A stretch of 64,000 bases of DNA from an uncultured Clostridium sp. (GTDB lineage: Bacteria; Bacillota; Clostridia; Lachnospirales; Lachnospiraceae): the NCBI GenBank assembly GCA_946498245.1, contig CAMMNN010000008.1:1-64000 (forward strand), given 5' to 3'. How positions within the stretch are numbered: position 1 is the first letter of the stretch; every line of letters starts with the position of its first letter. This document shows positions 1 to 64,000 of the stretch, one piece after another. Both the position numbers and the translations under genes were made by a program. Below the pieces are notes generated by a model, which had not been told where the DNA came from, searched no databases, and saw only the letters and a list, made by a program, of their open reading frames with translations.

Positions 1-103
1 CTTGAATATAAATATCGCAGGTAAACTGATTCGCTGTCCTGACAAGATAGGATATTGGCAACGTGCGATACGGGGCCAGGATGTTAACTCGTTTTGTCAA
101 CAT
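1..103 (-). CDS. Partial HPr-like protein, runs off the left edge
   Basis: Minus-strand ATG at 103 preceded by AGGGGTGAGG; translation MLTKRVNILAPYRTLPISYLVRTANQFTCDIYIQ... is weakly HPr-like. Confidence 0.4.
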   Translation of the reverse strand, partial: MLTKRVNILAPYRTLPISYLVRTANQFTCDIYIQ

Positions 104-248
104 ACGCCTCACCCCTTTAACATTAAAAAGCGATTGTCAAACAGTTACTAAAAGCCCCCATTGTTTTCATACAATTATTCTACTATACTTTTTTCCATTA
201 GACAATAGACAAATTCTTAATTTTGTATAAAAACACCAAGGAAATCCC

Positions 249-1208
249 TTATTCTTCTAAATTTTTTGTTTCTTCCACAATATAAATAGGCCGATCCTTC
301 AGCTCGTTAAAGAGAATGGCGATATATTCGCCGATAATCCCCACAATGGCAAAGAGCATGGCAAACATAAAGCAGATTAACACCACAATGGTTGCGTATC
401 CGCTGGGGGCTCCCTGGCGGGTAATCAGCGTATAGATCAGCACGATAATTCCTAAAAGAGCGGAAAATCCGCCGGCGTAAATGCCTAATTTCAGAGGCAT
501 ATTGGAAAAGCACAGTATCGTATTTACGGAAAACTGAAACAGCTTCTTTAAGCTGTATTTGCTTTCGCCCGCAACCCGGGGGCGGGCCTCATACTGGATA
601 GAGGCTCTGGGAAAGCCGATGTTCTGGACGTAGCCCCGCAGGAAACGCACCCGTTCCCGGTAATTTTTTTTCAGCACATTGGCCGCTTTTCTCCCTACTG
701 CAAAAAAATCCGAAGCGTTGGCCTCCAGGCTGACGTCCGCTATCCGGTTTATTACTTTGTAAAAAGCCGCGGATGTAACATTTTTCACCCATCCGGCGCT
801 GGTATTGCTGGTACGGACCATGGTAATGATCTCATAGCCCGCTTCCAGTTTATTTATAATCTCTTCCAGATATTCCGGCGGATGCTGGAGATCCGCGTCC
901 ATACAGACCACGCCGTCTCCGCTGCTATAATCCATTCCGGCAATCATGGCCGCTTCGTGGCCAAAATTTCGGGAAAATTCGATTACCTTAATCCGGCTGT
1001 CCTGCCCCGCCAGTTCCCCAAGAATCCGGCTGCTGGCATCCACGCTTCCGTCATTGACGAAAATCAGTTCCCAGTCCCACGGCAGTTTTTCCAATATGGG
1101 AACCGTATACCGGTAAAATTCTCCCAAAGCCTGTTCTTCATTGTAAACGGAAACCACTACTGACAGACATTTTCCGTTTCTTTTTTCCTTCATCGTCAGT
1201 TCCTCCAC
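249..1208 (-). CDS. Family 2 glycosyltransferase with C-terminal TM helices (GtrB/DPM1-like)
   Basis: SVVVSVYNEEQAL, DADLQHPPE and two C-terminal hydrophobic segments. Confidence 0.9.
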   Translation of the reverse strand: MEELTMKEKRNGKCLSVVVSVYNEEQALGEFYRYTVPILEKLPWDWELIFVNDGSVDASSRILGELAGQDSRIKVIEFSRNFGHEAAMIAGMDYSSGDGVVCMDADLQHPPEYLEEIINKLEAGYEIITMVRTSNTSAGWVKNVTSAAFYKVINRIADVSLEANASDFFAVGRKAANVLKKNYRERVRFLRGYVQNIGFPRASIQYEARPRVAGESKYSLKKLFQFSVNTILCFSNMPLKLGIYAGGFSALLGIIVLIYTLITRQGAPSGYATIVVLICFMFAMLFAIVGIIGEYIAILFNELKDRPIYIVEETKNLEE

Positions 1209-1213
1209 CTGCC

Positions 1214-2041
1214 TTACCAGATCCTGATTTCCGTATCGGAATGAGAGGGGAGCCGTTTTTCCTCAGGAGGCAGCGCCATATAGTCGCCGTAAACCAGGGT
1301 TAAGATCTCATGCCAGCCTGCAGGGGCCATAAGCATTTCCCCTTCAAATTCCATATCCACAGTCTGGCTGCACCAGTCCTTTTTTAACGTTACATAAAGG
1401 TAGTCCGGCTGGTAATTGCTGTAATAACACAGGCTGCTTTTTCCTTTCCTGTCCTTTACGGCAGCGCAGAATTGCAGCCTGCGGATAAATTTCATAGGCA
1501 GCAGACGGCCCACAGTGGAAAGTCCCGCCACCATAGCCTTTTCCGGAAACGCGTATTTGGCAAAGTCCAGGCGGAATCGGTGGCCCATGGCCAGACCGTA
1601 AATGGCTTTATGGAGAAATTTGGTAAACCCGGCGGAAACCGGATTCTCCGGCAGTTCATCCAAAATAAATAAATCTACCCAGAGATGGTTTAGCTTTCCC
1701 TCATAAAAATCCATTTCCGCACTGTCTTCATGGGTACTGCTTCTGTCATAAAGTATCCGGGCCGTAAAGTCAAAAAACGCCCTTCCCCCTCTCAAATCTC
1801 CGGGTTCCAAAAGCGTCATGCCATCCGGCAGATGCTTCCGGGCCGCCCGGATAAAGCGAGTGTAATTTTCCCGGGTAAAGGCTACGTCCGCGTCGTCGTC
1901 CCAGGGAATAAAGCCCTTATGCCGGACTGCGCCCAAAAGGGTTCCTGCGTCCAGCAGATACTGAATCCCCTCTCTGCGGCAGATCTGGTCAATGGCCTTT
2001 AAAATTTCCAGATTGGCCTGGTGAACTTTCGTAAGATCCAT
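1214..2041 (-). CDS. LicD family phosphotransferase
   Basis: YLLDAGTLLGAVRHKGFIPWDDDADV motif. Confidence 0.92.
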   Translation of the reverse strand: MDLTKVHQANLEILKAIDQICRREGIQYLLDAGTLLGAVRHKGFIPWDDDADVAFTRENYTRFIRAARKHLPDGMTLLEPGDLRGGRAFFDFTARILYDRSSTHEDSAEMDFYEGKLNHLWVDLFILDELPENPVSAGFTKFLHKAIYGLAMGHRFRLDFAKYAFPEKAMVAGLSTVGRLLPMKFIRRLQFCAAVKDRKGKSSLCYYSNYQPDYLYVTLKKDWCSQTVDMEFEGEMLMAPAGWHEILTLVYGDYMALPPEEKRLPSHSDTEIRIW

Positions 2042-2054
2042 AGCTCCTCCTGTT

Positions 2055-3431
2055 TTATCTTTGGATTCCCTCGCAAATGGTTTTTGCCATATAGTCGATC
2101 ATCTCGTCCGTCATACCGGGATAAACGCCTACCCAGAAGGTGTCCTTCATAATGCGGTCCGTAACCTCCAGGCTTCCGGCGATGCGGTAGCCCGCCCGTC
2201 CCTGTTTCCGGCCTTCTTCGTTTTCACGATTCCAAATGGTCCGCATTTCGTCAAAACAGGGGTGTTTTGTCAGGTTCCCGGCAAAAAGCATACGGGTTTG
2301 GATCCCCTTGCTCTCAACGTACTGAACCAGACGGTTTCTGTCCGTCCCTTCTTTGCAGGTCAGCAAAAAGCCAAACCAACTGGGCTTGGAGTCCGGGCAG
2401 GCCTCCGGGAGAATCAGCCTATCTGCTGTACCTGCAAGTCCTTCTTTCAGCCGTTTAAAATTGCGGCGGCGCTTTTCTACAAATTCCGGAAACTTCTTTA
2501 ACTGGGCGCAGCCAATGGCTGCCTGAAGATCCGTAGCTTTCAGGTTGTAGCCGAAATGGGAATAGACATACTTGTGGTCGTAGCCCAGAGGAAGCTCCCC
2601 GTACTGCTTGTCAAAGCGATGGCCGCAGAGGTTGTCCCGGCCTGACGGGCATACGCAGTCCCGGCCCCAATCCCGGAAAGAGCGAATAATTTTATTTAAA
2701 AGAGGATTGTCCGTGTAAACGGCTCCGCCCTCTCCCATGGTCATATGGTGGGGAGGATAGAAGCTGGAGGTTCCAATATCTCCGATGGTTCCTGTAAGGC
2801 GCTCCTGGCCGTCTATGGTATACCGGCTTCCCAGGGCGTCGCAGTTGTCTTCCACCAGCCAGAGGTTATGCTTTTGGCAGAAGGCTTTTACAGCCTTTAA
2901 ATCAAAGGGATTTCCCAAAGTGTGGGCTATCATCACCGCTTTTGTCCGTTCTGACAGGGCCTCTTCCAGTCTGGAAACATCAATATTGTACTGCGGGATA
3001 GTAACATCTACAAAAACCGGAACCGCGCCGTACTGGATAGCCGGCGTCACCGTAGTGGGGAATCCGGCGGCCACCGTAATTACTTCATCCCCTCTGCCGA
3101 TTCTGCGTTCTCCCAAAAGAGGGGAGGTAAGGGCCATAAAGGCCAAAAGGTTAGCCGAGGAGCCGGAATTAACCAGGGAGCAGAACCGCACTCCCAAATA
3201 CTCTGCCAGACTCTTTTCAAACTCATCCGTATACCGCCCTGAGGTCAGCCAAAATTCCAGAGCAGAATCCACCAGATTGACCATCTCCTCATGATCGTAA
3301 ACCCTGGAGGCATAGGGGATCCTGTCCCCCTCCTGGTATGGTTTTTTCTGATTATGGAAGGTATCGCAGTATTCCGCCGTAAGCTTTAAAATCTCCTCCC
3401 GCGCTTCCTTCTCACTCATATTTTCAAACAT
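2055..3431 (-). CDS. rfbH: DegT/DnrJ/EryC1 aminotransferase-fold, CDP-4-keto-6-deoxyglucose 3-dehydrase (RfbH-like)
   Basis: LVNSGSSANLLA, VEDNCDALGS, next to rfbG/rfbF homologues. Confidence 0.88.
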   Translation of the reverse strand: MFENMSEKEAREEILKLTAEYCDTFHNQKKPYQEGDRIPYASRVYDHEEMVNLVDSALEFWLTSGRYTDEFEKSLAEYLGVRFCSLVNSGSSANLLAFMALTSPLLGERRIGRGDEVITVAAGFPTTVTPAIQYGAVPVFVDVTIPQYNIDVSRLEEALSERTKAVMIAHTLGNPFDLKAVKAFCQKHNLWLVEDNCDALGSRYTIDGQERLTGTIGDIGTSSFYPPHHMTMGEGGAVYTDNPLLNKIIRSFRDWGRDCVCPSGRDNLCGHRFDKQYGELPLGYDHKYVYSHFGYNLKATDLQAAIGCAQLKKFPEFVEKRRRNFKRLKEGLAGTADRLILPEACPDSKPSWFGFLLTCKEGTDRNRLVQYVESKGIQTRMLFAGNLTKHPCFDEMRTIWNRENEEGRKQGRAGYRIAGSLEVTDRIMKDTFWVGVYPGMTDEMIDYMAKTICEGIQR

Positions 3432-3448
3432 AGCAAGTCTCCTTTTCC

Positions 3449-4507
3449 TTATAGAAAGAACTCCCGTATCTGCTGATCCGTCACCTTCGCCATATCTTCA
3501 CCCTTTAAATAGGCGCGGGACCATTCCACTGTCTTTTCTACCGCTTCTTTTACATGGTACCTGGGCCGCCAGCCGAAAACCTTTTTAATCCTGGAGCAGT
3601 CCAGTTTTAAAAAGCTGGCCTCATGAGGCCCTCCGTCATACCGGTTGATCCACTGGAGCCCGTCTCCCCAGGCTTCGCAGAATAAATCCGTCAGACAGCC
3701 CGTGGTAACACAGTCTGTGTCGTCAGGCCCTACGTTATAGTATCCCGCCTTTTTTCCGTCCTTATACTGTTCCATAGCGATAGCCAAGTACACTGCCAGA
3801 GGCTCCAGCACGTGCTGGTAAGGCCGCACGGAATGGGGATTCCTTACAATAATATCCTTCCCGGCAGCAGCCGCGCGGATACAGTCCGGAATGATACGGT
3901 CATTGGCAAAGTCGCCTCCCCCGATCACATTCCCTGCCCGGGAGGTGGAAATGGCGCAGCGGCCGTCTTCAAAAAAGGACTTTTGGTAGCTGTGGGTTAC
4001 CAGTTCGGAACAGGATTTGCTGTTGGAATAAGGGTCATAGCCATCCAGGGGATCGCACTCCCGGTATCCGTATTCCCATTCCCGGTTTTCGTATACCTTA
4101 TCTGTGGTAACATTGACAAAGGATCTCGTTTCCGTACCCCGGCGAATGCATTCCAGAATATTTACGGTTCCCATTACATTGGTTTCATAGGTGTACACCG
4201 GATCCTTATAGGAATCCCGGACAATGGGCTGGGCTGCCAGATGGAACACAATCTCCGGCTTTGCCCTCTCAAAAGCTCTGGAAAGGCTTCCTAAATCCCT
4301 GATGTCGCCAATTTGGGAATCCATTGCCTGGTCCATGCCGATAATTCGAAAAACTGCGGGATCCGTAGGGGGTTCCAAGGCGTAGCCATAGGTTTCTGCC
4401 CCGCAGAGAGCCAGAATCCGGCAGAGCCACGTTCCCTTAAAGCCTGTGTGTCCCGTTACAAAGACCCTTTTACCTTTATAAAATTCAGACAATTCCTGCA
4501 AAGTCAT
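3449..4507 (-). CDS. rfbG: CDP-glucose 4,6-dehydratase
   Basis: GKRVFVTGHTGFKGTWLC, SDR YSNSKS; operon context. Confidence 0.92.
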   Translation of the reverse strand: MTLQELSEFYKGKRVFVTGHTGFKGTWLCRILALCGAETYGYALEPPTDPAVFRIIGMDQAMDSQIGDIRDLGSLSRAFERAKPEIVFHLAAQPIVRDSYKDPVYTYETNVMGTVNILECIRRGTETRSFVNVTTDKVYENREWEYGYRECDPLDGYDPYSNSKSCSELVTHSYQKSFFEDGRCAISTSRAGNVIGGGDFANDRIIPDCIRAAAAGKDIIVRNPHSVRPYQHVLEPLAVYLAIAMEQYKDGKKAGYYNVGPDDTDCVTTGCLTDLFCEAWGDGLQWINRYDGGPHEASFLKLDCSRIKKVFGWRPRYHVKEAVEKTVEWSRAYLKGEDMAKVTDQQIREFFL

Positions 4508-4522
4508 GGTTTCTGCTCTCCT

Positions 4523-5299
4523 TTAATCTTCCCAGATCTTCCATGGGGCCTGTCCTGACTGCCACATGGCTTCCAACTGCTGTCTGTCCCTCTGGGTGTC
4601 CATGCATTTCCAAAAGCCATTGTGGCGGTATGCCATTAGCTGACCGTCTTTTGCCAGATTCTCCAGAGGTTCCTTTTCCAATACCGTCGTATCGTCCTTG
4701 ATGTAATCAAAAATACCGGGGTTAAAGACCATAAAGCCGCCGTTAATCATTGCCCCGTCGTCGTCATTTTTTTCCCGGAAGGCCTGGATTCGTCCGTCTG
4801 CTTCCAAATCCAGAACGCCAAAGCGCTGGCCTACATTTACAGATGTAAGGGTTGCCAGCTTTCCATGGTTTTTGTGGAACTCTGTGAGAGCGCCAAGATC
4901 CACGTCCGCTACGCCGTCCCCGTAGGTCAGCATAAAAGTTTCCCCTTCCACAAAGGGACGGATTCGCTTTACCCTTCCTCCGGTCATGGTATTGAGCCCC
5001 GTATCTACCAGAGTCACCTTCCAGGGCTCTGAATAGTTATTGTGAACCTCCATTTTATTGTTGGCCAAATCAAAGGTCACATCTGATGTATGAAGGAAAT
5101 AATCCGCAAAAAATTCCTTTACCACATACTGTTTATAGCCCAGGCAGATGACAAACTCGTGAAATCCAAACTGGGAATAATATTTCATAATATGCCACAA
5201 AATAGGCTTTTCTCCGATTTCTACCATTGGCTTCGGCTTTAAATGACTTTCCTCGCTGATTCTGGTGCCGAATCCTCCTGCTAACAGTACAACTTTCAT
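4523..5299 (-). CDS. rfbF: Glucose-1-phosphate cytidylyltransferase
   Basis: MKVVLLAGGFGTRISEESHLKPKPMVEIGEKPILWHIMKYY. Confidence 0.94.
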   Translation of the reverse strand: MKVVLLAGGFGTRISEESHLKPKPMVEIGEKPILWHIMKYYSQFGFHEFVICLGYKQYVVKEFFADYFLHTSDVTFDLANNKMEVHNNYSEPWKVTLVDTGLNTMTGGRVKRIRPFVEGETFMLTYGDGVADVDLGALTEFHKNHGKLATLTSVNVGQRFGVLDLEADGRIQAFREKNDDDGAMINGGFMVFNPGIFDYIKDDTTVLEKEPLENLAKDGQLMAYRHNGFWKCMDTQRDRQQLEAMWQSGQAPWKIWED

Positions 5300-5302
5300 T
5301 CC

Positions 5303-6751
5303 CTATCCCTCCTGTCCTCCGGCCTGTTTTGCCCCTTCTTCCGGACGGCCGAACACATTCCAGTGATTTTCTTCTAAAATACCAAGAGCCGCCCGAATCT
5401 TTTCGGGCCCTTTCCGGTATTCAAAAATGCTTTCCAGATCCTCGTCGCTGATATTGCGGTAATCCAGCGCCGCCTGAATCTTTTCTTCATAGCGTTCCCT
5501 GCGGTACGGCGCTTTCTGCAGCTCGTCCGCCGTCGTAACCACATTTCCCGCCAATATGATACAGCAAAAGGCCGCTGCGGCTATTTTTTCCGCTCCATAG
5601 CCCTTCTTAGGCTTTGCTGCTTTTTTTACAGCTTCCAGTTTCCATACCAGGGCAGCCGTCAGAAGGATCCCCAGGATTCCCATCTGAAACTGCAGGCCAT
5701 AACGGGAACTCATACCGTAGTTTTCCTGTTCCAAAAAGATCCAGCGGGAAATGAGAATCAGCACGTGGCTGCAGCCGCCGGATAAGATCAGCAGCAGCGG
5801 AAAAATCGTTCTCTCGTAGAGACGGTATCTGGCATTGAGCCACAGGGCCAGCAGATACCCCGCCATAACTCCCAGTCCAATGGCCAGCATAACCCGGTTT
5901 GGCAGGTGAAGCTTTAATTCCATAGTTTCTCCGCCTAAAAACATGGAGGCAAAGGATTTGATAAAAAAGGCCGGGAAAAATTTAGGATTCTGGCCAAGGG
6001 CCTCTATTAACGTCAGATCCGTGGCCCCTGCGTGTTCCTCCACAGTGCAGGCATTGCTTATCAGATACAGTCCTAAGGGAATCAAAATACAGATCAGATA
6101 TTTTCCCCAGGGGAGTTCTCTTTTCTCCTTTTTTACAAAAGACCAGAGAATCAAAAAGCCGTATACCACTATCATGACTCCGGAATAAACGGCGCTGTAC
6201 TGTCCCGCAATTCCCAGGGTAATGAAAAACGGAAGAATTGTCAGGAGAATGTCGTCGCGCCTCCTCCTTTGATCCAGAGGATTTTTTCTGGCCTGCCAGA
6301 CCCGATCCAAAACAAGGTAGTAATAATAGAAGCAGGCAAAGGCCCAGAAATGCGCCCAGCCGCTTCCATTAATCAGCATCTCCCATTTGTTCAGGCCAAA
6401 CATGAGCACAGCCGCAGCGGCAGCCGTTATCAGCCCCAGTCCCTGTTCCCTGGCGTATTTTCCCACACAGAGTCCTGCCGCCCCCAGGCCCAGGATCCCC
6501 AAAACCTGATCAAAACGGACGCTGAAATGGAAAAACTCCGTATTGATCCCTCTGGCCAGATAATTAATGGGAATCCGGGTCAGAATATCAGCCACAAAAA
6601 ACTTTTCAGGATTCCACACATCAGGCAGATAGGAATTAATGAGCCTGATGTAGTCGGAATAAACCACGTCCCTGGATGCGGAAATGACGTACCACAGGCA
6701 AAAAGCCATTCCGGCCAGCGTAAACAGGATATATCCGTAAGACCGTTTCAT
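5303..6751 (-). CDS. Polytopic membrane protein, probable GT-C-like/polysaccharide enzyme
   Basis: Multiple hydrophobic segments, operon context. Confidence 0.6.
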   Translation of the reverse strand: MKRSYGYILFTLAGMAFCLWYVISASRDVVYSDYIRLINSYLPDVWNPEKFFVADILTRIPINYLARGINTEFFHFSVRFDQVLGILGLGAAGLCVGKYAREQGLGLITAAAAAVLMFGLNKWEMLINGSGWAHFWAFACFYYYYLVLDRVWQARKNPLDQRRRRDDILLTILPFFITLGIAGQYSAVYSGVMIVVYGFLILWSFVKKEKRELPWGKYLICILIPLGLYLISNACTVEEHAGATDLTLIEALGQNPKFFPAFFIKSFASMFLGGETMELKLHLPNRVMLAIGLGVMAGYLLALWLNARYRLYERTIFPLLLILSGGCSHVLILISRWIFLEQENYGMSSRYGLQFQMGILGILLTAALVWKLEAVKKAAKPKKGYGAEKIAAAAFCCIILAGNVVTTADELQKAPYRRERYEEKIQAALDYRNISDEDLESIFEYRKGPEKIRAALGILEENHWNVFGRPEEGAKQAGGQEG

Positions 6752-6792
6752 TATATCGTAAATCCTCCTATTTGTAAAATCCTGAATCTCCG

Positions 6793-8673
6793 TCAGTCCG
6801 CCGTAATCTCCATAATCACGGCCAAACGTTTTTCGCCTCTCTGTTCCTGGGCGTTCTGCATATAGAAATTGTTTTCAAACTCCAGAGAAACTATCTGATA
6901 GGGTTCTGTTTCAATGTCATAATAATAAATGCTTTCTGTCACAGGAAGCTCCGTTTCTAAGGCGCCGTCCCGGTAAATCGCCGTAGTTTCCCCGCCGTTT
7001 AAAATACCGGGGAACATAAACTTCAGACGGATTACTCCCTCTGAGCCTGCCATAACCCGGATAGAGGCGCTTTCGTCCATCCAGCCGTCCCGGTAATAGC
7101 CCTCTGTGATCTCGCATTTTAAGTTCTTTACCAGCCCGGTAATGTCCTGAAAAGCATTGTGCTCCGGTTCTTCCCTGAGAACCAGCATATTCTCCGTTAC
7201 CTGTCCAATATCCAGGATACTGTCAATAAATACTACCTGGGTTCCTTCGGCCTTCCGTTTGGGATCAAAAACCTTAAAAAATGTGTCTGCCGTAAAACGG
7301 CTCATTTCATAGGTGTTTCCTACAATATAAATGGTCTTTCCAAAAATCTCATCACCGTATTTCTCATAGGTTTCTTCCGCCAGAGAATTGTAGCGAAGCT
7401 GGTTGGGCCACAGATACAGCTTGGGATACTGGCTGCGGTAAAAGCTCTCTACGGGAAACAGCAAAATCAGATACAGAGTAAAGGCGGCGGCACAGACGGC
7501 ATACCTCACTGTCTTCTGGCCGTTTTTCAGCTTCTTTTTCTTATCCGGATTTTGCCCCTCAGCCTGCCCGGGTTCCCCAAGTACCCCACACATATAGCAC
7601 AGGAGCAAAAGGGCCGCCGTATAGGATACGTAGATCCAGCGCATTTCTACCCGTACCGTTACACTGGAAGCTCCGATGCACAGGGCGATAAACGCCAGAA
7701 ACAGCAGAACATTTTTCAGGGCCGGCAGCACGTTCTTCCTTTTTTTGAAAAGGGCCCCTGTAAAAGCCGCCGTAAAAATCACCAATAGGCCGCTGGAAGC
7801 GTAAACCAGAAGGCGGATCCAGCGGGGGGAGTCGGCCCATGTCATGCCGTTTAAATGCTCCGGTCCGGCATTGAATCCAAAGATATAGGCCACCTGGCTC
7901 AGTGCGTAGAAAAAGGCTTCCCCAAGGGAAAAGGTGTCTGTCACCTCTGTACCTCCGGTTCCCGCCGGAACAACGGTCCCGATAGCCGCCTGCCGGATTC
8001 CCATCACCACCAGAAACACAGCCAGGGGAGTCACCCATTTCCACAGTTCTCTTTTTTCCCCCTTCTTTCTTCCTAAAAGCAGCACCAGGTAAAACAGTGG
8101 GAGTAGGGCCAGATACCTCTCATGGACGAAACATATGGCAAAGTACAGGCCGCAGGCTCCGTAAAATTCCCCTTTCGTTCCCTCCCGGTTTAAATCCCGG
8201 TAAAGCAAGAGCAAAATCCCCAGAGCCAGGGCCGTGGCCGTCGTTTCCATAAGGCCGTAAACCTGGCTGATCTGGTAATAGGCCATTCTGGAAAGAAGGT
8301 AGCAAATTCCTGCCAAAAATCCGAAAATACTGCCTTTGGCCAGCTTTTTGCCAAACCAGTAAACCAGGGCCGCCACAAGGATATTCAAAACAATATTAAT
8401 GGGAACAAACCAGGTTACGCGGCTCCCTACCAGGGCCAGCTCCAGCCATGCCATTAAGTAATACAGAAAGCGGAAGCGGGTGCTCCCTATGGGAAAATTA
8501 AATTCCAGGAAGGACTGCTCCCCGTAGCAGGACCACAGATACAGATCGTCCATATAAAGGCCTTTAATGGAAATTCCCCGGTTAATGAAAAAGGCAAAGG
8601 CCCCCAGGAGAAGGATAGCAATGGCGTCGTCCTTCCAGTTATTTTTCAGTTCCAGATGTTTCCTTGGTTCCAT
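6793..8673 (-). CDS. Polytopic membrane protein, probable GT-C-like glycosyltransferase
   Basis: Many TM segments plus C-terminal soluble domain. Confidence 0.6.
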   Translation of the reverse strand: MEPRKHLELKNNWKDDAIAILLLGAFAFFINRGISIKGLYMDDLYLWSCYGEQSFLEFNFPIGSTRFRFLYYLMAWLELALVGSRVTWFVPINIVLNILVAALVYWFGKKLAKGSIFGFLAGICYLLSRMAYYQISQVYGLMETTATALALGILLLLYRDLNREGTKGEFYGACGLYFAICFVHERYLALLPLFYLVLLLGRKKGEKRELWKWVTPLAVFLVVMGIRQAAIGTVVPAGTGGTEVTDTFSLGEAFFYALSQVAYIFGFNAGPEHLNGMTWADSPRWIRLLVYASSGLLVIFTAAFTGALFKKRKNVLPALKNVLLFLAFIALCIGASSVTVRVEMRWIYVSYTAALLLLCYMCGVLGEPGQAEGQNPDKKKKLKNGQKTVRYAVCAAAFTLYLILLFPVESFYRSQYPKLYLWPNQLRYNSLAEETYEKYGDEIFGKTIYIVGNTYEMSRFTADTFFKVFDPKRKAEGTQVVFIDSILDIGQVTENMLVLREEPEHNAFQDITGLVKNLKCEITEGYYRDGWMDESASIRVMAGSEGVIRLKFMFPGILNGGETTAIYRDGALETELPVTESIYYYDIETEPYQIVSLEFENNFYMQNAQEQRGEKRLAVIMEITAD

Positions 8674-8697
8674 AGTGGCGTCCTTTCTAAACCGGTG

Positions 8698-11007
8698 CTA
8701 CCGCAGTATCACGTTTCTGTAAAATTCTTCTGTCTGAGCCGCAATTTCTTCCTCACTCAGCGTTTCGTCTAAATTGACCCGGCCCACCAGATTTCCGTTT
8801 TCATAGCGTATATCCGTAAGGCTTCCGTCCTCTGCCATAAAGCGCAGGACGTCCCATTCTCTGGTTCCTTCTTCCAGATGGCCCGCCTCTGCGTAAAGGT
8901 ACTCAATCTCCCCATAACGCAGAAACTCCTTAAAATTATCCAGGGTTTTTACCAGAACCACGTTGCCGCCGCTGCCCGTAACGTCATAATAAGACTGAAC
9001 GTTGCAGCCAAAATCCAGACAGTCCGGATGTTCCCCAAAGGCAATCACCCGATGGCGGGGATTGGAAGACAGCAGCTCCCATATCTGTCCCCGGCCTGCC
9101 TCCTCCGCCTCTTTTCTGGTCTCTGCCCGGTGATCATAATATCCTTTATGGACCAGGGACACCGGGGTAAAGCCCACGGCTCCGGCCCAACTGGTGAGAG
9201 CCGCAGTGCTGATTTGAAATACTGCAAAAATCGCAGCCAGACCTCTTAAAAACCTATCGGAAAAAGCCTGTTTCCTTCCTCTGTAACCTTTGGTAAATGC
9301 CAGACTGCCGCCTAAAACTGCCAGGGCATACCAGAGCATAAAGTAGTTTCCGTCTACCTGCCACAGCAGATAGACACTGATCACACTCAAAAGCGTCATC
9401 ATTCCCAGGGCGCAGTACAGAAATGCCAAGGGATTCCGTTCTTTTTTTTCTGTATGTTTCAGGGCCGTCCACCCGTATAAGACCGCCGCCAGAAGGCAGA
9501 GGAAAATCAGTCCCGTTCCCCAGGCCAGGATAACGTGATCCATATCCTCTCCCAGAGGAGCGAAAAACATTTTCAAAAGCCGCTCTCCTAAATGGAGTAT
9601 CCCACCCCAAAATCCCAGGGAAATTCCTTCATTGGGAATGGAACTGAAAGCAAAGGGCCAGCGAACCTGGAATCCAAGAATCTCCCAAATGCTGGTAAAT
9701 ACGGATGTGGAAGGCACTCCCGTCATTCGGTAGGTCCTAAACCACACCCCCAGCCAAGCCAGAACCGGAATCACTGCCAATCTTGCCGCACCCTTGCGGA
9801 AAACCGGTTTTTCTCTGACAACCCAGAGGATTCCCAGGCCTGCCAGGGCTGTGGAGAACACAACGGCCGTAGGTTTAAAAACATAGCTGACCATGCAGGT
9901 TCCGGCCACAGCCACCAGCCATGCTGTTTTTTCTTCTCTCTGATTTTCTCCTATTTTCCCTGCTGCCTGAAGAAGCCCGTCGGCCATAATCAATTGGAAC
10001 AAAAGGGTAATGGAGTCCGTTTTTGCCGTAACCGACATATTCATGATTCCCGGAACCAGAGCTGCCAGAGCTGCAGCCAAAAGTCCGCAGTTTCTTCCCC
10101 CCAGGCTGCGGCCTATTTTATAAATCATAAAAATAGAACCTGCGGTGATCCAGATATTAAAGGCCAGCACAAAGCCGTAGCTGGCGCTTCCGGACAGGGG
10201 AAGGGCCAAAATCTCCAGTCCCTTAGGGTACGTGTAAACCACATTGATATTACCCAGATTTTCGTAAATCCCCCTGCCATTGTCCAAAATATAAGGAGAA
10301 CGAAGGCCGTAATGGAGGGAATCGTAATCCACGGCAATATTCATTCTGCCGATTTGAAGCAGAAAACAGGTCAAAATGATCGCCAGGGCCAGTCCCTCTC
10401 CCATGGAAAAGGAGCCCGTTAAGGCGGAAAAAGGAGTCCCCTTCCTTTTCCACTCCCCTTTCAGCCGGATAAACTGCCGCACTCCCAGGACAGCCGCCAA
10501 TCCCCCCGCCAGAAGGCGCCACAGGCGGACTCCTCCCAGCCCTGGGGCAGAAAGGAGGCAGACCAGGCAGATCCAGAGAGCCGCCCCCATAACCGGCCAG
10601 AGTATCCTATCCTTCCGGCTTCCTCCCCATATCTGAAGGCCCTCTTTTCCCAAAAAGATTTGAAGACCTTCTTTTCCCAAAAGAAGGAGGAAAAAGCCAT
10701 AGATCCCGGAAACTGCCAGAGGCAGAAAAGCCCTGTGGCACCAGGAGAAAACCGCTGTCCCCAGAAAGGCCAGAATAAGAGAGTTTCTCTTTTCTTTTAC
10801 AATGGCAAAAGAAAAAAACATCCAGACAAAAACCAACGCTAATTCCAAAAATACCGCCGGATTGCCGTTTGCGAAAAAAACCTGCCCTAAAGGCCCTTTC
10901 ACAAACATGAGGGAAATCCCGCTCCCTAAGATCAGGGCCCCTGTCAGACAGAAGAGCAGAATTTTCCCTTTTTCCCTACTTTTCATAGGACTGGTACGCT
11001 TTCTCAT
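8698..11007 (-). CDS. Polytopic membrane protein, GT-C-like glycosyltransferase
   Basis: Large multi-TM protein; overlaps the next gene by 32 nt. Confidence 0.6.
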   Translation of the reverse strand: MRKRTSPMKSREKGKILLFCLTGALILGSGISLMFVKGPLGQVFFANGNPAVFLELALVFVWMFFSFAIVKEKRNSLILAFLGTAVFSWCHRAFLPLAVSGIYGFFLLLLGKEGLQIFLGKEGLQIWGGSRKDRILWPVMGAALWICLVCLLSAPGLGGVRLWRLLAGGLAAVLGVRQFIRLKGEWKRKGTPFSALTGSFSMGEGLALAIILTCFLLQIGRMNIAVDYDSLHYGLRSPYILDNGRGIYENLGNINVVYTYPKGLEILALPLSGSASYGFVLAFNIWITAGSIFMIYKIGRSLGGRNCGLLAAALAALVPGIMNMSVTAKTDSITLLFQLIMADGLLQAAGKIGENQREEKTAWLVAVAGTCMVSYVFKPTAVVFSTALAGLGILWVVREKPVFRKGAARLAVIPVLAWLGVWFRTYRMTGVPSTSVFTSIWEILGFQVRWPFAFSSIPNEGISLGFWGGILHLGERLLKMFFAPLGEDMDHVILAWGTGLIFLCLLAAVLYGWTALKHTEKKERNPLAFLYCALGMMTLLSVISVYLLWQVDGNYFMLWYALAVLGGSLAFTKGYRGRKQAFSDRFLRGLAAIFAVFQISTAALTSWAGAVGFTPVSLVHKGYYDHRAETRKEAEEAGRGQIWELLSSNPRHRVIAFGEHPDCLDFGCNVQSYYDVTGSGGNVVLVKTLDNFKEFLRYGEIEYLYAEAGHLEEGTREWDVLRFMAEDGSLTDIRYENGNLVGRVNLDETLSEEEIAAQTEEFYRNVILR

Positions 11008-11761
11008 AAAAATGCATAATGAAATCCACTGCCGGCTGGGGCCAGAATCTGCCGAACATTTCCCGTTCTTCCTTTCCCCGTCTATGGTCTTTCATACAGG
11101 CCTTTGTGGCATTTCCCTCATGGATCCGGTAGTACAGCAGAGGCCGTTCTTCGCAGACGAACCGTCCCTCCCACAACGCCAGCCGGGAGAGGGTTTCCCA
11201 GTCCAGGGCATACTGAAAGGAGGAATCAAGCAGCGGTTCCCCTAAAAGGCTCTTGCTGTAAGTGCAGGAAGGGCAGCAGATGGAGTTTCCCAATACCAGG
11301 CTTCCTTTTTTCAGGGCGGAAATATGGTTTAAAGCCGGAATCCTTAATGGGAGGCGCAGAATTTTTTTCACCAGACGGACGCCGTCCCTTTTCACCAGAC
11401 TGTGGCCCCTTACCAGAACGTAGTCTGTGGCGAACAGGGTCATATCCGGATATTTTTCCGCCTTTTTCATTAGAATTTCTTTATAGCGCCTGTGGTACAT
11501 ATCGTCCTGGTGAGCAATGGTCACCAGATCCCCGTCAGCCATATGGTAGGCAAATTCCCAGTCGTCTCTGATGTTGCTGGCCCCATTCCGGATAAATACC
11601 GGAATCCCCCAGCTCTCCGCCACCATCTCAATATAGCTGCTAGGGGTGGAGGTACAGAGTATAATGTCAGACGGATCCGTCTGGCCTTTGAGGGAACGGA
11701 TACAGGCCTCCAGATATGGAGAATCCCCATAGGCGCAAATAGCAAATACGTGTTTTTTCAT
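10976..11761 (-). CDS. Family 2 glycosyltransferase
   Basis: FAICAYGDSPYLEACIRSLKGQT, HQDDMYHRRY. Confidence 0.85.
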   Translation of the reverse strand: MKKHVFAICAYGDSPYLEACIRSLKGQTDPSDIILCTSTPSSYIEMVAESWGIPVFIRNGASNIRDDWEFAYHMADGDLVTIAHQDDMYHRRYKEILMKKAEKYPDMTLFATDYVLVRGHSLVKRDGVRLVKKILRLPLRIPALNHISALKKGSLVLGNSICCPSCTYSKSLLGEPLLDSSFQYALDWETLSRLALWEGRFVCEERPLLYYRIHEGNATKACMKDHRRGKEEREMFGRFWPQPAVDFIMHFYEKAYQSYEK

Positions 11762-11790
11762 GTTTTATAACCTCTTAGGGAGAAGCCTTC

Positions 11791-12462
11791 TCAGGAAAAG
11801 AAGCGTTCCTCCAGCATCAGACACAGGGTATGGTAAACCGGCAGATGAAGTTCCTGAATCTTATAGGTTTCTTCTTCCGGGACAATAATGGCTGTATCCG
11901 TCAGTTTTCCCATCTTTCCGCCGTCCCGCCCTGTCAGCGCAATGGTCCGGATCCCCTTGGCTTTAGCGGCTGCAATGGCGTAGAGAATGTTTTTCGAATT
12001 TCCCGACGTGGAAATTCCCAGAAAAACATCTCCCGGATCCCCATAGCCCCAAAGCTGCTGGGCGTATATCATATCTCCGTTGACATCATTTAAAAAGGCT
12101 GTGGATAGGCCGCTGTGTCCCGTCAGGGCAATGGCTTTTAACCCTCCCTGCAGGCAGTCCGCAAGCTGGCTTCCCAGGTTTTCTTCCGCTTCCCCCAGCT
12201 TCCCGGCCATTTCCCGGCCAGCTTCCTCCAGACGCTTTTTTTCTCTTTCTGAAACCCTCCGGCTCTTTACAAAGCCCTTCATCAGTTCTCCTACAATGTG
12301 CTCAGAATCAGCACAGCTTCCGCCGTTTCCGGCCACCAGCAGCTTTCCGCCGCGGGCGTAGCACTCTTCCAGCATCTGATAGGCTTCCTTTATCTGAGGC
12401 GCCGCCGCCTCTAATTTGGGGTAGCGCTTTAAAAGGCTTTCCATGTATTTCATCGGTTCCAT
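11791..12462 (-). CDS. gmhA: SIS-domain sedoheptulose-7-phosphate isomerase
   Basis: LLVAGNGGSCADSEHIVGELMKGF, ISTSGNSKNI. Confidence 0.88.
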   Translation of the reverse strand: MEPMKYMESLLKRYPKLEAAAPQIKEAYQMLEECYARGGKLLVAGNGGSCADSEHIVGELMKGFVKSRRVSEREKKRLEEAGREMAGKLGEAEENLGSQLADCLQGGLKAIALTGHSGLSTAFLNDVNGDMIYAQQLWGYGDPGDVFLGISTSGNSKNILYAIAAAKAKGIRTIALTGRDGGKMGKLTDTAIIVPEEETYKIQELHLPVYHTLCLMLEERFFS

Positions 12463-13583
12463 TGTCTTTCCTCCGCAAAAATCCAGTCAGCCGCTTCCTC
12501 CATGGAAGCTCCATAGTAATCGTAATCCGCCGGGGCCTTTCCCGCTTCCTGCAAAGCTTTTTCTTCCGCCCCGTAGCCCGTTGCCACTAAAACGGAACGG
12601 AGGCCAAAATTATGGCCGGCCCGGGTGTCAATCAGTTTGTCACCAATCATATAAGAGTGGGCCTTATCCACCTCAAAGTCCTTCTGAGCCTCCTCAAACA
12701 TACCGGTTTCCGGCTTCCGGCAATGGCATTTTCTCCGGTACTCCCCCACGCCTGCCTCCGGGTGATGGGGGCAGAAATAAAATCCGTCAATATGGCCGCC
12801 CTTTTCTCCTAACAGTTCATTAAGCCGTTGATTGACTGCTTTAAAATCCTCTGCCGTATAGTAGCCTCTGCCGATTCCGGCCTGATTGCTGACTACCAAA
12901 ACCCGAAAGCCCGCCTCGTTAAAACGGCGGATAGCCTCGGCTGCTCCCGGCAAAAGCCTTACGTCCTCCGGCCTGTGAAGATAATGGACCTCTTCATTGA
13001 CAGTTCCGTCCCTATCCAGAAAGATCACCCGGCCTGTCCGCCTGTATTCCAGAGGAAGATCGTAACCAAAGGTTCTTTTTCCGTTCATTTCCATACTCTC
13101 GGAAACTTCCAGAACGTCCCATGAGAAACGTTCCTTTAATATAAATTTTAAAACAGGGGAAAACATGCTGTCGCTTCCGCCTTCCCACCATTGTCCCGGT
13201 TTTTTGTAAACCGCCGGGGTAAATTTGTCTGATTTCTTCAGACTTTCGTAGGGGATCTCCTGAAGCTGGGTGAAAGTAAAGGTTTCCTTGGTATACCCTT
13301 CCGGCATTTCATAGGAGTTTAATACAATGGAATCGCCCTCCTGCGTAAACAGAAAAAGATGGGGCATGGCATTGGTCCTCTCCCCTATGGTATAGTAGCT
13401 CTCTTCTAAAACAAAGACTCCGTTAAAATCCGGAGGAAGGCCTGTAATTTTCTCATTGCAAACCGTATTAATATGTCTGGCAAAAGGGAGTCCTTCCACT
13501 CCCTGTTCCTTTAACCGCTCCAGCTGAAGGCTATTGTCAAACCGGCCTGTCAGCATGGCGGTAAATTCCTGCAAATGGGTCAT
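12450..13583 (-). CDS. HAD-IIIA heptose-1,7-bisphosphate phosphatase domain fused to an N-terminal ~180-aa domain (possibly CpeT-like)
   Basis: C-terminal VIFLDRDGTVNEEVHYL...VVSNQAGIGRGYY...CHCRKP is GmhB/HisB-type; the N-terminal part is separate. Confidence 0.85.
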   Translation of the reverse strand: MTHLQEFTAMLTGRFDNSLQLERLKEQGVEGLPFARHINTVCNEKITGLPPDFNGVFVLEESYYTIGERTNAMPHLFLFTQEGDSIVLNSYEMPEGYTKETFTFTQLQEIPYESLKKSDKFTPAVYKKPGQWWEGGSDSMFSPVLKFILKERFSWDVLEVSESMEMNGKRTFGYDLPLEYRRTGRVIFLDRDGTVNEEVHYLHRPEDVRLLPGAAEAIRRFNEAGFRVLVVSNQAGIGRGYYTAEDFKAVNQRLNELLGEKGGHIDGFYFCPHHPEAGVGEYRRKCHCRKPETGMFEEAQKDFEVDKAHSYMIGDKLIDTRAGHNFGLRSVLVATGYGAEEKALQEAGKAPADYDYYGASMEEAADWIFAEERQWNR

Positions 13584-13603
13584 ATTATCTGCCTCCTGTA
13601 TCC

Positions 13604-14674
13604 TTAAAGGGGGAACTGGTAATCTCCGTTAGCCAAATGAACCTTTACAGTATCGTACTGCCAGCGTTCTTCGTTGGTGATCCAGCTCTGTGCCCCCCGA
13701 AGCTCGAAATTCCAGTCGGCAATCTGGCCGCCGGCCGCTTCCAGTCTGGCCGCCACCTTATGCCTTACATTATAGGGACAGAATATCAGCAGATACCCGC
13801 CTCCGCCGGCTCCCAGAAGCTTTCCCCCCAGGGCTCCGGACTTTTTGGCCTCCTCATACAGCATATCAATCTGAGGGTTGGTAATCTTGCTGCTCATTCT
13901 CTTTTTGCTCTCCCAGCCGTAATCCAAAAGCTTTCCGAAACTGTAAAGGTTTCCCTTTAACAGTTCGTCTTTGGCGGCATAAGCCAGGGCCTTCACCTCG
14001 CACATAGCGTCAAAGGCGTCTTTCTTTTCGTAGTTTTTCACCTGATCTTTAATAATATTGGCCGACACATGGATTTTTCCCGTGTAACACAGAAGCAGAT
14101 TATATTGAAGCTCGTGGATTACGTCTTTTTTGATCCTCAGCGGGTTGACTACCACATTGTTTCTGCCGTGAAACTCAATAAAATTGAATCCCCCGAAGGT
14201 TGCGGCGTACTGATCCTGATAGCCGCCATCGATTTTCAAATCTAGCCGTTCCACCTGGTAGGCCAGATCCGCCAGGGCGTAGCTGTCTAACTCCACGCCC
14301 TTCCACCGGGCCATGGCAATTAACAATGCTACCATCACTGTAGAGGACGTTCCCAAACCGGAACCGGGAGGCGCGTCGCACTGAAGGTAAACCTCACAGC
14401 CCTGGCGAATGTCCATGGCTTTCAGAGCCGCCGTAACCAGATCCAGCTTGCCGTCGTATACGTAATTTTCTTTTGTGTTGTATTTTACCGTAGTGTCAAA
14501 ATCCAGGGAATGGGCGACGATTTCCTCGTCCTCTCTGGGTACGATGGAACAATATGCGTACTTATTGATGGTGCTTCCGATAATGGCCCCTCCCTGTTCC
14601 TCACAGAAAGGCGCTACGTCTGTCCCTCCTCCGGCAAAGCTGATCCGCAAGGGAGCTCTTCCTCTGATTACCAT
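13604..14674 (-). CDS. hddA: GHMP kinase, D-glycero-alpha-D-manno-heptose-7-phosphate kinase
   Basis: RGRAPLRISFAGGGTDVAPF, PPGSGLGTSSTVMVAL. Confidence 0.88.
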   Translation of the reverse strand: MVIRGRAPLRISFAGGGTDVAPFCEEQGGAIIGSTINKYAYCSIVPREDEEIVAHSLDFDTTVKYNTKENYVYDGKLDLVTAALKAMDIRQGCEVYLQCDAPPGSGLGTSSTVMVALLIAMARWKGVELDSYALADLAYQVERLDLKIDGGYQDQYAATFGGFNFIEFHGRNNVVVNPLRIKKDVIHELQYNLLLCYTGKIHVSANIIKDQVKNYEKKDAFDAMCEVKALAYAAKDELLKGNLYSFGKLLDYGWESKKRMSSKITNPQIDMLYEEAKKSGALGGKLLGAGGGGYLLIFCPYNVRHKVAARLEAAGGQIADWNFELRGAQSWITNEERWQYDTVKVHLANGDYQFPL

Positions 14675-15375
14675 ATTACGATTCCTTTCCTGACATCTTC
14701 CTGAAAGCGGAAATAGGCCTCCGGAATGCCAATGTCAATAAAATATCCGTCGTTTACAAAACCCCCAAGCCGTTTTCCTTCCTTCAGCCATTTGGGAATC
14801 ATTTCGTTTTCCAGGGAAACCTTTCCTGATGGGATTTCTTCTATCAGGCTTCTTTTTAAAAGATAAATGCCTCCGTTAATGGTTCCGGGTACGGCCTCCG
14901 TCCTTTTTTCATTAAAGGCCGTCAGCCGCCCGTCTGTTAAAACCGCTTCCCCATACCGGGAAATATCCGGTACTTCCCGCAGAACCAGGGCCAGATCCAG
15001 ATCCTGCTCCTGGCTCATGCGCTTTAGGCGTCCATAATCAATCTGATAAAAGGTATCGGCATTTAATACGTATACCTGATCCTCTGTCACAAAGGGAGCG
15101 GCATTCCGGATAGCTCCGGCGGTTCCCAACAGAGAATCTTCATAAGCATAAGAAACTTTAACGCCAAAATCCCTTCCGTCCCCGAAATATTCTTCTACCA
15201 TAGAGCCTTTATACCCCACGGCAAAGACAATCCGGTCAATGCCGTTTCTGGACAGCTCATGTACTACGTATTCCATAAAGGGGCGGCCTTCAATAAGGGC
15301 CATAGGTTTCGGCCTGTCGCTTACTACGCTGCGAAGGCGGGTTCCCAATCCCCCGGCCAGCAAAATCGCTTCCAT
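14668..15375 (-). CDS. hddC: Nucleotidyltransferase, D-glycero-alpha-D-manno-heptose-1-phosphate guanylyltransferase
   Basis: EAILLAGGLGTRLRSVVSDRPKPMA; adjacent to hddA/gmhA/gmhB. Confidence 0.85.
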   Translation of the reverse strand: MEAILLAGGLGTRLRSVVSDRPKPMALIEGRPFMEYVVHELSRNGIDRIVFAVGYKGSMVEEYFGDGRDFGVKVSYAYEDSLLGTAGAIRNAAPFVTEDQVYVLNADTFYQIDYGRLKRMSQEQDLDLALVLREVPDISRYGEAVLTDGRLTAFNEKRTEAVPGTINGGIYLLKRSLIEEIPSGKVSLENEMIPKWLKEGKRLGGFVNDGYFIDIGIPEAYFRFQEDVRKGIVIW

Positions 15376-15376
15376 T

Positions 15377-18300
15377 TTATTCCTCCCGGCGGGTAAAATC
15401 CTCTTTGATAATCTCCCAGGCCCCGTCGATGCTGAAATGGGCCCGGATATATTTCTGGGTTTCTCTGGACAGTGCCAGCAGCCTTTCCGGCTGGCGGTAC
15501 AGCTTTACGGTTTCAGCGGCAAAGTCCTCGGCTCCGTCCGCTACCACCAGGGTCTTTTCTACTTCCGGAATCCCCTCCGCTCCTACTGAGGTAGTGACAA
15601 TGGGGGCTCCGTTATAAATGGCCTCTACCACTTTTCCTTTTACCCCTGCGCCGTACCGAAGGGGCACGACTACAATGCGGCACTGCTGGTAAATGGCCTC
15701 CAGCTCCTCATCACTGACAAAGCCTTTGATCACAATTCCGTTTCCGGGCTGTTCCAGGGCCTTGATTTCCTCTGTCACCTTAGAGCCCACCACATAGAAT
15801 GAGACATCAGGAAGATCCCGGCGAATCAGGGGAAATACCTCATTGGCAAACCACAGCACGGCGTCGGCGTTAGGCGGGTGGGCGAAGCCGCCTACAAAGA
15901 CCAGCCCTTTCCTCTTTTCAAAGTCCTCTTCCATATTGTCCAAAAAGGTATCGTACACATAAGCCGTAATGGCTTTTACGGCAATATTGGGATTCAGCTC
16001 ATGGATGGCCTCCTCCTCCACACAAGAGGGATAATAAGAAACCGCCGCCTTTTCCATCATGGACAGCTCTACGCTCTTCCAGTAGTCCGCCTCCCGTTTC
16101 AGCTTCAGATCGCCTGTAAGCTGGTATTCCCTGGACAGCCTGAGAAAATGCAGGTCATGGCCATAATAAATGACCTTCATATTGGTGTGCTCTTTTATAA
16201 AGTTTACGTATTTTGTGGCAATATGAGGCCGGTTTAAATAGGCAAAGTCAATGAGCTTTCCGTTTTTCTCCAGCCAGTCCCAGATACCGGCCCGGTACTC
16301 ATCTCCGTAGAGAATCTCAACTCCCATCTGCTGCAGAACTGTAGAATACGGCTCTTCGTGGAGGAAATTGTCTCCCAGAAATTTTACCACATAGCCCTTC
16401 TTGATAAACATTTTCAGGTACTGATAGGTGGTTTTTGATCCTGCGTCCTTATCAAAGGTAGGCACATAATGATCTACCACCAGGATCACAGGCTTTTCCT
16501 GGCTTCTCTCCCTTGCCCGGAAGGGATTGGGGTTGCCGTCATTTACAGACTGGCGGCGAAATTCCTCCGCCCATTTTTCCTTCAGCTTGCGGCTGTTCTC
16601 TACCTGATACCGTTTCAGGCCTGTCCCGTTTACATCTGTGCCGTTGGATACGCCTTCAAAATGGATTACCTTAGACAGAGGCTGGTATACTACGCGGTAC
16701 CCGGCCCTGCGTACTTCAAAGGCCAGATCCGAGTCTTCGCAGTAAGCCGGGGCATATCGCTCGTCAAATCCACCTATGGATTCCCACAGCTTTCTGGACA
16801 GCAAAATAGCCGCTCCGGAAATATAGTCCACATCTTTTACATAGTTGTATTCCGCCTTGTCCGGATCGTCCAGCCTGCCGTAATTCCACCCGGAGCCATC
16901 GCTCCAGATAATTCCTCCGGCCTCCTGGAGTCTGCCGTCAGGATATACCAGTTTTGAGCCTACCATTCCAATGGTATCGTCAGACTCTATGAGCCTTACC
17001 AGGGAACTGAGCCAGCCGGGAGTTACCTGGGTATCGTTATTCAAAAACATTACATACTGCCCTCTGGCTTTTTTCGCTGCCTGATTGCAGTTTTTCAAAA
17101 AGCCCTGGTTTTCCGTATTCCGGCTGATTACCAGGTTTTCCGTAAATTTCGTCAATTCTTTGGTGGCATCAGACGATACGTCGTCGGCAATAATCACTTC
17201 ATAGGTTACGTCGTCTGTGCACTCCAAAATGGATTTTAAGCAGGCATAGGTATAATGAATCTGGTTATACACCGGGATAATCACCGATACTTTAGGATTT
17301 TCCTCCCTGGGGAAAACCAGCCGCCCCCTGATACGGTAGTCCTCACCGATTTTAAAATCCCCCTCAATGCGGTTCCGGCCTTCCTTAGTGAGATACAGCC
17401 GCCCGTAATACAAGGGGTGTCTTACTGTTCCCAGGCCGTAATCCAGGATTTTTCTCCGTCTGGTTCCCTTGGGGAAACGCTGCCGGATCCGATCCGCAAG
17501 TCTGCGGTAAATCTTAAATGTCAGGGACAAATGGCGGTTTAAATAAGACATGGTCTTTCCCATCTCGTCGATTTCATGGCGCAGATCCCGGATCATAATC
17601 TCCAGATTTGCCACATGGTTATTGGTAAGGCGCATAACCTCGTGATCTTTTTGGATTTCCTGATTTTTTTCTTCCTGCTCGTCCTGAAGAACCAGGATCC
17701 TCTCCATGGCCTTTTGAAAATCCTTATCTCTGGATTTTAAGGTTTCCCCCGTCACCAGTTCCTGCTCAAAGTGGCGGAAATAGCCCTGGCTGCTGTCGCC
17801 GTGGACATAGGCCTGAAAGGCCTCCTCCATAGCTCCGTAAATCCGGCTCTTCTTCTCTGAAATGCCGAATTGCTCTAAAAATGTCTGTAAAGAACCGTAA
17901 TCCAGGAGTTTTTCATACCGGTAATAAAAATAGGCCAGATTGCGGTAGCGGACAAATTCCAGAGGAATGGGGAAATCAAGGACCCATTCATAGTCAATGA
18001 CACAGACGGTTCCGTCGGCCTCTGTCATCATATTTTCAAAGAGTCCGTCCAGATTGGTGGCGGGAGCGGAAAGTTCTCCCTTCAGATCCCCGGTTTCACC
18101 AAAGACCTCTGTAAATTTTTCCGTTACGGTAAAGGGCGCAAGTTCCCCTTCCGGAACAAACAGGATCTTTTCCAGTACCGTCCGGATCCGATCCTCCGGC
18201 GCCTTGCCATTCTGTATCTCCCGCCCAATGGATTCCGCCAGGGTTTCCCCCTGGATAAAGGGGAATCTGGCCCTAAGGCCGTCTTCCGAAATCCAGACCT

Positions 18301-18496
18301 CCACCGGCTTTACATTGATAAGATACCGTAAAAGGGCCTCTTTCTTTTCCTTTAAAGACCGGATATGGCTCCCCGCCGCCGGAGTCAGGGCGGTTTTTTC
18401 TACGTAACGGGTTCCGTCTTCTTCTATTATAGACGTCCGGATCTGAAAAGCTCCCTTTCTGGTCCGGTTGTATTTTACGTAAATTGTTTCTTTCAT
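15377..18496 (-). CDS. Multidomain protein: N-terminal kinase-like domain, GT2 and C-terminal GT4-like domain
   Basis: NLDGLFENMM...VIDYEWV; PKVSVIIPVYNQIHYTYACLKSIL; C-terminal VFVGGFAHPPNADAVLWFANEVFP. Start taken at MKETIYVKY, overlapping the upstream stop (ATGA), instead of the longer ORF start at 18556. Confidence 0.85.
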   Translation of the reverse strand: MKETIYVKYNRTRKGAFQIRTSIIEEDGTRYVEKTALTPAAGSHIRSLKEKKEALLRYLINVKPVEVWISEDGLRARFPFIQGETLAESIGREIQNGKAPEDRIRTVLEKILFVPEGELAPFTVTEKFTEVFGETGDLKGELSAPATNLDGLFENMMTEADGTVCVIDYEWVLDFPIPLEFVRYRNLAYFYYRYEKLLDYGSLQTFLEQFGISEKKSRIYGAMEEAFQAYVHGDSSQGYFRHFEQELVTGETLKSRDKDFQKAMERILVLQDEQEEKNQEIQKDHEVMRLTNNHVANLEIMIRDLRHEIDEMGKTMSYLNRHLSLTFKIYRRLADRIRQRFPKGTRRRKILDYGLGTVRHPLYYGRLYLTKEGRNRIEGDFKIGEDYRIRGRLVFPREENPKVSVIIPVYNQIHYTYACLKSILECTDDVTYEVIIADDVSSDATKELTKFTENLVISRNTENQGFLKNCNQAAKKARGQYVMFLNNDTQVTPGWLSSLVRLIESDDTIGMVGSKLVYPDGRLQEAGGIIWSDGSGWNYGRLDDPDKAEYNYVKDVDYISGAAILLSRKLWESIGGFDERYAPAYCEDSDLAFEVRRAGYRVVYQPLSKVIHFEGVSNGTDVNGTGLKRYQVENSRKLKEKWAEEFRRQSVNDGNPNPFRARERSQEKPVILVVDHYVPTFDKDAGSKTTYQYLKMFIKKGYVVKFLGDNFLHEEPYSTVLQQMGVEILYGDEYRAGIWDWLEKNGKLIDFAYLNRPHIATKYVNFIKEHTNMKVIYYGHDLHFLRLSREYQLTGDLKLKREADYWKSVELSMMEKAAVSYYPSCVEEEAIHELNPNIAVKAITAYVYDTFLDNMEEDFEKRKGLVFVGGFAHPPNADAVLWFANEVFPLIRRDLPDVSFYVVGSKVTEEIKALEQPGNGIVIKGFVSDEELEAIYQQCRIVVVPLRYGAGVKGKVVEAIYNGAPIVTTSVGAEGIPEVEKTLVVADGAEDFAAETVKLYRQPERLLALSRETQKYIRAHFSIDGAWEIIKEDFTRREE

Positions 18497-19278
18497 GGTT
18501 TCTCCCAAATCACCAGATAAGAGTCGGCAAACTGCGGGAACAATCCCTCCCGGCAAAGCTCGTCAAATCCGGCTTCTTCGCTGAAATACCGGTACCCCGG
18601 CCGATCATAGGCTACGGACAGATTGGTCAGCTCTCCCTTTTGGGGAAGGCGCCTGTCGGAATAGATTACAGAGGGCAGGCGGTGATCCGGCACAGGGTAA
18701 TACCGTTTCGGACTTCCGGTTCCCAGTTTTTCCGACAATTCTCCGATTTCTTTCCAGCTTATGGACCAAACTTCCTCATCTGGATCCGCTCCTGCAAAGC
18801 TGCGCAGTCCAATGCGGTTAAATCCCGCTGCCATCAGCTTTCCCCCTGGTTTCAGGCCCTTCATTAATTTTAGGAACATCTCGCCCATCCCTTCTCCTGG
18901 GAACAGGTCTTTACGCAGCTCCGGGATTACGATATAATCATAGATTCCCGCTTCCGGCAACGTTTCCTCCCGCTTGAGGTTTTCAACCTCCGGATAGCGG
19001 CGGCAGAGGACATTCCAGTCCTCGTCTTTCGGCTCCCAGACAGAAACTTCCTTTACTCCCCGCAGAAGCACACCCGTAAGAGCGCCGTAATCGGCTCCTA
19101 TCTGCAAAGCCCTTCCTTCCGGATTCCAGTCGTACCACTCCAGAAGATTTTCCCTGACAGGCGACAGGGCATAGAGAACCTCCGGCGCTTCTTCCGTTTC
19201 CAGGGCCTTTTGGATCCCCTCTCTGCTGTTTCCGTATTGTTCCAGTATATCCAGGACTTCGTAACTAATATCTCTCAT
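18493..19278 (-). CDS. Class I SAM-dependent methyltransferase-like protein
   Basis: RALQIGADYGALTGVLL, LMKGLKPGGKLMAAG. Confidence 0.7.
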   Translation of the reverse strand: MRDISYEVLDILEQYGNSREGIQKALETEEAPEVLYALSPVRENLLEWYDWNPEGRALQIGADYGALTGVLLRGVKEVSVWEPKDEDWNVLCRRYPEVENLKREETLPEAGIYDYIVIPELRKDLFPGEGMGEMFLKLMKGLKPGGKLMAAGFNRIGLRSFAGADPDEEVWSISWKEIGELSEKLGTGSPKRYYPVPDHRLPSVIYSDRRLPQKGELTNLSVAYDRPGYRYFSEEAGFDELCREGLFPQFADSYLVIWEKP

Positions 19279-20588
19279 CTCTTCACTGCCTTTACCTTAG
19301 ATTCCATATCGTAAACGCCTACGGTATTTTTATTAGAAATCACCGTCAGATTGGCCACATCATAGAGCCGGTGGTATACCACGTGTTCTCCGTGTTCAAA
19401 GCCGGTACAGCTCATAGACAGCAGATACTCCCCTCCCTGGAGAGTCATTTTCTGGGTAAACTCCACCTGGTACTCGTCTCCGCTTTTAACAGCCTGTATG
19501 TCAGTGCCTTCATACATGGTGTTGGTGCCTGTCAGATCCGTTCCCTTCTTATCTTTAATAGTATAAGTAAAAATAGGCGTTTCAATATCTGCATGGAAAC
19601 GGATGCATTCCCGAATGGTAAACATCTCGCCTTTTAACAGGAGATTGGTCAGGTTTCCCCGGCTGTCAAAGAGGCCCAGATCGTAAATCTCCGCCCGTCC
19701 GTCGCCGTACTCCGTGCGGTTGGCGTTAATGGTAATGCGGGACTTCATAAGTCCCTCATCCCCTTCTTTCCGCTGCTCCCCTTCTCCCTCCGGCTGTTTT
19801 CCTTCCTTTTCCGCCTTCAGTTCTTCTTCCAGGGCTTCCATCTGGCCCGCCAGAATCTTCTTATATAGATCCACCATATGGCCTGCTGTTCCCTGAGCCA
19901 CAAAATTCCCCTTGTTTAACAGCACAACCTTGTCACAGTATTTAATAATGCTTCCCATATCATGAGTTACCATGAGAATGGTAGTCCCGCTTCGGCGGAT
20001 CTCCTCCATCCTGCGGTAGCATTTGGCCTGGAAGAAAACGTCTCCTACGGAAAGGGCTTCGTCTACAATGAGGATTTCCGGCTCTACGTTAATTGCCAAA
20101 GCAAAGGCCAAACGGACAAACATACCGCTGGAATAGGTTTTCACAGGCTGGTACACGAAGTCTCCGATTTCTGCAAAATCCAGAATGTCCTGGAGCTTTT
20201 CATCCATTTCCTTTTTAGAATAGCCCATCATCGTGCCGTTCATATAGATATTCTCAATGCCTGTATAATCCATATTAAAGCCGGCCCCCAGCTCCAACAG
20301 GGCGGAAATCTTTCCGTTTACCTCTACCCGCCCTGTGGTTGGCGTCAGTACTCCGGTAATGATTTTCAAAATCGTAGACTTCCCGGATCCGTTGGTGCCG
20401 ATAATCCCCACGGTCTGTCCTTTTTCCACGTTAAAGGAAAGGCCGTTTAGTGCATAGAAATCCCTGTGGTACTCTTTGTGGGAGAGATTGAGAGATTCCT
20501 TCAGACGGTCAATGGGCTTTTCATATAGCTTATATATCTTTGTTACGTTTTCTACCTGAATCGCATATTTCGTTTCTTTTTCTGACAT
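19275..20588 (-). CDS. Polysaccharide ABC transporter ATPase with C-terminal Wzt-type domain
   Basis: Walker A GTNGSGKST; MSEKETKYAIQVENVTKIYKLYEKPIDRLKESL; extra ~170-aa C-terminus. Confidence 0.9.
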   Translation of the reverse strand: MSEKETKYAIQVENVTKIYKLYEKPIDRLKESLNLSHKEYHRDFYALNGLSFNVEKGQTVGIIGTNGSGKSTILKIITGVLTPTTGRVEVNGKISALLELGAGFNMDYTGIENIYMNGTMMGYSKKEMDEKLQDILDFAEIGDFVYQPVKTYSSGMFVRLAFALAINVEPEILIVDEALSVGDVFFQAKCYRRMEEIRRSGTTILMVTHDMGSIIKYCDKVVLLNKGNFVAQGTAGHMVDLYKKILAGQMEALEEELKAEKEGKQPEGEGEQRKEGDEGLMKSRITINANRTEYGDGRAEIYDLGLFDSRGNLTNLLLKGEMFTIRECIRFHADIETPIFTYTIKDKKGTDLTGTNTMYEGTDIQAVKSGDEYQVEFTQKMTLQGGEYLLSMSCTGFEHGEHVVYHRLYDVANLTVISNKNTVGVYDMESKVKAVKR

Positions 20589-20683
20589 ACTGCCTCCAAA
20601 AGCGCAGTCCGCGCATTATATGGGGAAGTATACCACAAATAGCCTGCTGCCGCAAGACTGCCCTGTGGGAAAGGAGCGGCACA

Positions 20684-20725
20684 AAGGCCGCCTGCAAAAT
20701 GGCTTTCATTCTGCAGACGGCCTTT
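20684..20725 (-). terminator. Hairpin after metK (possible terminator)
   Basis: AAAGGCCGCCTGCAaaatggctttcatTCTGCAGACGGCCTTT inverted repeat. Confidence 0.6.
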
Positions 20726-20737
20726 CTTTTCTGATTC

Positions 20738-21925
20738 TTATAAGCATTTCTTTAAAATTTCCGTTTTATCCAGCTTCTCCCAGGGAAGATCCAGATCATT
20801 TCTTCCAAAGTGGCCGTATGCCGCCGTCTGCTTATAAATCGGGCGGCGCAGATTTAACATCTGGATAATGCCTGCGGGACGTAAATCGAAGTTCTCCCGA
20901 ATGATCTCTACCAGTTTCTCATCACTAAGTTTTCCGGTTCCGAAGGTATCCACCATAACGGAGGTAGGATGAGCCACGCCGATGGCGTAGGACAACTGGA
21001 TCTCACATTTATCCGCCAAACCTGCGGCTACAATATTTTTTGCCACATAACGGGCAGCGTAAGCCGCGGAACGGTCTACCTTGGTACAGTCTTTTCCGGA
21101 GAAAGCGCCGCCGCCGTGACGGGCGTATCCGCCGTAAGTATCTACAATAATCTTCCGGCCTGTCAAACCGCTGTCTCCGTGGGGGCCCCCAATGACGAAG
21201 CGGCCAGTGGGATTAATAAAGAACTTTGTGTCCTCATCTACCATTTCCCCGGGGAGTACGGGATCGAATACGTACTTTTTAATATCCTCATGAATCTGTT
21301 CCTGGGTTACGGACTCGTCATGCTGGGTAGACAGTACTACGGCGTCCAGGCGCATTGGCTTGCCATTTTCGTCGTATTCTACCGTTACCTGGGTCTTTCC
21401 GTCAGGACGAAGGTATTTTAACGTTCCGTTTTTCCTCACCTCTGTTAATTTCCGGGCCAGCTTGTGGGCCAGGGAAATGGGGTAGGGCATATATTCTTCC
21501 GTTTCATTGGTTGCGTAGCCAAACATCATGCCCTGATCGCCGGCTCCAATGGCGTCGATTTCAGAGTCAGACATGGTATTTTCCTTTGCCTCCAGAGCCT
21601 TGTCTACGCCCAGAGCTATATCTGCGGACTGCTCGTCAATGGCCGTAATCACGCCGCAGGTATCGCAGTCAAAGCCGTATTTCGCCCGATCATAACCGAT
21701 TTCGCGGACGGTTTCCCGAACCAGTTTCTGTATGTCTACATAAGCTTTGGTCGTAATCTCACCCATTACCATAACCAGGCCGGTGGTTACCGCTGTTTCG
21801 CAGGCAACGCGGCTCATGGGATCCTGTTCCATTAAAGCATCCAGAATGGCGTCGGAGATAGCGTCGCACATTTTATCCGGATGGCCTTCCGTAACGGATT
21901 CAGAAGTAAATAAACGTCTTTCCAT
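20738..21925 (-). CDS. metK: S-adenosylmethionine synthetase
   Basis: [38 protein letters not shown]. Confidence 0.98.
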
Positions 21926-21971
21926 AGTATCCTCCTTTGTTTTTCGCGAAGTTTCCTCTAAAGCAAAAGAA

Positions 21972-22160
21972 AAGTCCGCAGCAATGCGGACTTGAGATCA
22001 ATGTCTTCAAATCCTCTTATTGCTCGACAAGCCGCCTTTTATTATAATAACCGCGGTTCCTCGCTCAGGTTGGCACCTTCCGGCCCTTAGGCAGCTTAAT
22101 GCCTGACCGGGGTTGCCGTGACTTCACAGGTCCTTTGTACCTCCATCACTCTGAATAAGG
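21972..22160 (-). promoter_or_regulatory. SAM-I (S-box) riboswitch plus terminator hairpin upstream of metK
   Basis: Minus-strand CTTATTCAGAGTGATGGAGG...TGTGAAGTCACGGCAACC...AAGGTGCCAACCTGAGCGAG...AATAAGAGG, then hairpin AAGTCCGCATTGCTGCGGACTT (21972-21993). Confidence 0.92.
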
Positions 22161-22279
22161 GATATTACGAACTTTTCAATTGTCATACCAATTGTTACAG
22201 GCTAACTATAGCGTATTTTCCTATTGGTGTCAATACTCTAAAATGCGGAAATGGATGAACTGCTGCCTTATCCTGATCC

Positions 22280-23572
22280 TTAGCAGACTTTCAAGCGGAA
22301 TTTTCGCGCTTCTTTTTCCGAATCCACTTTTTCAATAACAGCTCCAAGGCCCTGAAGCTTCTCTTCAAAGCACTCGTAGCCCCTCTGAATGTAGCCGATT
22401 TCGTCTACCTCCGTAATGCCTTCCGCTGCAAGGCCGGCCAGTACCAGGGCGGCTCCCGCCCGAAGATCCGGGGCGTTTACCTGGGCCCCTGTCAGACGCT
22501 TTACGCCGTCGATTACCGCTACGTTTCCTTCCACCTTAATGCTGCTTCCCATACGGGCCAGCTCGTCCACGTATTTAAAACGGTTCTCAAAAATGCTTTC
22601 CGTTACCATGCTGGTACCGGAAACCAGGGCCAGGGTCACCGTCATCTGGGGCTGCATATCCGTAGGAAATCCCGGATAGGGCAGGGTTTTTATATCTGTA
22701 TGGCGCTGGGCCGGCTTTCCTACCACCCGCACCGCATCATCAAATTCAATGACTTCACAGCCGATTTCCAGAAGCTTTGCCGTAATAGCCTCCAAATGCT
22801 TGGGGATTACGTTTTTTACCATAATATCGCCTCTGGTAATGGCAGCCGCGCACATAAACGTACCGGCCTCAATCTGATCCGGAATAATAGAATACTCTGT
22901 TCCGTGAAGCTTTTTCACCCCGCGGATACGGATAGTATCCGTACCGGCTCCTTTGATATTGGCTCCCATACTGTTTAAAAAGTTGGCTACGTCTACCACG
23001 TGGGGCTCTTTTGCTACGTTTTCCAAAATCGTAAGGCCCTCCGCCAAAGTCGCCGCCATCATGATATTGATAGTTGCCCCTACGGAAACCACGTCCAGAT
23101 AAATGTGGCTGCCTACCAGGTCAATAGCGTGTACCAATACGGCGCCGCCTTCAATGCGCACATCGCTGCCTAAAGCGCGAAAACCCTTTAAGTGCTGATC
23201 AATGGGGCGACTGCCGATATTGCAGCCTCCCGGGAGGGGCACCTGGGCGCTTTTATATTTTCCCAAAAGGGCTCCGATGAAATAATACGAAGCCCGGATT
23301 CTCCGGATATACTCGTCATCAACCGATATTTCCTGAATACTTGACGCGTTGATCCGAACCGTATGGCGGTCAACCCGTTCTACCTTTGCTCCAATCTCTT
23401 CTATCGCTTCCAGCATGACATTAATGTCACGGACATCCGGAAGGTTCTCTATCAGTACGTCTTCGTCAGTCATGATTGCTGCAGTTAAAATTCCCAGCGC
23501 CGCGTTTTTAGCGCCGCTGACGGTAACTTCCCCCACTAAGGGATTGCCGCCTTTCATGATATACTGTTCCAT
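22280..23572 (-). CDS. murA: UDP-N-acetylglucosamine 1-carboxyvinyltransferase
   Basis: MEQYIMKGGNPLVGEVTVSGAKNAALGILTA. Confidence 0.97.
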   Translation of the reverse strand: MEQYIMKGGNPLVGEVTVSGAKNAALGILTAAIMTDEDVLIENLPDVRDINVMLEAIEEIGAKVERVDRHTVRINASSIQEISVDDEYIRRIRASYYFIGALLGKYKSAQVPLPGGCNIGSRPIDQHLKGFRALGSDVRIEGGAVLVHAIDLVGSHIYLDVVSVGATINIMMAATLAEGLTILENVAKEPHVVDVANFLNSMGANIKGAGTDTIRIRGVKKLHGTEYSIIPDQIEAGTFMCAAAITRGDIMVKNVIPKHLEAITAKLLEIGCEVIEFDDAVRVVGKPAQRHTDIKTLPYPGFPTDMQPQMTVTLALVSGTSMVTESIFENRFKYVDELARMGSSIKVEGNVAVIDGVKRLTGAQVNAPDLRAGAALVLAGLAAEGITEVDEIGYIQRGYECFEEKLQGLGAVIEKVDSEKEARKFRLKVC

Positions 23573-23737
23573 TTTATTCTCCTAAACATTCAATCGCATT
23601 TTCTCCGCCTTTTATAAAAGCGGCTGCTGCCGGCATTTATTACAATTCGAAAAAATTCTTTACGAAATTATTAATCTTACAGTGATGCACTATGATTATA
23701 ACATAAAAAACCGACTTGTAAAGGGAAAAACCCGCTT

Positions 23738-26263
23738 TTATTCAACAAAGAGCCCGCAGACAAAGTCATTTTGCAGATTCTGGAAATATTCGGAAGCGTC
23801 ATTGAGTCCCATTTTCCAGCTTTCCCCAGATTCCGGATTGTAGAGAGTCACATTAAACTGATCAAAGCCAGTAATCAGAAGGTATTGCCCTTCTCCTGTA
23901 AACGCCGCTACGGGGCAGCCCTGATCCACAAAGTATAAAATCTGGTTCAAAGCAAGTCCCCGGCCGTCCAGTATAATAATGCCGTCGTCAAATTCCCGGC
24001 TTTCCTCCAGCTCTCTCAAACGGCTGGTAAGACGGTAGGCCGTATTTCCGGCGTCTCTTACTGAAGCGCTGTTGGAACGGTTTACCCGGTTCCACAAAAC
24101 CCGCTGATCCTGATCCGTCACAACTCCCATATCCTCGTAAGCCATTTTTACCGCCTCTGCAAAATCCTGGCTGGTTCCTATGAGACGGCCGTTTCCGTAG
24201 GCGTAAAAAGTCATTCCCGCATACGCGGTATTGGCCTTTAAATCCAGTATCAGGGTATCGTCATAGGAAACCTTTTTGGGAACAGACACCTTAATATTGT
24301 CACTCATCCTAATATCCGAATTAAGCTGGACAAAATACAGCTTTCCCCGATCCTGGGAAGCGTACCATCCAATGCCTTCCAACACATTGTTTTCTATTTC
24401 TGCATTGCACACGATGGTATCTGTCCCTGTGACGCTGTAAGAGTTCCCATCTGTCCAGACAAGCTGGTTTAAATGAATGCGGCTGTCCTCCACCGTTACT
24501 CCGGCAATCAGTTGCCCGTCTCTCTCATACCGCGTCAAAATTTCTCCGCTGCTTCCCAAAATCTCCAGGGCATACATGGGAATTTCCTCTAGCCGGCCAT
24601 TGACGACCCAGCGGTCTTGCCCGTGGGCCAGACCGTACAGAAAGTCCTGTCCAATAAATCCAAGGCAGCGGATAACGTCGCCGCCGGGGGCGGAAATCGT
24701 CTGCAACTGGCCCGTTTCCAAATCCATAAGGCTGATTGACTCCGCCCGATCTTTGTCGTGGCCGTTCTGCCATGCCAGACGCCGTCCGTTCTGGCTGACG
24801 GCAAAGCTTCCTTCCTCCAGGGCATCGGCCAGTATTACGTATTCCCGGCTGTTTAAATCAATGCCGTATACGGCGTGATCCCGCATCAGATACAGCATTC
24901 CTCCGTCGGAATAGTAGCACAGCCGTTCCAGATCTTCCTTTAATTCTTCAAAGGAGCAGATAGCCGGGGCAAAAAACAATTCTTCCAAAGCGTCGCTGTT
25001 TCTGGAATAATGGTACAGCCCGATTCCCATCTGACCTTCATGGAGTCCCCGGTTCATATAGCCGTACACCAGGAAATCCACATCGCCTTCATTGGAAACC
25101 TCCAGAATTTTTAAACCATGGCAGTCATGCTCAAAGCGCAGGGCGTTTTCCGCGCTTCGGAAGGAAAAGACCCCAATGGCTTCCTTCTCGCCTTGATCAT
25201 AAAGCCACAAATCTCCGTTGGAAACAAAGGCCGTAACGGCTCCGCCGGGGCTTTTTGCAGCGCTGACCTGATCGTCGTTTGTTACTCCCAAAATAATCCG
25301 CTTCCCGCTGAAAAGGTCCCTTTCACCGGTAAAAATCTGATTTACACGGCGGTCAAAGTCCATCATATAGATCCGTTGTTCATTCCATTTTAGGGTAAAA
25401 TCATCCCGAACTTCGTAGAGTTCTTCCCCTCCGTCCTCCGTTTGGCGGGCTGCCAGGTATTTCAGTTCAATCTGAGCCATAATTCCATCCAGCTCTTTTA
25501 AAAATACCTGAATCTCCCCTCTTTGTTCCATTTCCAGGCCGCCCCAGGTAATCTGGGAAAAATTTGAATGGATACTGACCGCTCCCAAAGAGCTGTTGTC
25601 CTCCGATGCATCCGGCTCCAGGTACATAGTAAGCTCTGATGCTTCTTCGTAGCGAAAGGTTTTAGCCGAAAAATCCCGGGCCAGATTGATCATGGCCTGA
25701 ATATTGGAATTATCCGTCCAGGCAATTCTGGTATAGTAACCAATGGTTCCGTTTTCTTCCGTCGTAACGGAAAGACTCAGGAGGTACTCCTGATCCTTTG
25801 TCAAAAGATTTTGTATAGGCAGAATTGCCCGGATTCCTTCCTCCGTAGTTTCCCAGGTTTCAATCTGAGTCCGTTCCACCAGCCGTTCCAAATCCAGGCT
25901 TCTGATTTCATAATAAATACCCGTAACGGTTCCGTCGTACTGCTCCAGACGTATAGCCAGACTGCGATCCTGAGGCAGCACCGTAAGAGTATCCCGCATA
26001 ACGGCCTCCCTCATATCCTGGGAATAGCCGTGCAGGCAGTTCATTTTCTCCCCGAACATCTCCATATACATTACCGGAAAAGCGCTTTCCTCAATGGACG
26101 TATAAACTCTCTCATTCCGATTTGTCAAATTTCTATTTTGTATCCACAGAAAATAACCGGCTACCGCTGCCACAAAGATCAGCAGCAATATTCCGATCCG
26201 CAGTAAAACTTTCTTCATAAATCTACTTCCTTCACAGTACTTCCTTTTGTCTCCCGGCATCAC
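23738..26263 (-). CDS. Membrane-anchored hypothetical protein with propeller-like middle and C39-peptidase-like C-terminus
   Basis: N-terminal TM; C-term ILYFVDQGCPVAAFTGEGQYLLITGFDQFNVTLYNPESGE. Confidence 0.6.
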   Translation of the reverse strand: MMPGDKRKYCEGSRFMKKVLLRIGILLLIFVAAVAGYFLWIQNRNLTNRNERVYTSIEESAFPVMYMEMFGEKMNCLHGYSQDMREAVMRDTLTVLPQDRSLAIRLEQYDGTVTGIYYEIRSLDLERLVERTQIETWETTEEGIRAILPIQNLLTKDQEYLLSLSVTTEENGTIGYYTRIAWTDNSNIQAMINLARDFSAKTFRYEEASELTMYLEPDASEDNSSLGAVSIHSNFSQITWGGLEMEQRGEIQVFLKELDGIMAQIELKYLAARQTEDGGEELYEVRDDFTLKWNEQRIYMMDFDRRVNQIFTGERDLFSGKRIILGVTNDDQVSAAKSPGGAVTAFVSNGDLWLYDQGEKEAIGVFSFRSAENALRFEHDCHGLKILEVSNEGDVDFLVYGYMNRGLHEGQMGIGLYHYSRNSDALEELFFAPAICSFEELKEDLERLCYYSDGGMLYLMRDHAVYGIDLNSREYVILADALEEGSFAVSQNGRRLAWQNGHDKDRAESISLMDLETGQLQTISAPGGDVIRCLGFIGQDFLYGLAHGQDRWVVNGRLEEIPMYALEILGSSGEILTRYERDGQLIAGVTVEDSRIHLNQLVWTDGNSYSVTGTDTIVCNAEIENNVLEGIGWYASQDRGKLYFVQLNSDIRMSDNIKVSVPKKVSYDDTLILDLKANTAYAGMTFYAYGNGRLIGTSQDFAEAVKMAYEDMGVVTDQDQRVLWNRVNRSNSASVRDAGNTAYRLTSRLRELEESREFDDGIIILDGRGLALNQILYFVDQGCPVAAFTGEGQYLLITGFDQFNVTLYNPESGESWKMGLNDASEYFQNLQNDFVCGLFVE

Positions 26264-26444
26264 AGGGGCAAAACAGCTTTTGTCCCCTACATCATTTTAT
26301 ATAATATCCGGAAAAACCTCAACCTAATCTTTTCTTAAATTTTTCGGTCTTTATCCCAGGCCCATTGGGCGCCCTAAATACATACCGCCTATCCGGCGGC
26401 GGAACGTTTTTGTTTCATGGAAACGAACTTTCCGATGAGACATA

Positions 26445-26480
26445 GAAAAATCGCCACCTGCAATGGAAGTGACGATTTTC
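26445..26480 (-). terminator. Intrinsic terminator downstream of prs
   Basis: Minus strand GAAAATCGTCAC-ttccattgcag-GTGGCGATTTTTC. Confidence 0.75.
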
Positions 26481-26501
26481 ATTCTGATACTTTGTTGCTA
26501 T

Positions 26502-27686
26502 TTATTTGCTTCGATAGGCATCCAGAAGGCGGTTAATCCGCTTAGTGGGATTCAGCAGTTCGCTTAAAGAAGCGTCGTGGTTTAAGTTATCAATAATCAG
26601 GGCAATATATTTGCTCATATCCACATCAATATAGTACGGTCTGGACAGAAGATCCGGGGTCTGGTATACCAGATTCGTGGTCAAAATTCTGTCAATGAGT
26701 CCGTTTTCATAATATTCATCAAACTTAGCCAGACCATTGGTAAAGAGGCCGAAGGTGGAACAGATAAATACCTTTCTCGCTTTCCGCTTCTTTAACTCTT
26801 TTGCTACGTCCAGCATACTTTCGCCGGAAGAGATCATATCGTCAATAATCAGTACGTCTTTTCCCTCTACGTCGCTTCCCAAAAATTCATGAGCGACAAT
26901 GGGATTTCTGCCGTTGACAATTTTGGTATAATCCCGTCTCTTATAAAACATTCCCATGTCCAGACCCAGCACGTTGGCGAAGAATACCGCTCTGTTCATT
27001 CCGCCTTCATCAGGGCTGATGACCATCATATGGCTGCTGTCGATCTGCAGATCCGTTTCGTGTTTTAATAAGTGCTTGATAAACTGATAAATAGGCTGTA
27101 CGGTTTCAAATCCCTTAAAGGGAATGGCATTCTGTACTCTGGGATCGTGGGCGTCAAAGGTAATGATATTTTCCACGCCCATGCTGGTCAGCTCCTGAAG
27201 AGCCAGGGCACAGTCAAGGGATTCTCTGCTGGAGCGCTTGTGCTGGCGGCTTTCATATAAAAACGGCATAATGACGTTAATTCTGCGGGCTTTTCCTGCC
27301 GCAGCCGCGATAACGCGCTTTAAATCCTGAAAATGATCGTCCGGCGACATATGATTCGTCATTCCAAATAAAGAATAGGTCAGGCTGTAATTGCACACAT
27401 CCACCATCAGGTATAAGTCGTCGCCCCGGACAGACTCTTCCAAAGTTCCCTTTCCTTCTCCGGAACCAAATCTGGGGGTTTTCGCCCCGATAATGTAGGA
27501 ATCTCTCTGGTAACCAGAGAATGCGATGGTATGCTTATGCTCGCTTTCTCTCTCCCTTCTCCATTCCACCAGATACTGGTCTACTTTCTGACCCAGGCTC
27601 TGACAGCTTTTTAAAGGAATCAGCCCTAAAGGTCCTACCGGGATTGTTTCAATGATTTTCTCTTCGTACAGCATTTCGTCCTCCAT
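26502..27686 (-). CDS. prs: Ribose-phosphate pyrophosphokinase
   Basis: VVISPDEGGMNRAVFFA-type segment, DVLIIDDMISSGESMLDVA PRPP loop. Confidence 0.92.
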   Translation of the reverse strand: MEDEMLYEEKIIETIPVGPLGLIPLKSCQSLGQKVDQYLVEWRRERESEHKHTIAFSGYQRDSYIIGAKTPRFGSGEGKGTLEESVRGDDLYLMVDVCNYSLTYSLFGMTNHMSPDDHFQDLKRVIAAAAGKARRINVIMPFLYESRQHKRSSRESLDCALALQELTSMGVENIITFDAHDPRVQNAIPFKGFETVQPIYQFIKHLLKHETDLQIDSSHMMVISPDEGGMNRAVFFANVLGLDMGMFYKRRDYTKIVNGRNPIVAHEFLGSDVEGKDVLIIDDMISSGESMLDVAKELKKRKARKVFICSTFGLFTNGLAKFDEYYENGLIDRILTTNLVYQTPDLLSRPYYIDVDMSKYIALIIDNLNHDASLSELLNPTKRINRLLDAYRSK

Positions 27687-27738
27687 TCTGTTTATCAGTC
27701 CAAAAGTAACTCATTTATAACATTGTCTTAAAAATTAG

Positions 27739-28725
27739 TCAACCCCTCAGGCGTTTTCCCCTGAGATCCTCTCCGTAAAGAGGAATCACCTGATAGCCGC
27801 TTATAATTCGCGACGCAACCCGATCCGTGTAGCTGTCTCTCATTCTGTTCAGGGAAAGGTTGGTGGAAATAATCGTGGATTTCCTGCTCCCCAGCCTGTC
27901 GTTGATGCAGTAAAAGAGCTGAGAGGAGGTAAAGCTGTTGTTCACCTCCGTTCCCAGATCGTCAATGATAAGCAGGTCGCAGTCTAATACAGACTGACAG
28001 GTATCGCGGATTTCCTCTTCCGCCTGGGATTCAAAACGGTTTTTGGAAAAAATGTCAAAAAAATCTCCGGCGGACAAATAAATAACGGAATAATAGCGGT
28101 CAATAAGTTCTTTGGCAATGCAGTTGCTGAGAAAGGTTTTCCCTACCCCTGTGTTGCCGGTAAACAGGATATTGCCGCCCTCTTCTCCAAAACGTTCTGT
28201 AAATTTTCTGCAGATCCGGACGACGTCTTTCATGTACTGGGCCACTGTTTTTCCAATTGCCGGAATCGGTTTGGAATCATCAAAACAGTCGTATGAAAAT
28301 GTGGAAAAATTTTCTCTGCGGATAATCTCGTCAATATTGGACTGGGCGTAAAGAAGCTTCATCTGGGCCCGCTTAAAGCAGTGGCATTTTTGCCCGTTTA
28401 CGTATCCCGTATCCCGGCAGTCCGGACACACATACCGCATCTCCATATAATCCGCCGGATAACCATACGCCTGAAGGAGCGCCATCCTCTGCTCCCCCAG
28501 CTCCGCCAGTTCCCGTTTCAGGCGCTCTCTGGCCCCGGAATCTCCTTCCAGCATCTGTCTGGCCCGTTCTACCGCCTTAACTCCCACCGCACTGTCTATC
28601 TCCCGTATAGCCGGGATTTTCTCATATACCTCTTTAACCCGCCGTTCTTTTTCATGGCGGCTTTCTATCTGCCTTTTCTCGTAATCCCTCATAATCGCGT
28701 GATACTGGGAATTGCTAAGTGCCAT
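27739..28725 (-). CDS. DnaC/DnaI-like helicase loader ATPase
   Basis: ILFTGNTGVGKTFLSNCIAKEL; CPDCRDTGYVNGQKCHCF zinc motif; IIDDLGTE. Confidence 0.88.
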   Translation of the reverse strand: MALSNSQYHAIMRDYEKRQIESRHEKERRVKEVYEKIPAIREIDSAVGVKAVERARQMLEGDSGARERLKRELAELGEQRMALLQAYGYPADYMEMRYVCPDCRDTGYVNGQKCHCFKRAQMKLLYAQSNIDEIIRRENFSTFSYDCFDDSKPIPAIGKTVAQYMKDVVRICRKFTERFGEEGGNILFTGNTGVGKTFLSNCIAKELIDRYYSVIYLSAGDFFDIFSKNRFESQAEEEIRDTCQSVLDCDLLIIDDLGTEVNNSFTSSQLFYCINDRLGSRKSTIISTNLSLNRMRDSYTDRVASRIISGYQVIPLYGEDLRGKRLRG

Positions 28726-28733
28726 ATCTCCTC

Positions 28734-29750
28734 CTACTTCTGTCTGAGCTGCTCCAGAATCAAAGCGTCATAATCCACATCTCTCTGGTCGAAATTGTGG
28801 AACTGGTTAGCAGGCCGGCGGCTCTGTCCCGCCCCTGCCGGCTGGCGGCTGCTTCTTTGTCCGCTCTGTCCGCCGCCCGTTTCTTTCTGGCGTTTTCCAT
28901 AGTTCTCGTCCAGAATCCTCACGTCCTCCATAGAGCGGACGCCAGACTTCTTCCAGCCGCTTAAAATCCGATCCGCATATTGGAAACTGGGAGAATGGGT
29001 CGCCGCAATGGTGCGGTTGCAGGCTTCCAGTACCAGTTCCTTGGAAAATCCCCAATCCTGAAACCATTTTTCTATCATCTGCTTTTCCGCCTGAGCCGGC
29101 TTCCTGTCCGTCAGGCCAAAAGCTCTCATTACAGCAAAGGCGTCCCTGGTATATGCCGCAGTGCTGGTTCTGGCGCTGTCAACAGTGGTAATCCCTTTCT
29201 GATGCCAGTTTAACGCCACTGCCTCGATATACCGGATATTGGAGTGGCCTAACTGTACGCAGTATTCTACCAGGTACTCCAAAAGCTCCGGACGCATCTG
29301 CAGTTCGTCATACAGATAAGCGAAAGTCTGGCATTCCTTCTGGGTAAAAACTTTATTCATATATTTCTGAGCAATATACAAAAGCTCCGCAAAGGCTTCG
29401 TCTCCGCCCAGCCGGTTCAGCCGTTCCGCAGAATAGCTCTCTGAACCGCCGGCCAGCCGAATCTCCTTCCTGACAGGTGGGATTTCCTCATAAGCATCAG
29501 CGGCCTTTTCCTCCTTGCCCCGGATGAGCCCAGCCTTTTCCCAATAAGCCAAAGCCCTGCGAATGTCGGCTTCCGTATGGTTCAGCGCCCCGGCAATATC
29601 CTCTATCCCGATTTCTTCCTGCTGATGGCGCAGCAAATAAAGGTATACTTTTACATATTCTCCGTTGGCCGCCGCCATAAGGCTGTCTATAAACTCGTTG
29701 GCCACCACCGTCACTTTAGACGCCGCCGAATCCGTCAATTGAAATGCCAT
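28734..29750 (-). CDS. DnaD-domain replication protein
   Basis: DnaD-like repeat, gene pair with dnaI-like ATPase. Confidence 0.85.
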   Translation of the reverse strand: MAFQLTDSAASKVTVVANEFIDSLMAAANGEYVKVYLYLLRHQQEEIGIEDIAGALNHTEADIRRALAYWEKAGLIRGKEEKAADAYEEIPPVRKEIRLAGGSESYSAERLNRLGGDEAFAELLYIAQKYMNKVFTQKECQTFAYLYDELQMRPELLEYLVEYCVQLGHSNIRYIEAVALNWHQKGITTVDSARTSTAAYTRDAFAVMRAFGLTDRKPAQAEKQMIEKWFQDWGFSKELVLEACNRTIAATHSPSFQYADRILSGWKKSGVRSMEDVRILDENYGKRQKETGGGQSGQRSSRQPAGAGQSRRPANQFHNFDQRDVDYDALILEQLRQK

Positions 29751-29852
29751 ATCTCCCTCATCCTCTTCTGTCCATTCTACGTAATTTCATTCTACCATAA
29801 ACTTTTCCAAATGGAAATAGGGCCGCCTATCCACAGAATCAATTGTGGAAAA

Positions 29853-30026
29853 TGTGGATAATGTGGATAAGTTTTTCTCTTTTTCCCTGCAGATCCTGAC
29901 ACATCCTGTCGAAAGCCTTATAAATTCAGGTTTTCTTAAATTTTCTGATATTTGATTATGTAAATTAAAAAATCCACATAGCCTCTTTACATAAAATGTT
30001 GAAAACTATGTGGATAATGTGGATAA
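29853..30026. promoter_or_regulatory. DnaA-box cluster (4 copies of TGTGGATAA)
   Basis: TGTGGATAA at 29853, 29862, 30009 and 30018, in two head-to-tail pairs; reverse complement is the consensus TTATCCACA. Confidence 0.8.
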
Positions 30027-31418
30027 TTACTGCCCCAACAGCTTTTCCCCCACTTTTACAATGTCTCCGGCCCCCATAGTTATCAACAAATCCCCGTTCA
30101 TACAATTTTCCAAAAGAAATGTTTCTATTTCATCAAAGGAGGGAAGATAATGGACACTGGCGCCTAATTTTTCTATTTTTTCTGCCAAATCCCCGGAGCT
30201 GATTCCCAAGGTGTCTGTTTCCCTGGCCGGATAAATGTCCGCCAAAACCACTTCATCGGCTTCCGACAAGGCCTGTGCAAACTCGTCCATCAGAGCCTTT
30301 GTCCGGGTGTACGTATGGGGCTGGAAAACGCACCACAGCTTTTTATGAGGGTAATTTTTCGCCGCTGAAAGGGTAGCGTGAATCTCCTGGGGGTGGTGTG
30401 CATAATCGTCGATAATGGTAATCCCCAGCAGTTCCCCTTTCTTTTCAAAACGGCGGTGAGGCCCTGCAAAAGCCGCCAGTCCTTTCTTTACCGCTTCCAT
30501 AGGCACGCCCAGCTCCAAAGCCGCCGCAATGGCAGCCATGGAATTATAAACATTGTGCTCTCCGGTGACGCCCAGGCAAATCCGGCCAGCCGGCTGCCCT
30601 TCCCGTATAAGATCATAGGACGGTCTGGCAAATTCGTCGTACACAATATTTTCCGCCCTGTAAGCGCTGTTTTCCTTATTTCCAAAAGTAATAATCCGGC
30701 AGGCCAGATCCTGGGTCAGTTCTTCTAAATTTGCAATTTCGCTGTTAATAATCAGGACGCCGTCCTCCGGCAGCTTCTCTTCAAATTTACGGAAAGAGCA
30801 GCGTATGTCATCTAAATCCTTAAAAAAGTCCAGGTGATCCGCCTCTACGTTCAGAATGATCTCCATTGTAGGGAAAAAAGACAAAAAGCTGTTGGTATAT
30901 TCACAGGCCTCCGTCACAAACAGATCCGAGCTGCCGATGCGGATATTTCCTTTAATAGAATCCAGCATTCCTCCCACGGAAACAGTGGGATCCATACGGG
31001 CCGCCAAAAGAATCTCCGTCAGCATAGACGTCGTTGTGGTCTTTCCGTGAGTGCCTGCTACGGCTACCGCTTTGCCATAATTGCGCATCATTTCTCCAAG
31101 CAAATCCGCCCGCGACAGCATAGGAAGCTCCCTGGAAACGGCTTCCCCAAATTCCGGATTATCCGGGTGAATAGCCGCCGTATACACCACCACTTCCGTA
31201 TTCTCCGGAATATTAGAGGCCCTCTGGCCAATAAAAATCCTGGCGCCCTTTTTTTCCAGTCGCTCTGTAAGCTCGCTTTCGTGAGCGTCGGAGCCGGACA
31301 CAGTAAATCCTTCTTCTAAAAGAATTTCCGCCAAACCGCTCATACTAATCCCGCCAATTCCAATAAAATGGACGGCCTGGGGGTTTTGAAAATCTATCTG
31401 ATACATTTTTCTATCCAT
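30027..31418 (-). CDS. murC: UDP-N-acetylmuramate--L-alanine ligase
   Basis: VHFIGIGGISMSGLAEIL; AVAGTHGKTTTTSM. Confidence 0.97.
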   Translation of the reverse strand: MDRKMYQIDFQNPQAVHFIGIGGISMSGLAEILLEEGFTVSGSDAHESELTERLEKKGARIFIGQRASNIPENTEVVVYTAAIHPDNPEFGEAVSRELPMLSRADLLGEMMRNYGKAVAVAGTHGKTTTTSMLTEILLAARMDPTVSVGGMLDSIKGNIRIGSSDLFVTEACEYTNSFLSFFPTMEIILNVEADHLDFFKDLDDIRCSFRKFEEKLPEDGVLIINSEIANLEELTQDLACRIITFGNKENSAYRAENIVYDEFARPSYDLIREGQPAGRICLGVTGEHNVYNSMAAIAAALELGVPMEAVKKGLAAFAGPHRRFEKKGELLGITIIDDYAHHPQEIHATLSAAKNYPHKKLWCVFQPHTYTRTKALMDEFAQALSEADEVVLADIYPARETDTLGISSGDLAEKIEKLGASVHYLPSFDEIETFLLENCMNGDLLITMGAGDIVKVGEKLLGQ

Positions 31419-31423
31419 CCTTT

Positions 31424-31681
31424 TTATAATATTTCCTTTACCAATGCCTGAAGATAAGCCGACGCTTCCTGCTCATCCTCTCCGCTTAACTGAAATTCCA
31501 GAGTGTCGCCGCAGCAGGCGTTTAATGCCATAAGGCTTAATACCTGTTTCCCATCAGCCTGTTTCTCTCCTTTGGAAATCCGGATCCTGCACTGGTAGCC
31601 TTCGGCTGCCCTGGCAAGCTGGAGGGCGTTTCTGGCGTGAAGCCCCTGAATATCTGAAATCACATAGGTAAACCGAATCAT
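31424..31681 (-). CDS. HPr-family phosphocarrier-like protein
   Basis: GLHARNALQLARAA (His site) and length 85 aa. Confidence 0.85.
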   Translation of the reverse strand: MIRFTYVISDIQGLHARNALQLARAAEGYQCRIRISKGEKQADGKQVLSLMALNACCGDTLEFQLSGEDEQEASAYLQALVKEIL

Positions 31682-31887
31682 CCTGATCCTCCTTATCTTT
31701 CGTAATGGGAAAGCCGGGGAAGTGGGCGTTCCCTCTCTCCCGGCCTGTTTTGTGCGAATTTCCAGCGAAACCCCTTTTCCGGATTCTCATTCGTCCTTTC
31801 TTTCGCTGTCTCTGTGATTATTTTACCAATACCTTGCCGGAAAATCAACTGCTTTTCCTCTTTCCGCCGCAGTACAATTCCCGCGGA

Positions 31888-31953
31888 GTGTTTATATACT
31901 AGGGAAGACTTTCACGCATTAGCGTGACAAGGTCTTTCCTAGTATATAAACAC
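31888..31953. repeat. 66-bp near-perfect inverted repeat
   Basis: GTGTTTATATACTAGGGAAGACTTTCACGC atta GCGTGACAAGGTCTTTCCTAGTATATAAACAC; first 16 bp of arms perfectly complementary. Confidence 0.9.
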
Positions 31954-31954
31954 A

Positions 31955-31983
31955 GAAGGCGAACCCCATAGGAGCCCGCCTTC
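31955..31983 (-). terminator. Hairpin downstream of queT
   Basis: GAAGGCGaaccccataggagccCGCCTTC. Confidence 0.55.
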
Positions 31984-31989
31984 CGTTAG

Positions 31990-32487
31990 TTAATGAAACG
32001 CTTCTCGAAATAAAATATTTTTGTAGTGCTCCAGAGCAACCATAAGGATGCCGCCCAGAACTCCTACTGCCAAAATTTCCCCGATTCCTACTGTCACCAT
32101 CATGTAGGGGATCAAATCCTCAGCTCCATAGGCATAACGCAGGACAAACGGAATGATCATCGCATTAGACAGAATGGGAGGTACGCACACCAGCCATTTC
32201 TGTTTTCTCAGGGCATAGGATCCCAGCGCCCCTATTAAGGTTGCAAGAGTTCCAAAGACCACGTCCGGAAGCATAGCGCCTGCCAATATGTTGGAAAGCA
32301 GGCAGCCAATTGTCACGCCTGGAATGGCCGCCGGCGTAAAGTACGGCAGAATACACAGAGCCTCTGAAATCCGGAACTGAACCGGCCCAAAGCTGATGGC
32401 GGAAAAGGTAAGTGTCAGCACAATGTAAATGGCCGCAATTACCGCTCCCTGGGTTATCAGGTACGTTGATTTTTGCGTTGTTTTCAT
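31990..32487 (-). CDS. queT: QueT family (queuosine precursor) transporter
   Basis: QueT-like ITQGAVIAAIYIVLTLTFSAISFGPVQFRISEALCILPYF. Confidence 0.93.
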   Translation of the reverse strand: MKTTQKSTYLITQGAVIAAIYIVLTLTFSAISFGPVQFRISEALCILPYFTPAAIPGVTIGCLLSNILAGAMLPDVVFGTLATLIGALGSYALRKQKWLVCVPPILSNAMIIPFVLRYAYGAEDLIPYMMVTVGIGEILAVGVLGGILMVALEHYKNILFREAFH

Positions 32488-32497
32488 ATTCTGTTTT

Positions 32498-32540
32498 CTC
32501 CTTTAGTTTTGTTTTACGAGTGGAAGGTCTCGAACACTCG
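32498..32540 (-). promoter_or_regulatory. preQ1-I-like riboswitch overlapping the queT Shine-Dalgarno
   Basis: Minus strand CGAGTG-TTCGAGACCTTC-CACTCG-TAAAACAAAACTAAAGGAG: stem, pyrimidine loop, A-rich tail; loop CCTT can pair with AAGG of the SD. Confidence 0.8.
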
Positions 32541-32810
32541 GTATTCTTTGCCGAAAATGCCGTGTTTACAGGCTTTCAGCGGGTTTTAGAATATCACGGA
32601 GGAGAGAAATTGTCAAGCAAGTACCAGAAAAGTACCTCTTTGCCACTGCCATTCTGGCCTTGAACAACTGGGAGGCTTGCAGGTATCTCATTGAGGCGTT
32701 TTCGGGAGTTTGCCAGTACGGACAAGGGAAATTGATTAATGCCATTGAGAAGCCGGAAAGAGTGTGTTATACTGGCACTACGGAAAGTCAGAGCACATAA
32801 AGGCGGCCTA

Positions 32811-32858
32811 CCCTCCTGCTATCGGAGGGGCTAACCCTCCAGACAAAAGAAAGGAGGG
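32811..32858 (+). promoter_or_regulatory. Alternating CCCTCC/GGAGGG leader of toxin mRNA
   Basis: CCCTCC 32811, GGAGGG 32824, CCCTCC 32835, GGAGGG 32853 (the last is the SD). Confidence 0.7.
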
Positions 32859-32865
32859 CAAGCCA

Positions 32866-32958
32866 ATGTATGTTACATATCAGGACTTAGTTCAGATTGG
32901 AATGTTCATTGTAGCCCTTGTAGGATTGTGTTATACAATCTTTAAGGGAAGAAAATAG
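32866..32958 (+). CDS. Putative holin-like type I toxin, 30 aa
   Basis: MYVTYQDLVQIGMFIVALVGLCYTIFKGRK with SD GGAGGG; single TM plus basic tail. Confidence 0.8.
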   Translation: MYVTYQDLVQIGMFIVALVGLCYTIFKGRK

Positions 32959-32999
32959 CCGCCACTACTGCCAATAGTGACGGCTGACCTCATGTGAGG
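32957..32999. terminator. Hairpins after toxin CDS (toxin/antisense RNA terminator region)
   Basis: AGCCGCCACTActgccaaTAGTGACGGCT and CCTCATGTGAGG. Confidence 0.6.
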
Positions 33000-33162
33000 T
33001 AAGTTGTTCATTGTCCGGGGTAGGCCGTGTGTTTCTGGCTTTCCCCTTTTCTATTATCAATATAGCACATCTGGCGGCGGGGTGCAAGGGCTAGCCTCAA
33101 TTTTGTCACGGTCTATCAATGGAAAATATCCCCCTGCCGCCAGGTGTGCTATATGCAGCGTT

Positions 33163-34527
33163 TTACATAAACAGACGGAGAAGCCGGTTTTTCCCTTTGG
33201 TATAAGGCCTGTACCGCACCGGAAGATCCAACGAATATTTTTTTACAATGCTTTTTTCATGGCTGAAGGTTTCAAAGGTTCTCCTTCCATGGTAGCTTCC
33301 CATTCCGCTGTTTCCCACGCCTCCAAAGGGAAGTCCTGAAACAGCGGTGTGAACCAGGGTATCGTTTATACATCCGCCTCCGAAAGCAAACCGGGACAGC
33401 ACATATTCCTCTACAATGGGACGGGAGGTAAACAGATAGAGAGCCAGGGGCTTTTCCATGGTTTTCAGCCGTCTTTCCACATCAAAAATAGATTCAAACT
33501 CCAGCACCGGAAGGATAGGCCCGAAAATTTCTTCCTGCATTACAGGGCTGTCCCAGCCCGGACTGTCCAGAATCGTCGGTTCGATCCTCAGCATAAAAGG
33601 CTCGGCCCCGCCTCCGGCCAAAATGGTCTGCCCCTCCAGCAGTTCCAGAAGGCGGTTATAATGACGGCTGCTGATAATTTTCGGATAATCCCAGCGTTCC
33701 AGGGGTTTGTCTCCAAACTGAACCCGGATCCAGTATATCAGCCAGCGAATCAGCTCATCTTTTACCGGTTTCTGTACCAGCACATAGTCCGGAGCCACGC
33801 AGGTCTGGCCGCCGTTTAAGAATTTTCCAAAAACAATCCGTTTGGCCGCCAGCCGGATGTCAGCGCTTTTTTCTACAATACAGGGGCTTTTGCCTCCCAG
33901 CTCCAAGGTCGTGGGAGTCAGATGAAGGGCTGCCTTTTTCAGCACCTCTTTCCCCACTGCGGGGCTTCCGGTAAAAAAAATGTAATCAAATCTCTGTTCC
34001 AGCAGCTCCTGTGCCGTTTCCTTCTCTCCGCATACTACGGCAGCCAGCCACTCCGGAAAGGCCCTGCTGACAATCTTTTGGATTACCCGGGCCGTAGCGG
34101 GGGCGTATTCTGAAGGCTTCAGCACACAGCAGTTTCCGGCTGCAATAGCCCCGGCCAGGGGTTCCATTGACAGCAGGAAGGGATAATTCCAGGGAGACAA
34201 AATAAGCACATTTCCATAGGGTTCCGCTACAGTAAAGCAGGACGAGGGAAATTGGGCGAGAGGGGACGGTTTGCAGCGCCGCTTGCTCCACTGTTCCAAA
34301 TGGGCCAGCGTATTTTCGATCTCCCTGGAAACCAGGCCAAATTCCGTCATATATGTTTCAAAAGGCGGTTTGTTCAGGTCTTTCATCAGAGCATCCTCCA
34401 CCTCGGCCTGATACTCTTCAATTGCCGCTAAAAGCCGCCTCAGGGCCTCTCTGCGAAATGGCAGTCCCAGAGTTTTTCCTTCCCGGAAAGCTTTTTTCTG
34501 TTTTTTTAATAATTGCGCCAGTTCCAT
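33163..34527 (-). CDS. Aldehyde dehydrogenase (class 3-like)
   Basis: LILSPWNYPFLLSMEPLAGAIAAGN, LELGGKSPCIV, GGQTCVAPDYVL. Confidence 0.95.
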   Translation of the reverse strand: MELAQLLKKQKKAFREGKTLGLPFRREALRRLLAAIEEYQAEVEDALMKDLNKPPFETYMTEFGLVSREIENTLAHLEQWSKRRCKPSPLAQFPSSCFTVAEPYGNVLILSPWNYPFLLSMEPLAGAIAAGNCCVLKPSEYAPATARVIQKIVSRAFPEWLAAVVCGEKETAQELLEQRFDYIFFTGSPAVGKEVLKKAALHLTPTTLELGGKSPCIVEKSADIRLAAKRIVFGKFLNGGQTCVAPDYVLVQKPVKDELIRWLIYWIRVQFGDKPLERWDYPKIISSRHYNRLLELLEGQTILAGGGAEPFMLRIEPTILDSPGWDSPVMQEEIFGPILPVLEFESIFDVERRLKTMEKPLALYLFTSRPIVEEYVLSRFAFGGGCINDTLVHTAVSGLPFGGVGNSGMGSYHGRRTFETFSHEKSIVKKYSLDLPVRYRPYTKGKNRLLRLFM

Positions 34528-34646
34528 AGAAAATCCCTCCTGTCTTATTCATTCTCCTAATTTACAAAGGGGCGTCCCCGCCCCGCCGCTCTAAGAGCTC
34601 CGGTTTGTGAACGCCCGCTTTCATTTGTGTGCAAAAACCTTTGATT

Positions 34647-35336
34647 TTATACGCCGCTTACATCAATGATGCTTTCACCTAAAGCCGTTACATCATCTTC
34701 ATTTACAGTGTACTTATTGTCAGAGCCTTTGTATACGTGAAGGGTGTATTCAACGCCTTCTCCGTACTGGATTTCTTCCAGGCTCGCATCCAGATAAGTA
34801 TACAGAATATCATAGGTTTTTTCTATAATTTCTTCATCGGAGGGAACCTCTCCGCTGGCGGCAACTTCCGTAATCCAGTTTACAAGATCCGTCTCCGCAT
34901 CTCCCAGGGCGTTGTTAAGAGCTTCCCCAAAGAGAATCGGCTCTACGGTAACAGGAACTGTGTATCCGTCGCTGGTTTTCTCCGCTTCACCTACAGTATA
35001 CTTACACATCTTCATCAGCTCAGTCATATAGCCGCGATATTTTTCCACCATCTCGTCAGAAAGTCCCAGCTCTGTGAAAACGGCCATGTTCTCATCCATA
35101 ATCTCCTCGTTTTCCGCCAAGATTTCTTCCTCAGTGGAATCTACCAGTTTCAGATAATCTGCTGAGATTTCCCCCTTCAGAACGGCATCAAGATCGCCCT
35201 GGACGTATCCCTGAGCGTCAAATTCCTGTCCGCAGCCTGTTGTTGCCAAAACCAGCGCCGTAACCAAAAGGACAGCTAACTTTTTCAGTCTTTTCATACT
35301 TTTCCTCCTACTTTCTGATTTTTTCTGACATCCCAA
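34647..35336 (-). CDS. Lipoprotein, DUF5105-like hypothetical
   Basis: Lipobox LATTGC after signal peptide. Confidence 0.75.
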   Translation of the reverse strand: MGCQKKSESRRKSMKRLKKLAVLLVTALVLATTGCGQEFDAQGYVQGDLDAVLKGEISADYLKLVDSTEEEILAENEEIMDENMAVFTELGLSDEMVEKYRGYMTELMKMCKYTVGEAEKTSDGYTVPVTVEPILFGEALNNALGDAETDLVNWITEVAASGEVPSDEEIIEKTYDILYTYLDASLEEIQYGEGVEYTLHVYKGSDNKYTVNEDDVTALGESIIDVSGV

Positions 35337-35369
35337 TTATACTATAGAGACATTTTTCAGTCAACGAGT

Positions 35370-37082
35370 TTATTTTCTTTCTTCCGCCCGTTCCGCCCGG
35401 ACGCTCTTTCCCCGGATCTTTGCGTGCTTCATGGCTTTTAAAACAGCCTCTGCATAGGATTCCGGCACTTCTACGAAAGTATATCCGTCATACATATCTA
35501 TACTCCCCACAACTCTGCCGGGAATACCGGATTCCCCGGCTACAGCCCCCAAAATATCCCCGGGGGAAACTTTCTGATTTCTGCCGATGTTCAAAAAGAG
35601 TCTGGCCATAGCTTCTCCGCCGCTAAGGTAATCGTACACCTTTTCTGATGCGCGGATCCGCCTGTTTCTATGGCTTCCGGCGCTCTCTCCATCCCGTCTG
35701 CCGCGCCCCTTCTGAGTTCCCCGGCTGCGGTAGGCGTCTAAATCGTCTAAAGAGCGGGCCGGACGGCTGCTCTCCGGAATCTCTTCGTTTTCCGTTCCCA
35801 TCATCAGTTTCAGCAGGGCCGCCGCCAGATCCATAGCTGTGTAATCCTCTTCAATCAGCTTCACCTCTATGGCGTCGATCATTTCATCCAGTTCCTGGCT
35901 CTCAATGGTTTCCCTGACCTGATCTAAAATCTTATCTACTTTTATAGCGGTAATATCATTCAGAGAGGGAATTGCCTGGGGAATAATCCTGGTTTTACAG
36001 TACCTTTGAATGTCCCTAAGCTTATACACCTCCCGGCCCACTACCAGGCTGAAGGCTTTCCCTTCCCGTCCGGCTCTGCCGGTCCGCCCGATTCTGTGGA
36101 CATAGTACTCGTCGTCCTGGGGAATGTCGTAATTAAATACGGCCTCTACGTCGTCTACGTCAATGCCTCTGGCCGCCACGTCAGTAGCCACCAAAATATC
36201 GGCCTTTCCATTGCGGAAGCTGTTCATCACCCTGTCTCTCTGGACCTGCTTTAAATCGCCGTGAAGGCCCTCTGCGAAATAACCCCGGCCCTGAAGGGCT
36301 TCCGCTACTTCCTCCACGCCCTTTTTGGTATTGCAGAAAACCACAGACAGTTTCGGAGCATACAAATCCAGAAGCCGGCACAGGACTTCCACCTTATTTT
36401 TCTGCTTCACTTCATAATAATATTGGGTGACCTTAGGAACTGTTAAGTCTTTTTTGACCACTCTGACTGTCACCGGGTCTTTCTGGAATTTCCGGGCAAT
36501 CTCCAAAATAGCCTGGGGCATGGTAGCTGAAAACATTACCGTCTGCCGTTCCTCAGGAAGCTGTCCCAAAATGGTTTCCATGTCCTCTAAAAACCCCATA
36601 TTAAGCATCTCGTCAGCCTCGTCCAGCACTACGGTATGAACGTCCTCTGTACGGATCGTACGCCTTCTCATGTGATCCATCACCCGCCCCGGAGTTCCGA
36701 TAATAACCTGGGCGCCGTCTTTGAGGGAACGGATCTGCTTTCCTATCTCCTGGCCCCCGTAAACCGGAAGCACTTTGATGCCGTGGAGATACTTTGCAAG
36801 GCTGCGGATTTCTTCCGCCACCTGAATGGCCAGCTCCCTGGTAGGGCACAGCACAATGGCCTGGATCCGCTTTACTTTGGGATCAACCTTCTGAAGCAGC
36901 GGAATACCAAAAGCCGCCGTCTTGCCGGTTCCCGTCTGGGCCTGCCCGATAACGTCCCGGCCTTCTATTTCCAGGGGAATGGCCTGCCCCTGAATAGGCG
37001 ACGCCTCCTCAAAGCCCATGTCCGCAACTGCCCGCAAAATTTTCTCATCTAACTGAAGCTCTTCAAATTTCACTGTTTCCAT
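35370..37082 (-). CDS. DEAD-box RNA helicase with DbpA-type C-terminal RNA-binding domain
   Basis: AQTGTGKTAAFGIP, DEADEML, HRIGRTGRAGREG. Confidence 0.96.
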   Translation of the reverse strand: METVKFEELQLDEKILRAVADMGFEEASPIQGQAIPLEIEGRDVIGQAQTGTGKTAAFGIPLLQKVDPKVKRIQAIVLCPTRELAIQVAEEIRSLAKYLHGIKVLPVYGGQEIGKQIRSLKDGAQVIIGTPGRVMDHMRRRTIRTEDVHTVVLDEADEMLNMGFLEDMETILGQLPEERQTVMFSATMPQAILEIARKFQKDPVTVRVVKKDLTVPKVTQYYYEVKQKNKVEVLCRLLDLYAPKLSVVFCNTKKGVEEVAEALQGRGYFAEGLHGDLKQVQRDRVMNSFRNGKADILVATDVAARGIDVDDVEAVFNYDIPQDDEYYVHRIGRTGRAGREGKAFSLVVGREVYKLRDIQRYCKTRIIPQAIPSLNDITAIKVDKILDQVRETIESQELDEMIDAIEVKLIEEDYTAMDLAAALLKLMMGTENEEIPESSRPARSLDDLDAYRSRGTQKGRGRRDGESAGSHRNRRIRASEKVYDYLSGGEAMARLFLNIGRNQKVSPGDILGAVAGESGIPGRVVGSIDMYDGYTFVEVPESYAEAVLKAMKHAKIRGKSVRAERAEERK

Positions 37083-37164
37083 CTATTCATAATCCTCTCT
37101 GTTTCGTTCCGTCCGCCCCTGTTCACTCCTTTGGGAACCCGGACTGTTTCACTGGCGCAAACAA

Positions 37165-37209
37165 AAACGAGAGGTTACAGCCACTCTCAAGCCTTCCATC
37201 CTCTCGTTT
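37165..37209 (-). terminator. Terminator-like hairpin in the helicase 5' leader
   Basis: Minus strand AAACGAGAGG...CCTCTCGTTTTTGTTTG, upstream of start at 37082. Confidence 0.6.
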
Positions 37210-37348
37210 GTACAGAAAAACTATAACAGCGCCGGCGGCGGCTGTCAAGCTGAAATTCGTATTGATTCGGTCAAAAAAATGTTTTATAATTGATAAATAA
37301 TCGTCAAATAGGACATCTTCTGCAGGCTCCGGCTATTGGGAGGGAATC

Positions 37349-38272
37349 ATGGATTTACAACAGCTAGTTTACTTCGAATGTATTGCAAAATATGAAAATT
37401 TCTCCAAAGCTTCACAGATTTTATACGTGTCTCAGCCCTCTCTCAGCGCTTCTGTCCTCCGTCTGGAGGAAGAATTGGGCGCCCCTCTTTTTGATCGGAA
37501 AAAGGGCCGGATCTATCTCAACAGCTACGGTCGGTACTTTTTAGGCGTAACCCAGAAAATCCTGGGACTGGTGGATGAAAGCAAAAATTCCGTCTGGCAG
37601 GAAAGCCAGACGGAAACCAAAACGCGGATTTCCATTGCCGGGAACGGCTTTAATAATACGATCTCGGATCTCATTTGGAAATTTCAGCAGAGAAATCCTT
37701 CTGTTATTATCCACTCCCAATTTGTTAATCCCCTGTCCCCGATTGAATTTTCAGAAAACGATTTTATTATCAATCGGACTCATGATACCATCCCTTCTTA
37801 TTTCCACCACATGGTTCTGCAAAGAGGAGAATATCACGTAGTAATCCCCAAAACAAGCCCCCTCTCCCTGCAAAGCTGCATCCGAATCCAGGATTTGGAA
37901 CACGAAAACTTCTGTTTTATGACAGACGATAATAAAAACTACGAGCCTCCTCACAAATACTGTCTGGACGCAGGCTTTATCCCTCAGTGCAGTTTTTCCA
38001 CCAACGATTCTTTTGCGAAATTCCGGTATCTGTCCAAAGGGACCGCCGCCGCGTTTATCCCTGCCGGGGCCGTGGAAATGTATTCTCTGATTCCAGACAT
38101 CGTTATCCTTCCTATCTGTAAGGAAGATCAAAAGAAATACCTTATGGCCCACTACCATCTGTACTGGTCAGACGCTATTTATGAATTGCCTGCCACTACG
38201 GCCTTTCTGGAATTTATAAAAAACAGCATTGCATCATCAGAAGAGGGCGGCGAAATCGATATTATTCGATAA
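37349..38272 (+). CDS. LysR family transcriptional regulator
   Basis: MDLQQLVYFECIAKYENFSKASQILYVSQPSLSASVLRLEEELGAPLFDR. Confidence 0.95.
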   Translation: MDLQQLVYFECIAKYENFSKASQILYVSQPSLSASVLRLEEELGAPLFDRKKGRIYLNSYGRYFLGVTQKILGLVDESKNSVWQESQTETKTRISIAGNGFNNTISDLIWKFQQRNPSVIIHSQFVNPLSPIEFSENDFIINRTHDTIPSYFHHMVLQRGEYHVVIPKTSPLSLQSCIRIQDLEHENFCFMTDDNKNYEPPHKYCLDAGFIPQCSFSTNDSFAKFRYLSKGTAAAFIPAGAVEMYSLIPDIVILPICKEDQKKYLMAHYHLYWSDAIYELPATTAFLEFIKNSIASSEEGGEIDIIR

Positions 38273-38285
38273 GCCGCCCACGGAA

Positions 38286-38930
38286 CTAAGGCTGCAGCCG
38301 CCATGCGCCGCTTAGGCGGATCTTCCGTTTGACCCGTTGGAGGGAATTGTCCACAGCTTTAATGCTCAGACACATGGAATGGGCGATTCTTTCGTAAGAG
38401 TAGCCATCCATGTATGCGGTAAAAACCGTCTGCTCCTGCCATGTCAAAAGGCTGTTGACGGATTCGTGAAGGCGGCGGCGATCTTCTTTTAATATCACCT
38501 GCTCTTCCGGATTAACGGCGGACTGGTCCGGCAGTGTTTCCGCAATGGGATCCGAGTCTTCCCTGCATTGGTCAAAGGAAATGCTCATATTGAGAGGGAG
38601 GTGCTTGAGGCGGTTTCCCGCCCTCACAGCAGTCAGGATCTGCCTGGTAATGCAGACCTCTGCAAAGGTCCGGAATGTCAGGTTTCTGTCCGGGGAATAT
38701 TCCCGGATCGCCTCAATCAGACCAATCATTCCCTCCTGAATGAGATCTTCTTTATCCGCCCCTTTGATGTAATAGCTGCGGCACTTTGCCCGTACCACTC
38801 CCGTATATTTTTTTATGAGAAACTCTTCCGCGCCCCTATCTCCTCCGGCCGCCAGCACAGCCTTTTCACTGTCGCTGATTTGGCTCTCTTCTTCGGTTTC
38901 TATCCACAGTTTTTCTTCTGCTGCCACCAA
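38286..38930 (-). CDS. Sigma-70 family RNA polymerase sigma factor (SigH-like)
   Basis: DLIQEGMIGLIEAIREYSPDRNLTFRTFAEVCITRQI. Confidence 0.88.
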   Translation of the reverse strand: MVAAEEKLWIETEEESQISDSEKAVLAAGGDRGAEEFLIKKYTGVVRAKCRSYYIKGADKEDLIQEGMIGLIEAIREYSPDRNLTFRTFAEVCITRQILTAVRAGNRLKHLPLNMSISFDQCREDSDPIAETLPDQSAVNPEEQVILKEDRRRLHESVNSLLTWQEQTVFTAYMDGYSYERIAHSMCLSIKAVDNSLQRVKRKIRLSGAWRLQP

Positions 38931-38955
38931 AATCCCTCCTGCAAACTTCAGAATC

Positions 38956-39957
38956 CTATACGGTTTCCATAGAATAGGTCAAATTTCCCGCCCGGTAAAT
39001 CATCTTATTGCAAAACTCTCTTTCCACCCCATTGCGCACTTTAATGCACATACTGTCGCAGGCCGCCGGATTGTCCAGGATTTTGTCGCAGGTTTCCAAA
39101 ATATTGGACAGTACGACTTTGTCCAAATCCAAAACGCTGTGGGACGGAAATACCGTGTCAAATTCATCATTCCGGGCTGTCAGCTTCGCCAGAGCGTCAC
39201 GGAACCGGGTAACCGTGGCTGCCTTTCCGTAAAGGGGATTCACCGGATCACCGGTAATACCCAGATTTCCGATACAGGCTGCATCTCCGGCAAATAAGAT
39301 CCGGTTCCTTTTATCCAGATAAGCGGCATGGCCTGCAGTGTGACCCGGCAGATGAACCATTTCCACCTCATATCCGCCGCCCAAATCAAAGGAGTATCCG
39401 TCAGGGCAACCCACTATCTCATACTCTTTGTAGGGGATTAGATCCCCTCTGTCAAATTCCGTCCAGACACACTTTCCTCCCTCGTCAAAGAGGTAGTCCC
39501 ATACATGGGGTGTCAGCTTTGTTTTCATGGCCGGAACCTCATACTCATGGCAGTAAACCCTTTCAAACTGATAATTGCCATAAGCGTGGTCAAAATGGTA
39601 ATGGGTATTTACTACCACCAGGGGCATTTCTCCTGCCAGTTCTTTTACCAGCCCTTTCAAATCTCCCAGTCCGAAACCGGTGTCGATAAGCATAGCCTTC
39701 TCCGGCCCCAGTATCAGAAAGCTCCAGGGATCTCCCATGCCGTCCAGACTTTCCGAATAGATGCAATACAGGTTCTCCCGGAAACGGTATACCTCGGCAT
39801 AGGGATTTATATCGTAAACCTTTCGGGTCTTATCGTGCTTTCTCAGCAGCTTTTCATAGCTGAGTCCCACCGGATCCTCAGATTCTCTGATTCTGAATTT
39901 CTTTGTTTTTAGTTCTGTTTCCATTGGTGTAAATTTACGGATCGATATTTCTGCCAT
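38956..39957 (-). CDS. MBL-fold metallo-hydrolase
   Basis: VVNTHYHFDHAYGN; HLPGHTAGH. Confidence 0.93.
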   Translation of the reverse strand: MAEISIRKFTPMETELKTKKFRIRESEDPVGLSYEKLLRKHDKTRKVYDINPYAEVYRFRENLYCIYSESLDGMGDPWSFLILGPEKAMLIDTGFGLGDLKGLVKELAGEMPLVVVNTHYHFDHAYGNYQFERVYCHEYEVPAMKTKLTPHVWDYLFDEGGKCVWTEFDRGDLIPYKEYEIVGCPDGYSFDLGGGYEVEMVHLPGHTAGHAAYLDKRNRILFAGDAACIGNLGITGDPVNPLYGKAATVTRFRDALAKLTARNDEFDTVFPSHSVLDLDKVVLSNILETCDKILDNPAACDSMCIKVRNGVEREFCNKMIYRAGNLTYSMETV

Positions 39958-39983
39958 AGTTTGCCTCCTTTGCTATCGAACCA

Positions 39984-41621
39984 TTAATCATACAGCCAGT
40001 CGGCGTCGTCATTATAAGTAAACTCATTGGGGAATACGGAAGTGTAACCGTATTTGTTTACCCAATAATCAATTCCCTTCCGTCCGGCCTGGTATTTGGT
40101 AATATAATAAGTAGGCACAATGGGGCAGGCTTCTTCTACAATTTCCACGCACTGCATAGCCAGATCCAGATCGCCGTCTTTTACTGCTTCATTCAAAATA
40201 GCCTGGTACTCCGCGTCTTTCCAGCCGCCCCGGCTGTTGTTTTCGCTTAACTGGTTATAGAAATAGAACAAAACTGTATTCTGGACACAGGCATAACCGT
40301 TCATGGCCATGTCCCAGGTGTCAGGTTCTACCATTCTGGAATTTAAGGTAGAAGCTTCTATAGTTTCGATCTCTACGTTGATTCCTACCTGGCTCAAAAA
40401 CTGCTGGATAATCTCTGCGATCTCACGGCGGCTCTGGGTATTGTCAGCAATCAGCCGCAGTGTCAGCTCACCTTCCCCGTATCCCGCCTGGGCCAGCAGT
40501 TCCTTTGCTTTTTCCGGGTCATAGCCGTAATAAACCTTGTCAGGCTGGTATTCCTGGGCGATATGGGAAGCAATCTGGGTCGCAGGAACGCCTCCCACTC
40601 CTCCTAAAACGGAAGAAACGATGGCATTGGTGTCAATGGCATAGGCTATGGCCTGCCGTAGAAGCTTGTTATTACAGGGGCTTTCCTCCATGCTGTTAAA
40701 ATACAGCCCTTCGCAGTTGGTTGCTTCAATGGTATACAGGTTAATATCGTCCCGGTTCTGATAGTCTGAAATAGCAATGCTGGGGCATTCAAAAATATAG
40801 TCCACATCGCCGCTTTCCAGGGCAATGGTTTTCTGGGCATCTTCGGCAATAAAACGGCAGACAATTTCGTCTACGTTCTGGGATGGGATCAGTCCGTCAT
40901 GGCTGTCCGCCGTCTTCCAGTAGTTCTCATTTTTCTCCAGAACAATCTGGGTACCGGCGTCGTATTTCGTTACCATATAGGGGCCGGTTCCTACCGGAGT
41001 GGTAACCATTCCGTCTTCGCTGGCCTCAAAGGAAGCTTTGCTGGTAATATCGATTCGGGACAGATCATTAAAAATAAACTGGTTGTGATTTTTAAAATAT
41101 ACAACAATAGTATAAGGATCCGTCACCTCGGTCTGCTCAAAATCAATATTTCTGGTGTGCTGAACAAACTGGGTGGACTGGGCGCACTGTTCCATGGACC
41201 ATAGCACGTCTTCCGCGGTCAGATTGTTGCCGTCTGTGGTATAAATATCGTCCCAGATCTCAATCTGCATCCTGTTCTCGTCCAGCCACTCATAGCCTTT
41301 GGCTAAAATCGGTTGGATTCCCGGACTGTCATATCCGAAGTCAAAGAGCTTTTCGTAGTAATAGCAGCGGATAATAAAGTTGGAATCAATGCCACTGGAA
41401 TTGGGGGCCAGACTTCCCGGATCCGCATTAAACTCCATAACAAAGGAGCTTCTCCCCTTTTCCTGTCCGGGTTCTGTCTCTCCTCCGGCGCTTTCCGGGC
41501 TCCCTGCCCCTTCCGTCGTCTGAGGTGCTTCCTCTGAACTTCCGCAGCCTCCCAATGACAGAGTTCCTGCTCCTACTGCCAAAGCCAGTGCCAATGCCAA
41601 CAGTCTTTTCGTTTTCTTCAT
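39984..41621 (-). CDS. ABC transporter solute-binding protein, family 5 (peptide/opine type)
   Basis: Lipobox LGGCGS; SBP_bac_5-like body; opp operon. Confidence 0.93.
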   Translation of the reverse strand: MKKTKRLLALALALAVGAGTLSLGGCGSSEEAPQTTEGAGSPESAGGETEPGQEKGRSSFVMEFNADPGSLAPNSSGIDSNFIIRCYYYEKLFDFGYDSPGIQPILAKGYEWLDENRMQIEIWDDIYTTDGNNLTAEDVLWSMEQCAQSTQFVQHTRNIDFEQTEVTDPYTIVVYFKNHNQFIFNDLSRIDITSKASFEASEDGMVTTPVGTGPYMVTKYDAGTQIVLEKNENYWKTADSHDGLIPSQNVDEIVCRFIAEDAQKTIALESGDVDYIFECPSIAISDYQNRDDINLYTIEATNCEGLYFNSMEESPCNNKLLRQAIAYAIDTNAIVSSVLGGVGGVPATQIASHIAQEYQPDKVYYGYDPEKAKELLAQAGYGEGELTLRLIADNTQSRREIAEIIQQFLSQVGINVEIETIEASTLNSRMVEPDTWDMAMNGYACVQNTVLFYFYNQLSENNSRGGWKDAEYQAILNEAVKDGDLDLAMQCVEIVEEACPIVPTYYITKYQAGRKGIDYWVNKYGYTSVFPNEFTYNDDADWLYD

Positions 41622-41659
41622 TTGTTTTTTCCTCCTCCAAAATGTTACCCCAAAGGGAT

Positions 41660-41890
41660 TTACTTACCAGGCGCGTCTACAAATACCATAGAACAGGGAA
41701 CCGCCAGCCTCAGGCGGATAGCCTTTGCCGGACACTCAAAGACACAGGCGTTGCAGTGCCAGCATTCCTCCGGATACTGAATCACCGGGGCCTGACCTGT
41801 CTTCTCCTGGGGCCCGTAAGCGTCTGTGGGACAAATATCAACGCAGTGAAAGCAACCGATACATTTTTTCTTGTCAATTACAGCCGGCAT
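41660..41890 (-). CDS. 4Fe-4S ferredoxin
   Basis: CIGCFHCVDICPTDA and CWHCNACVFECP. Confidence 0.95.
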   Translation of the reverse strand: MPAVIDKKKCIGCFHCVDICPTDAYGPQEKTGQAPVIQYPEECWHCNACVFECPAKAIRLRLAVPCSMVFVDAPGK

Positions 41891-41892
41891 TC

Positions 41893-43629
41893 CTATTCCC
41901 CCTTTTCCTCTGTGATCTGTTCCCGGAATCCCACTTCCGGTTTTCCGTCCATCATCTGCACTGTTACAAATTTACCGTCATACAGCGGATTGGTAAAGGG
42001 ATAATCCGCCATTTTGTGTCCCCCTCTTGTTTCTTTTCGCTCCATAGCGCTCCTAAATACCAGCTCCGCCAGACAGATGATATGATCCACCTCCAAAACC
42101 CGCATAAAGGTATGGGAATCGCTGCAGTGCATTTTCTCTGCCTTTTCCTTCAGCCGTTTTAAATGCTCCATTCCGGTTTTCAGCAGCCTCTCGCTGCGGA
42201 CTTTTTCTCCGCAGTAATCCGACATAGTGTACTGGACGGCAATATTAACCTCTTTCCAATCCGGGGTGGCTGTATCGTCCTCCCGGCCCAAAATCTCGTT
42301 ATAGCGGTTCCGGCACATCTCTGTCTGCCCTGTCAGCGCTTCCGGATCCGGAGCGGCAATCCCGGCTGCGTATGCGGCGGCGCTGCGGCCGGCTATGCGT
42401 CCAATTACCGCTGCCCCGGCGACTCCGCAGACGCCGTTTCCCACCTCGTCGCCTGCTGCGTAAAGGCCTGTCAGAGAGGTTTCTCCCTGGCAGTTGGTGT
42501 CGATTCCGGCCACACTTCCTCCCTGTTTGCGTCCAAATTCTACCATATGCTTTCTAAAGTCAAAGCCTTCTTCTTCCAGGGCGTTGAGGGTGCAGGTATT
42601 TCCCTCGTTATGAAGGCCCCAGACCATAAAGTCAATATCCTCATCTGTTCCCTGGGTTACGTTCATAAAGACAGGATTTCCGCTGTTAAAATTCCGGCTG
42701 AACATATCGTGCCAGATGTCCCCGGTAAAATCTCCGTACTGGATAGAGGGTTTGGTGACAAAAGGCCCCAGAGGCTTCCCTTCTATATCGGAATACACGC
42801 CGAGCCATGTGGCTTTGCCTCCTCGGTTCAGGTATTTGCAGCCGATTCCCGAGCCTACGTTGTCCAGATTTACCAGACGGGCTCCCGCCCGGTATGCCTC
42901 CGCCATACCGGCCCCGGCACAGGAAGGACAGCCGGCCACATTAAACATCACTGCCGACGTTTCCGTAGCAAACATTCTGGGAGTCCGGCCCGTACATAAA
43001 ATCACGCTTTTGGCCCGGATCACCTGCATACGGGGTTCCCTGCGGGATACGTCAATACATACCGCCCCCGCAGCTCTGCCTTCCTCGTCTGTCAGCAGCG
43101 TATCAAAGGGCATATGGTTTAAAATCCTCACTCCTCTTTTTTTTGCCTGTTCTGTCAGCACGGCTTTCTGATTTCCGCCGGCATATTTCAGGTAAATGTT
43201 CATATGACCGGGCATTCCATGGCCGCAAAATTCCCATTTTCCATGGGGCCGCATGGGAATCCCCCAGCTCTCCCAGTCTTTTACTACGGAAAAGCTTTCC
43301 TTTACAATCTGACGCAGCCGGGGCATATCGGTGTTTCCCGTTACCGGGATTCTCTTCCACTCTTTTATCCAGGCGGAGGGATCCTCCCCATGGACTTCCG
43401 GAATGTAGCAGCAGAAATGATCGTTTCCGCCGTAGCTGCAGCCGCTTCTTAAAGTATTGGCCTTCTCCGCCACAATTACATCGGCTCCGGTGTCAGCCGC
43501 CCCGATAGCAGCCATCAGTCCGGCCACTCCCCCGCCGGCTATCAAGACGTCACAGCACAGTTCCTGGTTTTCCTCTATTTTCATTCCCTTTCCTCCTTGT
43601 ATTATCCTATCTCCCTGATGCGGGAACAC
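41893..43629 (-). CDS. FAD-binding flavoprotein (fumarate reductase/AprA-like)
   Basis: CDVLIAGGGVAGLMAAIGAADTGADVIVAEKA; GLYAAGDEVGNGVCG. Confidence 0.9.
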   Translation of the reverse strand: MFPHQGDRIIQGGKGMKIEENQELCCDVLIAGGGVAGLMAAIGAADTGADVIVAEKANTLRSGCSYGGNDHFCCYIPEVHGEDPSAWIKEWKRIPVTGNTDMPRLRQIVKESFSVVKDWESWGIPMRPHGKWEFCGHGMPGHMNIYLKYAGGNQKAVLTEQAKKRGVRILNHMPFDTLLTDEEGRAAGAVCIDVSRREPRMQVIRAKSVILCTGRTPRMFATETSAVMFNVAGCPSCAGAGMAEAYRAGARLVNLDNVGSGIGCKYLNRGGKATWLGVYSDIEGKPLGPFVTKPSIQYGDFTGDIWHDMFSRNFNSGNPVFMNVTQGTDEDIDFMVWGLHNEGNTCTLNALEEEGFDFRKHMVEFGRKQGGSVAGIDTNCQGETSLTGLYAAGDEVGNGVCGVAGAAVIGRIAGRSAAAYAAGIAAPDPEALTGQTEMCRNRYNEILGREDDTATPDWKEVNIAVQYTMSDYCGEKVRSERLLKTGMEHLKRLKEKAEKMHCSDSHTFMRVLEVDHIICLAELVFRSAMERKETRGGHKMADYPFTNPLYDGKFVTVQMMDGKPEVGFREQITEEKGE

Positions 43630-44585
43630 ATGACAAAATGGTCCTTCTCCGCTTCCGTCAGCACCTGCTCCTTTTTACAGTCTTCCCCAGCGTAGGGACA
43701 GCGGGCAAAAAACCGGCACCCTGGTTTCGGGTCTATGGGAGAGGTCACTTCTCCTTTTAAAATCACCCGCTTTTTGGGAACGTGAATATCCGGTACCGGA
43801 ATTGCTGACAAAAGGGCTCTGGTATAGGGGTGGAGAGGCCGTTCAAAAAGCTGTTCTGTGGGACAGCATTCTACAACCTGGCCCAGATACATAACGCAGA
43901 TATATTGGGACAGATACCGCACTACAGACATATCGTGGGTAATAAATACATAGGTCAGCTTCATGGTTTCCTGGAGATCCTGCAGGAGATTTAAAATCTG
44001 GGCCTGAATGGATACGTCCAGGGCTGATACCGGCTCATCACAGATGACCAGTTCCGGGTTTAACGCCAAAGCTCTGGCAATTACTATTCTCTGCCGTCTC
44101 CCTCCGTCCAGCTCATGGGGATAAGAGTTTTCGATCCGTTTATTAATGCCTACCATCCGCATAAGAGAAACCGTTTTTTCTTCCATTTCTTTTTTTGTAA
44201 ATTTCCCACTGATGCGAAGGGGCTCCTGAATGGTCTCATAGGCGGTCATTCTGGGATTGAGAGAGGAAAAGGGATCCTGGAAAATAATCTGCATTTTTTC
44301 CCTGAGCTGCCTCAGCTTGTGTTTTCCTACCCGGGTTATGTCTTCCCCATTAAAAACAATCTTTCCCTCTGTGCTTTCCGTCAGATGGATCATAGTTCTT
44401 CCTAAAGTGGACTTTCCGCAGCCGGATTCCCCTACGATCCCCACCGTCTTTCCCCGTTCAATGGACAGGCTCACTCCGTCTACTGCATGGCACATCCCGC
44501 TGGGCGTCTTAAAGTATTTTTTTAAATCCTCAACCTGGATAATGGGTTCCATGGTCACCTTCCCTCCTTTCGCGCCGCGCTGCAT
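43602..44585 (-). CDS. Oligopeptide ABC transporter ATPase (OppF-like)
   Basis: GESGCGKSTLGRT; C-terminal CRFFARCPYA. Confidence 0.95.
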   Translation of the reverse strand: MQRGAKGGKVTMEPIIQVEDLKKYFKTPSGMCHAVDGVSLSIERGKTVGIVGESGCGKSTLGRTMIHLTESTEGKIVFNGEDITRVGKHKLRQLREKMQIIFQDPFSSLNPRMTAYETIQEPLRISGKFTKKEMEEKTVSLMRMVGINKRIENSYPHELDGGRRQRIVIARALALNPELVICDEPVSALDVSIQAQILNLLQDLQETMKLTYVFITHDMSVVRYLSQYICVMYLGQVVECCPTEQLFERPLHPYTRALLSAIPVPDIHVPKKRVILKGEVTSPIDPKPGCRFFARCPYAGEDCKKEQVLTEAEKDHFVMCSRIREIG

Positions 44586-45541
44586 CTGGTAAAGTGCCCC
44601 TTTTCTATTTCGTAAAGTCCCGGATTCTTACCGGAACATTCCGCAGTGGCATAGGGACACCGGGGATGAAATTTACAGCCTTCCGGGAGATTTACCGGAT
44701 CCGGCGTCTGGCCCTCAATGGGTTTTAGCCGTTTGGCTTTTACGTTGACGCTGGGCAAAGCTTCAAACAAACCTTTGGTATAGGGGTGAACCGGATTGTC
44801 AAAAATATGTTCCCGGCTGCCCGTCTCTACAATCTCTCCGGCATATACAATTGCCACTCTGTCGCACATTTCCGCCACAACGCCCAGATCATGGGTAATC
44901 AGGATCATGGAAGTATTGAGTTTTTCCTTTAACTCTGTCATCATTTCCAAAACCTGGGCCTGAATGGTTACGTCCAGGGCTGTGGTGGGCTCGTCAGCGA
45001 TGAGCAGCTCGGGATTGCAGGCAATGGCCAGAGCGATTACCACCCTCTGCTTCATGCCGCCGGAAAACTGATGAGGGTATTCACTGTAGCGCCCGCCGGG
45101 GATTCCTACTAATTCCAGCATTTTTACAGCCTGCTCCTTTGCCTGGGCCGATGTTACCGGTTCGTGGATCTTGATAGCTTCGGCAATCTGTTTTCCCACA
45201 GGAAACATGGGATTTAGGGCCGTCATAGGATCCTGGAAAATCATAGAGATTTTTTTGCCCCGGATCCGCCTTACTTCTTTCTCTGACAGTTCCAGCAATT
45301 CCTCGCCTTTATACCGGATTTTTCCTTCTTTGATTTTGGCCTGGGGCTCCGGAAGGATTCTTAAAATGGCCTTCGCCACTGTCGTCTTTCCCGCTCCGGT
45401 TTCTCCTACCAGCCCCAGGGTTTCCCCTTCCTTCAGCTCAAAGGATATGCCATTGACGGCTCTCACCAAATCGCCTCCTGAGGAGTAGGAAACCTCCAGA
45501 TTTTCAATCTCTAAAAGAGTATTTTTCTTTTCTCTTTCCAT
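44555..45541 (-). CDS. Oligopeptide ABC transporter ATPase (OppD-like)
   Basis: GETGAGKTTVAKA; CKFHPRCPYA. Confidence 0.95.
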   Translation of the reverse strand: MEREKKNTLLEIENLEVSYSSGGDLVRAVNGISFELKEGETLGLVGETGAGKTTVAKAILRILPEPQAKIKEGKIRYKGEELLELSEKEVRRIRGKKISMIFQDPMTALNPMFPVGKQIAEAIKIHEPVTSAQAKEQAVKMLELVGIPGGRYSEYPHQFSGGMKQRVVIALAIACNPELLIADEPTTALDVTIQAQVLEMMTELKEKLNTSMILITHDLGVVAEMCDRVAIVYAGEIVETGSREHIFDNPVHPYTKGLFEALPSVNVKAKRLKPIEGQTPDPVNLPEGCKFHPRCPYATAECSGKNPGLYEIEKGHFTRCSAARKEGR

Positions 45542-45552
45542 AATCTTCTACC

Positions 45553-46518
45553 TCACTGTTTTAACCTGGGATCCAACGCATCTCTCAGGCCGTCACCCAG
45601 CATATTGATGGAAAGTACCGTAAGCATAATGATAATTGCAGGTGAAATACAGATATGGGGGTAGTAACGCAGCACATTTCTTCCAGCAGAAACCATAGCG
45701 CCCCATTCCGCTGCCGGAGGCTGAACTCCCAGGCCCACAAAGCTAAGACTGGCGGACATGAGGATATTGCTGGCAACTCCCATAGTAGCCGTAACGAAAA
45801 TAGGAGCCAGAGCGTTCATTAACACGTGCCTGAAAATAATCCTGGGTTCTCTGGCGTTAATCGATACCGCAGCTTCTATGTAGTCCTGATTGCGGACTCC
45901 CATGCAGGAGGCTCTGGCCATACGTGCGCTTCCCGGAATGCCGGAAATTGTCAGGGCAATAATGCAGTTAATGTATCCCGTTCCCAGGGTAGCGGAAATG
46001 GCAATGGCTAACAGCATACTGGGAACAGCCTGAAATACGTCCAGAATCCTCATTACAATATTGTCGTAGGCGCCTCCGTAGTAACCGGCCATAGCCCCCA
46101 GCGCCGTTCCAATAAGGGTACTGAAAAGAGTCGACGTAATGCCGATAGTCAGGGAATTTCTGCCTCCGTGAAGAAGCCGGCTGAGAATATCACGCCCCAG
46201 ACTGTCGGTTCCAAGCAAATGCTCCGGGCTGGGGCCGGAATTGACGTTGTAAAGCTCCTGATAGGTATAATCGTAAGGTGCAATCCACGGGGCCAAAACA
46301 GAGGCCAGTATGATAATCAGTAAAATGATTCCGCCCAGAACCGCCAGTTTATTTTTCAGCAGCCGTTTCATGGTAACCAGAACCATGCTCTCCTTTTTTC
46401 TGCCTTCTTCCTCCTCCGTGTACAGATACGAGTACGCGCCGTTTTGCTCCATTGCTTTCACTCCTTCCCTTCTATTTCTTTCGGTTTTTCCGGTACCGGG
46501 CGCCGATTCTGGGGTCAA
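45553..46518 (-). CDS. ABC transporter permease (OppC-like)
   Basis: HLLGTDSLGRDILSRLLHGGR. Confidence 0.95.
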   Translation of the reverse strand: MTPESAPGTGKTERNRREGVKAMEQNGAYSYLYTEEEEGRKKESMVLVTMKRLLKNKLAVLGGIILLIIILASVLAPWIAPYDYTYQELYNVNSGPSPEHLLGTDSLGRDILSRLLHGGRNSLTIGITSTLFSTLIGTALGAMAGYYGGAYDNIVMRILDVFQAVPSMLLAIAISATLGTGYINCIIALTISGIPGSARMARASCMGVRNQDYIEAAVSINAREPRIIFRHVLMNALAPIFVTATMGVASNILMSASLSFVGLGVQPPAAEWGAMVSAGRNVLRYYPHICISPAIIIMLTVLSINMLGDGLRDALDPRLKQ

Positions 46519-47416
46519 TCATGGCATACAGAATATCCACTACCAGCAGAATGATTCCAAATACCAATGCAATAAAAAGTATGCCTCCCTGTACGGCCGG
46601 ATAGTCCCGGCTGTTAATAGCTGTCATAATATACGTCCCAATACCGGGAACGGAAAAAATCGTTTCCGCCACTACGACGCCCCCTATGGTAATTCCCAGC
46701 ATCTGTCCCGCCTGAGTGGTAATGGGAATCAACGCGTTTCTCAGAGCGTGGACAAAGGTAATTTTAAAGGGGGACACCCCTTTGGCCTTTGCCGTTACAA
46801 TGTAGTCCTGCCGGACTACTTCCAGCATACTGGACCTGGTCAGACGCGCCATGGTTCCCGCATGAGACACTCCAAAGGCCAGTACCGGCAGGATCATGTA
46901 TTCCCAACCGCCCCAGCCGCCGGAGGGCAGCCAGTGAAGTTTTAAAGCGAATATCAGAGAAAGCAGAAGTCCCAATAAAAACCCCGGCATAGATGCGCCG
47001 ATAAGGGCCAACAGCATAGCGGAATTGTCGATCCACGTGTTCTGCTTTACTGCGGCTACAATCCCCATTATCGTGCCGAAGATAATGGAAAACGCTACCG
47101 AAAACAACGCCAGTTCAAAGCTGACTTTAAAGCGCTCAATTACTTCCGAGGAAACGCTTGCTCCTGTTCTGTATGAGTAACCAAGGTTTCCTTCCAGAAT
47201 CAACTGTTTAAAATAATTTCCCAAACGGACGAAATACCCGTCGTCCAACCCCATTTTTTCTCTTATTTGCTGTATCTCCTCCACTGTGGCGTCAGCCCCT
47301 GCCAGAGCGGAAGCCGCGTCTCCTTTTGCAAAATACATTAATGTGAATATCAGGACAATGACTCCCGCTAAAACCGGAATCATCATCAGAACCCTTTTTC
47401 CTATGTATTTCAGCAT
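46472..47416 (-). CDS. ABC transporter permease (OppB-like)
   Basis: MLKYIGKRVLMMIPVLAGVIVLIF; ETIFSVPGIGTYIM. Confidence 0.95.
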   Translation of the reverse strand: MLKYIGKRVLMMIPVLAGVIVLIFTLMYFAKGDAASALAGADATVEEIQQIREKMGLDDGYFVRLGNYFKQLILEGNLGYSYRTGASVSSEVIERFKVSFELALFSVAFSIIFGTIMGIVAAVKQNTWIDNSAMLLALIGASMPGFLLGLLLSLIFALKLHWLPSGGWGGWEYMILPVLAFGVSHAGTMARLTRSSMLEVVRQDYIVTAKAKGVSPFKITFVHALRNALIPITTQAGQMLGITIGGVVVAETIFSVPGIGTYIMTAINSRDYPAVQGGILFIALVFGIILLVVDILYAMIDPRIGARYRKNRKK

Positions 47417-47552
47417 TCTTTTTACACCCCTTTTCTCATTGCAGTCTCACTGTTTTTGCCCTCCGGATATGTTATATTTTAACAAAATGCGGTTTCCATA
47501 TCCAATTGATGTTGTTTATTTCTCCTACAAAAAATTTCGATAGGTTTCTTTC

Positions 47553-48725
47553 TCACGCGCCGTTTTCTTTGCTCCAAAGCAGATCCAGGGCCGTCTGGAC
47601 AAAGGCTGCAGCCCCCAGGGGAATAACGGATTCATCAATTGCCATAGCAGGCGTGTGGACAGGGCTCGTTCCTCCCGCTCCCACTTTTATACAGGTGCTG
47701 GGGGCCAATACGCAGAAATTCCCAAAATCATCTCCTCCCATTCCGCCTCCTGTAATGTAAATATCCTTCTCCGGATTATCCACTACCTTTCGGGCGGCTC
47801 CTATGGCGATTTCCGTTACCTTCCTGTCAGTAATGACAGGCCGGGTTCCTATTATGTATTCCAGCTCCGCCTGAGCCCCATGGCTTTTGGCAATCCCCTC
47901 GATTAAAGACCGCATTTTCTCTTCCATTGGTTTCTGCAGCTCCACGTCCATGTACCGGACTGTCCCTTCCAGATACGCTTCTCCGGCCATAACATTCCAA
48001 CGGCTTCCGGCCTTAACCACGCCTACGGTTACTACAGCGGCTTTCATAGGATCTACAAAACGGGAAACTACTGTCTGAAGAGCCGTTATAATCTCCGCCG
48101 CCACATAAATAGAGTCTACGCCAAACTGCGGCATAGCCCCGTGGCTTCCTTTGGATTTTATATGGACACAGAAGCGGTCAGAAGCGGCAAGCTGAGGGCC
48201 AGGGCAAAATCCAAGCATTCCCGGCCTTACCATAGGATTTACGTGGATTCCCACGAAATGGTCCACACCCTGGGCCGCCCCTTGCTCAATAAGGGCAGCC
48301 GCTCCTTCTCCGCTTTCTTCTCCCGGCTGGAATAAAAAACGCACGGTACCGGAAAACTCATTCCGAAGCTTATTTAAGATTTTTACTGCCCCTAAAAGCA
48401 TGGCGGTATGGGAATCGTGGCCGCAGGCGTGCATAACGCCCGGATTCACCGACGCAAAGGGAAGGCCCGTATCTTCTGTAATGGTCAAAGCGTCCATATC
48501 CGCCCTAAGAGCCACAGTCTTTCCGTCCCCCTTTCCATGGATTTCCGCCATAACGCCCGTAGGTTCAAACCGTCGGCAGGAAATTCCCATTTTCTCTAAT
48601 GCCTGAACTATTTTTTCCGTTGTCCGAAACTCCTGCATACTGACCTCCGGATGCATATGGAGATCTCTCCGGAAAGCAATCAGCTCTTCCCTAATGTCTT
48701 CCGCCATCTGTCTTACCACAGCCAT
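47553..48725 (-). CDS. M20 family amidohydrolase
   Basis: FRRDLHMHPEVSMQEF; ALRADMDALTITEDTGLPFAS; MHACGHDSHTAM. Confidence 0.95.
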   Translation of the reverse strand: MAVVRQMAEDIREELIAFRRDLHMHPEVSMQEFRTTEKIVQALEKMGISCRRFEPTGVMAEIHGKGDGKTVALRADMDALTITEDTGLPFASVNPGVMHACGHDSHTAMLLGAVKILNKLRNEFSGTVRFLFQPGEESGEGAAALIEQGAAQGVDHFVGIHVNPMVRPGMLGFCPGPQLAASDRFCVHIKSKGSHGAMPQFGVDSIYVAAEIITALQTVVSRFVDPMKAAVVTVGVVKAGSRWNVMAGEAYLEGTVRYMDVELQKPMEEKMRSLIEGIAKSHGAQAELEYIIGTRPVITDRKVTEIAIGAARKVVDNPEKDIYITGGGMGGDDFGNFCVLAPSTCIKVGAGGTSPVHTPAMAIDESVIPLGAAAFVQTALDLLWSKENGA

Positions 48726-48740
48726 TGCAAAGCTCCTTTC

Positions 48741-50204
48741 CTACTTTTCATGCGCCGTCAGAAGGCGGCTGATTTCTCCGATATTTTTACAGTCTTCCAA
48801 ATGCTCCAGGGCCAGTACCGCTTCCTCCAGGCGTTCTTTCCCAAGGGCAGGAGCCGCCTGGATCCGGAACCGGTTTGCAAACTCTTTATCGCTCATCATA
48901 TTTCTGGGGTGGCCGGGATGGCAGTCCATGGTCTCTGAATAAACCGCTCCGTCATTCATGCGGATGGTCAGGGTCTTCTTCGGGAATTTTCCTTCCTGGA
49001 AATCTTTAAAACACTCCCCTAAGATGTCCGGCTTTCCTTCTCCGCCGCGAACCTTAGAGGCCAGATTCAGGAGTCTTTTGTCTGTCAGTTTTTCTTTCCG
49101 GAACCAGTTGGCTCCGGGCACAGGATCCAAGAAATAGGAGGCCAGCATAAAGGGAGCGCTGAACTGGGCCTGGGTGAGAGAACTGAAACCCTTTTCGGAA
49201 AAATACATACGGCCAGCCGTGGGCGGATCCAGTATTATTTCACTGATATTTTCCGGCTCTATATCGTATTTCTCCCTAAGGACGGCTGCCAGCTCAATGG
49301 GGGTCTGAAGCCACATATTGGCCGGCCAGTGCTTTAAAAGTACCTCCATAATGAGCCAGCGTTTTCCTAAATCTTTGGCGTACCATTCCGGCTTCGGCTC
49401 CGGTGTCATGTGGTAGTCAAAGGAATAGGTATCGTCAAAGCAGTCCTGGTAATTGTCCACTCCTTCTTTGGCGATCATTGCACACAGAATCCCGTCTTTT
49501 GACCGCAGCCCGTGTTCAAAATGGTAGGCGTCCGACATGGTAATATGGTGAAGATTGCTGGGAACCGGACAGCATAGTACGCCAAATCCAAATGCCTGGT
49601 TAATCTGATCCTCATCAAGTCCCAGCAGTTTCGCCGCAGGCGTTACCCCCGCAAAAATCTGCCAGGAGGTCAGTCCCCAGCCCTTCATAATGTCCCAGCC
49701 CCTGGGCGGCTGAACCGCCATAGCCACTCTCTGATACACCTCGTATCCGGCCACCACTGCTTCCAGCAGCTCTTTTCCGCTCTTTTGGCAGGCTTCCGCT
49801 GCCGCCCATGCACAGGGAACGACACTGGCGGAAGGGTGCCCCGTCCAGGAACAGTCTTCCCAGTCCAGAGTGTCCGCCAATGTGCTGTTGCAAAACGCCG
49901 CGCTGGTCATGCTGACCTTGCTTCCATCCAGCCAGAGAGTCGCCTGGGGCTCACCTGTCCCGCAGCTTTTTCCGATTCTCACAGCCTTATCCGCCAGCGC
50001 CATGCCTTTACAGCCCAGGGATACCCCAATGGTCTGCATAACCATGTTTTTGGCCCGGTTAATCACCTCCGGCGGAATTTCCTCGTACTTTAAATTTTTG
50101 GTAAAGGCCGCCAGTTCCTGAGTATACTGGGTGTGAATACTGTCTGAATTAACTCTGAAGCCTTTCATCTGTCTTCCTCCCTTCCAACGCCTGCTTCCAG
50201 CCAA
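48741..50204 (-). CDS. MmgE/PrpD family protein
   Basis: DTLDWEDCSWTGHPSASVVPCAWAAAE. Confidence 0.9.
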   Translation of the reverse strand: MAGSRRWKGGRQMKGFRVNSDSIHTQYTQELAAFTKNLKYEEIPPEVINRAKNMVMQTIGVSLGCKGMALADKAVRIGKSCGTGEPQATLWLDGSKVSMTSAAFCNSTLADTLDWEDCSWTGHPSASVVPCAWAAAEACQKSGKELLEAVVAGYEVYQRVAMAVQPPRGWDIMKGWGLTSWQIFAGVTPAAKLLGLDEDQINQAFGFGVLCCPVPSNLHHITMSDAYHFEHGLRSKDGILCAMIAKEGVDNYQDCFDDTYSFDYHMTPEPKPEWYAKDLGKRWLIMEVLLKHWPANMWLQTPIELAAVLREKYDIEPENISEIILDPPTAGRMYFSEKGFSSLTQAQFSAPFMLASYFLDPVPGANWFRKEKLTDKRLLNLASKVRGGEGKPDILGECFKDFQEGKFPKKTLTIRMNDGAVYSETMDCHPGHPRNMMSDKEFANRFRIQAAPALGKERLEEAVLALEHLEDCKNIGEISRLLTAHEK

Positions 50205-50803
50205 GCGCTGCTTTCCTTGTAAAGCGCCTCGATGCTCTCCGGTCTGTCTTCTCCGGCCAGTTCTCCGTTGGGGCTGCCGCCGTAATGCACCTGTCTCAGC
50301 ATCATATTGGCGTATGTCGGCCTGTATTTCTCCAACTCCTCCCGGTCAGCGGAAAATGTGCCGTCTGTAAAAGCCGATCTCATGGTATCCTTTTCATAAA
50401 CAGCGTCCATAGAGCAGATTTTCCACACCCCCTGACGTTTTTCCACCCTGTAATGAAGCCGGGTATGGGTGGACAAATCCACAATATCGCCGTCCAGAGG
50501 GCAGCGGATCTGTATCATAACAATACACTCGGCAATGGCTCTGGCGCCATTTTTCCAGACCAAAGTGTTAAAAATCTTGTGCTTTGCCGGAGCCGGCCGT
50601 ACCCTTGACTTTTCCGTAAACTCATCAGGGCCTCCTTTCATCCAGGAAACCGTAATAACCGCGTCATCATGGTAACAATTCCTCATTTCCTCCCAGTGCA
50701 TATAGTCTCTGCAATACCGCTCAAACTCAATTAATTCCCTGATATTTGCCTTGTCTTCTACATCTTGTATGGTGTTTTTTCCCATTGGATATTGATAAAA
50801 CAT
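50165..50803 (-). CDS. SnoaL/NTF2-like domain protein
   Basis: ELIEFERYCRDYMHWEEMRNCYHDDAVITVSW. Confidence 0.85.
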   Translation of the reverse strand: MFYQYPMGKNTIQDVEDKANIRELIEFERYCRDYMHWEEMRNCYHDDAVITVSWMKGGPDEFTEKSRVRPAPAKHKIFNTLVWKNGARAIAECIVMIQIRCPLDGDIVDLSTHTRLHYRVEKRQGVWKICSMDAVYEKDTMRSAFTDGTFSADREELEKYRPTYANMMLRQVHYGGSPNGELAGEDRPESIEALYKESSAWLEAGVGREEDR

Positions 50804-51012
50804 CTTTGTACCTCCTCTATTTTCCTGCCTGCTGGTCTTATTATGAAATTTCGCTGCCCCTTTTTTCTTTTCCTCCGTGATTTTTCACATTTTTTCTTAG
50901 AGTTTTTGTGCAACTTGTCTTTTTCAATTCATGATTTTGCACAGAGGAATTATGGGATTGCTTATAGAATGAAAGAACAGAACCAGAATCCATCATTTAG
51001 GAGGTATCGCTT

Positions 51013-52080
51013 ATGAAGAGAATTGCAATCGTAGGCTGCGGCAGTACCGGACACGCTCTTGCCGCCATATTGAGCCAGCAGGGCCATACGGTCTATTTAA
51101 CTGACGGCCCCCAGTACAGGGATATGTTAGAAGAGAGCCGCCGTGTGGGCGTCATACGCCTAAGAGGAACCGTATCAGGAGAAGGCCGTCCGGCCCTCAT
51201 TACATCTAATGTGGAAGAAGCCATTTCCCAGGCCCAGCTTATTATCTGCTGTACCATATCCAACCGTGACGAAGAGGTCGCCCGCATGATTCTGCCTTAT
51301 CTTACCTCACAGCCCGTCCTTATCAGTGCAGGCAACGGAGCCTCTCTCATTTACCACAGAATCTTCCAGGAAAGCGGAAAAGATATTTTAGTGGGAGAAA
51401 CCGGCGGCAATTTCTTCCCCTGCCGCCTGTCGTCGGACAGGATCGCTACCATCGGCCTTCCTCTTTCTGCGAAAAAAATAGCGGCCTTCCCGCCGGAAAA
51501 TACTCTCCGGCTTTTGGCCGCTTTTAAAGAAGTATGGGATTTTATTCCTGCAAAAAGCATTTTATACACAGCCTTTGACGGCCCAAATCTCCTATGCCAT
51601 ATGGCCGGAACGCTGCTGAATCTTTCTTTAATCGAAAACAGCGGCGGATCCTTTCATCTTTTTCAGGACGGCATCAGTCCTGCAGTAATCCGGGTGTTGG
51701 AGGCATTGTGGGAAGAAAAATGCCGGGTATTCCGGTTTTTTGGTTTTGAACCGTCCCCCTCTCCCCGGAAAATGTTTGAAGGTATTTTGGATCCCACAGA
51801 TCTCACTTACCAATGCTTTCGGGAAATGGGCGGCCCGGGAACGCTCTCCCATCGATACATTACTGAAGACGCCCCTCTCCTTACCTGCTTTTTTATCTCC
51901 GTCGCCAGGGCGGCAGGCATCAGCGTCCCTCTTTTTGAGGGCATGACGGCCCTCCTAAGCGCCGCTGTGGGAACAGACTTTTACGGACAGGGCCGGACTC
52001 TGGAAAATCTCGGTCTGGGGCATTTAAAAGGCCATGAACTCCGGGAGTTTTTCTGTGGTTTAGAAGATTTTAAAGAATAG
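51013..52080 (+). CDS. NAD/NADP octopine/nopaline dehydrogenase family protein
   Basis: MKRIAIVGCGSTGHALAAILSQQGHTVYLTD; GTLSHRYITEDAPL. Confidence 0.88.
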   Translation: MKRIAIVGCGSTGHALAAILSQQGHTVYLTDGPQYRDMLEESRRVGVIRLRGTVSGEGRPALITSNVEEAISQAQLIICCTISNRDEEVARMILPYLTSQPVLISAGNGASLIYHRIFQESGKDILVGETGGNFFPCRLSSDRIATIGLPLSAKKIAAFPPENTLRLLAAFKEVWDFIPAKSILYTAFDGPNLLCHMAGTLLNLSLIENSGGSFHLFQDGISPAVIRVLEALWEEKCRVFRFFGFEPSPSPRKMFEGILDPTDLTYQCFREMGGPGTLSHRYITEDAPLLTCFFISVARAAGISVPLFEGMTALLSAAVGTDFYGQGRTLENLGLGHLKGHELREFFCGLEDFKE

Positions 52081-52127
52081 CCAACTGTACCCTAATAGCA
52101 AGAAACAGGATAGTAAAAGACCATATT

Positions 52128-52164
52128 AAAAGGCGCTGAAACATAAATATGAATCAACGCCTTT
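52128..52164 (+). terminator. Intrinsic terminator of the opine-dehydrogenase-like gene
   Basis: AAAAGGCGCTGA...TCAACGCCTTTTCTTATTC. Confidence 0.8.
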
Positions 52165-52203
52165 TCTTATTCTTGACACAGGGTAGCCTTTACCTCTTTT
52201 GCA

Positions 52204-53169
52204 TTAATTTAAAAAGCTAAGAATAATCGGATCTGTGACAGGGGACGTAAAGGAAAATGCATTATTGCTGCCCTTATAAACATTTCCGTCTACCTCTATA
52301 AAATAATTCAGATGGTTTGTTTGAATGCTCTTATAAGTATCTGTAGCGCTTCTAAGGCCTAAGGCTTTAGCAAGGGCACAGGCTGTAACGGCAAAATCTC
52401 TGCACACCCCGGAATGTTCAATCAGGATTGCGTAATATTCCTGGTAAGGTTCATTTACTAAATTTGCCGTGTACTCTCCCTCATAATCATAGGAGCTTTT
52501 TTGGAGAACTTTTATAATTTCATTAGCCCTCTGGGCTTCTGTCATATTCTCAAAATCCATGCTGTTCAGCCAATTGCAGAACCATTCGTATATAATCTGC
52601 TCTCTTTCTTTTTGAGCATTATAGCTTTCTTCGTCTACATAAAATGTCGTTCCGTTTCTTTCGGCAACGTACATTCCATCAACTAAAGGCGCAAAATTTG
52701 CGATGTCCAAATAGTTGTAATAATCCATCTGTCCCGTAAGTCTTGCCTGCAAGCTCTCAGAACCAATGATGGAAAAGCCATAATAATCTACAGGAACGCG
52801 CAGTCCCCATTCGTCTATCTTATTTGCCAATGGGTGTTCCGGGTTGTATCCCTCATTGTGCTGTACCTGGTCGCCGGTTTTTTGCGGGAGCTGAGTCGAA
52901 AGCCATGCGTCTAAACTCAATCCAACGCTTTCATCACCCGCTACTGTGCAGCGATAAACGTAGCCGTTCTCGTCGAAATAATATCCTTCTCCCGTTCCAT
53001 CGCTGTCAGCGTCGATAAATTTAACGGTATTTACGGGATAAGAACCGTCGTCTTCCTGCCACCACCAGCCGTTTTCGTCCTTCTGCCATTGGCCTGCAAA
53101 GGCAGTGAGCGAAAGCGATGCCGTAAGCGCCCCTGTAAGTATGACTGCCAAAACCTTTTTACCTCTCAT
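52204..53169 (-). CDS. Secreted transglutaminase-like protein with N-terminal aromatic repeat (chromosomal copy A)
   Basis: Signal peptide; GQWQKDENGWWWQEDDG; SGVCRDFAVTACALAKALG...NHLNYFIEVDG. Confidence 0.8.
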   Translation of the reverse strand: MRGKKVLAVILTGALTASLSLTAFAGQWQKDENGWWWQEDDGSYPVNTVKFIDADSDGTGEGYYFDENGYVYRCTVAGDESVGLSLDAWLSTQLPQKTGDQVQHNEGYNPEHPLANKIDEWGLRVPVDYYGFSIIGSESLQARLTGQMDYYNYLDIANFAPLVDGMYVAERNGTTFYVDEESYNAQKEREQIIYEWFCNWLNSMDFENMTEAQRANEIIKVLQKSSYDYEGEYTANLVNEPYQEYYAILIEHSGVCRDFAVTACALAKALGLRSATDTYKSIQTNHLNYFIEVDGNVYKGSNNAFSFTSPVTDPIILSFLN

Positions 53170-53201
53170 TATGAAAACTCCCCTTTAAATTTTTATCTGT
53201 T

Positions 53202-53222
53202 TTAGACTTTAAAGCGGTAGCC
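53202..53222 (-). repeat. Putative att site, relic of a response-regulator 3' end
   Basis: Minus strand GGCTACCGCTTTAAAGTCTAA = GYRFKV*; 17/21 identical to 61453-61473. Confidence 0.65.
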
Positions 53223-53347
53223 GAAACTCCGTACGATGTTTAGCCATATCTAAATGTCTTATACCTGGTTAAACCTTGTTATTTCTATAAAGTTTTCTCT
53301 TTTAACCTTTTCTCTCCCTGTCAAATTTTTTTAGCCTTGGGAACTTC

Positions 53348-53367
53348 GGTAGTTTTTGTGGTAGTAT
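53348..53367 (+). repeat. Candidate integrase arm-type repeat
   Basis: GGTAGTTTTTGTGGTAGTAT, cf. GGTAGTAAATCTGGTAGTAT at 61359. Confidence 0.55.
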
Positions 53368-53448
53368 GGGAGTATCATACTACCAACAGGAAAAGGTTCA
53401 AAATCATCTTTATCCAAAAAAGACAGCATAGGGAAAGAATACCCTCCC

Positions 53449-53670
53449 CTATGCCACTTTGCCGTCATACCACGCCCAAAAGGAATTAGCGAATACAACT
53501 ATCTTCTTACTCCCTATCCTCTCCACCCGAAAAGGCGGGTCTTCAAGATACTTATAAATAAGACTCTCTGAAACATCAAATAAGTCCATCAAATCTTTTG
53601 GCGTTAAAAATAGTTTTCTTCTCAATCCATCTGGATTCGGGCAAACAGCACATAAATAATTATTTTCCAT
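53449..53670 (-). CDS. Excisionase/HTH_17-like DNA-binding protein
   Basis: LTPKDLMDLFDVSESLIYKYLEDPPFRVERIGSKKIVVFA; start taken at MENNYLC. Confidence 0.75.
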   Translation of the reverse strand: MENNYLCAVCPNPDGLRRKLFLTPKDLMDLFDVSESLIYKYLEDPPFRVERIGSKKIVVFANSFWAWYDGKVA

Positions 53671-53854
53671 AACTGTTTTCCTTTCTGGTTCAAACAATTA
53701 TGGAGGAAGTCGATACTAGAACGCTCTCTACCTTTGAACCATAGATATGATAAGTATTGCGTTTTGCATTACTTACGCGTTAGGTGTATCAACTAGCATA
53801 TTTATTATATCTCTTTCTGCCTGTGTTGTCCACAAAAAACTAAAGCGTGGAGCG

Positions 53855-53895
53855 TTGTCAAGGACGGCAACGCCGTTTATTTTATCCTTGACAAA
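53855..53895. repeat. Nested inverted repeat in mob upstream region
   Basis: TTGTCAAGGA...TCCTTGACAA (10/10) enclosing ACGGCaacGCCGT. Confidence 0.75.
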
Positions 53896-53991
53896 AACGG
53901 AACGCCTATACTGGCGTTTGGTGGAACAGTTCTATCTGTTCCGCCTTGATTACCCCTATGCCCTTGCACTTCCAAGCCCTCGGCGTTTGAG

Positions 53992-54028
53992 AGCCAGTTC
54001 CAAAATCGCAATTTTGGTATAACTGGCT
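53992..54028. promoter_or_regulatory. oriT-like nested palindrome upstream of the relaxase gene
   Basis: AGCCAGTT-CCAAAAT-cgca-ATTTTGG-tat-AACTGGCT, 80 bp before the MobV gene. Confidence 0.55.
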
Positions 54029-54107
54029 ACACCAAAATTACATACTAATTTTAGAAGCACTGGAACGCTCTAAACGCTTTTTAAATCAAACGGGAGGACT
54101 TTTCTAT

Positions 54108-54959
54108 ATGAACATACAAAAATATACCAAAGAGGCCAGCGGACACCTCTTTAAGCACTTTGAACGGGCAAAAGACACCCACGGAAATTATATTAAATTT
54201 GGCAACAGGGATATTGATTTATCAAAGACTTTTTTAAACTATAATGTAGCCCCTAACCGCGGAATGAACCAATCAGAATATCTCGATAAAAGGCTTTCCG
54301 AAGTCTACCACTTGAAACGGAAAGACCTTAATGTTATGTGTTCGTGGGTCATAACCGCACCCAATGACTTACCACCCGAAAAACGCCACCAGTTTTTCAA
54401 TGCGGCTTATCGTTTCATGGCGGCACGATACGGAGAGGAAAATGTTCTATCTGCTTATGTCCATTTGGACGAGAACACGGAGAAAGGACACGCACATATG
54501 CACTTTTCTTTTATACCTGTTATCTATGATAAAAAGAAAAACCGCTACAAGGTATCTGCTAAGGAAGTGATAAATAAAATGGAACTGCAAAAGATACACA
54601 AAGAAGCAGAAACCTATCTGTCAAAAGCCTTAAAATCCTCTGTTCATCTTCTCAACGGAACCACCAAACAAGGAAACAAGACGATAGCAGAATTAAAGAT
54701 GTTTAATGATCGTATCGAAAAAGAGCGTGAGGATTTTAGAACGCTCTCAAAAATAACCGAAAATCTGGCGGACGATATAGCGGAGAAGGAACAGAAAATC
54801 GAGGAATTAAAAAAAGAGCAGGACAGGCTAAATGAGATATGCAGGAAATTGAGAGAACTTATAAAAGCCCTGTTTCCGGATGTTATGAAACTCATTGAAA
54901 AAGACAGAGAGAAGCAACGAGAACGGCAGAGAGAAAAAATTTTATCCATATCGAGATAA
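54108..54959 (+). CDS. MobV-type relaxase (Pre/Mob)
   Basis: YNVAPNRGMNQSEYLDKRLSEV; AYVHLDENTEKGHAHMHFSFIPV. Confidence 0.9.
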   Translation: MNIQKYTKEASGHLFKHFERAKDTHGNYIKFGNRDIDLSKTFLNYNVAPNRGMNQSEYLDKRLSEVYHLKRKDLNVMCSWVITAPNDLPPEKRHQFFNAAYRFMAARYGEENVLSAYVHLDENTEKGHAHMHFSFIPVIYDKKKNRYKVSAKEVINKMELQKIHKEAETYLSKALKSSVHLLNGTTKQGNKTIAELKMFNDRIEKEREDFRTLSKITENLADDIAEKEQKIEELKKEQDRLNEICRKLRELIKALFPDVMKLIEKDREKQRERQREKILSISR

Positions 54960-55023
54960 AAACGGGCGATTTCCCCTAACACTTCTTTCATAGTATTATT
55001 GAATGTAAAGGAGGTACACGATT

Positions 55024-55176
55024 ATGGAAAAATCGCTTGATGAACTGATAGCAGAAGCCCGCCGGGAATGTGAAGCGGAAAAACTTGCCAAAAAGAAAAA
55101 GCGGTATAGTGAAGATGAAGTTGAGGAACTGGTAAGACTTATAAATAATCTTAATGAAATTGAAGAAATGCGATAA
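55024..55176 (+). CDS. Small charged hypothetical protein, 50 aa
   Basis: MEKSLDELIAEARRECEAEKLAKKKKRYSEDEVEELVRLINNLNEIEEMR after GGAGGT; not in ORF track. Confidence 0.6.
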   Translation: MEKSLDELIAEARRECEAEKLAKKKKRYSEDEVEELVRLINNLNEIEEMR

Positions 55177-55398
55177 CTTTCAAATTTGTACGATTTTTTA
55201 TCTTTTCATATTTTGTTCGGTCAAAAGGATATGAGGGCACAGGCTTTTCATATCCTTCTTTTTATTCATATTTTATTCATAAATTGTTTACAATTTGTCC
55301 ACTTTTTGTCCCTTTTGAACTTACATTATACTGGTGAATCAAAAAAATAAATTGTTTGGAGCGGTCGGCGTCGTCCACCGCCATGTAAAGGAGAAAAT

Positions 55399-55803
55399 AT
55401 GATAAATAGAAAAAATCGTAGAAACCTAACATCACTTGAGTATACAGGACTTGAAAGCCTTCTGCAACGTATTATAACTGAATACGAAGAAAGCCTCGGA
55501 ATACTTTCCGAAGAACAGACACCCGTTAATGCTATTACGAGAAGGTCGGCTCGCAGTGTTGAAATTTTTGATGGCGCATATGACGCATATACTCTCAATG
55601 GTTTTGCAATAAAAGCAATCTCTTACAAAAACAGTATATGCGAATTGCAGGGATTTTTCCTTAACGGCAAGGATATTGAAGATTGCGAGGAAGAAGATTA
55701 CATCTTGATAGATATAACCTCAATGCTTGATGAAGAATATATTGACCTTGATTGGCTTATGGAACAAATTGAAAACGAACATGAAAAGAAAGGAAATCGG
55801 TAA
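55399..55803 (+). CDS. Hypothetical protein, tandem paralogue 1
   Basis: LEYTGLESLLQRIITEYEESLGI...ITRRSARSVEIFDGAYDAYTLNG. Confidence 0.7.
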   Translation: MINRKNRRNLTSLEYTGLESLLQRIITEYEESLGILSEEQTPVNAITRRSARSVEIFDGAYDAYTLNGFAIKAISYKNSICELQGFFLNGKDIEDCEEEDYILIDITSMLDEEYIDLDWLMEQIENEHEKKGNR

Positions 55804-55804
55804 A

Positions 55805-56197
55805 ATGAAGTACGGTAAAACAAATTTAGAATATTTCGGATTGGAAACACTTTTTCAGAACATCATAAACGCAAATGAAGCAGTTATGGGTATTTGCGGC
55901 GGATACACAAAATCTGTGGACATCACAAGGCGGATACCAGCAGGTCTTGAGGTCTTTGACGGAGAATATGATGTATATACTGTCGGCGAGATGGCTGTAT
56001 CGGCTCTGCGTTGCTACAACGGCAAATACTACCTTTACGGCTATGACATGAGAAACAGGGAAATTGAAAACCTCAGCTTTGATGAAACGCCAGACGTAAA
56101 AGTGAATATAAGCGAGTTTGCCGAAAGCTATCATGTTGACATTGACAAACTGCTTTTAAAGATACATAGGGCGGTTGGAAAATCAAAAAGAGCATAA
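55805..56197 (+). CDS. Hypothetical protein, tandem paralogue 2
   Basis: LEYFGLETLFQNIINANEAVMGI...ITRRIPAGLEVFDGEYDVYTVGE; start taken at MKYGKTN. Confidence 0.7.
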   Translation: MKYGKTNLEYFGLETLFQNIINANEAVMGICGGYTKSVDITRRIPAGLEVFDGEYDVYTVGEMAVSALRCYNGKYYLYGYDMRNREIENLSFDETPDVKVNISEFAESYHVDIDKLLLKIHRAVGKSKRA

Positions 56198-56234
56198 GTT
56201 TAAGGGAGAGGGCTTCTCTCCCCAGCACTTGTAA

Positions 56235-56262
56235 AAAGAGCGTCCATAGCGGGCGCTCTTTT
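56235..56262 (+). terminator. Intrinsic terminator
   Basis: AAAAGAGCGTCCatagcgGGCGCTCTTTT. Confidence 0.8.
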
Positions 56263-56314
56263 AATACATTGATTTTTTGTGTGTCAGATACAAAAAGGGA
56301 GGCTTGGGATTTTA

Positions 56315-57124
56315 TCAGCTAATTCCTAATGAAGATAGTATTTCTTTTGATGGGCTATAGATTGCGCCATATCTTGCTTCATCCCGACTAAGATCGGCAG
56401 ATGTTAAATTATATGTGTCAGAACCATATGCCGCTATAGCAGAAGCATCATAATAATACCATTCCCCATTGATTTTTACATAATTCCATTGATGGCTATA
56501 TGTTTCTACAACAATAGAGTCCATCCCTAATAATCTAGTAATTAAGTGATATGTTTCCGCAAAACTACGGCACCCTCCAGATTTATAAAGTAATATATTT
56601 CCAATCGTCCCAAGTGGTAGCTGTTGTTTTCCATAGTTTGCTCCATTTGTGATAAACTCACCCGCTTTTTGTGCCTTTGTCAAATCATCAGCGTTCCTCC
56701 AATCAAAGGAATTAAGGAAATCACAAATCATTCCAATCATTTGATTAGCCTGCTCATATGTAAGGCTGTTTGCGTCCGCAATATACTGAATCGGGTCGGT
56801 TGCCACGCCATCACCATTCCGATAAGTTTCACCCGCTAATACTGCCGCTACTGCCGCAAGATTAGAGGAGCCGTTATTGATATATTGATACTTATCTGTA
56901 TAAGGTAGCCATGCACCATTAGCAGAAGCTATCATTGGGTCGGTGTACCCCGTATCATTTAACCCAAACTGTTCTAACAGGCCGGCCAGCGGATAATTCG
57001 GGTCGTAGGCTTCATTTTCCGCTTGAGTTTGTACCTCTTGATTTGCGAACGCCGTTATATTTGATGAAAGCGTAAGGGAAACAGCAAGTGCGCAGGCAAT
57101 CATTTTATAAAGTTTCTTTCTCAT
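56315..57124 (-). CDS. Secreted transglutaminase-like protein (element copy C)
   Basis: Signal peptide; SGGCRSFAETYHLITRLLG; SHQWNYVKINGEWYYYDAS. Confidence 0.85.
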   Translation of the reverse strand: MRKKLYKMIACALAVSLTLSSNITAFANQEVQTQAENEAYDPNYPLAGLLEQFGLNDTGYTDPMIASANGAWLPYTDKYQYINNGSSNLAAVAAVLAGETYRNGDGVATDPIQYIADANSLTYEQANQMIGMICDFLNSFDWRNADDLTKAQKAGEFITNGANYGKQQLPLGTIGNILLYKSGGCRSFAETYHLITRLLGMDSIVVETYSHQWNYVKINGEWYYYDASAIAAYGSDTYNLTSADLSRDEARYGAIYSPSKEILSSLGIS

Positions 57125-57168
57125 GTTTTACCTCCCCAAAACATGGTTTCTAATTTGATTATACCCCA

Positions 57169-57927
57169 TCACTGGAAGTATACGTAATCTGGAGTTGGTG
57201 TGTCAAGGTTTAATACATTATTTTGTCCAAAATAGCCAACACCATCTACCTGGATATAATAAACTGCGTGATCTCCAGTTCCAGAAACGGCAGCTTTTAA
57301 TCCAAGGGCTTTTGCTAAAGAAGCTGCTGTCATAGCGCATTCTGCACAGGCGCCCTTTTTATTAATTAATGTATTAATGTATGTATCTTTAGTGCTATTA
57401 TCATCATGTTGAAATTCTATATTGGACATGACTTTTTGAATTTCTCTTGCCTTTTCCATTTCAGACATATTCTCAAAATCAACGCTATTCAGCCAATTAC
57501 AGAACCAATTATAAAGGAGCTGCTCACTATTTCTATGCCAATCGTAATCTTCCTGTTCTGTATAGAACCTTGTTCCTGTTTCGGGATTTATCCACTCTCC
57601 AACTGGAGCAGCAAAATACTGATCCATCTGACCTGTCAGCATTGCTTGAACATTATTATTACAAATATAAAAGCCCGTAAGCGTCTGCATTGGAAGTCTT
57701 AAATTCCACTCATCAATCTTTCCGGCCAGCGGCGCAGCAGGGTTATAGCCGTCATTGTGGTGTACGCTTCCCGTGGTGTCCTGCCCCTCCGCAAGTTCTA
57801 CCCATTGACCGTTTGCGTCCTGCGCCCATTGTCCTGCATAAGAAAGACTTGCCACCGACAGCGCAAATACAGTTGTAAACGCCAGCGTCTTAAAATATCT
57901 GTTTCTCATAGTAAATCCCCTTTCCAC
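57169..57927 (-). CDS. Secreted transglutaminase-like protein (element copy B)
   Basis: HHNDGYNPAAPLAGKIDEWNLRLP...NWFCNWLNSVDFENMSEMEKAREI, close to 52204-53169. Confidence 0.8.
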   Translation of the reverse strand: MERGFTMRNRYFKTLAFTTVFALSVASLSYAGQWAQDANGQWVELAEGQDTTGSVHHNDGYNPAAPLAGKIDEWNLRLPMQTLTGFYICNNNVQAMLTGQMDQYFAAPVGEWINPETGTRFYTEQEDYDWHRNSEQLLYNWFCNWLNSVDFENMSEMEKAREIQKVMSNIEFQHDDNSTKDTYINTLINKKGACAECAMTAASLAKALGLKAAVSGTGDHAVYYIQVDGVGYFGQNNVLNLDTPTPDYVYFQ

Positions 57928-58094
57928 ACATTATGATTTCATTTTAAACTTGTTTTTAAAGCATTTCAACAATTTTCCAACATCTTTATCATACCATTAT
58001 TACACCTGTATTTCAATACAGCCTATATAATTTTACATCTTATTTTTACACACCTCTATTTTTATAATCTCTATAAAAAAGCAGGTGATACGCG

Positions 58095-58301
58095 ATGGGA
58101 CATATCGAAATAAAGTTGGAAGAATATCTGAAAGTCAACGGCATAAGTAAAAATAAAATATGCCAGAACTGCGGACTTCAAAGGACACAACTAAACAATT
58201 ATTGTAAAAACAAGGTTTGTCGTGTTGACCTTATGATTCTGGCAAAACTCTGCGACTACCTGGATTGTTCTGTTTCTGACATTCTCGAATATAAAAAGTA
58301 A
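58095..58301 (+). CDS. XRE/Cro-type HTH regulator
   Basis: MGHIEIKLEEYLKVNGISKNKICQNCGLQRTQLNNYCKNK. Confidence 0.85.
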   Translation: MGHIEIKLEEYLKVNGISKNKICQNCGLQRTQLNNYCKNKVCRVDLMILAKLCDYLDCSVSDILEYKK

Positions 58302-58322
58302 AGGGCGGCCTTGTGCCTCCCT

Positions 58323-59927
58323 TTAACTGTCCTGTTTCATATCTGCTTTTATATATCTTATCGTCCGCTCTGAACAATCGAGAGCCTCTGCAAGTTCTTT
58401 CGCTGTCATATTGCTATGTTCCTTTATAAATTCCATGCGACGCTGTTTTAATTCAGTTTTCCTTTTCCGGCTATCCCCGTATCTCTTATTATCATAACGC
58501 TTTAAGGCCCTTTTCCGCCGTTCCTCTCTCTGCCCCTCGGTATAACAGGCATAGGACTTTTCTAAGTCGCAGGATTGAAAGTTTAAAAGCTCTGCGATTC
58601 TTTCGTTTGTATATGTATAGTCGGTTTGGGATTGATAAACAGATTGTAATATTTGATCGGCTTCGTTTATGAAACCGTTATCTATACAATCATACAGAAT
58701 CGCTTCTACGTCCTCTATGCTGAATCTGGCCTTTTTACAGTAAACTGCCAGTATATGACAGAAGATAGCGCGGTAGCCTTGTGGAACGGTATATCTCCGT
58801 ATTGCATAATTTTGTAAATCCCGTATGATACGCAAGTATCTGCGCTTCGGAGAAAGAGGCTCTTGTATCAGTTCTTTTATAACAGTTCCTGTTCGAGTAT
58901 CTCTGCCTCTGCTCTGGCTAACTTCATCGGGAATATCGTATTTGATCCCGCTTTTCTTTTGCCTCCCTTTCGTCAAAGGTCGTTTACTTATCTGCGGCCC
59001 CTTTGTCGCTTTCTCCGCCTTATCCTTTCGCTCTCTCCAAGTGCCATTTTTTATCATAGTAGCTTTCCGCTTCTCGGAACGCCTCTTGATATTCTCACTG
59101 ACATATGTATCAACCGCCTCATTGGAACATCTGAAAAAATCAAGTCTTATGATACCCCTGTCTTTTGACTTATTGATATGAAAGAGCCTTGTTATTTTAA
59201 TGTTGTTTATATCTTTTACATTCCTGCTGTTGGGAAATCTTAAAATTCTCGATTTGTTCCGACAAGCTATGTCTGCTTTAAAATATGTTATCAAATAATC
59301 CGTATATTGCTTTCTCAGGTCTGTCCCTTGCCCGGATGTTAAATCAATTTCCCCTACCAGCCAATAAAGATGAAGCCCATGCCCGCTTGCAACTACCCAA
59401 TTAGGCAATACTTCCTCTGTTAAGTGATAAACTTCGCAAAGCCAGTTTTTTATCCTGCTCTCGTCTATCCGCGAAAAGTCCATTCCCTCTATATCGTCAA
59501 TATCAATATAAATCGTGTTAATTCTTGAAACGTTCCTGTCAGTCCTCCAACCCGTAAAGAGTGCTGGCGAAAAGTATAAGTTCACGTTTTTATCTGCAAG
59601 GATTGATAAATCCCTCAATGCCTGCTCCCTATCGCCATACGAGAAATTATAGCTTATTCCTTCGGAAGATGAAGCCATGCACCAGATACACTCGTTTCTA
59701 CCAAGTGCGGGAAAAACATCATTGAAAAACCGCTTCAACTCTGCTTTCATACTTATACACCGAGATAAACGGCATTTTATCCATAAGTCAAAAACAAAGA
59801 AATATTTGTCGCTATTATGTTCCATATCGTCATGGCTTTCGTCAAACTCAATCATTAAATCTTTATACTTTCCCATAAAAATCCTCCAGCATAGTTTTTT
59901 CAAAAATAGTATGTATGAAAATCCCAA
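58323..59927 (-). CDS. Primase/PrimPol-like replication protein with C-terminal HTH
   Basis: NTIYIDIDDIEGMDF; WVVASGHGLHLYWLVGEID; C-terminal MTAKELAEALDCSERTIRYIKADM. Confidence 0.75.
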   Translation of the reverse strand: MGFSYILFLKKLCWRIFMGKYKDLMIEFDESHDDMEHNSDKYFFVFDLWIKCRLSRCISMKAELKRFFNDVFPALGRNECIWCMASSSEGISYNFSYGDREQALRDLSILADKNVNLYFSPALFTGWRTDRNVSRINTIYIDIDDIEGMDFSRIDESRIKNWLCEVYHLTEEVLPNWVVASGHGLHLYWLVGEIDLTSGQGTDLRKQYTDYLITYFKADIACRNKSRILRFPNSRNVKDINNIKITRLFHINKSKDRGIIRLDFFRCSNEAVDTYVSENIKRRSEKRKATMIKNGTWRERKDKAEKATKGPQISKRPLTKGRQKKSGIKYDIPDEVSQSRGRDTRTGTVIKELIQEPLSPKRRYLRIIRDLQNYAIRRYTVPQGYRAIFCHILAVYCKKARFSIEDVEAILYDCIDNGFINEADQILQSVYQSQTDYTYTNERIAELLNFQSCDLEKSYACYTEGQREERRKRALKRYDNKRYGDSRKRKTELKQRRMEFIKEHSNMTAKELAEALDCSERTIRYIKADMKQDS

Positions 59928-60001
59928 AATCTCACATCAAAAGAGATGATAATATGGTAGTATATATATACTATACTCAATCGGAAATTTTTGCCGCCCC
60001 C

Positions 60002-60032
60002 AAAAAAGCCGGAACCTTGGCGGCTCCGGCTT
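60002..60032 (-). terminator. Intrinsic terminator of integrase
   Basis: Minus strand AAGCCGGAGCCGCCAAGGTTCCGGCTTTTTT. Confidence 0.85.
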
Positions 60033-60038
60033 ATCCCA

Positions 60039-61295
60039 CTAATTATCCAGCACTGAAAAATCCACTTTTAAATTTTGATTCCAAAAATCAATAATCTCCT
60101 GCCTGTCACCTTGATCGTGCCAATAAACAGAGGTTGAAGTGTTATCTTCAATCGAATGTCCCGCACAGCCATAGACTTGAAACGGATTAACTTTTCCGCT
60201 ATTTAACAATAGGCTTATAAACGTATGTCTTAAATCATGCAAGCGAACCAGCGGCAAAGGCTCTTTGTTATCTTTTTCCAATCTCTTATTGATACGCTTT
60301 TGCAATTCTTTAAAACGGCGGCTCACTTTTCCTGGATGTGGCAGATAATCATTTACAATATTTGTTTTCGTCAAATAGACATAATCATCTACTTCAAGTT
60401 TTTTCCCCTGTTTCCAATCATTCTGCTGCTCCTGCTCTAATTTGATAAATCTTTCTAGCACTTCACAAATGCAGGAAACTCTTGTCTTTTCCCCTTTTGG
60501 CAATTTTTCAAGGAAGCCTGTGTTTAATTGCACTCTTGCAGTATCAACTAAAATTTGTTTTTTATCGAAGTCTATTTTGCCCCATTTCAGCCCGCATAAT
60601 TCAGAACGCCTCATCCCCGCCAAAAGTGGAAAACTGACCATCAGTAATACGCTTCTATCTTTTTCCAGCAACACTTGATTAAGCAAAGTATTCGCTTGCT
60701 CTAATGTCAAAGCAGTTGCCTCGTACCTTTGAATTTTTCCATAGTCAGCTTCAAGCACCACATTTTCACTGATACCATACTTTGAAAAATTCTTCTTCAT
60801 AAACCGCCACAAATCAACTAAGTGGCTTTTATGCTTCTGAATCGTGTTTGCACTCAACTCTAAGTCGTTTTGACAATAAAGAAAATAATCCTCTATTGCG
60901 GCGGTATCGACTTTCTTTAAATCCATATCTCCAAAAAAATCTATAAAGTGCTTATGTTGTGAATTTTTTTGAAGTTTATAAGATTCACTCCATTCTTTAT
61001 CGCTGTCATAGTATTTTTCCTTATAATCCTTGATTACCTGCTCTATATAGACTTTTCCCGTAGCACCAGTAATCTTCTTACGCCGTTTTTCCGCATTATT
61101 TTTTCCTATAAGGGCTTTTGCCTCTTTCAGCGTGTTTACTACCCTTGTAGTCTTTTTTTGCCGCTCCTTCCGCTTTCCTGTCTTTGGGTCTGTAATCATC
61201 TGCCGCCCCATGTCAATGGAAACCACATATTTCCCATCTTTGATTCTCTGCTTGATTCCTGCGATACCTGTGTCTTTTACTTCGTCTTTTCTCAT
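60039..61295 (-). CDS. Tyrosine-type site-specific integrase
   Basis: GMRRSELCGLKWGKIDF; LHDLRHTFISLLLNSG; HSIEDNTSTSVYWH. Confidence 0.95.
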   Translation of the reverse strand: MRKDEVKDTGIAGIKQRIKDGKYVVSIDMGRQMITDPKTGKRKERQKKTTRVVNTLKEAKALIGKNNAEKRRKKITGATGKVYIEQVIKDYKEKYYDSDKEWSESYKLQKNSQHKHFIDFFGDMDLKKVDTAAIEDYFLYCQNDLELSANTIQKHKSHLVDLWRFMKKNFSKYGISENVVLEADYGKIQRYEATALTLEQANTLLNQVLLEKDRSVLLMVSFPLLAGMRRSELCGLKWGKIDFDKKQILVDTARVQLNTGFLEKLPKGEKTRVSCICEVLERFIKLEQEQQNDWKQGKKLEVDDYVYLTKTNIVNDYLPHPGKVSRRFKELQKRINKRLEKDNKEPLPLVRLHDLRHTFISLLLNSGKVNPFQVYGCAGHSIEDNTSTSVYWHDQGDRQEIIDFWNQNLKVDFSVLDN

Positions 61296-61358
61296 TCTTT
61301 TTCCTTTCCTGTGCCATACTCCTCTTAAAATTTAAGATAGCACATCTTTAAAAATTTT

Positions 61359-61378
61359 GGTAGTAAATCTGGTAGTAT
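61359..61378 (+). repeat. Candidate integrase arm-type repeat
   Basis: GGTAGTAAATCTGGTAGTAT, same orientation as 53348. Confidence 0.55.
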
Positions 61379-61452
61379 AAAGAATGATTTTTCTGATAAA
61401 AAAGAGAAAGATCCTTGCAAATACAAGGATCTCACAGGTATCATTTCCGTTT

Positions 61453-62142
61453 TTACACCTTGAAGCGATAGCCCACGCCCCATATGGTTTCTATGTATTG
61501 GGGCTTTGCCGTATTAAATTCAATTTTTTCCCGAATTTTTTTAATATGGACGGTTACTGTGGCAATATCGCCGATAGATTCCATATCCCAAATCTTGCTG
61601 AAAAGCTCTTCTTTTGTGAACACATGGTTTGGGTGCTCTGCCAGGAAGGTAAGGAGATCGAACTCTTTTGTGGTAAAATTCTTCTCTTCCCCGTTTATCC
61701 ATACACGGCGGGCCGTCTTATCGATCTTGAGTCCCCGGATTTCGATAATGTCATTTTCCGGCAGACCGCTTCCGATAAGCCTTTCGTATCTGGCCAAATG
61801 GGCCTTTACCCGGGCCACCATTTCGCTGGGAGAAAAGGGTTTGGTAATATAGTCGTCTGCTCCCAGGCCCAGTCCCCGGATTTTATCAATATCCTCTTTT
61901 TTGGCGGAAACCATGATAATGGGAATATTTTTCTTCTCTCTCAGCTTCCTGCAGATTTCAAATCCATCGGTTCCCGGAAGCATCAAATCCAGTATCAGCA
62001 GGTCAAAGTCTTCATTCAGAGCCCGTTCCAGGCCGTTTGTTCCGTCATTGTCAATTTCCACCTCAAAGCCTGACAGCTCCAGATAGTCTTTCTCCAGTTC
62101 CGCAATACTCTCTTCATCTTCGATTATCAGTATTCTGCTCAT
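61453..62142 (-). CDS. OmpR-family response regulator (VanR-like)
   Basis: MSRILIIEDEESIAELEKDYL; LLILDLMLPGTDGFEIC; C-term YIETIWGVGYRFKV. Confidence 0.95.
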   Translation of the reverse strand: MSRILIIEDEESIAELEKDYLELSGFEVEIDNDGTNGLERALNEDFDLLILDLMLPGTDGFEICRKLREKKNIPIIMVSAKKEDIDKIRGLGLGADDYITKPFSPSEMVARVKAHLARYERLIGSGLPENDIIEIRGLKIDKTARRVWINGEEKNFTTKEFDLLTFLAEHPNHVFTKEELFSKIWDMESIGDIATVTVHIKKIREKIEFNTAKPQYIETIWGVGYRFKV

Positions 62143-63634
62143 CTTGAATAACCTCCTGGTATTTTCTCAGGACAAAATGAATTTCCGTCCCCATTCCTTC
62201 TTTACTGGTGGCCCAGATACGCCCATTGTGGTCTTCAATAATCTTCCTTACAATAGACAGGCCAATGCCGCTTCCTCCTTTTTGGGAATTTCGGGAAGCG
62301 TCCGTCCGGTAAAAGCGGTCAAAAATATTAGGCAGATCCCTTGCTGCAATTCCTCTTCCGTTGTCCTCGATTCCGACCTCTATAAAATCTCCCACATCTT
62401 TAATGCGGATATTGATAATGCCTTTCTTTTTATCAAAATATTTTACCGAATTGCTGATGATATTGTTGACAACTCTTTTTAGCTGCTCCGCATCTGCAAT
62501 GACGCAGACATCATCATCTACGTAATTAAAATATCCCAGCTCTATGCCCTGGGCTTCCAGATCCAGCCCTACTTCCTCCACACAATCTTTAAAGTACTGA
62601 GCTACATTAATCTTAGAAAACGTATAGGGAATCTTATTGGTGTCGATTTTGGAATAAAAGGTCAGCTCATCAATCAGCCGATCCATGTCATTGGCTTTAT
62701 TATAAATGGTACGGATATACTTGTCCAATTTTTCCGGCGACGAGGCGACTCCGTCTAAAATTCCTTCCACATAGCCCTTAATAGCTGTAATGGGGGTTTT
62801 TAAGTCGTGGGAAATATTACTGATCAATTCCTTGCTTTCCTTGTCATATTGGACTTTTTCTTCTGTGGATTCCTTCAGGCGAATCCGCATCTCTTCAAAA
62901 TCCTGACATAACTGGCCGATTTCGTCCTCGTCCTCTACTTCCAGGGAAAAATCCAGATTTCCGTCCCGAATCTTCTTTGTTGCCTCCTTTAATTTTCCCA
63001 AAGGATGGATAATGGAACGGTAAATCCACATGGCCATAGCCATACCCGCTACAATCAATATTAAAATGCCGGAAATCAGCATTTCCTGAAACATCATCTT
63101 TACTTCCGGCAAAAAGTCATCTACCCGGGACACCAAAAAAGCGGAACCTTCCGTTCCGTCAGGATATAAAAAATCCACCTGTTTGATTAAGTGCTGGCTG
63201 TCCCCGTCCAGATACAGCCCGCCTTCTTCCATGCCCTCGGCGCTGCCGTAGGGAGGCAGGGAAGAAAGGACATCTTCTTCCGCCGTGTTGTCCCCGTCCC
63301 CGGCGTAGATAATTTCTTCTCCTTTCCGGACTACCAAATACGCATAATACTGTTCCAACAGCTCGTTCATTTCGTTTAAGTAGTCTATATCGTCAAAATT
63401 TCCGGAATCACTGGAAATCGTCTCTATTAATTTCTCCTGGTACCGCTGAGTCAGCCGGTTAAATGCCTGAACAGAGTTTCCGGAAAACAGATCGATGGTT
63501 TCCGTCAGCCCATAGGCCTTGCTGAAAGCTTTTGCCTGATAGCTGGACAATCCCATTACTACCATGTATATCAAGAGGATCGGTACCAGGGTAATGGTGA
63601 TGAAGGCTATAGCCAGCCTTGTTTTCAGCTTCAT
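62114..63634 (-). CDS. HAMP-containing sensor histidine kinase
   Basis: SNISHDLKTPITAIKGYVEGI; IEDNGRGIAARDLPNIFDRFYR. Confidence 0.95.
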   Translation of the reverse strand: MKLKTRLAIAFITITLVPILLIYMVVMGLSSYQAKAFSKAYGLTETIDLFSGNSVQAFNRLTQRYQEKLIETISSDSGNFDDIDYLNEMNELLEQYYAYLVVRKGEEIIYAGDGDNTAEEDVLSSLPPYGSAEGMEEGGLYLDGDSQHLIKQVDFLYPDGTEGSAFLVSRVDDFLPEVKMMFQEMLISGILILIVAGMAMAMWIYRSIIHPLGKLKEATKKIRDGNLDFSLEVEDEDEIGQLCQDFEEMRIRLKESTEEKVQYDKESKELISNISHDLKTPITAIKGYVEGILDGVASSPEKLDKYIRTIYNKANDMDRLIDELTFYSKIDTNKIPYTFSKINVAQYFKDCVEEVGLDLEAQGIELGYFNYVDDDVCVIADAEQLKRVVNNIISNSVKYFDKKKGIINIRIKDVGDFIEVGIEDNGRGIAARDLPNIFDRFYRTDASRNSQKGGSGIGLSIVRKIIEDHNGRIWATSKEGMGTEIHFVLRKYQEVIQDEQNTDNRR

Positions 63635-63734
63635 TCCCTGTCTCCTTCCTGCATTTATTCTATCTTTATTAGTATAACATAGTTCTTTGGGTTTGTTTCT
63701 AAAAGTATTCTAAATTTTTGCGGGAAAAGAAAAC

Positions 63735-63769
63735 AGAGAGCCGCTGCTTTAAGCAGTAATCGGCTCTCT
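63735..63769. terminator. Intrinsic terminator, possibly bidirectional
   Basis: AGAGAGCCGctgctttaagcagtaatCGGCTCTCT flanked by T/A-rich tracts. Confidence 0.8.
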
Positions 63770-63791
63770 ATTTTCTTTGTCCTGTTTCCTA

Positions 63792-64000
63792 TCACCTATC
63801 CTGCAAAAACCGTTCTGGCGTAATCCGCTCCCGCTTCTCTCCGGCGAACCGTTTTACGGCTTCTCTGGCCCGCGCCTCTTCCCGTTCTTTTTCCTCCTGG
63901 TTCCGGTACGGGGAAGCCCCTATCTCTATGAGCTTTTCCTGAATCCGGGCTGCCGGAAGCTGTGCTGGCTGACAGCCATGTTTTACGCAAAGAGCTGCAG
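63792..64000 (-). CDS. Partial charged hypothetical protein, runs off the right edge
   Basis: Open frame ...AALCVKHGCQPAQLPAARIQEKLIEIGASPYRNQEEKEREEARAREAVKRFAGEKRERITPERFLQDR*, more protein-like than the ORF-track frame. Confidence 0.5.
   Translation of the reverse strand, partial: AALCVKHGCQPAQLPAARIQEKLIEIGASPYRNQEEKEREEARAREAVKRFAGEKRERITPERFLQDR

Follow-up and report, generated by a model that had tools for sequence, protein, structure and literature searches.

Small mobilizable elements of gut bacteria are known to carry mostly drug resistance, defence and metabolic genes. The integrative ones of the MobV type combine a relaxase, a tyrosine integrase and a Rep protein, and have no transfer machinery. 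Adhesins with peptidoglycan-hydrolase domains, TraAd and TrsAd, have been described on lactococcal conjugative plasmids (PMC11067333). The periplasmic transglutaminase-domain protein TgpA has in vitro activity (PMC3507681). A literature search, limited in coverage, yielded no paper tying transglutaminase-like proteins to mobilizable elements.

We analysed a window of 64,000 nucleotides from an uncultured Clostridium sp. (Lachnospiraceae). It contains an element with the MobV-type gene complement described above, whose own features are its target, the 3' end of a response regulator gene, and its cargo of secreted transglutaminase-like proteins. Like TraAd and TrsAd, these would be surface proteins encoded by an element and based on an enzyme-type domain. 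However, the lactococcal adhesins act within a conjugation system, whereas the genes considered here make up a regulated cassette of their own, carried by a mobilizable element.

The element and its insertion site

The element has an integrase, a relaxase and repeats at both ends, and contains no type IV secretion system or other mating apparatus of its own. Its components and the adjoining chromosomal genes are as follows.

53200..61473: integrative mobilizable element of about 8.2 kb; the response regulator 3' end is repeated, imperfectly (19/23), at its two boundaries
53200-53222: left repeat, minus-strand sequence GGCTACCGCTTTAAAGTCTAAAA
53342..53367: inner repeat of the left end with a CTACC motif, probably an arm site of the integrase
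53449..53670, minus strand: excisionase-like small HTH protein at the left end (weak HTH_17/HTH_11 matches; assigned by position)
54108..54959, plus strand: Mob_Pre / MobV-type relaxase (Pfam E = 1e-23; NCBIfam MobV 91 bits, below the curated cut-off of 100)
55399..55803, plus strand: small protein X1, function not assigned; a 41% homologue lies beside the transglutaminase gene of the L083 element
55808..56197, plus strand: small protein X2, 35% to the L083 protein that X1 resembles
58323..59882, minus strand: replication-type protein with a C-terminal HTH, assigned by context
60039..61295, minus strand: tyrosine integrase, adjoining the response regulator 3' end (Pfam Phage_integrase E = 1e-13)
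61353..61378: inner repeat of the right end, likewise probably an arm site of the integrase
61451-61473: right repeat, GGCTATCGCTTCAAGGTGTAAAA
61453..62142, minus strand: OmpR-type response regulator, the 3' end of which is the insertion target
62114..63634, minus strand: partner histidine kinase, chromosomal, outside the element

The left repeat coincides at 20/20 positions with the uninterrupted response regulator 3' end of a congener (G217). The GC content is 38.7% in the element and 50.6% in the chromosome. Integrases in G152 and G229 also have the CTACC motif of the probable arm sites on their 5' side.

The five closest intact integrase loci, including that of the window, and one decayed copy are situated at the same response regulator gene; 25 more distant integrases are not. 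This 3' end is the target of the integrase subfamily in five genomes besides that of the window, and the two-component system stands beside the element because its response regulator provides the integration site. A functional pairing of the cargo with this system, raised as a possibility in the sequence-only reading, is therefore not supported and was rejected.

The transglutaminase-like proteins

The three genes reported earlier as encoding transglutaminase-like proteins are all present, on the minus strand, and two of them, B and C, are indeed cargo of the element.

52204..53169, minus strand: copy A, secreted transglutaminase-like protein, 321 aa
56315..57124, minus strand: copy C, secreted transglutaminase-like protein from another clade, 269 aa
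57169..57909, minus strand: copy B, secreted transglutaminase-like protein, 246 aa from the ATG

The reading frame of B extends over 57169-57927 from a GTG codon; the ATG start with a good ribosome-binding site (57169-57909) is more likely. C lies 44 bp downstream of B, and the two genes are probably co-transcribed. A borders the left attachment site on its outer side and starts about 35 bp past the displaced stop codon of the response regulator. A second, outer attachment site past A was considered and rejected, as only the 7-bp GGCTACC at 52182-52188 was found, which is too short.

The motifs quoted as shared by A and B were found in the sequences. B is 46% identical to A over 209 aa (E = 2.9e-48) and 28% identical to C (E = 2e-7); both similarities are far beyond chance. 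In the tree, A groups with the copy from strain D16-56 (support 100/99) and B is placed elsewhere in the same family, which excludes a recent local duplication from A to B. Of the suggested kinship of both cargo proteins with A, the part concerning B holds. By sequence criteria A and B are true relatives, and C has the same fold and belongs to another clade. Nor is A the resident paralogue that it was taken for. No transglutaminase gene was found at the orthologous sites of two congeners (L118 and L119), and in a third the site holds a decayed integrase, belonging to the family of the window's own, followed by a different transglutaminase gene. A is not a conserved resident.

All three proteins have signal peptides, as claimed, and these are of the Sec type. 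A and B pass the curated cut-off of the Pfam Transglut_core profile (PF01841, 23 bits) with 23.1 bits (E = 9e-5) and 24.4 bits (E = 4e-5), and C is slightly below it with 21.5 bits (E = 3e-4). Repeats of the choline-binding or cell-wall-binding type (PF19085, PF01473) are present in most relatives of A, with Pfam matches in L080 and L121 and a weak one in L083. A profile search of A, B and C gave no choline-binding-type Pfam match. In A, one divergent repeat region is indicated by profile and PHROG matches, the PHROG match being that of the N-terminus to an endolysin family; B retains only a stub of such repeats, and they are absent from C.

According to the alignment, C contains the full canonical triad Cys185-His211-Asp226. 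The corresponding residues of B are Cys187, His213 and Gln228/Asn229 (numbering of the model, which begins at Arg2 of the protein read from the ATG). The position of the canonical Asp is taken in A and B by Ser/Gln, followed by an invariant Asn, and the Asp is not conserved in their relatives either. The Cys and His are kept in A, B, C and all mobile copies; the earlier statement about these residues is correct for all three proteins, and the complete triad is limited to C. The best PDB matches of the AlphaFold models of B and C are proteases and transglutaminases of the transglutaminase/papain-like fold, in agreement with the original suggestion. The TM-scores are modest because the core alone aligns. 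The same fold is seen in Streptococcus pyogenes TglA (9crn), a putative cysteine protease of C. hutchinsonii (3isr) and the transglutaminase 4xz7; TglA is also matched by sequence profile (E = 1e-6) with the Cys and His aligned. In the window proteins, as in these solved relatives, the Cys is at a helix start and the His at a strand start, the catalytic geometry being judged from alignment and secondary structure. The window proteins differ from the solved relatives in that the canonical Asp is missing from A and B, and in that B and C ride a mobile element with a divergent regulator.

Recurrence on other elements

Cargo of the B family was found on an element from an E. bolteae MAG and on its relative L081, whose Rep, Int and Mob proteins are mutually 72-90% identical, the Rep and Int being unlike those of the window. 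It also occurs on a VirD4-MobA/MobL-ArdC element in two genomes (L082 and L083, representing one element type). A regulator/transglutaminase pair is present both on the unrelated Rep/Int element (two genomes) and on the MobA/MobL-VirD4 element (two genomes). Elements with related relaxases (L081, L085, L120) carry the same kind of cargo. The sequence-only reading would have been refuted by its absence from every related element; this refutation fails, as in this small sample of elements it was found on L081, L085, L120, L082 and L083. Such cargo is missing from the stretches of 8-15.5 kb that were retrieved for the four loci whose intact integrases are the closest (L072-L075).

A related element in G217 has a C-type protein in the same slot. 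Backbones of one type can have either a B-type or a C-type gene, and a given protein type is observed on different backbones. The presence of cassette relatives on at least two unrelated mobile elements implies a recurrent surface cargo rather than a one-off copy of the neighbouring gene. Searches for a viral origin (viral_contigs, phages) and for plasmid carriage (plasmid collection) gave no match, and A, B and C had no match in the defence library.

The divergent regulator

The region upstream of B contains a small regulatory gene and a candidate promoter.

57988..58016, minus strand: predicted sigma-70 promoter of B, TTGAAA-17-TATGAT, a 10/12 match, the second hexamer being preceded by TG
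58006..58021: perfect palindrome CTGTATTGAAATACAG, overlapping the -35 hexamer of the predicted promoter
58095..58301, plus strand: Cro/C1-type HTH regulator, 68 aa, divergent from B (Pfam HTH_26 E = 7e-16)

The sequence-only reading did not mention the 68-aa gene. Its product and the correspondingly placed regulator of L085 share 63% identity. Each of the five element-borne loci has a small divergent HTH gene at a distance of 111-188 bp from its B-family gene; no such gene accompanies the four other copies (A, L080, L084, L087). HTH_26 regulators are also seen apart from transglutaminase-like genes, as with the three next-best homologues of the regulator in the genus, and the G217 element with its C-type gene has no divergent HTH.

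The promoter is a consensus match only, three such matches being found with 1.4 expected by chance. The palindrome CTGTATTGAAATACAG is a candidate operator. It was not found at the same position in L085, and an operator shared among the loci was rejected, as no palindrome is common to all intergenic regions.

Possible functions

The explanation that we favour, with somewhat better than even confidence, is a regulated cassette of surface proteins that is moved between element backbones and modifies or binds surface polymers of the carrier. An integrative mobilizable element that inserts at the 3' end of a conserved response regulator gene carries B and C as cargo, and the cassette formed by these and the regulator would have moved among unrelated mobilizable and conjugative-type backbones of Lachnospiraceae and relatives. 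Through the palindrome over the -35 box, the regulator would most likely repress transcription of B and C. On derepression, B and C would be exported by Sec and would act on the carrier, at its wall or surface. Choline-binding-type repeats may anchor most relatives there, and B and C are without these. The chemistry would involve Cys187 and His213 in B, possibly assisted by Gln or Asn, and the full Cys-His-Asp in C. The proteins would rearrange amide bonds in surface proteins or in wall peptides or, at least for part of the family, would only bind these, presumably with some benefit. The analysis shows the element and where it inserts, the recurrence of the cargo, its pairing with the regulator and the fold, whereas repression, wall location, chemistry and benefit are inferred. 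The explanation is favoured by the purifying selection on mobile copies that keep the Cys and His (dN/dS 0.12 for L082/L083) and by the in vitro activity of TgpA. Counting against it are the missing canonical Asp in A, B and their relatives, a conserved chromosomal homologue pair without Cys and His, the HTH_26 regulators apart from such genes, the G217 element with no regulator of this kind, and the palindrome not shared with L085. Crosslinking, proteolysis and interference with the resident system, the roles named in the sequence-only reading, are hypothetical.

One possibility, unlikely but serious, is that the fold of the A/B family is a non-catalytic binding or adhesion module. The cassette would then encode a surface adhesin that may help mating, for which TraAd and TrsAd offer a precedent (PMC11067333). 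Indeed, the Asp is gone in A, B and their relatives, and a chromosomal homologue pair (L084a/L086a) has lost the Cys and His and yet is under strong purifying selection (dN/dS 0.036). Repeats in most relatives fit this possibility too, as does the related element L121, where, in the same layout, the genes divergent from the HTH gene encode three secreted proteins that have choline-binding repeats and do not match transglutaminases. On the other hand, the Cys and His are retained in all mobile copies, C has the full triad, B is without repeats, and the element lacks a mating apparatus. With similarly low probability, a dedicated cassette exchanged among unrelated mobilizable and conjugative elements of gut Lachnospiraceae may remodel the carrier surface in favour of the spread of the element, through mating contact or exclusion, using either Cys-His-Asn chemistry or a fold turned binder.

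An incidental pick-up from a large and common surface-protein superfamily, with no special tie to mobile elements, is improbable. The wider transglutaminase/repeat superfamily is indeed common, as 235/299 family genomes match profile A4, repeat-only matches included. However, the A/B family is narrow, a pattern scan of about 85,000 species genomes giving nine loci; five of its members, B of the window among them, are on mobile elements, and the divergent HTH accompanies exactly these five.

Surface proteins encoded by elements are known to mediate exclusion in other systems. That B and C likewise block a second copy of the element or its helper would agree with their secretion and regulation and with the proximity of relaxase genes on several element types. 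Still, this seems quite improbable: the protein type and the backbone are not in fixed pairing, relatives are also ordinary chromosomal genes, and accretion at the site, with A beside the element, speaks against strong exclusion. A secreted effector or toxin against other bacteria or the animal host, conceivable from the secretion and the Cys-His fold, is very improbable, since Sec is the only export route seen, no immunity gene was identified, and the library searches gave neither a defence match for A, B or C nor a phage or plasmid match for B.

If the favoured explanation of a mobile surface cassette is correct, the recurrence of a secreted transglutaminase-fold cassette on unrelated backbones would mean that a surface change is offered to, or imposed on, the hosts of these elements. 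Whether the proteins are enzymes or binders is directly testable, as copies with Cys and His on the elements can be set against a conserved chromosomal copy having neither.

The element and its integration site

The two transglutaminase-like genes B and C are carried by an integrative mobilizable element of about 8.2 kb (53200-61473), inserted next to a third such gene, A. The features are, in order along the minus strand:

62114-63634, minus strand, histidine kinase (HK)
61453-62142, minus strand, OmpR-type response regulator (RR), followed by the integrase and Rep genes
58095-58301, divergent from B, Cro/C1-type HTH protein of 68 residues (Pfam HTH_26, E 7e-16)
57169-57909, minus strand, B
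56315-57124, minus strand, C
55808-56197 and 55399-55803, plus strand, small proteins X2 and X1, then the relaxase, also on the plus strand, and a small excisionase-like gene
52204-53169, minus strand, A

The final RR codons (61451-61473) are repeated imperfectly at 53200-53222 (19/23), and this copy is identical at 20/20 bases to the uninterrupted RR 3' end of a congener, G217. Inner CTACC repeats are found at either end. The GC content is 38.7% in the element interior, 50.6% in the nearby chromosome and 43.5% in A. The relaxase is of the Mob_Pre/MobV type; the stretch bounded by the two RR 3'-end repeats shows no transfer machinery, and thus the element is mobilizable.

In four other genera (G229, G152, G143, G096) the integrase has relatives, each immediately downstream of the orthologous HK-RR pair, with RRs 82-85% identical. 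In another congener, G300, the RR is followed by integrase remnants. For 25 integrases that are more distantly related, the roughly 1.5 kb of flank covered contains no such RR. This integrase subfamily thus uses the RR 3' end as its attachment site, and the HK-RR neighbourhood calls for no functional explanation. The functional tie of the cargo to the two-component system, proposed in the sequence-only reading, is not supported, as the integration target accounts for the adjacency.

At the same attachment site in G152 (L073, 1-9258), two tandem integrases precede large genes of ATPase type and one whose product has a DGQHR motif; by eye, the region resembles a Dnd/BREX-type defence island. In G229 (L072, 531-9424) the integrase at this site adjoins genes for a lipoprotein-like protein of 332 aa and for a surface protein of 2595 aa that has subtilisin-like and repeat regions. 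Two different genera, G143 and G096, share at the RR 3' end a near-identical element with an integrase and a MobA-like relaxase (L074, L075), the integrase of L075 being split over two frames. At the empty site of G217 (L118, 4680-4912), a terminator-like repeat and a sequence like a group II intron end lie past the RR stop.

Cargo genes and the origin of copy A

All three ORFs are present as described, and each begins, judged by its sequence, with a signal peptide that is charged, hydrophobic and of the AxA type. The start of B is most likely ATG 57909 rather than GTG 57927. The claimed kinship of A and B holds, at 46% identity across 209 residues (E 2.9e-48); B and C are only distantly related (28% identity, E 2e-7). 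In the whole genome B matches, itself aside, only A and C. A and B reach the Pfam Transglut_core cut-off, and C falls slightly under it.

A had been taken for a resident paralogue. No transglutaminase gene is found at the orthologous RR site in G217 and G299. In G300 this site contains a decayed integrase and, almost directly fused to it, a transglutaminase gene of another type (L117, 3380-4613; Transglut_core E 6e-11), the remnant of a previous insertion at this RR 3' end. The start of A lies about 35 bp past the displaced RR stop codon. In the tree A groups not with B but, at support 100/99, with a frameshifted copy from strain D16-56 that has a flagellin gene nearby. A is therefore best explained as having reached the RR 3'-end hotspot earlier, and it is not an established resident. 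No outer attachment site was found beyond A.

Recurrence on other elements

Scanning a single genome for each of about 85,000 species yielded nine A/B-family loci:

L085/L079, Enterocloster bolteae MAG: Rep and integrase differ from the window's, relaxase 38% identical to it
L081, another Lachnospiraceae MAG: L085 element type (Rep 80%, integrase 90%, relaxase 72%)
L082 (strain D16-56) and L083 (Clostridiaceae genome): element with VirD4-type coupling protein, ArdC and MobA/MobL relaxase (Pfam run on L083)
L080, 4.5-kb contig: cluster of A/B-family-type genes
L084 and L086: chromosomal
L087: chromosomal, frameshifted
L088: fragment

Two further element types, L085/L081 and L082/L083, thus carry A/B-family genes. 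Moreover, a further element in G217 is related to the L085 type (Rep 60%, relaxase 57%) and holds a C-type gene in the same slot. The closest intact integrases, at four loci, have no such cargo in the stretches read, and viral, plasmid and phage collections gave no match. The A/B family proper is narrow, as in other genera profile A3 mostly matches just the N-terminal repeat region; the wider transglutaminase/repeat superfamily is very common. Of the initial interpretation, B and C as mobile cargo stands, and this cargo is recurrent; the resident paralogue and the two-component link do not.

X1 and X2 (about 130 aa each, adjacent at 55399-56197) both match one L083 protein (11576-11965), encoded beside the transglutaminase gene of that conjugative-type element. 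They have no match in Pfam, NCBIfam and PHROGs.

Fold, active site and possible function

The predicted model of B (mean pLDDT 75.6, pTM 0.77) best matches the putative cysteine protease 3isr, Streptococcus pyogenes TglA (9crn), the CPR-C4 protease and the TGase 4xz7 in PDB; that of C (mean pLDDT 61.1, pTM 0.69; core about 70-90) best matches 9crn, 3isr, 4xz7 and LapG. In the core profile alignment, Cys and His fall on their counterparts in 9crn (E 1.1e-6). A helix starts at Cys187 in B and Cys185 in C, and a strand at His213 and His211, respectively. The catalytic triad is complete in C. A and B retain Cys and His, and the position of Asp226 of C is taken by Gln228 in B and by Ser in A. The next residue is an invariant Asn throughout the A/B family.

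Cys and His are retained in all five element-borne B-family copies (dN/dS 0.12 for the L082/L083 pair), and the mobile copies may still be enzymes. Both residues are lost in the chromosomal pair L084a/L086a (dN/dS 0.036), so some family members are kept for a function needing no catalysis. B and C presumably function at the cell surface. TgpA demonstrates that transglutaminase activity is possible in an envelope protein with such a domain (PMC3507681). TraAd/TrsAd illustrate that surface proteins built on enzyme-type domains serve transfer elements as adhesins (PMC11067333).

The divergent regulator

The HTH gene was missing from the sequence-only reading. In the window and in L085, L081, L082 and L083, a small HTH gene diverges from the B-family gene across a gap of 111-188 bp; none was found at A, L080, L084 or L087. 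The L085 regulator is 63% identical to the window's, and that of L081 is of a different type. The HTH/B pair behaves as a unit, since the orientation of Rep relative to it differs between the window and L085. A candidate operator is the perfect palindrome of 16 bp at 58006-58021, which overlaps the predicted B promoter at its -35 box.

A similar layout occurs in another genus (G117; L121, 8946-11954), where three tandem genes for secreted choline-binding-repeat proteins, none with a transglutaminase match, diverge from an HTH_26 regulator gene on a relaxase/VirD4/serine-recombinase element. This suggests a slot for a regulated surface protein, more general than transglutaminase cargo.
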